The translations under genes were made by a program, and so were the position numbers. This document shows, in pieces, positions 1 to 30,789 of a stretch of 30,789 nt of DNA. How positions within the stretch are numbered: the stretch's first letter is position 1; every line of letters starts with the position of its first letter. The stretch is from a virus. The stretch is taken from IMG/VR virus record IMGVR_UViG_3300006926_001416, positions 1 to 30,789 of that record. One strand, given 5' to 3'. The notes under the pieces are model-generated. The model was not told the DNA's origin. It saw nothing but the letters and a program-made list of their open reading frames with translations, and ran no database searches.

Positions 1-262
1 CTTGTTTCATTAATGATGCTCCTTCACCCGTACCTTGAACATCAACAACCAAACCCTCAACACCTAATTCATTTTCAACCCATTCAATACATTCTTTTGA
101 ATGTAAATATTGTCTTATTCTATTAATAAATCTACTTCCATCATAATATTCTAGCATATGACTATTATTACGATTAAAACTTTTCCAATCTTTAATAGTC
201 TTTAACTCACTTTGTAACAAAAGATCCAGATTATCTTTTAAAAAGTTGTTATAATATTTCAT
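1..262 (-). CDS. Unrecognised protein, N-terminal part (runs off the window)
   Basis: The first 87 codons of a gene lie here; the rest is beyond the left edge. The protein starts MKYYNNFLKD and contains a segment VVDVQGTGEG near residues 69-78. The start ATG (262-260) overlaps the TGA of the upstream B12-type radical SAM gene as ATGA, so the two are probably translationally coupled. I do not recognise the family with confidence. Its position at the end of an enzyme cluster suggests another small enzyme, but that is inference only. Confidence 0.75.
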   Translation of the reverse strand, partial: MKYYNNFLKDNLDLLLQSELKTIKDWKSFNRNNSHMLEYYDGSRFINRIRQYLHSKECIEWVENELGVEGLVVDVQGTGEGASLMKQ

Positions 263-2043
263 ACAAAAAACCTCTCCGCTCTTCTGCCCCACCACAAACA
301 TTCTCTTGCATATTTTTCTAAATTTCCATCATATACAAGAAACGGATCGAGCATTTTATTTGCTTGTTTTTTTACTAATTTAGGATATCTACTATTATAT
401 GTATTATCCAAAAAATCACCGATTTCATTATAAAATCTTTTTTTCTCTTTTGCAATATGAATACCGGTTGCTTCTTCATACTCCCAATAAATATCAGAAG
501 CTCCTTCTACTTCTCTTCCCCAAGGTATTTTATTTTTAAACACATTATCTAATAAACCCATTGTCTCATGATATTCTTTGTACAATAAAGTAGAGGGGTT
601 TTCTATAAACCAATTAAACAAATCATTATAAAATTGTCTATGAATAATATTATATTTTTTCTTTAAATCAATTGCAAGAATTCTTAACCAACCAAGAAAA
701 TGAACAGATATCATATACCATTTCCAACCACATGCTTTTAAATAATCATCATAAGACATAACGTTTGAACCAACAACAACATCATTAGTATCTTCCATAA
801 GTTTTTCTGGAGGATGTTCATGATGAAAAAAACAAGGAGCAGTTTTAACTATCTTTACTCCATATTTTTTTAAATATTCGGGATCACCAAATGGTGTATT
901 TGGTAACGCTACCATAGTATAAATTCCAATATAATTATGATATCCTATATCATCAATCAATCTATATAATCCTTCTTTAAAACTACTTAAAGTCTCTTCT
1001 GGTAATCCTAAAATAGTCTCAATATACGCAGGCATTCCTTTCTTTTTTAAATAAGCTATAACCTGTTCCAAATTTGTATTTTCATTTGCTCGTTCAACTG
1101 CTTTAAGAGTAGAAGAATTAGTGGACTGTAAGGCAAGAGTTACACTTTTATTTAATCCTACTTTCCACAAATCTTTGGCAATATCAAAAAGATAAGGTTT
1201 TTTATGTTTCGCCCAAGTAATATTTAATGCATTTGGATAACCTTTTGTTTCTAATTTATCAATCAATAAATCTGATATAATTTTATGTTCTTTATACATT
1301 CCAAAATTATTGTCGATTAAATGTAGATAATCAATTTTATGATCTGAAATCCAATTTATTTCTTTAACCATCTTGTCATAATCTTGTTTAATAACTTTAG
1401 TCCAATGTCTATCTCCAACTTCACAAAAAGTACAAGTATATGGACACCCTCGTTCAAGTTCAATTAAACTTTCCCATTTATAATCATGATCTCTGATAGC
1501 AACTAATTTATCAAAGAGGCCATCAAGATATGGACTAGGCATTTCAGAAATATTTTTTATTCTATTTTCAAGAGGAGTTTGAAAAGAATGAGTTGTAATA
1601 CCATTAACTGTAGACCAATCATCATTTTTTAAAAGATTTGCGAAAACCTTTTCTCCTTCATTATGTACAATAGCATCAATATATGGCCGATCATTCAAAA
1701 ATTCTTGACATCTACCATACTTAGGTGTACCTAATCCTCCATATATTATTTTACAATCAGGATTAAATCTTTTAACTTCATCACAAATCCTGTCACTTGT
1801 ATGAGTATTCCATACGAAATAAGAAACGCCTACTATATCACACTCAGCAAGTTTCCTAGCTGTGGATGAAACATTAAACTTCCCGTCAAGTATATAATGC
1901 CAATCATGAACATCAAAATCATAATTATTTGTAATTTCTTCATCTGTTCTACAATAGCTCCAAACACATCCCGTAGAATATGGTAATTTTACTTGATTTG
2001 TGAAAATGTGAGAAAGTTCAAGAAATGCTATCTTATGTTTCAT
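259..2043 (-). CDS. B12-binding-domain type radical SAM protein
   Basis: This 594-residue protein has the two-part build of B12-dependent radical SAM enzymes. The N-terminal half (about residues 60-170) contains a Rossmann-like stretch (CDIVGVSYFVW, then KIIYGGLGTP) typical of cobalamin-binding or B12-like domains. About residue 200 follows the iron-sulfur motif in ERGCPYTCTFCEVG, a CxxxCxxC that ligates the 4Fe-4S cluster. Later elements such as ETILGLPEET fit the TIM-barrel core of the same family. Such enzymes use S-adenosylmethionine radicals for methylation or rearrangement; the substrate here is unknown. It lies downstream of an amidinotransferase and a StrG-like oxygenase and may work with them. 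The classical cobalamin-ligand DxHxxG motif was not found, so B12 binding is not certain. Confidence 0.85.
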   Translation of the reverse strand: MKHKIAFLELSHIFTNQVKLPYSTGCVWSYCRTDEEITNNYDFDVHDWHYILDGKFNVSSTARKLAECDIVGVSYFVWNTHTSDRICDEVKRFNPDCKIIYGGLGTPKYGRCQEFLNDRPYIDAIVHNEGEKVFANLLKNDDWSTVNGITTHSFQTPLENRIKNISEMPSPYLDGLFDKLVAIRDHDYKWESLIELERGCPYTCTFCEVGDRHWTKVIKQDYDKMVKEINWISDHKIDYLHLIDNNFGMYKEHKIISDLLIDKLETKGYPNALNITWAKHKKPYLFDIAKDLWKVGLNKSVTLALQSTNSSTLKAVERANENTNLEQVIAYLKKKGMPAYIETILGLPEETLSSFKEGLYRLIDDIGYHNYIGIYTMVALPNTPFGDPEYLKKYGVKIVKTAPCFFHHEHPPEKLMEDTNDVVVGSNVMSYDDYLKACGWKWYMISVHFLGWLRILAIDLKKKYNIIHRQFYNDLFNWFIENPSTLLYKEYHETMGLLDNVFKNKIPWGREVEGASDIYWEYEEATGIHIAKEKKRFYNEIGDFLDNTYNSRYPKLVKKQANKMLDPFLVYDGNLEKYARECLWWGRRAERFFV

Positions 2044-2046
2044 TTT

Positions 2047-2121
2047 TTAAACTATAAAATATGGACCGGCTGTAAATTCAGCCTTTAACTTTCCATTTGC
2101 AGTAACAAATATATCAATCAT
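2047..2121 (-). CDS. Possible 24-residue peptide
   Basis: A short ATG frame (MIDIFVTANG to the end GPYFIV) fills most of the 131-bp gap between the amidinotransferase and the B12-type radical SAM gene. It overlaps a preceding open stretch as ATG/TGA. There is no strong ribosome binding site. It could be a real micropeptide, a modification substrate for the neighbouring enzymes, or the remains of a longer protein. Evidence is weak. Confidence 0.25.
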   Translation of the reverse strand: MIDIFVTANGKLKAEFTAGPYFIV

Positions 2122-2175
2122 AGATAAATCCTAATTTATTCTCAACTAAGTATTGATCATTAATTTTTGAATGAT

Positions 2176-3189
2176 CTATACTCTTCTTAGGTCTAATGTA
2201 ACACAATGAAAGCCTCCTCCTAATGTTCTAGCGTGTTTCATAGACAAGGGTATACTTTCTATTTTGTATTGTTCTAAAATTTTTATTAATGGTTTTTGAT
2301 TTTCATCAACAATAACTAAATTAGGATTAATGCTTAATAAATTTAATCCAATTGAATCGCTTGATATTCCAGAATCTTCAGCATCAGTTGTAACTATATC
2401 AGTAAAAAATATTTTTTCCCAGTTCTTAAAAAATTTAGGATAATTATCTTGATTACATCTTAATCCATTTAATAATACAAGTCCCTCTCTTAAAGGAATT
2501 ATTGTACTATCAAAATGTGCGCCAGAATATGCATCACGTTCAATGTGAACATTATATTCAGGAAACATTCTTTGTAACCACTCAGCACCTTTTTCATTTC
2601 CACTATTACTTATTTGAAAAATCAAATCATTATTAATTCTTATTACATTAGGAGCATCAAAAAGAATCTCATTATTCATTAATGTTGATTTTGACAAATC
2701 TGAAAAATCGAAACTATTGTTTTCAATAATTTGTTTTGGTGCAGAAAACCATTTCGCTCCATCATCAAACGCTCTTTGCAGAATTTTATTATAAGACCAA
2801 GTTTCAAATATTCTACTTCTCATCACGCTAGGAACTTCAACAATATTATTTCCCAAAACCAAAAAAATATCTCTGGGACAATAATTATGCCAACCAGTAG
2901 TTCTCCATTTTGGAGTCTGTATTTGAAGATGGGAAAACTGTCTCTCTGGTCGATGAACTATAACTCCACAATCTTCCAATACTTCAGATAAAATATCAAG
3001 ATCCTCTTTTGCTTCTTCAAGAATATTTTGATTATATGGTCCAACATGTTTTTTTATTTCATCTTTTGACAAATGAGCATACATGAAATTTTTCATTGAA
3101 GAATCTAATGGGGGAATACGTGCAAAATCTGCACGTCCTACAATTATTTCTTCAAGAGAATCCCAACTATTATGTGAATTAATTATCAC
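2176..3189 (-). CDS. Amidinotransferase (glycine / inosamine-phosphate amidinotransferase family)
   Basis: The 337-residue protein has the catalytic landmarks of the L-arginine amidinotransferase fold in order: the PRD segment in NYCPRDIFLVLGNN (Asp), the HFDST segment followed by LREGLVLLN (His), and the C-terminal GGGFHCVTLDLRR (nucleophilic Cys). Family members transfer the amidino group of arginine to an amine, for example glycine or scyllo-inosamine phosphate (StrB). The start is GTG at 3189-3187, sharing one base with the TAG of the upstream StrG-like oxygenase gene (TAGTG), so the pair is tightly coupled. The acceptor cannot be told from sequence. The protein ends soon after the catalytic Cys, and the frame one base back stays open for more than 20 codons past the stop, which may mark a frameshift at the 3' end. 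Confidence 0.88.
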   Translation of the reverse strand: MIINSHNSWDSLEEIIVGRADFARIPPLDSSMKNFMYAHLSKDEIKKHVGPYNQNILEEAKEDLDILSEVLEDCGVIVHRPERQFSHLQIQTPKWRTTGWHNYCPRDIFLVLGNNIVEVPSVMRSRIFETWSYNKILQRAFDDGAKWFSAPKQIIENNSFDFSDLSKSTLMNNEILFDAPNVIRINNDLIFQISNSGNEKGAEWLQRMFPEYNVHIERDAYSGAHFDSTIIPLREGLVLLNGLRCNQDNYPKFFKNWEKIFFTDIVTTDAEDSGISSDSIGLNLLSINPNLVIVDENQKPLIKILEQYKIESIPLSMKHARTLGGGFHCVTLDLRRV

Positions 3190-3881
3190 TACATCTCCAT
3201 ATAATAATGTTTTGTACTATACCAATCATTTTGTTTAAATTCTTGACCCCTCTTTAAAATTATTTTATCACTTAACATAGTTTCATCATAATCCTCTACT
3301 GCTAAACCCTTAAAGTCCAACGAACATCTAGTATGAGAAGATTTATTATGTACATGATTTCCATGTATCACATCACCACTAAAAACCAACAGTTCATTCA
3401 CACGTATATCTGCTCTTCGATATGAATCATTTTCATCTTGATAATAAAAATCATTTAAATAATTACATTCTATCAACGGTATCCAAAAATTACTTTCGAA
3501 TGTAGGATGATAATAAGGAGGAGAATCCTCTAAATGCTTATTATATCCATCGGTTGTCTTTTCAACATACTTTATAGAATATCCTGCAGGAAATATTCTA
3601 AAAGAAGGAAGTTTTTGAATATAGATGCCCTTATTATCAAAATATGGCTTAATAACTTCTTTAATGAATTCAATCCATAGCTTATTAAAACTAGAAGTCT
3701 TAATAACATTCGTATATGTCTTCGAAACCACTTCAAACTCTTCAGTTCCTCCAGTCATATCAGAAAACTCACGTTCAAAATGAATCTTTTTATGTAATTT
3801 AGTTAAATCTTCTTCAAAATATTCTTGAAAAATTTTAGCAAAATTATATTTTTTAGTATTATATTCTATTGTTTTAATCAT
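3189..3881 (-). CDS. StrG-like 2-oxoglutarate/Fe(II) dioxygenase-type protein
   Basis: The 230-residue protein resembles the StrG/phytanoyl-CoA-dioxygenase-like group. A proximal HLEDSPPYYHP segment could supply the HxE metal ligands. FWIPLIECN follows, and then GDVIHGNHVHN and TRCSLDF supply the distal His and the Arg that holds 2-oxoglutarate. In streptomycin clusters StrG-type proteins sit with amidinotransferases, and here too the next gene is an amidinotransferase joined by a one-base overlap. The likely role is hydroxylation or oxidation of a small molecule or sugar; the substrate is unknown. HxE rather than HxD is a slight departure from the usual facial triad. Confidence 0.65.
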   Translation of the reverse strand: MIKTIEYNTKKYNFAKIFQEYFEEDLTKLHKKIHFEREFSDMTGGTEEFEVVSKTYTNVIKTSSFNKLWIEFIKEVIKPYFDNKGIYIQKLPSFRIFPAGYSIKYVEKTTDGYNKHLEDSPPYYHPTFESNFWIPLIECNYLNDFYYQDENDSYRRADIRVNELLVFSGDVIHGNHVHNKSSHTRCSLDFKGLAVEDYDETMLSDKIILKRGQEFKQNDWYSTKHYYMEM

Positions 3882-3896
3882 TTGTCTCTCCCTGTT

Positions 3897-4712
3897 CTAT
3901 TCGTAAATAAATTTTCCAGTCTTAGTATTCCGTGTTTTACCAAAACTTGCTGAATGATCCATCTCCTTAGTGAAAGGTGATGGATTATAATCATTATTAA
4001 TAAATTTTTTTATATTCTCATATAAAATTGTATGATTTTCTTGTGAAAGATGATTTCTTCTAAGATCCACAAAATCATAACTCTGTTCTCTAAACCTCTC
4101 TACATCAATACATTCTTCCTGAGAAATGTGTCCTAATTCAACAGGATATGTATAAAAATTTGGGCTATTAAGTTTTTCAACATCTAAAAAAGAACCCATT
4201 CTACTTAATACTTTAATACCATAAGTACAAAACACTATCGTTTTCATATTTAATAATAAAGAATTCATGTAAAGAAATCCTAAATTTTTAAAATTAGACC
4301 ATTTCAATTCATCATGCATTGTTAAAAACATAAATTCTATTTCAGATTTGAATGATTCATAATATATTTTCTCTTTCTTCAAGTCTTCGTTTTCTGCCCA
4401 CCAACTTTCTTTTTTATCAAAATCCCAATTAATATGTGTAATTGTTGCAGGATTTGCATAGGGAAAATGAATTCTGTCCTCTCCGCTTAAGAAAAAAATA
4501 CAAATATAATCTTCTTTTTTCTCATCACTAGAAATAAAATTATAATATTCTTTAAATGACCAATGAGGACCTGTTCCAGCCAATGCATGGTTTGTTATTT
4601 CATAATCATGATTTAAATGTTCATACCAGGCTGTTATTTGTTTATTTTCAACTTGCCTATCTTCAGGATCTGCAAAACTATCTCCAAAAATTATTATTTT
4701 TTTAGTCTGCAT
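3897..4712 (-). CDS. SGNH/GDSL-type hydrolase-like protein
   Basis: The N-terminus has the GDS block (KIIIFGDSFADPEDR). NHALAGTGP follows as the second-block glycine region, CIFFLSGEDR lies in the place of the GxND block, and a C-terminal block with the His is seen in DLRRNHLSQENH. SGNH proteins are esterases or acyltransferases with a Ser-His pair. I start it at the second ATG (4712), which shortens the overlap with the upstream gene; an ATG five codons earlier is possible. It is downstream of the radical SAM/SPASM genes, so removal or addition of acyl groups on a modified sugar is conceivable. Confidence 0.65.
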   Translation of the reverse strand: MQTKKIIIFGDSFADPEDRQVENKQITAWYEHLNHDYEITNHALAGTGPHWSFKEYYNFISSDEKKEDYICIFFLSGEDRIHFPYANPATITHINWDFDKKESWWAENEDLKKEKIYYESFKSEIEFMFLTMHDELKWSNFKNLGFLYMNSLLLNMKTIVFCTYGIKVLSRMGSFLDVEKLNSPNFYTYPVELGHISQEECIDVERFREQSYDFVDLRRNHLSQENHTILYENIKKFINNDYNPSPFTKEMDHSASFGKTRNTKTGKFIYE

Positions 4713-5056
4713 AAACTTCCACAACATTCAGGTAAGGTTTCTTCTTTTTTCCAAAATTCGGGCTTAATGTGTTCTCTCCATATTTTTAAAATATCTTTTA
4801 ATTTATATTTCTTCAAATTATTCCAGTATTTATCCAAATTATCTAATTTTTTATCTTGAAAGGTTTTATTTAATTGTTTCTGTGCATGTAAAGCACAACA
4901 GGGATATACAGAAAAATCCGATGCTATTTCAACTTCTTCCCAAGTATTTCTCTGATGCCATCCTATACAATAAACCAAATCTTTAAACTTTTCAGGCAAA
5001 TTATGTTTGTTGTTATTTATTTTTTCTGGCAAACTTTCATACAAAGGGGTGGACAT
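4694..5056 (-). CDS. Stand-alone SPASM-like cysteine protein (second copy)
   Basis: This small protein has a central EIASDFSVYPCCALHAQ segment and a C-terminal PECCGSLC. The pattern parallels the neighbour at 5017-5292 (DLDLNVYPCCHYY and CPPLCMKVC). VYPCC preceded by an acidic strand is what the auxiliary iron-sulfur (SPASM-type) C-terminal domains of radical SAM proteins look like. Here it is a separate gene. I take the first ATG (5056); the open frame extends back to a TTG at 5074. Either start overlaps the previous gene by 40-58 bases, which is long. It may serve as the missing C-terminal part of one of the two short radical SAM proteins upstream. Confidence 0.7.
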   Translation of the reverse strand: MSTPLYESLPEKINNNKHNLPEKFKDLVYCIGWHQRNTWEEVEIASDFSVYPCCALHAQKQLNKTFQDKKLDNLDKYWNNLKKYKLKDILKIWREHIKPEFWKKEETLPECCGSLCRLKK

Positions 5057-5292
5057 GTCTTTTCGTTCTTCCAAATTTTTTCATTTAATACTTTATCATA
5101 TTCTGAAAAAATATGATTTAAAGAATTAGTTTTAAGATTATTATCTATATGACTAATACGTTCATTAATTTTTCCAAATTCCATATAATCTGTATAATAA
5201 TGACAACATGGATACACATTTAAATCTAAATCTATTTCATATTGATGCCACTGATGGGCTCTATAATTATAAAAATCACATTTTATTTGCAT
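5017..5292 (-). CDS. Stand-alone SPASM-like cysteine protein (first copy)
   Basis: A 91-residue protein with a single Cys near the start (MQIKCDFYN), then WHQYEIDLDLNVYPCC and a C-terminal cluster CPPLCMKVC. This is the order of cysteines expected for an auxiliary-cluster domain of a radical SAM/SPASM enzyme. Its ATG overlaps the last ten bases of the 5283-5948 radical SAM gene, and its first residues read as a natural continuation of that protein. The two together would make a normal-length radical SAM/SPASM enzyme split in two frames. Confidence 0.72.
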   Translation of the reverse strand: MQIKCDFYNYRAHQWHQYEIDLDLNVYPCCHYYTDYMEFGKINERISHIDNNLKTNSLNHIFSEYDKVLNEKIWKNEKTCPPLCMKVCQKK

Positions 5293-5948
5293 ACGTAATA
5301 ATATATATTATTTTTTTTAAGCGATTCTTCACAAATAAATATATTTTCATCATCAAGTTTATTAAATTCTCGACCATTAAATCTACACAATAATTTCATA
5401 TTTCTTCCATTTTTTCTTGAAAACTTTATCACATCGGGTAATTCATGATAATTATGATTAAATATAGTATAATCCCATCTAGTTATTCTATGTTTTGCAG
5501 ATTCAACCATATTTTTTAATGCAATATCAGTTCTTACATTAACTCTATATATTTGATTTGTTACATCCGTTAATCCATCAATACCAAATACAAAACTAGT
5601 TTTTTTATATCGTGTAAGTATTTTTTTTATCCATTTTGGACCTCTAATACCGCCATTCGTATAAATCTCAACGTTATCAAATACAGTTTCGGCTATACAG
5701 ATTAATTGTTCAATATTGGGATGTAATAAAGGATCACCTACTTCACCACAAAATTTTGCAAGCAAGTTTTCATGTTGATTATTTTTAAAAAATTTTATAT
5801 TGTGTAATATTAAAAATTCAAAATCTTCAATTTTTAAATGTCTGGTAGATGGTAGACTTTCTTTGTAAAGTGTTCTAAAACAACTAGGACAATCAGCATT
5901 ACAGTATGATGTGATTTCAAAATTAAATATACACTCACCAGTTGTCAT
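5283..5948 (-). CDS. Radical SAM core protein (short form)
   Basis: A 221-residue protein with the cluster motif in EITSYCNADCPSCFRTLY (CxxxCxxC near residues 17-24), GEVGDPLLHP, YTNGGIR and FGIDGL, all core landmarks of SPASM-type radical SAM enzymes. It lacks the cysteine-rich C-terminal domain, which is instead encoded by the next gene. I use the ATG at 5948, which overlaps the previous stop as TGATG; the codon before it is TTG. It is paralogous to the protein at 5948-6661 (same CNAxCPSC, GExGDPxxHP and TNGGIR). Substrate unknown. Confidence 0.85.
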   Translation of the reverse strand: MTTGECIFNFEITSYCNADCPSCFRTLYKESLPSTRHLKIEDFEFLILHNIKFFKNNQHENLLAKFCGEVGDPLLHPNIEQLICIAETVFDNVEIYTNGGIRGPKWIKKILTRYKKTSFVFGIDGLTDVTNQIYRVNVRTDIALKNMVESAKHRITRWDYTIFNHNYHELPDVIKFSRKNGRNMKLLCRFNGREFNKLDDENIFICEESLKKNNIYYYVCK

Positions 5949-6661
5949 CAATTCCCCAAAACAAGGTTACTTAATTCAAATTTATTTTTTTCATATTGGT
6001 TAATAACACTAGGTATTAGTCTCTCTTTAATTCTAAATTTAGGTCGAGTATTTATTTTTATAACAATAGGTATATTATATAATTTTGCAAAATCTAAAAC
6101 TTCTGGTACTTCAAACCAATTATGTTCGAAAATAATATATTGCCAAGACACCATTGAAGGATCTCTTCTTGATCCAAACCTACTATCCGAAAATGCAATC
6201 ATATTGTCAATTGCTTTTTGAGTGTTCACCTTTCTTCTATATAATCCATTTAAATCATCGTGTAGTCCATCTATAGAAAACATGATTTCCAAATTCTTAT
6301 ACGTATCTCCTAAATCTCTGAAAAATTTTGAAGTTCTTATACCACCGTTAGTGACCACTCTTAACGATTTAAAAATTCCCGCACCAAGGTCAATAAAAGA
6401 TTTTATGTGTGGATGAACCATGGGGTCTCCCAATTCACCCTCATATGTTATATATTTGTTTGTAAATAAATCAATATCTCTTTCGATAATAAATTTAAAC
6501 ATATCAAAATCCATATGAATTTGATTTAATCCTGGGTGTAGAGGTTCGTTAGGAATATCAATTGGCTTGTTATTACTTTCATATCTTTTACAAGAAGGAC
6601 ACGCGGCATTGCAATAACTGCTTATTGTAAAATCATAATTCGGATATACAACCGTACTCAT
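5948..6661 (-). CDS. Radical SAM core protein (short form, paralogue)
   Basis: A 237-residue protein with SSYCNAACPSCKRYES (CxxxCxxC), GELGDPMVHPHI, VVTNGGIR and FSIDGL. It ends at about residue 237 without auxiliary-cluster cysteines. It is coupled to its neighbours on both sides (ATGA overlap with 6658-8007; TGATG with the next gene). The order core, core, SPASM-like, SPASM-like suggests that a duplicated enzyme was split into cores and C-terminal domains, perhaps giving mixed pairs. Confidence 0.85.
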   Translation of the reverse strand: MSTVVYPNYDFTISSYCNAACPSCKRYESNNKPIDIPNEPLHPGLNQIHMDFDMFKFIIERDIDLFTNKYITYEGELGDPMVHPHIKSFIDLGAGIFKSLRVVTNGGIRTSKFFRDLGDTYKNLEIMFSIDGLHDDLNGLYRRKVNTQKAIDNMIAFSDSRFGSRRDPSMVSWQYIIFEHNWFEVPEVLDFAKLYNIPIVIKINTRPKFRIKERLIPSVINQYEKNKFELSNLVLGN

Positions 6662-8007
6662 AAATCAAACCCTAAACAAATATTTTTTATAACATTAAAA
6701 TCGCTTTCACTTAAATGTTCCTTATAAGAACGTTCTTGAGAAAGATAAACATGATTAAATAGATGATAAAATTTATTCAAATCCGGATTGGTATAATTAT
6801 CAATAGTTTTATCTATACGTGTTATCCAATCAATATACGTTTTTCTATTATGTATTAGTTTATGTTCAATTATTTCAAGTTTTTCTTTAAATGCTGATAC
6901 TTCCCAATCTAAATATTTTTCTATTTGTGACCAAAAACCCTTTAACCTTATTAGAGGATTTTCTTCCAAATCAAAGCTGTAATCAAAAATCTCATCATAT
7001 AATTCAAATCCTAAATTTAATAAACTATGATTACTACCTTTTACACCTATAGAAATAAAAGGTTTTTCATATAAAAATTGCTTCCATGTTTTCTCAGTAA
7101 AATAAGTGGGCCCCGCCAAATAAGTTTCTAATACTACATCACAACAGGAGTTAAAACTTTCCACTGGAGGAAAGGTATTAAAAATAAGTTTATTTACTTC
7201 GATGTTATCGATAATCATCTTTTCTGAATTGTCACCTGTATGTTGTTCATTAATGTAACTCTTGGCCAATTCTAATTCATTAAGTAGTTTAAAATCTTCT
7301 CCTGCATCAAAGCCATTTTTAAATATATTTTCTTCGATATTTAGTAATTGTCCATTACAGGTCCCCATTGAAAACCAAGCAGGCACATTCCAATGGTTTA
7401 GGTGACCACCGTGGTGATGAAATTGAGGAACATAAGAATACTCATAATTCTTATGTGTGTAGTAACGGTCAACCGTTGCTAATCTTGGTGTGGCAGGAGA
7501 ACATATTAATTGACAAAAATTTTTTGTTTTTTTATTTTTTTTTAATTCATCAAGATGTTCTTGAAGGTAAGAGGGGTACCGTTTTGAGTAAAGAGAATCA
7601 ACAAGACCTCTTACAGTAAAAGGAAAACATAATACCTTACATTTTTCTTTAACTCCTATTTGTTTACACCATTTTGAATATCTTTCTTTTATATTTAAAT
7701 CTGAACACAAAAACCAAACATCATATTCATGCTTATATAAAATTTTATGTATTTTAGAAAATAAACGATACCTAAGCGAATCATCATCATCGCAACCGGT
7801 AATAATACCAAATAATTCTTCACGTTCCACGGGATCATCTTTAATTTCAAGTAAGCCTTCAATATAAGAAGAAGAATCTAATGGAAAAAGTCTAGATCCT
7901 TCTGGTAGATCATAAAGAAGTATAGAATCTTTTTCAAATTTTAATTCATATGCTTGAAATAATAATTCAGGATTGAGAATAATTGTATCTAAATTAACTG
8001 TTATCAT
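6658..8007 (-). CDS. Conserved phage protein with glycosyltransferase-like C-terminal motif
   Basis: A 449-residue protein not assigned to a named family. Around residues 300-345 it has VVLETYLAGPTYFTEKTWKQ followed by KPFISIGVKGSNHSLLNLGF. A segment of this kind (xxTEKTxK...KPFI.xG...L..LGF) recurs in phage and marine proteins near fucosyltransferase- and exostosin-like glycosyltransferases. A short aspartate run (GCDDDDS) lies near residue 72. Residues around 49-62 (starting IEGLLEIKDD) are encoded by a 42-bp stretch found again exactly at 29789-29830. It is probably a sugar-transfer or cell-surface protein. It overlaps the upstream exonuclease gene by 14 bases. Confidence 0.7.
   Translation of the reverse strand: MITVNLDTIILNPELLFQAYELKFEKDSILLYDLPEGSRLFPLDSSSYIEGLLEIKDDPVEREELFGIITGCDDDDSLRYRLFSKIHKILYKHEYDVWFLCSDLNIKERYSKWCKQIGVKEKCKVLCFPFTVRGLVDSLYSKRYPSYLQEHLDELKKNKKTKNFCQLICSPATPRLATVDRYYTHKNYEYSYVPQFHHHGGHLNHWNVPAWFSMGTCNGQLLNIEENIFKNGFDAGEDFKLLNELELAKSYINEQHTGDNSEKMIIDNIEVNKLIFNTFPPVESFNSCCDVVLETYLAGPTYFTEKTWKQFLYEKPFISIGVKGSNHSLLNLGFELYDEIFDYSFDLEENPLIRLKGFWSQIEKYLDWEVSAFKEKLEIIEHKLIHNRKTYIDWITRIDKTIDNYTNPDLNKFYHLFNHVYLSQERSYKEHLSESDFNVIKNICLGFDL
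7822..7863. repeat. Exact 42-bp repeat, copy A
   Basis: These 42 bases are identical to 29789-29830 in the same orientation and the same reading frame. They encode the 14 residues IEGLLEIKDDPVER in both places, but the genes on either side are otherwise unrelated in length and sequence. Confidence 0.95.
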
Positions 8008-8644
8008 AATTATTTCTGATTTCTATAAACTTATCAATCCAATTATCTCTATGCTCAATAAAAATCTGTGGTACTTCATCTGCTACAGCAATAATTATTG
8101 CGATATAAGGTATAGATACACCAGTCATTTCTTCCCACATAACAGAATATGCTGAACCCTGCATAAAATAATTATCAATCCATTCTTCTTTCTTGGGTTT
8201 GCTTGAAGTTTTAAAATCAATTATGTGTTTTTTTCCACGAAATACACCAACACAATCAACTCTTCCCCCCACTCTTAAATGATTTGAAAATAATGTACGT
8301 TCTTGGCCATAAACCAACTCTATTTCATCCAAAATAGATTGAATACTTTTAAACATAACAACATTGTCAGGAGTATAATCGTCAAATGACAATTCATTAT
8401 TCAAATAATCTTCACAAAGTTTATGAACTTTTGTACCGCGGCGGGATGCTTGAGTGGAAATTTTATTGGCTTGTTTTTCACCAACACGTTTTCTCCATTT
8501 GATTATACCTTCTTTTTTATAATCTGAAAGTACAGTAGTAACAGAAGGATATTTTTCACCATCAGGAGTTACATAACATCTTTTTCCGTTTTCATTTGAA
8601 GTTTTTAGTTCTAAATCTCCAAGAACATTTTCGTGTATAAACAT
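7994..8644 (-). CDS. PD-(D/E)XK exonuclease (RecB/MGME1-like)
   Basis: The 216-residue protein has the hallmarks of small phage RecB-like nucleases: PSVTTVLSDY near the start, RRGTKVHKLCEDYL, then the catalytic GGRVDCVGVFRGKKHIIDFKTS (Asp, then D-x-K), and YFMQGSAYSVMWEE. Such enzymes degrade single-stranded ends in DNA replication or recombination. I use the ATG at 8644; the frame continues back to a TTG four codons upstream. It lies in a stretch with RNase H and other replication-linked genes. Confidence 0.85.
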   Translation of the reverse strand: MFIHENVLGDLELKTSNENGKRCYVTPDGEKYPSVTTVLSDYKKEGIIKWRKRVGEKQANKISTQASRRGTKVHKLCEDYLNNELSFDDYTPDNVVMFKSIQSILDEIELVYGQERTLFSNHLRVGGRVDCVGVFRGKKHIIDFKTSSKPKKEEWIDNYFMQGSAYSVMWEEMTGVSIPYIAIIIAVADEVPQIFIEHRDNWIDKFIEIRNNYDNS

Positions 8645-8648
8645 TATT

Positions 8649-8942
8649 CTATTCAATTATAGGTACGGTACTATACTTATGGGCTTTCTTTATTTCTCTT
8701 AGCTTATCATTAAAGGCCGCATCTGGTTTCTTTGGTCCAATATTATCATAAGCAAATCCCGGAGCAGAAACTAATTGTGTTATTTCACCACCACAAGTCT
8801 CAAAGCCATGATCAGTAGGATTCTCATCATATAGAATTTGTTCCACACATGTTGATTCTGTTGGAATCTTTCTGTCAGCTATTTTTAATTCTTTTTCAAA
8901 GACTTTTTCGCATTTTGTACATTTATAGTCATATATTGGCAT
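8649..8942 (-). CDS. FmdB-type zinc ribbon protein
   Basis: A 97-residue protein starting MPIYDYKCTKCEKVFE, the signature of the FmdB-like putative regulatory zinc ribbon, with CxxC and later cysteines (STCVEQ, FETCGGEI). Family members in phages have no proven function; DNA- or protein-binding is assumed. It sits between the nucleotidyltransferase and the exonuclease. Confidence 0.8.
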   Translation of the reverse strand: MPIYDYKCTKCEKVFEKELKIADRKIPTESTCVEQILYDENPTDHGFETCGGEITQLVSAPGFAYDNIGPKKPDAAFNDKLREIKKAHKYSTVPIIE

Positions 8943-8952
8943 AATAATCCTT

Positions 8953-9684
8953 CTACATTTTATGAATACTAGCCATACCTTTTGATTCTGCGATTGACAA
9001 ATATTCTCTTGGGGTATTAATAAATCGAACTGAAGTATTATCTACTATTACATTAATATCATCTAATTGTTTTGGAATGATATCATCAAACAAATGTCTA
9101 TCTTTCTTTTTAAATTTATCAAAAATCGCTGGACTTAAATAACACGCTCCTGATGTTGCTAAAAGTTCTTTAGTCATTTTATAATCAGGTCTAACCGAAA
9201 TCTTTTCTATTTTATCAGAGCCGTTTTTATATTTAATAAAATTTTTATATTTACTATCTCCCATAGACATATGAGATAAGATAGAAATGGGTTTCCCATT
9301 ATTTTTGTGGATTTTATAATAGTTTTCTATATCAAAATCATATAAATTACCACCATGCAAAAATAAAAAAACATCTTCATCAAATTTATAACTTAATTGA
9401 TTTAAAGATTGTGCAGTTCCAACACTACCTTTTTGCTTATGAACATTAATACTAAAATTAGTTTCACTAAAATTTTCAAATTGAAATTTTTTTAATGCTA
9501 ATTCAATTTGATTATGATAATAACTTGTTGTAATAACTACTTCACTAATATCGAATTTTTTTAACCATTCAAGATTGTGAAACAGTATCGGTTTCGCCTT
9601 CACTGGCAATAAACACTTTGGCATCATATCCGTAAAGGGCCTTAACTCTGTATTCATGCCAGCACAGGCCATCAATACTTTCAT
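8953..9684 (-). CDS. Sugar-phosphate nucleotidyltransferase-like protein, possibly inactive
   Basis: The 243-residue protein has the layout of NTP transferases: MKVLMACAGMNTELRPFTDM, then PKCLLPVKAKPIL, KGSVGTAQSL and LFLHGGNLYDFDI. Active enzymes have GxGTRLRPLT at the start and a GD in the metal-binding strand. Here the first motif reads NTELRP (the usual Gly and first Arg are Asn and Glu) and the metal-binding Asp is Asn. This suggests loss or change of catalysis. Its ATG overlaps the stop of the upstream gene as ATGA. Confidence 0.8.
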   Translation of the reverse strand: MKVLMACAGMNTELRPFTDMMPKCLLPVKAKPILFHNLEWLKKFDISEVVITTSYYHNQIELALKKFQFENFSETNFSINVHKQKGSVGTAQSLNQLSYKFDEDVFLFLHGGNLYDFDIENYYKIHKNNGKPISILSHMSMGDSKYKNFIKYKNGSDKIEKISVRPDYKMTKELLATSGACYLSPAIFDKFKKKDRHLFDDIIPKQLDDINVIVDNTSVRFINTPREYLSIAESKGMASIHKM

Positions 9685-10235
9685 TTTTTTGCTTTCTTTT
9701 TCGCTTTAGATTTTTTGGTGCTTGTAAAACGGCCCTGATTATCCCTAGTAGGTTCGGGTTCGGGTTGTTGAAGATACTCCGGAAAAGAGTTATAAGCCAC
9801 GTGATGAGTAATCTTGTCATATTTTTTTTGAAGTTCTTTTTCCTTCATATGCCAAAGATCATCAGCTTCAGATGGGGCTAAGGAATTAACCAATTCGATC
9901 CACAAAGTTTCACGCTTTGCGCTGGTTAACGTTGGATGTCCCCCCTCAATAAACAAATATAATCGTCTTACTTCATAATTTAAGGTGGCACCATCATCAA
10001 TAGGCCCAATATTTGGAAGATAACTGTTTTGTGGTTTAAAATCCATATCATCAGGTGTCGATGTTAAATCTGGTCTCCCCTTAGGAAGTAAAAACTTTAT
10101 ATCTTTATTAAAATTATGCCGCAACAATTCCCTTACTGCTTTTGTTTGATTTTGTCGTAAATAATTAACACGTTCCTCATCAGACTGTAATCCATTCGCT
10201 ACAGCAAAAATTTCACTTGTCATTTTAGCGGCCAT
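9681..10235 (-). CDS. Conserved T4-like marine phage protein (DUF6433-like)
   Basis: The 184-residue protein starts MAAKMTSEIF after a good AGGAG site. It shows the order seen in a family common in T4-like marine phages: an N-terminal helix pair, RPDLTSTPDD, a central KRETLWIELVNSL with EADDLWHMKEKEL, and a basic lysine/alanine tail (SKAKKKAKK). It lies next to RNase H as a replication-region gene. Function unknown; the family name is my best match from memory. Confidence 0.6.
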   Translation of the reverse strand: MAAKMTSEIFAVANGLQSDEERVNYLRQNQTKAVRELLRHNFNKDIKFLLPKGRPDLTSTPDDMDFKPQNSYLPNIGPIDDGATLNYEVRRLYLFIEGGHPTLTSAKRETLWIELVNSLAPSEADDLWHMKEKELQKKYDKITHHVAYNSFPEYLQQPEPEPTRDNQGRFTSTKKSKAKKKAKK

Positions 10236-10243
10236 AGTTGCTC

Positions 10244-11149
10244 CTAAAATTCATTTATATGCTCCATTAAATTTTTAAGTTTATGTTTTACGAAATAGTT
10301 AAAAAGTTTAGTTCTACCAATTTCAGGTTGACTATCATATTCAACCACAATATTAGTTTGCAACCATTCAGGAATGTTTGTTAAATCGATTAACATTTCA
10401 TTTCTACGATAGTTACGCAACTGTTCACCTTGACAAAATACATCAGGCTCAAGCTCGGACCAAACTGAAACTTTTTTCTTTGATAATGGCGTTTGTCTTT
10501 TATCCATAACAACAAATGTATCATCACTAGACAAAAAATTAGGAACACCATCGCTTACATCACCCCTAAGAATATGTTCTCTTAAAAAATTTTCTGGATT
10601 ATCAGTATTAAGAAATTTCTTCGTAAGAGGCGAATATTGATCCACATTTGGATATTTTTGTAACTGAACAAAATCTTTATCACTTGATAATATTAAAACG
10701 GGTTCTTGTTCAACAAATAATTCTTCAATGCCAGTAACAGATTCATTATTATTCTCTTGCCACAATTTTTTCGCTTTTTGTTCTCGTTTCATTACAATAG
10801 TAGCAATAATGTCGTCTGCCTCTGCTTTATCTATGTATATAACCTTATAAGGAAAGTTTTCACTTATTTCTTCTCGTACTATATGCAATATTCTGTATAA
10901 TTCAACCCAATCAAAATCAGATTTATCTCTTGTTGTTTTTCTTTGAGCTTTATAATATTTGAATGCATCCTTTCGCCAATTGTCTTTTGCATCACAACAA
11001 ACAACCAGATCACCATATTCATCACTAAATTTATGATGATACATTCTTATGGTATTTAAAACCGCATGTCTAACAAAATCTTCAGACATTGATTTCTTAT
11101 TCATCATTACATTTGCAATAACGATTTGTGAATAATCAAGTAATATCAT
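10244..11149 (-). CDS. rnh: RNase H (T4 Rnh-type 5'-3' exonuclease)
   Basis: A 301-residue FEN/RAD2-type nuclease. Visible motifs are MILLDYSQI (first metal Asp), CCDAKDNWRKDAFKYYKAQR, KAEADDIIATI, ILSSDKDFVQLQ and GDVSDGVPNF, the ordered acidic residues of the T4 RNase H family. In T4 it removes RNA primers from lagging-strand fragments. Length matches T4 Rnh (about 305 residues). It overlaps the upstream gene by ATGA. Confidence 0.9.
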   Translation of the reverse strand: MILLDYSQIVIANVMMNKKSMSEDFVRHAVLNTIRMYHHKFSDEYGDLVVCCDAKDNWRKDAFKYYKAQRKTTRDKSDFDWVELYRILHIVREEISENFPYKVIYIDKAEADDIIATIVMKREQKAKKLWQENNNESVTGIEELFVEQEPVLILSSDKDFVQLQKYPNVDQYSPLTKKFLNTDNPENFLREHILRGDVSDGVPNFLSSDDTFVVMDKRQTPLSKKKVSVWSELEPDVFCQGEQLRNYRRNEMLIDLTNIPEWLQTNIVVEYDSQPEIGRTKLFNYFVKHKLKNLMEHINEF

Positions 11150-12342
11150 TTTACAACTTTAAGCAGTATAGTTTCATTATTAATACGACCCGTTAAATCC
11201 TTTTCTTTAGAATTAATAGATTCATATTGTCTTTTAATAGCAATTTTACCACCAGAAAGCATTTTTGTCAATACTTCTTCTGGCTTTCTTACTTTTTTAC
11301 ATTTAGAAAGTGATGTATCAAATCCTCGGAGAGTACTTCCTTTTACAGATAGTCCTGCATGACCTTCTGCTTGATACACACCAAGTTTACGATACTTTGA
11401 ATTAAATATATACAATCGATCAGCACCAACAATCTCAGATGGATTGATAGATGCTATTTTATATTCGTTATCTTGTTTTTTGTAATTTAATTTAGCAATT
11501 TGTTTCGAAACTGAAACAGGTTTTTTCTTTCGTGGTTTTCTTTGTTGCTTACTAAAATTAGCAGAGTATCTTTCGCAATCATCAATAATTGTTTGTATAT
11601 AATTCTCATAACTAGCAAGTTGCTTCTTCTTCATATGAGCAAATGCTTCTGCTAAATCTTCATCTGTCGGAATTAATCTTATTTCTTCTATATAAGGTTC
11701 AAATTCTTTTGCTATCTTTTTTGCGATTAATCCTTTAACTTGTTTACTAACCAACCAATCATATACGCTTATAGTTGGCTTATAGTCATTATCAAAGAAA
11801 TCATCTATAGATTCTTCTATTTCAGAAGCATATAAAGAGACTTGTTCTTTTATATGATCTTGTATAGATGGCTTATCATTTCCGTTAATTTCTTTTTCAG
11901 CAGATTTTTCTTTTGAAACAAGTTCGCCTCTTTTCTTACTGTAGTCAATAAGGTAACTAATTTTCTCTACATACTCTTTGGGAAAATGTTCATATCCTCT
12001 CATAATCATTCTAGCAAGAAAACCTCCTCCCTTCAAATGAACAACGTTTGGTCCATCAACAAGAAGTCCACCTTTTCCCCATGGAAAGGATCTTACTTTC
12101 TGAATATCTTCTTTACTATATCCAGAATGTTTCATGTATTCCAGCATCCATTTTTTAGATTGATCTGCTTCATGAAAATGACTATACCAATTCAATCCAT
12201 GCATGATATCAGTTGGAGTAGAAGTTTCATCAAAGATCGGTTCAGAACCCATCTTCTGTTCATCAAAGGTTCTTCCCGAACCAATAATTTGTTTAGGCTT
12301 TCTTGTTAATCGTGATATTTTTTTTAACTTCTTCTTCGGCAT
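11146..12342 (-). CDS. Conserved marine T4-like phage protein of unknown function
   Basis: A protein of about 398 residues, lysine-rich at the N-terminus (MPKKKLKKISRLTRKPK). It has a middle region rich in acidic residues and a conserved-looking C-terminal half with KPVSVSKQIAKLNYKK, EIVGADRLYIFNSKYRKLGVY and GLSVKGSTLRGFD. The same ordered motifs occur, as far as I remember, in cyanophage and pelagiphage proteins without assigned function. I choose the third ATG (12342), which still overlaps the upstream gene by 50 bases; an ATG at 12354 is also possible. It may be a structural or DNA-bound protein. Confidence 0.7.
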   Translation of the reverse strand: MPKKKLKKISRLTRKPKQIIGSGRTFDEQKMGSEPIFDETSTPTDIMHGLNWYSHFHEADQSKKWMLEYMKHSGYSKEDIQKVRSFPWGKGGLLVDGPNVVHLKGGGFLARMIMRGYEHFPKEYVEKISYLIDYSKKRGELVSKEKSAEKEINGNDKPSIQDHIKEQVSLYASEIEESIDDFFDNDYKPTISVYDWLVSKQVKGLIAKKIAKEFEPYIEEIRLIPTDEDLAEAFAHMKKKQLASYENYIQTIIDDCERYSANFSKQQRKPRKKKPVSVSKQIAKLNYKKQDNEYKIASINPSEIVGADRLYIFNSKYRKLGVYQAEGHAGLSVKGSTLRGFDTSLSKCKKVRKPEEVLTKMLSGGKIAIKRQYESINSKEKDLTGRINNETILLKVVK

Positions 12343-13297
12343 AATCAAGTTCATATGATAGGTTATCAAGAAAATCAATCCATTGATTGATACGTTTATC
12401 CCAACTATAATGAGTATGTGAATATTCTAATGCATTGTCAAGATTTTTTTGAACATCTTTTGTCCAATATGAATCCATAACATCTTCAAGAGTATCAGCA
12501 AATCTTTCAACATGCTTATTTTTATCCTCTGTATAATTGTACATATAAGCAAAATCGCCACATGTTTCGGGTAAAGCACCATAATTAGAAGTAACAATAG
12601 CACAACGGGCCGACATTGCTTCCATGGCTACTCTACATGAAGTTTCTAGCCAAGTAGATGGATATGCTAATATATGCATATTTTTCCAATGTTCCCTTAA
12701 TTCATCATAAGGAACCGCACCATAATAAGTTACTCTTGGATCTTTTTCACACATTTCAAATAAAGGCTTATATGGCTCATCATTTTTTTCCCAACCATAT
12801 AATTTATAGCTAGAAAAAATATGTAAATGAAAATCACTTCTATCTATTAAATTTAAAGAATTCACAAGAACATCAAGACCTCGCTGAGGTGTTGAAGCAT
12901 ATATTAATTGAAGATCCTTTGTTTCAGTTTCTTCGTGTTTTGGAATAGGATCTATAGCATTTTTAATAACTGTTCCACGATCATATGGTATATTCAATAA
13001 TGTATTAAATTGCTGTTGTTGCCAATGACTAACAAAAATCAATTTATTAAAAAGGTCTAATTGAGTTTTAAGAATATTATATGCAGGATCTTGTGCAAGA
13101 TCATGAATCCAAAAAAGTCTACGTTTATTTTCTTCTATAGAATGGACTCTTGAAATCACAAATTGAAATTTGTCTTTATATTCCTTAGGTAATCTGCGGA
13201 ATAATTCCATTGAAAGAAGTTCTGTTCCTCCTAAAGAATTCTCCGCAAGATTTCCTTCTTCATGCTGAGGTATTTTCACATCTGCATTATCTATCAT
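12293..13297 (-). CDS. Glycosyltransferase, family 4-like (GT-B)
   Basis: The 334-residue protein has a GT-B C-terminal half: LQLIYASTPQRGLDVLV (start of the second Rossmann domain), RVTYYGAVPYDEL, and YPSTWLETSCRVAMEAMSA with the paired-Glu signature, followed by IVTSNYGALPE. Such enzymes transfer sugars from nucleotide donors. In T4-like phages they modify DNA, phage proteins or host surface. Near its N-terminus GGTELLSMEL fits the donor-side glycine loop. Confidence 0.85.
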   Translation of the reverse strand: MIDNADVKIPQHEEGNLAENSLGGTELLSMELFRRLPKEYKDKFQFVISRVHSIEENKRRLFWIHDLAQDPAYNILKTQLDLFNKLIFVSHWQQQQFNTLLNIPYDRGTVIKNAIDPIPKHEETETKDLQLIYASTPQRGLDVLVNSLNLIDRSDFHLHIFSSYKLYGWEKNDEPYKPLFEMCEKDPRVTYYGAVPYDELREHWKNMHILAYPSTWLETSCRVAMEAMSARCAIVTSNYGALPETCGDFAYMYNYTEDKNKHVERFADTLEDVMDSYWTKDVQKNLDNALEYSHTHYSWDKRINQWIDFLDNLSYELDYAEEEVKKNITINKKA

Positions 13298-13307
13298 AAT
13301 TCACTTT

Positions 13308-13931
13308 CTAAAAATTATAACTACGTTTATAAAAAATATGATCATCAATTGTTACATTTTTTCGATATTGCTTTGACCAGTGAGGATATTTTTCCATCCA
13401 ATTAGCATGATAATGCGTTGCGCCATCTGTTATATCCATAAGTCTATCTTTATGATCATAAAACCATTTAGCTATCGATTGTGAGTTTCTCCATCCATTT
13501 CCTTCTCTTGGAACATCACCCATTCCATCACAATACCATGAAAATTGGCATCGATCTCTTTTTGGATGTCCTGAAGACCAATGGAGCCCTTCATATATTA
13601 CATCACAAAATGAATTAGGAAAGTGGTGTGAATCTACTCTATTTTTTGTTACAAAAGCAACTGCTAGTTTTCCTGCAGTCGATTGGGTTGCCGCTTCAAA
13701 GTAAATATTTTTAGCCAAACACGTAACTTGTTCTTTGTTTTGCACGATTAAACCTAAGTTAGGATTTTTTACAGATTGTGTTTTGACTATTGATATTGTT
13801 GAAACTGATGGTAGTTGTGGAATGACTCTATATGCATTTGCGCTTGACTTTCCAAGTGGTACTCCTACAACTCCGGGTATCAGTATTGTTGCGGCAATTA
13901 CCATCAAAAAAGCATAACCCTTTTTTAACAT
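13308..13931 (-). CDS. SleB-type cell wall hydrolase (probable endolysin)
   Basis: The 207-residue protein starts with a hydrophobic signal-like segment (YAFLMVIAATILIPGVVG). It continues into a Hydrolase_2/SleB domain: CLAKNIYFEAATQSTAGKLA with the catalytic Glu, AFVTKNRV, CQFSWYCDG, and THYHANWMEKYPHW ending DDHIFY. SleB enzymes are lytic transglycosylases, and homologues serve as endolysins in marine T4-like phages. The N-terminal segment could be a cleaved signal or a signal-anchor-release helix. A TATAAATA late-promoter box lies 60 bases upstream of its ATG, fitting late expression. The upstream operon carries lipoproteins and membrane peptides. Confidence 0.85.
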   Translation of the reverse strand: MLKKGYAFLMVIAATILIPGVVGVPLGKSSANAYRVIPQLPSVSTISIVKTQSVKNPNLGLIVQNKEQVTCLAKNIYFEAATQSTAGKLAVAFVTKNRVDSHHFPNSFCDVIYEGLHWSSGHPKRDRCQFSWYCDGMGDVPREGNGWRNSQSIAKWFYDHKDRLMDITDGATHYHANWMEKYPHWSKQYRKNVTIDDHIFYKRSYNF

Positions 13932-13990
13932 GTAATTCTCCGTTTGTTAACGATTTCATTATTAAATTAATTATTCAATCGTATGTTCTA

Positions 13991-13998
13991 TATTTATA
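13991..13998 (-). promoter_or_regulatory. T4-late-type promoter box (TATAAATA)
   Basis: The minus strand reads TATAAATA, the T4 late consensus recognised by the phage sigma factor gp55. It lies at the 3' end of the preceding gene and about 60 bases before the SleB start, so it would drive late transcription of the endolysin gene. Confidence 0.55.
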
Positions 13999-14206
13999 AC
14001 ATTCTTTTTTTAGTGTTTTCGATTGTTTTCTTTACTCGTTCAATCTTTTTCTTTCTAATAGACTCTACTTTGTCCTTAGAGCCGGTAGAAAGTGCTTTCT
14101 CCTTCATAATAGCAACTGTTAATTCTGCATTCGCTTCATGCATTTTAAGGGTATTTTCAAGTCTTTTAATTGCCCCCCGTTGTCTTTCACGTTTATTTTT
14201 TGTCAT
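13994..14206 (-). CDS. Small basic coiled-coil protein
   Basis: A 70-residue protein, very rich in Lys, Arg and Glu, predicted to be almost all helical (MTKNKRERQRGAIKRLEN..., ending ENTKKRML). It overlaps the end of the preceding small gene by 14 bases. Function unknown; possibly a nucleic-acid or structural accessory protein. Confidence 0.65.
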   Translation of the reverse strand: MTKNKRERQRGAIKRLENTLKMHEANAELTVAIMKEKALSTGSKDKVESIRKKKIERVKKTIENTKKRML

Positions 14207-14354
14207 TTTTCCCCTTTGATCTAATTTTTACTGTGTGTCCTGTATAACCATCTTTTGTTTTATACGTTAATACAGTTTCGATATAAAAATCTTTTTCATG
14301 TGAAAGTTTGATAATTTGTTTTTGTGTTGTTTCTTTATACCAGATGTGAACCAT
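14193..14354 (-). CDS. Small protein, 53 residues, unknown
   Basis: The frame starts ATG (14354) with MVHIWYKETTQKQ and ends RSKGKNDKK. It fills the gap between its neighbours, overlapping both (20 bases upstream, 14 downstream). Residue use (KLSHEKDFYIETVL, YKTKDGYTGHTVKI) is typical of a compact beta-rich protein rather than chance sequence. Function unknown. Confidence 0.6.
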   Translation of the reverse strand: MVHIWYKETTQKQIIKLSHEKDFYIETVLTYKTKDGYTGHTVKIRSKGKNDKK

Positions 14355-14553
14355 CCGTTTTTATAGAAGTATGATATCCCCGTTTTTCCATTGATTTAGC
14401 AAAGGTAATAGCGGCTTCTCTTGATTGACAAAATCTTTTATATATAAATTCTGGTTCAGGTTCAACAAATTTAATATTTTCTCTCATTTGAGCATGATTA
14501 TTTAATACGCTTTTATTAGCAACAAAATATTCTACCCAGATATTCATAATCAT
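14335..14553 (-). CDS. Small protein, 72 residues, unknown
   Basis: Starting at the ATG that overlaps the preceding TGA (ATGA at 14553-14550), it encodes MIMNIWVEYFVANKS and ends SIKTDGSHLV. The C-terminal half (SREAAITFAKSMEKRGYHTS) resembles a small alpha/beta domain. The frame is open further upstream but only from a TTG, and the ATGA coupling supports the start given. Confidence 0.6.
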   Translation of the reverse strand: MIMNIWVEYFVANKSVLNNHAQMRENIKFVEPEPEFIYKRFCQSREAAITFAKSMEKRGYHTSIKTDGSHLV

Positions 14554-14636
14554 GCTTCCAATCGTAATTGCCATGCTAACATTATTCCAAAAGTTAACAC
14601 GAGAATCCAAAAAAATATTTCTGATTGATTAAACAT
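14550..14636 (-). CDS. Single-pass membrane micropeptide (28 residues)
   Basis: An AAAGGAGAT ribosome site, the best in the neighbourhood, precedes an ATG that starts MFNQSEIFFWILVLTFGIML and ends QLRLEA. It is essentially one transmembrane helix with a short basic end. It lies between two lipoprotein genes and the endolysin operon, so a pinholin-like or lysis-control role is possible, but this is inference. Confidence 0.6.
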   Translation of the reverse strand: MFNQSEIFFWILVLTFGIMLAWQLRLEA

Positions 14637-14646
14637 TTTATCTCCT

Positions 14647-14862
14647 TTAATTATTTAAAACTGGATCACCTCTATCATAAAATTTCCAACCACCTCTGCA
14701 GGGTAGTCGTTTCCTTTTAATATATGCCCTATCGGTATATACCTTCATATCACTTTGACACTCTGCAAAAAATGGTGTCATTCCACTTGGCCAATTGTTG
14801 CTCTTTGTTGTTGAACAACTACTCAAAAATAACATTACCAAAATTAGTAATGTCGTTTTCAT
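14647..14862 (-). CDS. Small lipoprotein
   Basis: A 71-residue protein with a lipoprotein signal: MKTTLLILVMLFLSSCSTT, with the lipobox Cys at residue 16. The mature part has two further Cys. It overlaps the preceding lipoprotein gene as ATGA. In a lysis region such lipoproteins can be spanin outer-membrane subunits or superinfection-exclusion proteins. Confidence 0.7.
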   Translation of the reverse strand: MKTTLLILVMLFLSSCSTTKSNNWPSGMTPFFAECQSDMKVYTDRAYIKRKRLPCRGGWKFYDRGDPVLNN

Positions 14863-15080
14863 CCGTAGGGCCTCTTTTCTAAATCTTTATGTGGAGCTTC
14901 TTTTTCCACACATTGTCGATAAGGTCTTTTATAGTCAGCATTTTTCCAAGAAATTGTTCCTCTTTTCATACCCATTCGATTATCTTCCCAAAATCCATAA
15001 CACCCTTCTTGTGTAGTTGTGCAACTAACAACCATCCATGTCGCCATCATTATAAAAATTAATAATAGCATTTCTTTCAT
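14859..15080 (-). CDS. Small lipoprotein, second of a tandem pair
   Basis: A 73-residue protein with a hydrophobic start and lipobox (LLLIFIMMATWMVVSCTTTQ, Cys at residue 20). The mature part has two more Cys (EGCYGFW, RQCVEKE). The pair of tandem lipoproteins shares the SCSTT/SCTTT start but little else. Outer-membrane localisation is likely. Confidence 0.7.
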   Translation of the reverse strand: MKEMLLLIFIMMATWMVVSCTTTQEGCYGFWEDNRMGMKRGTISWKNADYKRPYRQCVEKEAPHKDLEKRPYG

Positions 15081-15087
15081 GTATTCC

Positions 15088-15303
15088 TTAAATATCTTTT
15101 AAAAATTTTTCCTTTATTTTTAGAGAGCCCTTTATTCCACAATGCGGACAATACATAGCTTCTACTTTCTGTTTGTATACTTCATCTTTATTATTAGGAG
15201 TTTTTGCATAACTCCACCACTTTCCACATTTTTTATTTCCACAATTGAAATGATATAAAATCTCAAAAACATATTCATGATTATGAGCCAATTTTTCAAT
15301 CAT
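15088..15303 (-). CDS. Zinc ribbon protein
   Basis: A 71-residue protein with HFNCGNKKCGKWWSYAK and MYCPHCGIKG: two metal-binding cysteine pairs about 30 residues apart, with the WWS after the first pair that is common in small marine phage zinc ribbons. Function unknown. Confidence 0.7.
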   Translation of the reverse strand: MIEKLAHNHEYVFEILYHFNCGNKKCGKWWSYAKTPNNKDEVYKQKVEAMYCPHCGIKGSLKIKEKFLKDI

Positions 15304-15320
15304 TTAGATCCTTCAGGATA

Positions 15321-15509
15321 CTAAGTGTGTAAGTCATATATTTTAATCAATATCCATATTAATAAAACATTAGTTGTTAACAATTCTAGTGCTAAAATTG
15401 TATGATACCAAATCCATCTTACTTCATATTTTTTATTTCGTTCTAACTCTTCATCATCTCTAACTCTTTTTACAAAATTATTCTTTATTGATTCAAAAAA
15501 ATTTACCAT
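15321..15509 (-). CDS. Small single-pass membrane protein
   Basis: A 62-residue protein with a charged N-terminal half (VRDDEELERNKKYEVR) and one C-terminal hydrophobic helix (TTNVLLIWILIKIY). Its location near the lysis genes could point to an i-spanin or holin accessory; unproven. Confidence 0.6.
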   Translation of the reverse strand: MVNFFESIKNNFVKRVRDDEELERNKKYEVRWIWYHTILALELLTTNVLLIWILIKIYDLHT

Positions 15510-15518
15510 CTACATCCT

Positions 15519-15773
15519 TTAATTTAGATATGGAGACATAACACCCGAAACTTCTGGACTTTCCTCCTGCATTCTTCCACAAAACTCATGAAATTCATCC
15601 AAATTATCTTCTTCATGAAAATGTGCTTCATGATAACGTGAAAATAATTCCTTTGCTTCTCTCAACATTTTAACATCAAATTCATGAAACGTTCCATCAG
15701 GCTCAAGAGCTAAAAGACAATCTTGATCCGGTCTAAAGAATAATTCTATTCTTGTCGTTGGAATTCCCAACAT
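15519..15773 (-). CDS. Small acidic protein, unknown
   Basis: An 84-residue protein, rich in Glu and His (EAHFHEEDNLDEFHEFCG). It starts MLGIPTTRIE after an AGGAGC-like site. The strong hairpin at 15803-15860 lies directly upstream of it. No family recognised. Confidence 0.6.
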   Translation of the reverse strand: MLGIPTTRIELFFRPDQDCLLALEPDGTFHEFDVKMLREAKELFSRYHEAHFHEEDNLDEFHEFCGRMQEESPEVSGVMSPYLN

Positions 15774-15785
15774 TATTTGCTCCTG

Positions 15786-15860
15786 AAAAAACGATATAGT
15801 GGGGCGCGGCCTGAATGGTGGGGGTGCAGATCCATTAGTCCATTCAGACCTCCCTGCGCC
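15786..15860 (-). terminator. Strong hairpin with downstream T run (terminator or structured leader)
   Basis: On the minus strand an 11-bp stem (15840-15850 with 15808-15818, one G-T pair) is extended by a 5-bp GGCGC/GCGCC stem (15856-15860 with 15803-15807). Six T follow about 11 bases after the stem. The element is GC-rich in an AT-rich setting. It could end the transcript from the selW-like region or shield the leader of the next gene. Confidence 0.6.
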
Positions 15861-15879
15861 ATCTTTGAAACCTGTTCTA

Positions 15880-16071
15880 TTATTTATTTTTTATTCTATC
15901 TATACATACAAATAAAATTGCAAGAACTATACCTAAAATAACAAAAAGTTGAAGTGGAAGAAAAACATCATTCCAACTCCAACTAATTTTATCAGTTAAT
16001 TTTAAAAATGAAAGAGTAAGTGTTATAAAAAACATCAATAATATCGGAATGCGATAAATAAACACTTTCAC
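15880..16071 (-). CDS. Two-helix membrane protein (holin-like size)
   Basis: A 63-residue protein with two hydrophobic helices (IPILLMFFITLTLSFL and LQLFVILGIVLAILFVCI) and a basic end DRIKNK. Size and topology fit a class II holin or other small membrane protein. It overlaps the upstream gene as ATGA. Confidence 0.6.
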   Translation of the reverse strand: MKVFIYRIPILLMFFITLTLSFLKLTDKISWSWNDVFLPLQLFVILGIVLAILFVCIDRIKNK

Positions 16072-16289
16072 TTAGCTTCCTTTTCTGCTGGTGCTTTGGT
16101 AAAATAATCTTGATTAATTACAGGAACATTATCGCTTCTTATCTGACTTTCTTGTAGTACAGTTCGTCTTCCCTCTGGTATAATACATTCTAATTTTGTA
16201 ATCTTACCACCGTTCTCTAAATACTCATCAATTTTTATATTTAGATCATCTCTTGATATCTTAAATTTCTTTTTATATTTTTTAGGCAT
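16068..16289 (-). CDS. Small basic protein, unknown
   Basis: A 73-residue protein starting MPKKYKKKFKISRDD, with a central CIIPEGRRTVLQ. Upstream is a possible promoter (16308-16336), and a TATAAATA box overlaps its first codons. No family recognised. Confidence 0.6.
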   Translation of the reverse strand: MPKKYKKKFKISRDDLNIKIDEYLENGGKITKLECIIPEGRRTVLQESQIRSDNVPVINQDYFTKAPAEKEAK

Positions 16290-16307
16290 ATTTATTTATA
16301 ATATATT

Positions 16308-16336
16308 ATTATAGCAATAAATTAGAAAAAAAGCAA
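16308..16336 (-). promoter_or_regulatory. Possible sigma-70-type promoter
   Basis: TATAAT (16313-16308) is separated by 17 bases from TTGCTT (16336-16331), just after the selW-like stop. The -35 half is weak. It would transcribe the genes from 16289 leftwards. Confidence 0.35.
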
Positions 16337-16340
16337 CCAT

Positions 16341-16589
16341 TTAGCGCAAATTTTCCAGTTGAGACCCAAGTCCACTTTCTTTTAACTTGAGTTGTACATC
16401 TTCAAAAGTAAAAAATTTCTGTAATACATCTTTACTTAAAAATAATTCTCCATTTAAATATAAATCAAACTGTCCTCTTGATCCCTCTTCAGTCTCACAA
16501 GTATCAGGTAAATGTTGATTAATTTGTGCAGAAAGACCTTCTGCTTGTGGTCTATAATTTCAGGAACCACAATATTTAATTAAAAACAT
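16341..16589 (-). CDS. Selenoprotein W-like (Rdx family) protein with in-frame UGA (Sec)
   Basis: Read from ATG 16589 with the single TGA at 16562-16560 taken as selenocysteine, the frame gives 82 residues ending at TAA 16341. The start is MFLIKYCGS-Sec-NYRPQAEG. The Sec falls in the CxxU redox motif exactly where SelW has it (YCGAU in mammals). The rest also fits the Rdx domain: RGQFDLYLNGELFLSKD, then FFTFEDVQLKL. SelW-type proteins are thioredoxin-fold thiol redox proteins. A ribosome site AAGGGA lies six bases before the ATG. A hairpin with a GGUCU loop begins 15 bases after the TGA (separate entry). Codon use on both sides of the TGA is that of neighbouring genes, and there is no second stop or frameshift, which argues against a decayed gene. 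A Cys-to-stop mutation or sequencing error remains possible. Function would depend on host SelB, tRNA-Sec and SelD. Confidence 0.82.
16528..16544 (-). promoter_or_regulatory. Bacterial-type SECIS hairpin
   Basis: Minus-strand RNA GCAGAA-GGUCU-UUCUGC forms a perfect 6-bp stem with a five-base loop. The loop starts 21 bases after the UGA, within the spacing known for bacterial SECIS elements. The loop GGUCU equals that of the E. coli fdhF element, where the two G are contacted by SelB. The bulged U of the E. coli stem is not evident here. Confidence 0.75.
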
Positions 16590-16618
16590 ATATCCCTTCT
16601 TTCGGATTTTAAATTTTT

Positions 16619-17053
16619 CTAATCCCAAAGACCGTGATAATGCTTTGCGAAAAGATTTAGACCTTCTTCAATTTTATTCCACCATTCATTTCTTTCATTT
16701 TCATGATCTACATGGTGGGCAATTTTATCATAGTCTTCATCTTTATCAATAATCATTTCAAACGCATTAATCATTTTCTGAAGTTTTTCCATCCAGAGAT
16801 TTTCGTAATACTTACTCTCTGCTTCACGATCTAAAATTTCTTCAAATGATCCCTGAGAAGAAAACTCAGGATATGCTTCTGTTTCGTCATAAGGAGTAGG
16901 ATAACCAAAATGTGGTACACGTTCCCGTAAACGAATAAGAGCAGGATGAATAATATTAGCAAGAGTATTATCCAAATTCCAAACATCATGATTGTCAATG
17001 CGTATATGAAAGGCCCGATTTTTTCTAGCAACGGATCCCATTTTCACAAACAT
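16619..17053 (-). CDS. Conserved phage protein, unknown
   Basis: A 144-residue protein with VWNLDNTLANIIHPALIRLRE near the start, HFGYP, a long acidic helix (MIIDKDEDYDKIAHHVDHEN) and the end GLNLFAKHYHGLWD. The pattern (xDVWxLDxTLAxxIxPxLxxL... ending LFxKxYxxLWD) is familiar from T4-like and other phage proteins of unknown function, where it lies among accessory genes. The first ATG is used; another lies four codons in. Confidence 0.7.
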   Translation of the reverse strand: MFVKMGSVARKNRAFHIRIDNHDVWNLDNTLANIIHPALIRLRERVPHFGYPTPYDETEAYPEFSSQGSFEEILDREAESKYYENLWMEKLQKMINAFEMIIDKDEDYDKIAHHVDHENERNEWWNKIEEGLNLFAKHYHGLWD

Positions 17054-17083
17054 AATAAATTCTCTATCAAGTATTTATGGTAG

Positions 17084-17159
17084 TGGCTCCCCGAACCGGA
17101 TTCGAACCAGTGACCCAATGATTAACAGTCATTTGCTCTACCAACTGAGCTATCGGGGA
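17084..17159 (-). tRNA. tRNA-Asn (GTT)
   Basis: Full cloverleaf on the minus strand: acceptor TCCCCGA/TCGGGGA, D-arm AGCTCAGTTGGTAGAGC, anticodon loop CTGTTAA, T-arm GGTTCGAATCC, encoded CCA. It is one of four phage tRNAs with GUN anticodons. Confidence 0.95.
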
Positions 17160-17162
17160 ATA

Positions 17163-17360
17163 TTATAATTGGCCTTCGAAAAGATATTTATCAAAAAAAT
17201 GCCAAACAAAATCTGGAAGTTCCAAGGCTCTACAAACCAGAACAAAGCTATGATGTACAAAATAATAATAATCAACACTTATTCTGCTTGCAATATAACT
17301 TACTATCAAAAGCAAAGTAAACCAGATAAACATTTCACGAATAATATTTTTTCTAAACAT
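17163..17360 (-). CDS. Small membrane protein
   Basis: A 65-residue protein from ATG 17360 (MFRKNIIREMFIWFTLLLIV), with one clear transmembrane helix followed by an aromatic-rich segment. The start overlaps the upstream stop by eight bases. Its stop is four bases from the 5' end of tRNA-Asn. No family recognised. Confidence 0.55.
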   Translation of the reverse strand: MFRKNIIREMFIWFTLLLIVSYIASRISVDYYYFVHHSFVLVCRALELPDFVWHFFDKYLFEGQL

Positions 17361-17904
17361 CTTCGTCAATCGCATATTTTAAAATTGTATTTTCAAGTTC
17401 ATCCGCACCTGTCGCATAATCACTCTCTGATCCTTCTTCTGCGAGTTTTCTCATTCGCTTTACAGTCTCGATACCTTCACGAACAAAAACAGGAGCTAAA
17501 TCTTCAAAACCATTCCAATCATATCGGAATTCATAACCTTCTTCAGACAAAGTACTTAATTTAGTGGTTTCCCAAGTAGCAACTTGCCATTTTCCTTCAG
17601 TCTCTACCCAGACATAAACATATTCAAGATAAGAACTTTCCCGAATATACTCTTCAAAATCAAGATAATTTTCATAAGCTATTGGTTCATCTGTATTTGC
17701 ACGATCCTCATGAGACTTTTTAACTGTTTCACTCAAACCTGATGCATAACCCAAAGTTGTAGCTAATTCAAATGCTTTTTCTTTAGAATTATAATTTTCT
17801 AGCAATTGTTCACCAACACCAGTTGTATAACCGTCATAATGCACGTAGGATGAAGTAACTTCCCAATCCTTGTTCATATATGCTACTAAACTATTCGTAC
17901 TCAT
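17353..17904 (-). CDS. Conserved phage protein, unknown
   Basis: A 183-residue protein starting MSTNSLVAYMNKDW, with SSYVHYDGYTTGVGEQLLEN. This opening (a short strand, then a histidine or tryptophan next to DGY and G..LL..Y) is shared by a widespread family of phage proteins of unknown function. The C-terminal part is helical and acidic. Coupled to the preceding small gene by ATGA. Confidence 0.7.
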   Translation of the reverse strand: MSTNSLVAYMNKDWEVTSSYVHYDGYTTGVGEQLLENYNSKEKAFELATTLGYASGLSETVKKSHEDRANTDEPIAYENYLDFEEYIRESSYLEYVYVWVETEGKWQVATWETTKLSTLSEEGYEFRYDWNGFEDLAPVFVREGIETVKRMRKLAEEGSESDYATGADELENTILKYAIDEDV

Positions 17905-18056
17905 AATGCCCCCATATCACAAAGGTAACTTTCTAATGCATAGAATGAACCCCATTGTGTGTTATCTATTTCACCATTTACTGCTTCCCAATAAGAAGCA
18001 ATCAGTTCTTCTAAACTCCTGTTTAAACTTAAATCAATTTTATCTTTCATTTCCAT
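17901..18056 (-). CDS. Small acidic protein, 51 residues
   Basis: The frame starts MEMKDKIDLSLNRSLEE and ends SYLCDMGAL. Both ends are coupled (TAATG with the upstream gene, ATGA with the downstream gene), which supports it as a real gene. Function unknown. Confidence 0.65.
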   Translation of the reverse strand: MEMKDKIDLSLNRSLEELIASYWEAVNGEIDNTQWGSFYALESYLCDMGAL

Positions 18057-18445
18057 TAGTCCATCCTCGAATCTACATAAACTCTCATTCCAACTTCTTT
18101 CAAAACATCGGCAAATGCCTCTGCATAAGCCTCTTTACGAGCAAGAGACTGTCCAAACTCTCGGACAGAAACATACCATCCACCATAATAATGCTTATTA
18201 CCTTTTCCAATACTTTTAAGATAGGAAACAAATTTTCCGCGGGCAGGATTAATAACTACTCCAGCAAATCCACAAACTCCACCTTCAACAACATAAGTTT
18301 TTTTGGAATAATCAATTTCATTACCCATCAACTCTGTAGGAGTTCCGACTACCATCGGAGTAACACCGACTCTACGACCAGCATCCATGCCCATCAAATG
18401 GGCTCTCTCTAAAACTTTTTCACAATGCACACGACTCATAGCCAT
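18056..18445 (-). CDS. Conserved phage protein, unknown
   Basis: A 129-residue protein, first gene after the promoter at 18461-18528. It contains GVCGFAGVVINPARGKFVSYL and GGWYVSVREFGQSLARKEAYA. The combination CGFAxVxIxPxRGxF followed by a WY...QS..RKEAYA segment recurs in phage proteins of unknown function. A second ATG two codons in is possible. Confidence 0.7.
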   Translation of the reverse strand: MAMSRVHCEKVLERAHLMGMDAGRRVGVTPMVVGTPTELMGNEIDYSKKTYVVEGGVCGFAGVVINPARGKFVSYLKSIGKGNKHYYGGWYVSVREFGQSLARKEAYAEAFADVLKEVGMRVYVDSRMD

Positions 18446-18460
18446 AATTTATATCTCAAA

Positions 18461-18528
18461 GGGGTTAATGATCGAGAGGAATTCCCAACCTTCACTTATA
18501 TTATCTCAAAACCACGCCATAGTGTCAA
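18461..18528 (-). promoter_or_regulatory. Sigma-70-type promoter with conserved leader (copy 1)
   Basis: TTGACA (18528-18523) and GATAAT (18505-18500) are 17 bases apart. The leader that follows shares with copies at 19405 and 23039 the stretch AGTGAAGGTTGGGAATTCCT, and upstream of the -35 an AATTTTTAT-like UP element. The leader can form a short GGGA/TCCC-type hairpin (here with a wobble pair) inside GGTT/AACC. It drives 18445 leftwards. Confidence 0.85.
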
Positions 18529-18550
18529 GATAAAAATTGGTTTTCTTCAG

Positions 18551-18703
18551 TTATTCAATTAAATTCGAAACATCAGATACAAACCTATTAGTAATTTCTC
18601 TAGGATTAAATCCAACGCCAACCTCTTCACCAGAAAAACTAACACTAAATGCTCCGGCATAAATCATATACGCTATTATAGCAACTGCAATATATTTTAT
18701 CAT
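18551..18703 (-). CDS. Small secreted or membrane protein, 50 residues
   Basis: Starts MIKYIAVAIIAYMIYAGAFS, a signal peptide or anchor, then SFSGEEVGVGFNPREITNRF. Coupled by ATGA to the upstream gene (18700-18703). Function unknown. Confidence 0.6.
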   Translation of the reverse strand: MIKYIAVAIIAYMIYAGAFSVSFSGEEVGVGFNPREITNRFVSDVSNLIE

Positions 18704-18948
18704 ACTACCCTCACGCTATTTTTTAAAAGTTCTTCTGATGAAATTTCATAACCAAAAAAATGTTTGTCGATTTCGACAACAATATCACCAACATTGGTCA
18801 TTCTTAACATTTCAATATGTGATATTAATTTTTTAGATTCTTTCATTGCCCAAATTCTTGCCTCTTCAAGTGACGCAAATATTTCAGAAGAAAGAAATTC
18901 TCCTTTCTTGAACAATCTTGCTACAAAGTACGTTTCTTTATTTTTCAC
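18700..18948 (-). CDS. Small protein, unknown
   Basis: An 82-residue protein, MKNKETYFVARLFKKGEFLS onward. It contains SLEEARIWAMKESKK, a helix typical of small phage accessory proteins. No family recognised. Confidence 0.6.
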   Translation of the reverse strand: MKNKETYFVARLFKKGEFLSSEIFASLEEARIWAMKESKKLISHIEMLRMTNVGDIVVEIDKHFFGYEISSEELLKNSVRVV

Positions 18949-18959
18949 TATATCTCCTC

Positions 18960-19046
18960 CTACATTAAGGCAATCATAAAAAGGATAAACAAATATCCTA
19001 CACCAAACAATAATACCAAAGTTACACTTTCTTCAAGCCACACCAT
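18960..19046 (-). CDS. Single-pass membrane micropeptide (28 residues)
   Basis: A strong AGGAGAAATT site precedes ATG 19046. The peptide is MVWLEESVTLVLLFGVGYLF with end ILFMIALM, one transmembrane helix and nothing else. Several peptides of this form occur in the window. Confidence 0.55.
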   Translation of the reverse strand: MVWLEESVTLVLLFGVGYLFILFMIALM

Positions 19047-19054
19047 AATTTCTC

Positions 19055-19387
19055 CTAAAATAATGAAGTATGCATTCCTGTATGAGCGGTGAATGTTCCT
19101 CTCATCAGATCATTATACACGTTTTTATATTCACTTACAGATTTTAACTCACCTTTTTTAGTAAGTTTTGCAAACATCATATCGTAAGTATCCATTGAAT
19201 TTAGTGTAATTCTTAAATAATTGGAATTTGAACTGTTTCTACCAAGTTTCATTGCAAGACCATCACCAAGATTCAATAAATTCTTAGCTCCTGTCATCAT
19301 TCGAAACTTGTTTCCACCCAATTGTTCCCAAATAATACGGGCAACATCACCACTTTCATACTTATCTTTATTTGCGTACATGCTCAT
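19055..19387 (-). CDS. Conserved phage protein, unknown
   Basis: A 110-residue protein, first gene after the promoter at 19405-19472. It contains WEQLGGNKFRMMTGAKNLL and YLRITLNSMDTYDMMFAKL. The form (QLGG.KF..MTGAK.....L.F.L......N.....L...DTYd) is a known phage and plasmid family of unknown function. No ribosome site is evident before the ATG. Confidence 0.7.
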   Translation of the reverse strand: MSMYANKDKYESGDVARIIWEQLGGNKFRMMTGAKNLLNLGDGLAMKLGRNSSNSNYLRITLNSMDTYDMMFAKLTKKGELKSVSEYKNVYNDLMRGTFTAHTGMHTSLF

Positions 19388-19404
19388 AATAAAAATTTAT
19401 TAGG

Positions 19405-19472
19405 GGGGTTAATGATCGGGAGGAATTCCCAACCTTCACTTATATTATATCAAACAGGGGGTGGAGTGTCAA
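19405..19472 (-). promoter_or_regulatory. Sigma-70 consensus promoter with conserved leader (copy 2)
   Basis: TTGACA (19472-19467), 17 bases, TATAAT (19449-19444): a full consensus. The leader carries the shared GAAGGTTGGGAATTCCTCCC stretch with a perfect GGGA/TCCC hairpin. It transcribes 19387 leftwards. The 26-bp palindrome lies just upstream of the -35. Confidence 0.9.
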
Positions 19473-19474
19473 GA

Positions 19475-19500
19475 CAATAATTGGTAATTACCAATTATTG
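19475..19500. repeat. Perfect 26-bp palindrome
   Basis: The 26 bases read identically on both strands, centred on GGTAATTACC. They cover the lipoprotein stop codon and abut the -35 of the next promoter. They could be an operator, a bidirectional terminator stem without T run, or a cruciform site. The outer half also supplies the promoter's UP element. Confidence 0.9.
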
Positions 19501-20091
19501 TTTGGTAAAAATCATATCAGTAGAATCTGCACTTGTTGGATATGCTGTTGAATCACATGCTAAGTATAAAATATTTTCATTAAGTTGATAAAAACAATAA
19601 ACAACATCTCCTGCTTTTTCATTAGTACAATCTTTTGCAATATTCAGTTTCCAGTCATCATAATCACAATTATTGTCAGAATTATAAGAATTTGTTGATA
19701 AAACAGATTGAGGTGTTCTTTTTGTGATAGAACCAATTGTTATTAAAAATCTATTCTTTTCGCTTATTAAATTATACGTATGTGTTTCTTCCTGTAGGGC
19801 ATAATCAGTAAGACAATTTGCATCAGAATGTTGTTCTTCTCTTACAAATATACTATTATCTACATATGTAAATTGAAAATGATTAGAATAATTATCTGAA
19901 TCAACATAACATTCTGTTTTCCACAATTCTTTTGATTCTTTAGTTGCAGTTTGTGGTGTAGAAAATTTTGTTCCAGGTGAAGTTATGAATGGAGAAGTTG
20001 AAACCTCTGCAGAACCTGAACTAGTTGCATATTCTTCATTGTTTGCACAACCAGATAAAACTAAAAGTAAAATCGGAATAATATATTTCAT
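19495..20091 (-). CDS. Lipoprotein, unknown
   Basis: From the ATG at 20091, MKYIIPILLLVLSGCANNEE gives a clear lipoprotein signal with the Cys at residue 15. The mature part of about 184 residues is Ser/Thr/Asn-rich with six or so cysteines (KTECYVDSD, NNCDYDDW, KDCTNEK, DVVYCFYQL). It looks more like a bacterial periplasmic lipoprotein than a phage structural protein. It forms a divergent pair with the plus-strand gene at 20122 and may be a host-derived cargo gene. Confidence 0.7.
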   Translation of the reverse strand: MKYIIPILLLVLSGCANNEEYATSSGSAEVSTSPFITSPGTKFSTPQTATKESKELWKTECYVDSDNYSNHFQFTYVDNSIFVREEQHSDANCLTDYALQEETHTYNLISEKNRFLITIGSITKRTPQSVLSTNSYNSDNNCDYDDWKLNIAKDCTNEKAGDVVYCFYQLNENILYLACDSTAYPTSADSTDMIFTKQ

Positions 20092-20121
20092 TTTGTTCCT
20101 TTCATAATAAATATTATAATT

Positions 20122-20802
20122 ATGGATAAACCCGCATACATACAAAACTCAACTGTCGGCTATAAAAATATGTCGTTCAAAGAAAGTATAGAATTTCATT
20201 TCTCTCATCCATACCCATCACCACCGAATTACCTCCTCACCGTAGGACCAAATTCTAAACTGACAAAATCTTGTCAAGAAACTTTTGATGGACCGTATTT
20301 AACATTTGATTCTATAAAATGGAATGACATCTTTGTAATAGATATGAAAATTGAAGCATTTCTTACAGGATTCGCACAAAAAGTATTAAACAAATCCATA
20401 TTCAATAAGCATGGAGAGCTTCAATCAAATCAAAAACTTCTTATTCAGTTACATGTCGGTCAAAGCCACGAGGAGTCTGAAAAAATAATTCAAGAAGCAT
20501 TTGATTACTTCAATCAAATAAATTCTGCTGTGATTGAACAATTCCAAATTCACAACCGCAAAAAAATAATTTATCTTGAATATATGATCTTCGATGATCA
20601 AACAATTTATCTAAACCTATTAACAAATATGAAAACAGATATGTTTTATGATATCGAAATTCATACCGTACATAAGCTCACCTCCCCCTACTACCCCTAC
20701 ACACATCTTCACACTATAATTGAAAAATGGAGTGTCCGACAGTATTCGAACCTGTATGGTCATTGGCAGTGGATCTTCCGTGGCGGTCCCAATGGGATTT
20801 GA
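20122..20802 (+). CDS. Unknown protein, the only convincing plus-strand gene
   Basis: A 226-residue frame starting MDKPAYIQNSTVGYKNMSFK. Its body reads as a genuine protein (KIEAFLTGFAQKVLNKSIFN, KLLIQLHVGQSHEESEKIIQ) but matches no family I know. A TATAAT sits one base before the first ATG, so translation may start at the ATG at 20170. The last 23 or so codons run antisense through a decayed tRNA and into the 3' end of tRNA-Asp, so the natural stop seems to have been lost. It is divergent from the lipoprotein gene. Confidence 0.55.
   Translation: MDKPAYIQNSTVGYKNMSFKESIEFHFSHPYPSPPNYLLTVGPNSKLTKSCQETFDGPYLTFDSIKWNDIFVIDMKIEAFLTGFAQKVLNKSIFNKHGELQSNQKLLIQLHVGQSHEESEKIIQEAFDYFNQINSAVIEQFQIHNRKKIIYLEYMIFDDQTIYLNLLTNMKTDMFYDIEIHTVHKLTSPYYPYTHLHTIIEKWSVRQYSNLYGHWQWIFRGGPNGI
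20728..20780 (-). pseudogene. Decayed tRNA 3' part, Gly(GCC)-like
   Basis: Directly after the CCA of tRNA-Asp the minus strand continues with a D-loop-like GGAAGATCC, a CTGCCAA anticodon loop, GGTTCGAAT, an acceptor half CGGACAC, discriminator T and CCA. The 5' acceptor and D-stem are missing, the anticodon stem is poorly paired and the T-stem has a G-A mismatch. It reads as a truncated tRNA-Gly(GCC) left by a deletion between two adjacent tRNA genes. Confidence 0.6.
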
Positions 20803-20858
20803 ACCCATGTTGCAGGATTGACAATCCTGAGTCCTAGGCCTAACTGAACGATGGGACC
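20781..20858 (-). tRNA. tRNA-Asp (GTC)
   Basis: Cloverleaf on the minus strand: acceptor GGTCCCA/TGGGACC, anticodon stem CAGGA/TCCTG around the loop TTGTCAA, T-arm GGGTTCAAATCCC, encoded CCA. Confidence 0.95.
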
Positions 20859-20869
20859 ATTAAAATAGC

Positions 20870-21058
20870 AAGGGGCAGGCTTATGCGTAGCTCTGAGCTT
20901 ATTCCACGCTCCCCATACCCCTCATAGCACCTGTATCCTCGAGTTCCGTCTGGCATGTTCACGCATCACAAGGAGCGCAGTAGCTGGTCAACTCACTCGT
21001 ACAAGTGGTTAGCTAATCGTTAAAATCCGTGGGGTTGCCCCCAATGTTGTATAACAGC
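20870..21058 (-). ncRNA. Structured RNA in the tRNA block (unknown class)
   Basis: This GC-rich stretch between tRNA-Asp and tRNA-His has no credible reading frame but strong pairing. It holds a 5-bp stem with a GCAA tetraloop (21030-21043) and a nested hairpin closed by 20981-20985 with 21011-21015. A 6-bp helix pairs 20907-20912 with 20972-20977, and a further 6-bp helix pairs 20883-20888 with 20961-20966. The last two would cross, giving a pseudoknot. In T4 the tRNA cluster likewise holds two stable RNAs of unknown function (species 1 and 2). I see no tRNA-like arm as in tmRNA. Confidence 0.55.
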
Positions 21059-21134
21059 ATTGATCCATAGAATATAAATTATATTTTTCCATAACCATGC
21101 TTCTATTATTCCTGTTCCCATATTTCATTTTTAT

Positions 21135-21211
21135 TGGGTTGACGGATGAGAATCGAACTCACAACCATCAGAATCACAATCTAATGCTCTACCAATTGAG
21201 CTACCGTCAAC
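21135..21211 (-). tRNA. tRNA-His (GTG)
   Basis: Minus-strand cloverleaf with acceptor TTGACGG/CCGTCAA, anticodon loop TTGTGAT and T-arm GAGTTCGATTC. The His-specific extra G at -1 (21211) faces discriminator C, followed by CCA. Confidence 0.95.
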
Positions 21212-21214
21212 ATC

Positions 21215-21300
21215 TGGTGGGGAGAGATGGAGTCGAACCATCACAGTCGTTAGACGGCAGGTTTACAGCCTGTTGGGCTCGCCACTTGCTCGGTCTCCCC
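21215..21300 (-). tRNA. tRNA-Tyr (GTA)
   Basis: A class II tRNA with long variable arm: acceptor GGGGAGA/TCTCCCC, anticodon loop CTGTAAA, T-arm GGTTCGACTCC, discriminator A and CCA. It lies three bases from tRNA-His. Confidence 0.95.
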
Positions 21301-21304
21301 ATAA

Positions 21305-21568
21305 TTAAAATGGAAGATCAGATTCATCAGAATCTTCATCAGAATCTTCATCAGAATCAATATACATACCATCTTCATCTGATGTAAAATAATTTCCTGA
21401 ATCATCTTTTGCTTCTATTACTTTTACATATTCAAATCCAGAAGCATTTAAAAAATGTTTAAAGTTTTTCAAAAGGTCTGGTAAAGTAGATCCACGATTC
21501 ATTTGAAAAATTATTTTTTCTTCTTCACCAGTAAACGAAAAACGAAAAACTTCATCAGTAACATTCAT
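21305..21568 (-). CDS. Small protein with acidic Asp/Ser/Glu repeat tail
   Basis: From ATG 21568 (after AGGATTAAT) the 87-residue protein starts MNVTDEVFRFSFTGEEEKII. It ends in a run of DSDE units and SDLPF, encoded by a 12-bp tandem repeat at 21324-21358. Acidic tails of this kind may mimic nucleic acid or bind basic proteins. Family unknown; the final DLPF recalls the acidic tails of single-strand DNA-binding proteins that recruit partners. Confidence 0.65.
   Translation of the reverse strand: MNVTDEVFRFSFTGEEEKIIFQMNRGSTLPDLLKNFKHFLNASGFEYVKVIEAKDDSGNYFTSDEDGMYIDSDEDSDEDSDESDLPF
21324..21358. repeat. 12-bp tandem repeat, about 2.9 copies
   Basis: The unit tcatcagaatct repeats inside the coding region of the acidic-tail protein and encodes Asp-Ser-Asp-Glu units on the minus strand. 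Copy number is likely variable by slippage. Confidence 0.9.
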
Positions 21569-21569
21569 A

Positions 21570-21683
21570 TTAATCCTTTCCTTCAAGAATTCTATATGCA
21601 AGATTTCTTGCTTCTATTTCTCCATATCCTTCTTGAAGAAGGTCTTTATAAATATGTTCTACTAATCTTTGTTCAAAACTCAT
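21570..21683 (-). CDS. Small protein, 37 residues
   Basis: The frame MSFEQRLVEHIYKDLLQEGY to the end ILEGKD is coupled by ATGA to the metalloprotease gene upstream and ends two bases before the next ATG. The helical pattern looks natural. Unknown function. Confidence 0.55.
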   Translation of the reverse strand: MSFEQRLVEHIYKDLLQEGYGEIEARNLAYRILEGKD

Positions 21684-22198
21684 ACTTTCTCCATTTCTTG
21701 TTTTACAAAATCATCCCAAACTGAAATAAATGCTAAAAACAAACCACGTTGTCTACCATGTGCTTCTATTTCATATGGTAGTTCATAATATTCTGTTAAA
21801 TCTTCTGGAGAATAGTTTATGTTTTTCCAAAGTAATTTACCCGATCTCCAGGTTAATTCTCCAACAAGATATTGTTTAATGTGTACTAATTCATGAGCCA
21901 AAGTTTCAAGAATTTGATGAACCCATTCATCTCCGCCTCTTCTACGACCATATTCATCTTCATTCATCTTACGATGGTCGAGAATAATTTGAAACTTCCT
22001 TGGTCTGTAGACATTAGTACCGGGTTTAATTCTTGCTTCACCGCCATCAGTATGACGCCTCATATGTACATCTATTTCTACATTGTCTAAAAGTCTTTTA
22101 CGATTAGGAAGCAATTTAGCTAGACCATAAGCAGTCATACCATAAATTGCATCCTTAACGTTCTGATCAAAATTTCTACAATGAAGATTAACTTTCAT
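21680..22198 (-). CDS. Zinc metalloprotease-like protein (HExxH)
   Basis: The 172-residue protein has ETLAHELVHIKQYLVGE with the HExxH zinc motif, and a later Glu in YEIEAHGRQ about 50 residues on that could be the third ligand. The N-terminal half is basic with RRHTDGGEARIKPGTN and FQIILDH. Phage proteins of this SprT/zincin type are common among T4-like accessory genes; targets are unknown. Confidence 0.7.
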   Translation of the reverse strand: MKVNLHCRNFDQNVKDAIYGMTAYGLAKLLPNRKRLLDNVEIDVHMRRHTDGGEARIKPGTNVYRPRKFQIILDHRKMNEDEYGRRRGGDEWVHQILETLAHELVHIKQYLVGELTWRSGKLLWKNINYSPEDLTEYYELPYEIEAHGRQRGLFLAFISVWDDFVKQEMEKV

Positions 22199-22199
22199 T

Positions 22200-22625
22200 T
22201 TAACCAGCTCCAGTCCATCTTACACAACGAAAACCCTTTTCTTCAAAAACATTTCCCCTTGCAAAGTTCCTTGCAGGAGCGGCCCAACCAGCGGGCTTCA
22301 AAATGTCTCCGAAACGAAATTTTTTATCACGATCAGTATTAACAACAAAAGCACAAACAGAAGTACTTCCTCTTTTTCCGCTTATCACTTTTATGTATTT
22401 AGAACCATATTCATAAGTAAGACCATCAGCATAATCTTTTTCCATCTGCTTTTTGATTTCATCTGATCCGCCTTTACCCGCTCTTGACCATGAATTATAA
22501 CTTTCTATCATGACATCAAGCATTTCATCCATTTTATCGGACATTACTTCATTTTCTATTGCTTCTGCTTCATTTACTATTTGGTCTAATTGATCACCAA
22601 TAGTAACTTCTTCTTTAACACGCAT
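22200..22625 (-). CDS. Conserved phage protein, unknown
   Basis: A 141-residue protein. After a helical acidic N-terminal part the conserved-looking core has YEYGSKYIKVISGKRGSTS, FVVNTDRDKKFRFGDILKPA and APARNFARGNVFE. The pattern YxxGxKYxKV...FVV...KxGDIxKxAxWxAPArNxARGNVF is familiar from many phages without known function. Confidence 0.7.
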   Translation of the reverse strand: MRVKEEVTIGDQLDQIVNEAEAIENEVMSDKMDEMLDVMIESYNSWSRAGKGGSDEIKKQMEKDYADGLTYEYGSKYIKVISGKRGSTSVCAFVVNTDRDKKFRFGDILKPAGWAAPARNFARGNVFEEKGFRCVRWTGAG

Positions 22626-22634
22626 AATTTTTCT

Positions 22635-22850
22635 CTATACTGAAAGATGTTTAATACTAGTAAAGGCTTCTGACATTCGGGCTTTTCCCGATCCATTCTT
22701 ACCCATACGAGTTTTACCAGAACCTCCACGATAATTCGCAGAATACTTTGAAAACATATTTAGTGATTTGGCACCGAGAATCTTTTCGGATCGCTTAATA
22801 CAACCACCTCTTATCAAAAATTCTTCAACTGTTTCAAGTCTTTCACTCAT
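22635..22850 (-). CDS. Small basic protein, unknown
   Basis: A 71-residue protein, Gly/Lys/Arg-rich (GGSGKTRMGKNGSGKARMSE). Its ATG is two bases after the stop of the small upstream gene. No family recognised; the basic composition would fit nucleic-acid binding. Confidence 0.55.
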   Translation of the reverse strand: MSERLETVEEFLIRGGCIKRSEKILGAKSLNMFSKYSANYRGGSGKTRMGKNGSGKARMSEAFTSIKHLSV

Positions 22851-22852
22851 AA

Positions 22853-23020
22853 TTAAACTCCTAATAGTTCAGACACAGGTTCAGTTATTACAATTCTACC
22901 ACCAGTTTTATAATGTCTAATGATATCTTCAACTTTGTCTTCACCATCATACGGAAAAATAAACACCGCAGATGACAAAGTTCCATCAAATCCTTCATAG
23001 AACACAGTCAATTGAAACAT
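22853..23020 (-). CDS. Small protein, 55 residues
   Basis: First gene after the promoter at 23039-23103. It starts MFQLTVFYEGFDGTLSSAVF and ends TEPVSELLGV. The beta-strand pattern and position support a real gene. Unknown function. Confidence 0.6.
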   Translation of the reverse strand: MFQLTVFYEGFDGTLSSAVFIFPYDGEDKVEDIIRHYKTGGRIVITEPVSELLGV

Positions 23021-23038
23021 ATTAATTCTCTATTGGAG

Positions 23039-23103
23039 GTTAATAGTCAGGAGGAATTCCCAACCTTCACTTATATTATCTCAAATATAGGATGGAGTGT
23101 CAA
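23039..23103 (-). promoter_or_regulatory. Sigma-70-type promoter with conserved leader (copy 3)
   Basis: TTGACA (23103-23098), 17 bases, GATAAT (23080-23075), then the shared AGTGAAGGTTGGGAATTCCT leader and an UP element similar to those of the other copies. It lies between tRNA-Gly and 23020, so the tRNA is probably transcribed from further upstream. Confidence 0.88.
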
Positions 23104-23132
23104 GCTAATAATTAGTTTTTTTGGAAGAAATT

Positions 23133-23206
23133 TGGAGCGAGTGACAGGAATCGAACCCGCATTATAAGATTGGAAATCTCAGGTATTACCATTATACGAC
23201 ACTCGC
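23133..23206 (-). tRNA. tRNA-Gly (TCC)
   Basis: Minus-strand cloverleaf: acceptor GCGAGTG/CACTCGC, short D-arm, anticodon stem TGAGA/TCTTA around TTTCCAA, T-arm GGGTTCGATTCC, discriminator T, CCA. The stop of the upstream protein gene lies inside its 5' end. Confidence 0.95.
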
Positions 23207-23500
23207 CTTCCCCTTATTTTCAAGAAAAACAACTCTGTTAAGGTAGGTTTGAGGTTTTCCTTTGTATTTTTTGTGTTTAGCAACCGTTGCGGTTACTGCA
23301 ATACAATCACCTTCATCGATAGGAACGTTATTTTTATTCTTTATGTTATAAAAAGTAGCTTCTTTTCCATGTCTATTACTCATTATATGAATTGTAAAAG
23401 CAGGAAAATTTAATCGCTTTTCAAGTTTCAGAAAGAACCTTCCACGATGTTTGATGGGTCCTAAATAATCAGTATCAACATAGTTGGTAATAAATCCCAC
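23192..23500 (-). CDS. OB-fold-like small protein, unknown
   Basis: A 102-residue protein with FFLKLEKRLNFPAFTIHIMS, DEGDCIAVTATVAKHKKYKG and QTYLNRVVF. The last part has the look of an OB-fold beta-barrel strand set as found in small phage nucleic-acid-binding proteins. Its last four codons and stop overlap the first 15 bases of tRNA-Gly, so processing of the tRNA would cut this message at its end. Confidence 0.6.
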   Translation of the reverse strand: MGFITNYVDTDYLGPIKHRGRFFLKLEKRLNFPAFTIHIMSNRHGKEATFYNIKNKNNVPIDEGDCIAVTATVAKHKKYKGKPQTYLNRVVFLENKGKASVV

Positions 23501-23533
23501 TCTACTCCTTCACAATCTAACTTTAATAATAAT

Positions 23534-23704
23534 CTATCTTAATCCACTCCAGTTCATGTAGGGATCATCATACATTTCCATCTGAGCCAATTCTTTCCTT
23601 CTTTCTCTAATCTCATCTCCACGAATATCATCTAATACATGTTGAGGAATTTTCTCAGTTTCTTTAATCATATGATCATTAAACTTCTTTTTTTCTGTTC
23701 CCAT
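23534..23704 (-). CDS. Small charged protein, 56 residues
   Basis: From ATG 23704, after AAAGGATAAA, it encodes MGTEKKKFNDHMIKETEKIP and ends DPYMNWSGLR. It is mostly helical. The upstream stop is two bases away. Unknown function. Confidence 0.6.
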   Translation of the reverse strand: MGTEKKKFNDHMIKETEKIPQHVLDDIRGDEIRERRKELAQMEMYDDPYMNWSGLR

Positions 23705-23705
23705 T

Positions 23706-23975
23706 TTATCCTTTCTCAAAATTAGGGCTTTTGTAATTTCCTTTTTGTTTGAATTTATTTTTATAAAGAGTTGTCGGATTCTCTGACAACCAATTTTTAG
23801 GAGCCTCTTCGGCACATCTTTCTGAACAAGCATACACATGATTTTCAGGATTATTCCAAATTGGAGAAATCATGCATTTGTGGGAGCAATAGCCATTAAA
23901 GAGTGTGGCGAGCCCAACAGGATGACTTATATCAATTCCTTTGTTTATAATAATTCCACAATTAGTACAAATCAT
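23706..23975 (-). CDS. Small multi-cysteine zinc finger protein
   Basis: From the ATG that overlaps the preceding TGA (ATGA at 23975-23972) the 89-residue protein starts MICTNCGIIINKG and has YCSHKC and YACSERCAEEAPKNW: CxxC, CxxxC and CxxxC. The CxxC with the last CSxxC pair would be enough for a treble-clef zinc site. The middle CSHKC is encoded by the 44-bp repeat (23861-23904) whose other copy, in opposite sense, encodes the C-terminus of the CmoA-like protein. Confidence 0.65.
   Translation of the reverse strand: MICTNCGIIINKGIDISHPVGLATLFNGYCSHKCMISPIWNNPENHVYACSERCAEEAPKNWLSENPTTLYKNKFKQKGNYKSPNFEKG
23861..23904. repeat. Exact 44-bp inverted repeat, copy A
   Basis: These 44 bases are the exact reverse complement of 25307-25350. 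Both copies lie inside coding regions on the minus strand, so the same DNA is read in opposite senses in the two genes. Confidence 0.95.
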
Positions 23976-24097
23976 ATACGAATCTTTCCACGACATGCTT
24001 TTTTAGACATACGTTTCTTTTCATTCCCCTTTCTCTTGGTAGAGTAACGAGACATTCTTAAAACCGCATCATATTTTTTTAGTTCACTCAAAGTCAT
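23972..24097 (-). CDS. Small basic protein, 41 residues
   Basis: Starts MTLSELKKYDAVLRMSRYST after AAAGGAAATAAT and ends ACRGKIRI. It is strongly Lys/Arg-rich and the first gene after the promoter at 24119-24147. Possibly a nucleic-acid binder. Confidence 0.6.
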   Translation of the reverse strand: MTLSELKKYDAVLRMSRYSTKRKGNEKKRMSKKACRGKIRI

Positions 24098-24118
24098 ATT
24101 ATTTCCTTTTCTAGATAT

Positions 24119-24147
24119 ATTATATCTAATCTAAGAAAGAGTGTCAA
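24119..24147 (-). promoter_or_regulatory. Sigma-70 consensus promoter with dyad at -10
   Basis: TTGACA (24147-24142), 17 bases, TATAAT (24124-24119). It lacks the shared leader, but the -10 lies in a dyad TAGATATA-A-TATATCTA that could be an operator. The -35 overlaps the stop codon of the upstream gene. Confidence 0.85.
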
Positions 24148-24671
24148 GACATTTCTGGTCTTACACCAACTAAATGTAAACGATTAGTATCAAGACTTGC
24201 ATTAATTGCAGTATGGAGTTGAGTAGTATCACAAAGATATGCAGAGCCATCAGCAAACAAATGATGTGCATATTGATTTATCATAAGAAAACAATTTTCA
24301 TTTGTCTCTATTGGTATATGAACACGTTTTGTTGGATCTACATGTAATGTTAAACATGTTTTGGGTTTAAACATCATAACACGGGTTCTAACAAGTTCTA
24401 AATCTTCTATTATAGCATTTGTATAATCCAATTCAGGAAAAAGAAATACATTAAAATCTTTTTCTTCAATACCCTCATCTATTAAGTATTGTAAATTTCT
24501 ACTACCAAAATAAGGATCCATTTCTGCATCAGTTCCTTGTAAACAAATTTGTAGTGAAAGATACGTATCACTTAATTGATCTCGATACTTATCATCATTA
24601 AGAACAAATGTTTGAAGTTCAGTATAAATTCTTTCAGTATCAATATAATGTTTTAATTTTTCTATATCCAT
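24144..24671 (-). CDS. Aspartyl/asparaginyl hydroxylase-like oxygenase
   Basis: The 175-residue protein has TCLTLHVDPTKRVHIPIETN (HxD metal ligands, then RxH), SAYLCDTTQLHTAINAS with a possible distal His, and NRLHLVGV with the Arg. This is the layout of the cupin-like Asp/Asn beta-hydroxylase group of 2-oxoglutarate/Fe(II) oxygenases. Such genes are common in marine T4-like phages; substrates are unknown. Confidence 0.7.
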   Translation of the reverse strand: MDIEKLKHYIDTERIYTELQTFVLNDDKYRDQLSDTYLSLQICLQGTDAEMDPYFGSRNLQYLIDEGIEEKDFNVFLFPELDYTNAIIEDLELVRTRVMMFKPKTCLTLHVDPTKRVHIPIETNENCFLMINQYAHHLFADGSAYLCDTTQLHTAINASLDTNRLHLVGVRPEMS

Positions 24672-24689
24672 TTTTCCTCATTCAATAAA

Positions 24690-24920
24690 TCATCTATGTA
24701 TTCTAGTTCTCATAATATTTTTACCATATCTCATTTCAACTTCCAAAACTCCAGCTATGGGAGCAATATCCATTTCTTTTCCTCTTCTTATAGTAAAAGA
24801 AACTTCTCCCCATTTATCTAAGTCTTTTTCAGTAATTCCATGATTAAAAAAATCACAAAATTCTTCGAAAGTTTTACTTTGTGTTACTGCAGTTTCACCG
24901 CCCTTTTTAATTTTTGTCAT
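24690..24920 (-). CDS. Small protein, unknown
   Basis: A 76-residue protein, MTKIKKGGETAVTQSKTFEE, then DKWGEVSFTIRRGKEMD and a basic end IMRTRIHR. No family recognised. Confidence 0.6.
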   Translation of the reverse strand: MTKIKKGGETAVTQSKTFEEFCDFFNHGITEKDLDKWGEVSFTIRRGKEMDIAPIAGVLEVEMRYGKNIMRTRIHR

Positions 24921-24940
24921 TGGTCATTCCTTCATACTAA

Positions 24941-25057
24941 TTAATCTAAAACAATTGCTCCTAAAATTCCTAAAACAAAGGGAATAGATGCGTACAAATA
25001 ACCATATGAAATTACATGTATCACAGTTTCTTCAAGAATATCTCCTAGTGATCTCAT
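24941..25057 (-). CDS. Single-pass membrane micropeptide (38 residues)
   Basis: Starts MRSLGDILEETVIHVISYGY after AAAGGATTAC and ends LGAIVLD. One hydrophobic helix in the C-terminal half. It follows the structured RNA at 25075-25294. Unknown function. Confidence 0.55.
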   Translation of the reverse strand: MRSLGDILEETVIHVISYGYLYASIPFVLGILGAIVLD

Positions 25058-25074
25058 GTAATCCTTTAATGAGT

Positions 25075-25294
25075 AAAAAGTAGTTAGACAGGGGCTAGAC
25101 TATCCCGAAAGAATACTTTTGCGTAGGCACTCAGGCCCCGTATAGCAAAAGCATCTACTCCCTCACCCTGTGGCACGTACCGACGGTCTTATTGGAGGGG
25201 CTCCTTAACTTCATCTAGCTAGAGTCACGTAATCGCACTCAGTAATAGGGTCCGTCCCCCGTTCCTGGCTTTAGTGTCATTTATCTAACTACTT
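25075..25294 (-). ncRNA. Structured RNA between cmoA-like gene and micropeptide gene (unknown class)
   Basis: About 220 GC-rich bases with no credible reading frame, closed by a perfect 11-bp helix (25284-25294 with 25078-25088) and followed on the minus strand by a run of five T, as in an independent terminator. Inside are a GGGGC/GCCCC helix (25135-25139 with 25091-25095) capping a smaller hairpin, and others. It begins exactly at the stop codon of the CmoA-like gene. The long closing helix is typical of a discrete, processed or terminated RNA. Confidence 0.6.
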
Positions 25295-26006
25295 ATGTTC
25301 TTCCATACTCTTTAATGGCTATTGCTCCCACAAATGCATGATTTCTCCAAAAGGGTTGTACTGTACGAAATCCCGCATATCTTACCATATGTTCAACTTG
25401 TTCCCACGTAAGAGGTTTCATCATGTGTCTTAAAGTTCTCTCTTTATCCATGATGTCTTCTGTAGTAAACTTGCCTACTGCTCTTTTATAATCGTAATAA
25501 TTAAAAGTAATCATATCTTGTACTAATGCAGATTCACATATTGTTTTTTCTGCAAATATAAAAGCACCGCCCTCGTTTAATCCACTATATATGTTCCTTA
25601 AGATTTCCATTCTATCTTTTTTCGACATAAACTGCAAGGTAAAAATCGATGTAATAAGACTTATATTTTCCCAACCTCTAAATTTCTTAATATCTAAATG
25701 TTGAAATTCTACATCATGTCCTTCTTTTTTTAATGATGCTTCTCTCTTAACCAAATCTTTTTTAAATCCATCCGCAAATTCGACACCAACCCATTTTGCA
25801 TTTTTACAATGATCTGAATTGTGTCTTAACATTGCTTCTGTTACTTTTCCTGTAGAACATCCAATATCTAATACAGTTGTTTCATCTTCAATAAAATATC
25901 TAGAAAGAGAACTAATATCTTGTAACAAATCCGAATAACCTCTTACGGATCTATTAATATGTTCATCAAATCCTTCTTCTCTATGTGCAAAAGTAAAATC
26001 AGCCAT
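25293..26006 (-). CDS. cmoA: CmoA-like carboxy-SAM synthase / methyltransferase
   Basis: From the ATG 26006 the 237-residue protein matches the CmoA layout from end to end: MADFTFAHREEGFDEHINRS, VRGYSD, TVLDIGCSTGKVTEAML (SAM-binding loop), IFTLQFMSKKDR, IYSGLNEGGAFIFAEK, YYDYKRAVGKF and a C-terminal strand FVGAIAIK. CmoA makes carboxy-SAM, used with CmoB to form cmo5U at position 34 of tRNAs. The KRAxG region that binds the carboxylate in E. coli CmoA is kept. No CmoB is seen in the window. Overlap with the upstream gene is eight bases. Its last codons contain the 44-bp repeat. Confidence 0.8.
   Translation of the reverse strand: MADFTFAHREEGFDEHINRSVRGYSDLLQDISSLSRYFIEDETTVLDIGCSTGKVTEAMLRHNSDHCKNAKWVGVEFADGFKKDLVKREASLKKEGHDVEFQHLDIKKFRGWENISLITSIFTLQFMSKKDRMEILRNIYSGLNEGGAFIFAEKTICESALVQDMITFNYYDYKRAVGKFTTEDIMDKERTLRHMMKPLTWEQVEHMVRYAGFRTVQPFWRNHAFVGAIAIKEYGRT
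25307..25350. repeat. Exact 44-bp inverted repeat, copy B
   Basis: Reverse complement of 23861-23904 without mismatch. Here it encodes the C-terminal WRNHAFVGAIAIKE of the CmoA-like protein, a place where a beta-strand is expected in the family, so this is probably the original copy. Confidence 0.95.
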
Positions 26007-26244
26007 TTTTCTTTTTCGTGTATGGGGGTCCAGACTTTGTTTCACTACTCTTAGTCCATACGGAGGGTGATTGTCGTTCTGGATCATATTCAACTTTATT
26101 AATAACCACTTGATCAGTCATTAACTTTTCATTTCTCTTAGCTTTCCAGTCAATGAAAACTCTTTGTATAAACTTACGTCTATCTTCTTTATTTAGGTCT
26201 GTCTTTTTATAAATCTGTGTGACAGGTTTAACTTTCTCTATCAT
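25999..26244 (-). CDS. Small basic protein, unknown
   Basis: An 81-residue protein, MIEKVKPVTQIYKKTDLNKE, then RRKFIQRVFIDWKAKRNEK and a Ser/Lys/Pro-rich tail. It precedes the CmoA-like gene with an 8-base overlap. No family recognised. Confidence 0.6.
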   Translation of the reverse strand: MIEKVKPVTQIYKKTDLNKEDRRKFIQRVFIDWKAKRNEKLMTDQVVINKVEYDPERQSPSVWTKSSETKSGPPYTKKKNG

Positions 26245-26282
26245 AATCTCCTATAAATTTTTGTATTATGTGTGATCAGGAT

Positions 26283-26456
26283 TCATCCCCGTTCTAATTC
26301 TCTCACACGATTTTCTAATGTTGAAACAGTAATTCTTTTCCAGAACGAATTAATTGTAGTTTTAACATCTCCCATTTGAGTCGATTCTTCTTTTGATTTT
26401 AAATGTGCTATTTCAGCTTTGAGTACTGCAATGTATGTTTTTACTGCTTTATCCAT
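26283..26456 (-). CDS. Small helical protein, 57 residues
   Basis: MDKAVKTYIAVLKAEIAHLK onward, ending NRVRELERG; coiled-coil-like heptads throughout. It fills an otherwise empty 250-bp gap. Unknown function. Confidence 0.6.
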   Translation of the reverse strand: MDKAVKTYIAVLKAEIAHLKSKEESTQMGDVKTTINSFWKRITVSTLENRVRELERG

Positions 26457-26495
26457 TGTAACACTTTTTCTTTAATTTATCAACTGTAACGCCTG

Positions 26496-26795
26496 TCATT
26501 TTTCCTCGTCTGGTCCTGGACCATGTAATTCATTTTGGAAATCTTCTATCGAAACTGTTCTCATGTTTGATTGTGGCAAATATTCATAATTTCCTTCATC
26601 CACTTTTGGGATTGATTGAAATTCTCTTTTTAATTTTTCTATGTATACACAAGCATCCATCAGTTCTTCTTGAAGATGTTGTAACCATTCTCCTGTAGTA
26701 AGATCAGTTCTATCTGTACTTACTCCATAGGTATTCATACCTTTTTCTTCTCTCTTTTTTAATGCTTTACATACATTTTCTACGTTACTGTCCAT
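26496..26795 (-). CDS. Conserved small phage protein (MazG-like helix region)
   Basis: From ATG 26795 the 99-residue protein contains EEKGMNTYGVSTDRTDLTTG and EWLQHLQEELMDACVYIEKL. This EE..D...Y..K pattern is widespread in phage proteins that resemble one helix pair of MazG-type nucleotide hydrolases, though too short to be complete. The function is not proven. Two further ATGs lie upstream in the same frame, inside the preceding gene. Confidence 0.65.
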   Translation of the reverse strand: MDSNVENVCKALKKREEKGMNTYGVSTDRTDLTTGEWLQHLQEELMDACVYIEKLKREFQSIPKVDEGNYEYLPQSNMRTVSIEDFQNELHGPGPDEEK

Positions 26796-26805
26796 AATTT
26801 TAACA

Positions 26806-27024
26806 TCAGTATAATGTTGTTCCAACATACTTGGTTGCAAGATAATCTTTATCTGTTCTATGATCATGACAATCATAACACATGTCACGCCATTTTATTT
26901 GTCCAGAAGAATACTTATTATTCATGTCAGCAGGTTTACCACAAATTGTACAGCTAGGACGCCCTTCATGGGCGGTATAAGTTGGGTGTTCAGGATTCCA
27001 CCAAATTTCATTATCACTAATCAT
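26806..27024 (-). CDS. Small zinc finger protein
   Basis: From ATG 27024, MISDNEIWWNPEHPTYTAHE, then SCTICGKPADM and WRDMCYDCHDH: two CxxC pairs about 25 residues apart. The HNH-like spacing is incomplete (no second His/Asn set), so a structural zinc site is more likely than a nuclease. Confidence 0.65.
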   Translation of the reverse strand: MISDNEIWWNPEHPTYTAHEGRPSCTICGKPADMNNKYSSGQIKWRDMCYDCHDHRTDKDYLATKYVGTTLY

Positions 27025-27068
27025 AATCAATTTTTTATTATATGGTTTAATAAGACATTTGAAATAAC

Positions 27069-27248
27069 TCAATCATATAATTCTTCTTCTGTAATCCATC
27101 GCATAGTTTCTTCTTCACCTGTCCATTTAGCAGAAACTACTGGATAGGTTTCCCATGCTCTAAATACCGCCTCTTCACCTCCACGACATAACATTTTTGA
27201 TCCATCTTCTAATGTAAGTTCTACTACTTTAACAGTTTCTTCTATCAT
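27069..27248 (-). CDS. Small acidic protein, 59 residues
   Basis: MIEETVKVVELTLEDGSKML onward, ending ITEEELYD. It overlaps the end of the oxygenase gene by 20 bases. It has beta-rich small-domain character. Unknown function. Confidence 0.6.
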   Translation of the reverse strand: MIEETVKVVELTLEDGSKMLCRGGEEAVFRAWETYPVVSAKWTGEEETMRWITEEELYD

Positions 27249-27777
27249 CGTTCTTAATCTTTTTTATTTGAAATCTTCTATTTAAAGAATACCAAATATT
27301 TAAAGTAAATCTATCTTGACTTTCTATTGGTGTAACTGCATGGATAAGTTTTTTACCTTCAAAACACAATGTTCTACCAATCTTTGGGGAACAAGTTAAT
27401 ATTTGATTTGTATCTTCAAAAACCAAAGTCTTTCCTCCTTGAAAATCTTGATTTAAATAAGTTACTGATGTATAGTCAGTTTCCGCTCTTGTTTTATCGA
27501 TATGAAAATTTTGTTTAGAATTTTTAGGCCAAAGCGATAAAGTCACCGCTTCCATAAAATATTTTTTATTTGTTATTTGATTAATTCTTTTGTTTACTCT
27601 TTCACATATTTCATAACAAAATTTCTGATCAATCAAATCCAGTTCAAATCCAACTTCATATAAATGTAAAACATGAATATCTCTATATGCTTTAGATTTG
27701 ACAGACCAATCGATAAATATTCTAATTAAATTTTTACACTCTTCTTCTTCAAGAAAATTATCTTCTAATCCTATCAT
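27229..27777 (-). CDS. 2-oxoglutarate/Fe(II) oxygenase (prolyl hydroxylase type)
   Basis: The 182-residue protein has QNFHIDKTRAETDYTSVTYL (HxD), FQGGKTLVFEDTN and GKKLIHAVTPIESQDRFTLN with the distal His and the Arg that binds 2-oxoglutarate. This is a complete P4H-type core. I use the ATG at 27777 in a TGATG overlap; the frame extends one codon back to GTG. In T4-like marine phages these enzymes are common; a role in modifying phage or host proteins is inferred. Confidence 0.82.
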   Translation of the reverse strand: MIGLEDNFLEEEECKNLIRIFIDWSVKSKAYRDIHVLHLYEVGFELDLIDQKFCYEICERVNKRINQITNKKYFMEAVTLSLWPKNSKQNFHIDKTRAETDYTSVTYLNQDFQGGKTLVFEDTNQILTCSPKIGRTLCFEGKKLIHAVTPIESQDRFTLNIWYSLNRRFQIKKIKNDDRRNC

Positions 27778-28007
27778 CACGTATCATGTCTATTACTCTG
27801 TATGGGTATATTTTTTGCTTCAAGTATAGCCAAGTTTTCTTTCTGTCTTCTGTGATCTTTTAATGTTGTTAGAGTTTTAACTAATTCCTCTATATCATCA
27901 TTAGTTAGATAAGGAAGAAAACTTTGAATAGTTAATAGAATATTTTGATGACTCAACATTATTTCTTTTTTATCAATAAATACTTGAACCTTTTTTTCTG
28001 CTATCAA
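27777..28007 (-). CDS. Small helical protein, unknown
   Basis: The frame begins with TTG (28007) after an AAAGAGG ribosome site, with its start overlapping the upstream TGA; the first ATG is 16 codons later (27959). The protein contains LLTIQSFLPYLTNDDIEELV, a small helical-bundle pattern. No family recognised. Confidence 0.55.
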   Translation of the reverse strand: MIAEKKVQVFIDKKEIMLSHQNILLTIQSFLPYLTNDDIEELVKTLTTLKDHRRQKENLAILEAKNIPIQSNRHDT

Positions 28008-28576
28008 TATACCTCTTTAACTTCATCGCATAGTCCTAGCTTCTTTGCTTCTTTGGAAGAAAGCCAAACATCTTGTGGTGGTAAAAGAAGTGTTCTAATT
28101 TTATCTTCTGACAATCCCGTACATTTTTTATAATGATTAATCATTCTTTCTGTAGTCAAATCATACTCTTTTACTTGAGCAAATAACTCATGTTCTTTAC
28201 CATAACTTCCCCATGAATATTGATGAGAAAGAATAGAAGTATTAGGAGTAAGAAACCTTCTTCCCTTTTCACCAGAAATAAAAATCACTAAACCACAGGA
28301 TGCAATCATACCCATACCTATTGTACGGATAGGTATCTTTGATCCTTTCATGACATCTACTAATGCAAAACAAGATGCAAGATCACCACCATTACTACAG
28401 ATAGCAAGAGTTAATTCTTTATGTTTCTTTTCTTTATTAAAATTCTCTGCGATGATCCAGTCTATTATGGGTTTCATTGTATCTTGAGAAACATCATCCA
28501 TAAATGTTTTGAATCCCCTTGCTTCTAATGCTGATTCAGGACTTCCTTTTTCTTCTTCACTCATTGTAATTTTCAT
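28004..28576 (-). CDS. ClpP-like serine protease
   Basis: The 190-residue protein has the ClpP landmarks: AICSNGGDLASCFALVDVM, GMIASCGLVIFISG with the nucleophilic Ser, TSILSHQYSWGSYG with the His, and PPQDVWLSSKEAKKLGLCDE with the acidic region. In bacteria ClpP works with a Clp ATPase. Phage versions occur in T4-like cyanophages, where a maturation or host-takeover role has been suggested. No ATPase partner is seen here. An ATG four codons in (28564) would reduce the overlap with the previous gene. Confidence 0.82.
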   Translation of the reverse strand: MKITMSEEEKGSPESALEARGFKTFMDDVSQDTMKPIIDWIIAENFNKEKKHKELTLAICSNGGDLASCFALVDVMKGSKIPIRTIGMGMIASCGLVIFISGEKGRRFLTPNTSILSHQYSWGSYGKEHELFAQVKEYDLTTERMINHYKKCTGLSEDKIRTLLLPPQDVWLSSKEAKKLGLCDEVKEVY

Positions 28577-28829
28577 TATAATAGGTTGTAGAATAATTAT
28601 ATTCGAATATTTCTTTTATCTTATTAATTATGTCTATTGGTAGAAACGGTAAAAAATTCGGAACGAAACTATGTATTAGTCCAATTACGAAAACGCTTAA
28701 CGCTAAAAAACTTAAATATATTCCAAGATATAAATGTTTAAAATAACCCAATTCAGTATGGCTTAAATGATTATTTTCCCATATCTTAAATGGAAAATAA
28801 TCTCTAAATTTTATTCCTGAATTTTTCAT
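28557..28829 (-). CDS. Small membrane protein (DUF6356-like)
   Basis: A 90-residue protein with HTELGYFKHLYLGIYLSFLA, then VFVIGLIHSFVPNFLPFLPI. The pattern (xxYxxHL....A......ai..liHa..P.lF) is that of a phage membrane protein family of unknown function, DUF6356 as I recall it. One or two hydrophobic helices. Confidence 0.65.
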   Translation of the reverse strand: MKNSGIKFRDYFPFKIWENNHLSHTELGYFKHLYLGIYLSFLALSVFVIGLIHSFVPNFLPFLPIDIINKIKEIFEYNYSTTYYNENYNE

Positions 28830-29214
28830 CTCTCAGTTTTCCTATTTCTGAAACAATTTTAGTTTTACCTTCTGTTAAATAATTAACATCTATAGATTCT
28901 TCATCTACTCCACCATGCTTCTCAATAATTTGATCTACAATTTTAATAGGAACAAATCCATAAACAGTACTGCAAAGATTATCTTGATCTTCTGCAAAAG
29001 ATTTAATCATCAATTCTTCTTCAGAAGGATAACCAATCTCTACTGCTTTATATCGTTTAGCATCATCTCTTGGTGTACTGTATAAAGATTGTCCTGCTTG
29101 AATAGACATAGTAAACCCATCATTACATACTAAATGAGGAGTATAAGAACTGGTCATACCTGGAACTATTTGTTTTACTTTTCTATATTTTTTCAAAAAT
29201 TGATTTACATTCAT
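28804..29214 (-). CDS. Conserved phage protein, unknown
   Basis: From ATG 29214, after GAGGATTAAT, a 136-residue protein with HLVCNDGFTMSIQAGQSLYS, TPRDDAKRYKAVEIGYPSEE and YGFVPIKIVDQIIEKHGGVD. The DGFxxSxQAGxxxYxxPR...xxVEIGxPS pattern recurs in phage genomes without known function. Its N-terminal stretch KKYRKVKQIVP is basic. Confidence 0.65.
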   Translation of the reverse strand: MNVNQFLKKYRKVKQIVPGMTSSYTPHLVCNDGFTMSIQAGQSLYSTPRDDAKRYKAVEIGYPSEEELMIKSFAEDQDNLCSTVYGFVPIKIVDQIIEKHGGVDEESIDVNYLTEGKTKIVSEIGKLRDEKFRNKI

Positions 29215-29215
29215 A

Positions 29216-29467
29216 TTAATCCTCTTCATCAAATCCTATTGGATAAGGAAAGAATATTTTGCTATTACACCATTCAGCATCATCCCATTCTTTTCTTGTT
29301 TCTACATATTTTAAACTACCCACAACCTCAGCAGTCAATTTATAATACTGTATACATTTTCGACAAATAAAGTATTCCACTGCTATTTGAGTCAGGTGGT
29401 AAATCTGATTAAATGGTTGATCACAATAATCACATCTATAACACATATTGGTATTTGTGAGATCCAT
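29216..29467 (-). CDS. Small zinc finger protein
   Basis: I start at ATG 29467 because GGAGGGG lies four bases before it. The 83-residue protein has MCYRCDYCDQPFNQ and YFICRKCIQYY: two CxxC pairs about 27 residues apart, a simple zinc site. The acidic C-terminus ends GFDEED. Two ATGs upstream in frame are less likely. Confidence 0.65.
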   Translation of the reverse strand: MDLTNTNMCYRCDYCDQPFNQIYHLTQIAVEYFICRKCIQYYKLTAEVVGSLKYVETRKEWDDAEWCNSKIFFPYPIGFDEED

Positions 29468-29508
29468 AAATCCCCTCCAATATTTGTGTCCATTCTTATA
29501 ATATTCCA

Positions 29509-29733
29509 TCAAAAATTTTCTTCTAGGATTATACAATCAGCCGTTGCATTAGGAATCGATATACAATCTTTATGTGTCGTCAATTCTGCTTCAAGCCCCC
29601 GAACTTCTTTCATGAGTTCGTTATTTGCACCCACCAGATAATCAATTCTTTTCGAATATTTGGCGTGTATTTCTTCCTCAATCTTATGTCTGTATTTTGT
29701 TTTGTGATTTGTCTTATGTTTATGTTTTGTCAT
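29509..29733 (-). CDS. Small coiled-coil protein
   Basis: From ATG 29733 (74 residues) it has a very basic start (MTKHKHKTNHKTKYRHKIEE) and a coiled coil (YLVGANNELMKEVRGLEAEL). The upstream stop is two bases away. Unknown function. Confidence 0.6.
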   Translation of the reverse strand: MTKHKHKTNHKTKYRHKIEEEIHAKYSKRIDYLVGANNELMKEVRGLEAELTTHKDCISIPNATADCIILEENF

Positions 29734-29734
29734 A

Positions 29735-29980
29735 TCAAATATACCATCGCATAGTGTCTGGAATTGTTTCTGGAAGACCCATTTCCTTACGTTCCACGGG
29801 ATCATCTTTAATTTCAAGTAAGCCTTCAATTTTTTTTATAATATCTATTATAGCAAGCCGAGTGCCAGTAGTACCACCACACCCTTGGCATGCATTTATT
29901 GTTCTATGTCCTTTACTGTATTGTTCATTAAGATCATTACAGTAGTCTAATAGTTTATATAAATTTTCGTCTACAAACAT
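29735..29980 (-). CDS. Small protein with CQGCGG motif, carries repeated segment
   Basis: An 81-residue protein, MFVDENLYKLLDYCNDLNEQ, then NACQGCGGTTGTRLAI and the segment IEGLLEIKDD encoded by the 42-bp repeat. The GLPETIPDTMRWYI end is not shared with the other carrier. First substantial gene after the promoter at 30059-30088; a 16-codon frame (29996-30046) lies between them. Confidence 0.6.
   Translation of the reverse strand: MFVDENLYKLLDYCNDLNEQYSKGHRTINACQGCGGTTGTRLAIIDIIKKIEGLLEIKDDPVERKEMGLPETIPDTMRWYI
29789..29830. repeat. Exact 42-bp repeat, copy B
   Basis: Identical to 7822-7863, same orientation and same frame, in a gene otherwise unlike the one at 6658-8007. The two copies are about 22 kb apart. 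Confidence 0.95.
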
Positions 29981-30058
29981 AGCGGAATTTGGTGTTTAAT
30001 ACTTTTTCTTTTTAACGCTACTGCGATTTTCTTTATTTTGTTTCATTATATTGTTACT

Positions 30059-30088
30059 ATTGTACCATGAATCATATTAACTTGTCAA
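30059..30088 (-). promoter_or_regulatory. Sigma-70-type promoter
   Basis: TTGACA (30088-30083), 18 bases, TACAAT (30064-30059), with the AATTTTTAGC UP-like element that also precedes the other promoters. It lacks the shared leader. It drives 29980 leftwards. Confidence 0.75.
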
Positions 30089-30111
30089 GCTAAAAATTGG
30101 TAGAAAAAATT

Positions 30112-30297
30112 TTATTTTTCCTGACTACATTCTGTATATTCATCTTTTATATGTTGTAAACAATCTTGACATTTTTTAGTCTTTTTTTTCTTTGCGAACT
30201 GCTTTGCAAGAATTTGATTTAATGATCCAAGCATTCCATTTTTAGTATGATCAATTTGTGCTTTAACAAAATTTTCAGAAAATGTTATTTTTATCAT
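30112..30297 (-). CDS. Small basic protein with cysteines
   Basis: A 61-residue protein: MIKITFSENFVKAQIDHTKN, a Lys run (AKKKKTKK), then CQDCLQH and TECSQ. A tiny frame (MIASILIGIF...GPS, ATG at 30344) ends in an ATGA overlap with it and could be a membrane micropeptide. Function unknown. Confidence 0.55.
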   Translation of the reverse strand: MIKITFSENFVKAQIDHTKNGMLGSLNQILAKQFAKKKKTKKCQDCLQHIKDEYTECSQEK

Positions 30298-30344
30298 GAC
30301 GGTCCAATAACCTCAAATATTCCTATTAGTATTGATGCAATCAT
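30294..30344 (-). CDS. Possible membrane micropeptide (16 residues)
   Basis: MIASILIGIFEVIGPS, hydrophobic, coupled by ATGA to the next gene. In-frame TTG codons upstream with an AGAGAG site could lengthen it by three residues. Weak evidence from length alone. Confidence 0.3.
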   Translation of the reverse strand: MIASILIGIFEVIGPS

Positions 30345-30409
30345 AAACAACAATATCTCTCTTTTGTAGTATTGTTTATGTGTTTGGTATAAATAGAATA
30401 TTTAGTTGG

Positions 30410-30789
30410 AAAAAGGTAGCGAGGTGACACCGCCTACTAATCTTTACGTCCACCTCGCCACTAATTATTAGAGGTTGAGTATTCATATAAAGTAGGAGTA
30501 GTATCAATTCTATTTGAAGTAGAGATTTACTTCACCCGCCAGAAAGAAGCATAGAGTTAATCGATAACTACTCCTACGTGGTTATACATTATATAGAGGA
30601 CATCAATTCATTTTCATATATCATAGTGTAACCCTCGTCCTGGATGTTCTTCATATCGACAAGAACCCAAAACCCGTCTGTTCATTTCAGAACAGAAAAG
30701 GAGAGAGTGATTATGGCTCACTCCCTATGGCCGCCAGCAATTTCTTGCCTCATTCCTATATAGTGGTCAGATTAAGTATATATCAATCA
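30410..30789 (-). ncRNA. Structured, apparently non-coding region at the right edge
   Basis: No credible gene is seen in these 380 bases, but there are many perfect inverted repeats. An 11-bp stem with one G-T pair (30451-30461 with 30416-30426) is followed by five T on the minus strand. A perfect 11-bp stem (30567-30577 with 30492-30502) encloses a 6-bp hairpin. Short 6-bp hairpins lie around 30645-30735. The form suggests a long structured RNA transcribed leftwards and ending at about 30410. It continues beyond the window. Confidence 0.5.

Follow-up and report, generated by a model that had tools for sequence, protein, structure and literature searches.

A covarying three-way-junction RNA in the tRNA block of a T4-like marine phage recurs in very different marine viruses

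The virus record analyzed here, a stretch of 30.8 kb (30,789 nt) that we call the window, can be assigned to a T4-like marine phage, since it encodes an exonuclease of the T4 RNase H type that is matched best by those of cyanophages, pelagiphage HTVC008M and Methylophilales phage Melnitz. All five tRNAs and nearly all genes of the window lie on the minus strand. Along this strand, with tRNAs called by ARAGORN, tRNA-His (gtg; 21135-21210) is followed by a 33-codon ORF (21020-21121), a structured RNA core of 150 nt (20866-21015) and, 7 nt downstream of the RNA, tRNA-Asp (gtc; 20781-20858). The G+C content of the locus is 51-55% (53% in the RNA core), compared with about 25-35% in its surroundings, in line with the high local GC on which a sequence-only reading had drawn when it proposed an unclassified structured RNA at 20870-21058. 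One end of that span holds; the other is about 40 nt off, the RNA running from 21015 to 20866 on the minus strand. A promoter for the RNA was looked for in the window and none was identified; the motif of the T4 late type is no commoner than expected by chance.

Fused behind tRNA-Asp is a remnant of tRNA-Cys of which only the 3' half is left (T arm, acceptor and CCA; 20715-20780, minus strand) and which is 95% identical over 44 nt to an intact tRNA-Cys(gca) in contig L003 (12000-12074); contig L002 has the same remnant. The plus strand, opposite to nearly all genes, carries an ORF at 20122-20802 (3' end provisional). It is probably a real gene, since a similar plus-strand ORF exists in contig L128 (4010-4651).

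The 33-aa ORF upstream of the RNA encodes a membrane-protein-like sequence (MGTGIIEAWLWKNIIYILWINAVIQHWGQPHGF) and lies outside the RNA, its stop codon ending 4 nt before the RNA begins. It is under purifying selection, with pN below pS in 15 of 15 pairs. The stretch had been described as free of genes, which is true of the RNA core, but positions 21058-21020 belong to this ORF. A GCAA tetraloop had likewise been counted as part of the RNA; the segment in question, GGGGGCAACCCC (21042-21031), instead consists of the last codons of the ORF (WGQPH) and is not conserved in most relatives (it reads GGGACAAACC in L002). The wider family of the ORF (L129-L158) comprises membrane-like proteins of 29-60 aa that are widespread in marine phage contigs, share the motif W-W...HW(G/D)(Q/K)PHG and have no PHROG match. 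A functional tie between the RNA and the small membrane ORF was considered and rejected, as most members of the ORF family occur without the RNA.

The RNA core begins with UAGC (21012-21015) and ends with GCUA (20866-20869), and these two strands form P1, the helix that closes a three-way junction. RNAalifold recovered P1 de novo, but covariation lends the helix no support, as nine of the 10 sequences share it unchanged. The first arm of the junction is built of P2, a purine-rich internal loop, P3 and P4, and the second of P5, P6 and an apical loop. P2 pairs CACUUGUA (21000-21007) with UACAGGUG (20928-20935) and has changed on both sides in five of its eight pairs, while P3 (GAGUU, 20990-20994, with AACUC, 20941-20945) has done so in all five. 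P4 (UGCG, or UACG in relatives, 20976-20979, with CGUG, 20960-20963) was found de novo by RNAalifold on a sequence-only alignment and shows little variation; above it stands a variable hairpin. In P5, AGGGGUA (20916-20922) pairs with UGCCCCU (20871-20877), extended by GG (20914-20913) with CC (20879-20878), and six of nine pairs have changed on both sides. P6 joins GCGUGG (20904-20909) to CUACGC (20885-20890), with both sides changed in three of the five pairs counted and 6 bp in the RNAalifold structure. A further mini-hairpin, P7 (GCU-CAG-AGC), is doubtful, RNAalifold favoring the 6-bp P6 with a 13-nt loop.

This apical loop (AAUAAGCUCAGAG; 20891-20903) is near-invariant in members of structural type A and altered in L004/L128 and L171, from which the conserved P3-loop motif (GACCAGCUACUGCG; 20976-20989) is missing. 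A loop-loop contact between CCAGCU of the P3 loop and AAGCUCAGAG of the apical loop is suggested by a single observation: seven sequences retain both the P3-loop motif GACCAGCU and the apical AAGCUCAGAG, and in L004/L128 and L171 both are altered or missing. The pseudoknot that had been considered likely comes down to this suggested contact.

The fold is established by comparison. Across 10 sequences, standard pairs make up 95.5% of the cells, and 20 of 34 pairs have changed on both sides, compared with 8.5 upon shuffling and 2-5 upon sliding the partners, with the reservation that some pair counts come from model-fitted alignments and lean towards structure. Sliding the partners by 1-3 columns reduced pairing to 28-48%. 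The covariation score in the 10 sequences was 0.503 versus 0.213. Three checks were independent of the model: folding of single sequences by minimum free energy (MFE), a sequence-only alignment, and a covariance model (R1) built without L004. Unaided MFE folds match the architecture in L002, L003, L004 and L147, and the single-sequence fold of L171 agrees for P2, P3, P5 and P6. RNAalifold, run on a plain MAFFT alignment of seven sequences, recovered P1-P6, with 13 of 38 pairs changed on both sides, and R1 detected L004 at 66.8 bits (E 1e-15, model E-values being rough). The energy of single-sequence folding is not significant (z -0.31 over 212 nt, -0.48 for the core); folding one sequence alone would thus miss the RNA, and it is the comparative evidence that carries the claim. 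An ordinary folding energy is also what a functionless chance GC-rich stretch or a decayed tRNA would show, yet we give such an origin scarcely any credence, as it is refuted by the covariation and the RNA is retained across unrelated phages.

The G-U pairs of P2, P3, P5 and P6 are compatible with the minus strand only, and we assign the RNA to that strand for this reason. The nested hairpins that had been noticed are real and lie on this strand, which is that of the tRNAs and of nearly all genes. An RNA on the plus strand was rejected, its single-sequence energy being no better and the conserved G-U pairs favoring minus. Among homologues, sequence identity falls to about 40-46% with pairing retained: marine viruses of very different kinds share the shape of the RNA but not its sequence. 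The compensatory base changes seen between independent homologues mark it as a new structured RNA family.

The family comprises 12 contigs including the window (11 further ones) and 10 distinct sequences; L146 and L147 carry the same RNA, and the loci of L163 and L164 are identical. L002, L003 and L004 were reached via a neighboring SprT-like protein and L014 was added by a DNA pattern. L128 (PAAV01000009.1) was added from a genome collection, where this phage contig is binned, probably wrongly, in a Chloroflexi MAG (NAT137); among 151 Chloroflexota genomes, the RNA was found only on this previously known contig. A second covariance model, R2, applied to contigs bearing the small ORF, found the RNA in another phage (L146/L147) at 124 bits, a search of whole records yielded L162, L163 and L164 at 79-88 bits, and a third model, R3, added L171 at 47.6 bits, the noise level being 12-13 bits. 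Weak R3 matches at 12-13 bits (L120, Cr30 and second sites in G036/G037) were taken as noise, and the 21 matches of a relaxed three-block DNA pattern (L018-L038) were all chance coding sequence. A methyltransferase neighbor led to about 80 contigs, none of which had the RNA. When compared by BLAST with 50,697 phage records, the cores from the window, L002, L004 and L147 and the intergenic region of L163 gave chance matches only, and the window core gave nothing more when E. coli genomes were searched. Because the viral collection was searched by exact patterns and protein neighbors, sampling of the family is certainly incomplete. Its known lineages number four or five, every member is an uncultured contig, and none of the cultured phages tested carries the RNA.

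The genomic surroundings of the RNA differ between lineages. The order tRNA-Tyr (Ile), small ORF, RNA and tRNA-Asp is common to L002, L003 and L004, and in all six contigs of the window's clade the RNA begins 4 nt past the small ORF's stop codon. In L147, the RNA is preceded by a small CxxC ORF, the stop codon of which, UAG, supplies the first three bases of the RNA; a ribonucleotide reductase and a primase-like gene are nearby, and there is no tRNA. This abutment on stop codons would suit a cis-acting element, i.e., the 3' UTR of the small upstream gene or a leader or riboswitch for the gene downstream. However, many contigs have a member of the small-ORF family with no RNA adjoining it, the upstream gene is a different one in L147, and in the large phages L162, L163 and L171 it lies 73-94 nt from the RNA. 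Downstream, too, what comes next varies: a tRNA, an ORF at a distance of about 40 nt in L147, or, in L163, another 590 nt of ncRNA-like sequence. No single constant class of downstream gene, as expected of a riboswitch or cis leader, was found, the neighbors varying by lineage. A cis-regulatory role is disfavored because there is no constant partner gene, and we regard it as unlikely.

In L162, L163 and L171, the RNA occupies the same position in an intergenic cluster of ncRNAs, with an ORF of 82-83 aa on one side and an HTH protein on the other (this name, like those of the ribonucleotide reductase and the primase-like gene, comes from reading the sequence and not from a family search). A second conserved RNA-like hairpin is located just upstream of the RNA and on its strand (about 1430-1480 in L162 and L163, about 1450-1505 in L171); it has a covarying stem of 11-12 bp and an invariant loop, CUUCCAUCUCUCUCGCCGCC, and its pyrimidine run could pair with nearby GAGAGAG motifs. 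A further conserved block, the third, spans about 150 nt downstream of the RNA (about 1690-1840 in L163, and the corresponding part of L162), closed by the stem CGAGCAGAGT...ACTCTGCTCG and without an Rfam match. In addition, CTATAGAGAG occurs four times in L163 (1480, 1844, 1877 and 1911), confined to the ncRNA-rich intergenic stretch; the copies resemble promoter starts of a phage RNA polymerase or processing sites.

Proximity to tRNAs is also variable. The spacing between the RNA and tRNA-Asp is only 5-12 nt in the window's clade, and the nucleotides of the junction are invariant, as is typical of catalytic or binding cores; both features could be reconciled with a ribozyme-like spacer through which the tRNA precursor is processed or cleaves itself. 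We nevertheless deem this very improbable, as Rfam gives no ribozyme match at E <= 5 (nor was a known catalytic core of a self-cleaving ribozyme found) and the tRNA is absent from at least three contexts. In L147, L162, L163 and L171 the context of the RNA is tRNA-free, and half of the lineages have the RNA away from any tRNA.

Comparison of neighboring sequences points to exchange of the RNA itself. The window and L014 show 99% identity in the core, whereas identity between their SprT genes is 84%; L003 and L004 agree at 94-96% over the 100 nt before the RNA but at 42% over the first 100 nt of the core; and L004 and L128 have cores identical over 128 nt, with only 34% identity in the preceding 50 nt. 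Judging by these alignments, the RNA is swapped as a cassette, independently of its neighbors. Sharp borders of this kind, an HNH endonuclease-like ORF just upstream of the RNA in L147, and the start of the RNA at stop codons in two contexts could also mark a mobile or selfish element, such as the remnant of an intron, an IS-linked RNA or a homing cassette, with no function for the phage. We find this improbable: the position is constant in L162, L163 and L171 even though the L171 core is only 41-45% identical to the other two, compensatory change maintains the structure, no adjoining transposase, intron or inverted ends were seen, and in these phages the small ORF and the tRNAs undergo the same kind of shuffling.

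No known RNA accounts for the family. Rfam 15 has no match to the RNA, either at the gathering score or at E <= 5: searches of the window, of 20690-21140 (the one run at E <= 5) and of the homologous loci (L002-L004, L147, L162/L163) returned only tRNAs and chance matches. The proposal of an unclassified structured RNA within the tRNA block is thereby borne out, given also the strong covariation in homologues; the sequence-only reading had named a match to a known trivial element and a lack of covariation as the outcomes that would speak against it, and neither was found. It had also likened the placement to that of the T4 stable RNAs. T4 RNA C (139 nt) and RNA D (119 nt), which are classed as late RNAs (PMC9697503) and whose roles are unknown (PMC3014915; PMC9697503), are indeed similar in size and in their location in the tRNA block of a T4-like phage. 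The likeness does not extend to homology: R1, R2 and R3 found no match in the whole T4 record, RNA C and D included; RNA C folds in another way and terminates, on the 3' side, in a hairpin resembling a tRNA T arm, which the RNA described here lacks; and this RNA, unlike RNA C and D, occurs also away from tRNAs. T4 RNA C corresponds to L042 1909-2047 (minus strand), its T-arm-like hairpin being CCGGGUUCGAAUCCCGG, and its fold is far more stable than that of shuffled sequences (z -4.6). The covariance models likewise found no match in the whole records of KVP40, P-SSM2, S-PM2, S-WAM1, S-CREM1, HTVC008M and Melnitz, with Cr30 at noise level.

Marine T4-like phages encode other structured RNAs as well. 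The two-piece (permuted) tmRNA of Melnitz and pelagimyophages (PMC9004378) has a tRNA-like domain, whereas the locus studied here has none, no ARAGORN call and no Rfam tmRNA match; a tag-like reading of the 5' part (GCU AAC CAC UUG UAC GAG UGA) was rejected, as the tRNA-like domain is absent. In the distantly linked contigs L008-L013, ARAGORN called permuted two-piece tmRNAs, e.g., at 7548-7962 (plus strand) in L008, with the tag ANNNDYY(P/S)AQVALAA; the intervening segment in L008 could encode a membrane peptide of 27 residues (MDKVLTWFFTLTLLGMGIAWFYLNYSM). The cis-regulatory Rfam motifs manA, wcaG and glnA also come from marine T4-like phages (PMC2864571), but the present RNA has neither an Rfam match nor a constant downstream gene. 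We found no paper describing this RNA in a literature search that was not exhaustive.

The reading we favor, and hold to be probable, is that of a trans-acting, phage-encoded structured ncRNA of about 130-165 nt that targets some component of the host or of the phage in the course of infection. Trans action is preferred because the neighbors differ: the small ORF and tRNAs in one context, a CxxC ORF without tRNA in another and an ncRNA array in a third. The RNA would most likely be co-transcribed with the tRNA block, its 3' end being set where RNase P cuts in front of tRNA-Asp, and the released RNA would persist as a folded three-way junction. Its working surface would comprise the junction strands UAGCUAA, UUAUG/CUAUG and UGCUA and the purine-rich internal loop between P2 and P3, to which type A members would add the two conserved loops. 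The binding partner of such an RNA would probably be a protein or ribonucleoprotein, of the host or of the phage, for which it would serve as a decoy, an inhibitor or a scaffold. More tentatively, the family may represent a new class of effector RNAs, exchangeable cassettes passed among different marine phages that capture or block a host machine (for example, a defense nuclease, RNA polymerase or a ribosome factor), with the A, B and C types fitted to their hosts.

Because its shape is kept in very different marine viruses while its sequence is not, this previously uncatalogued RNA is probably a working tool of infection. Stable RNAs beside the tRNA genes of T4 have been known, and their roles have stayed unknown (PMC3014915), partly for want of a comparative family. 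For the RNA family described here the fold is proven, the invariant positions are defined, three structural types and swaps in nature are known and a calibrated model is available, and with it the question of the binding partners of such RNAs becomes directly testable.
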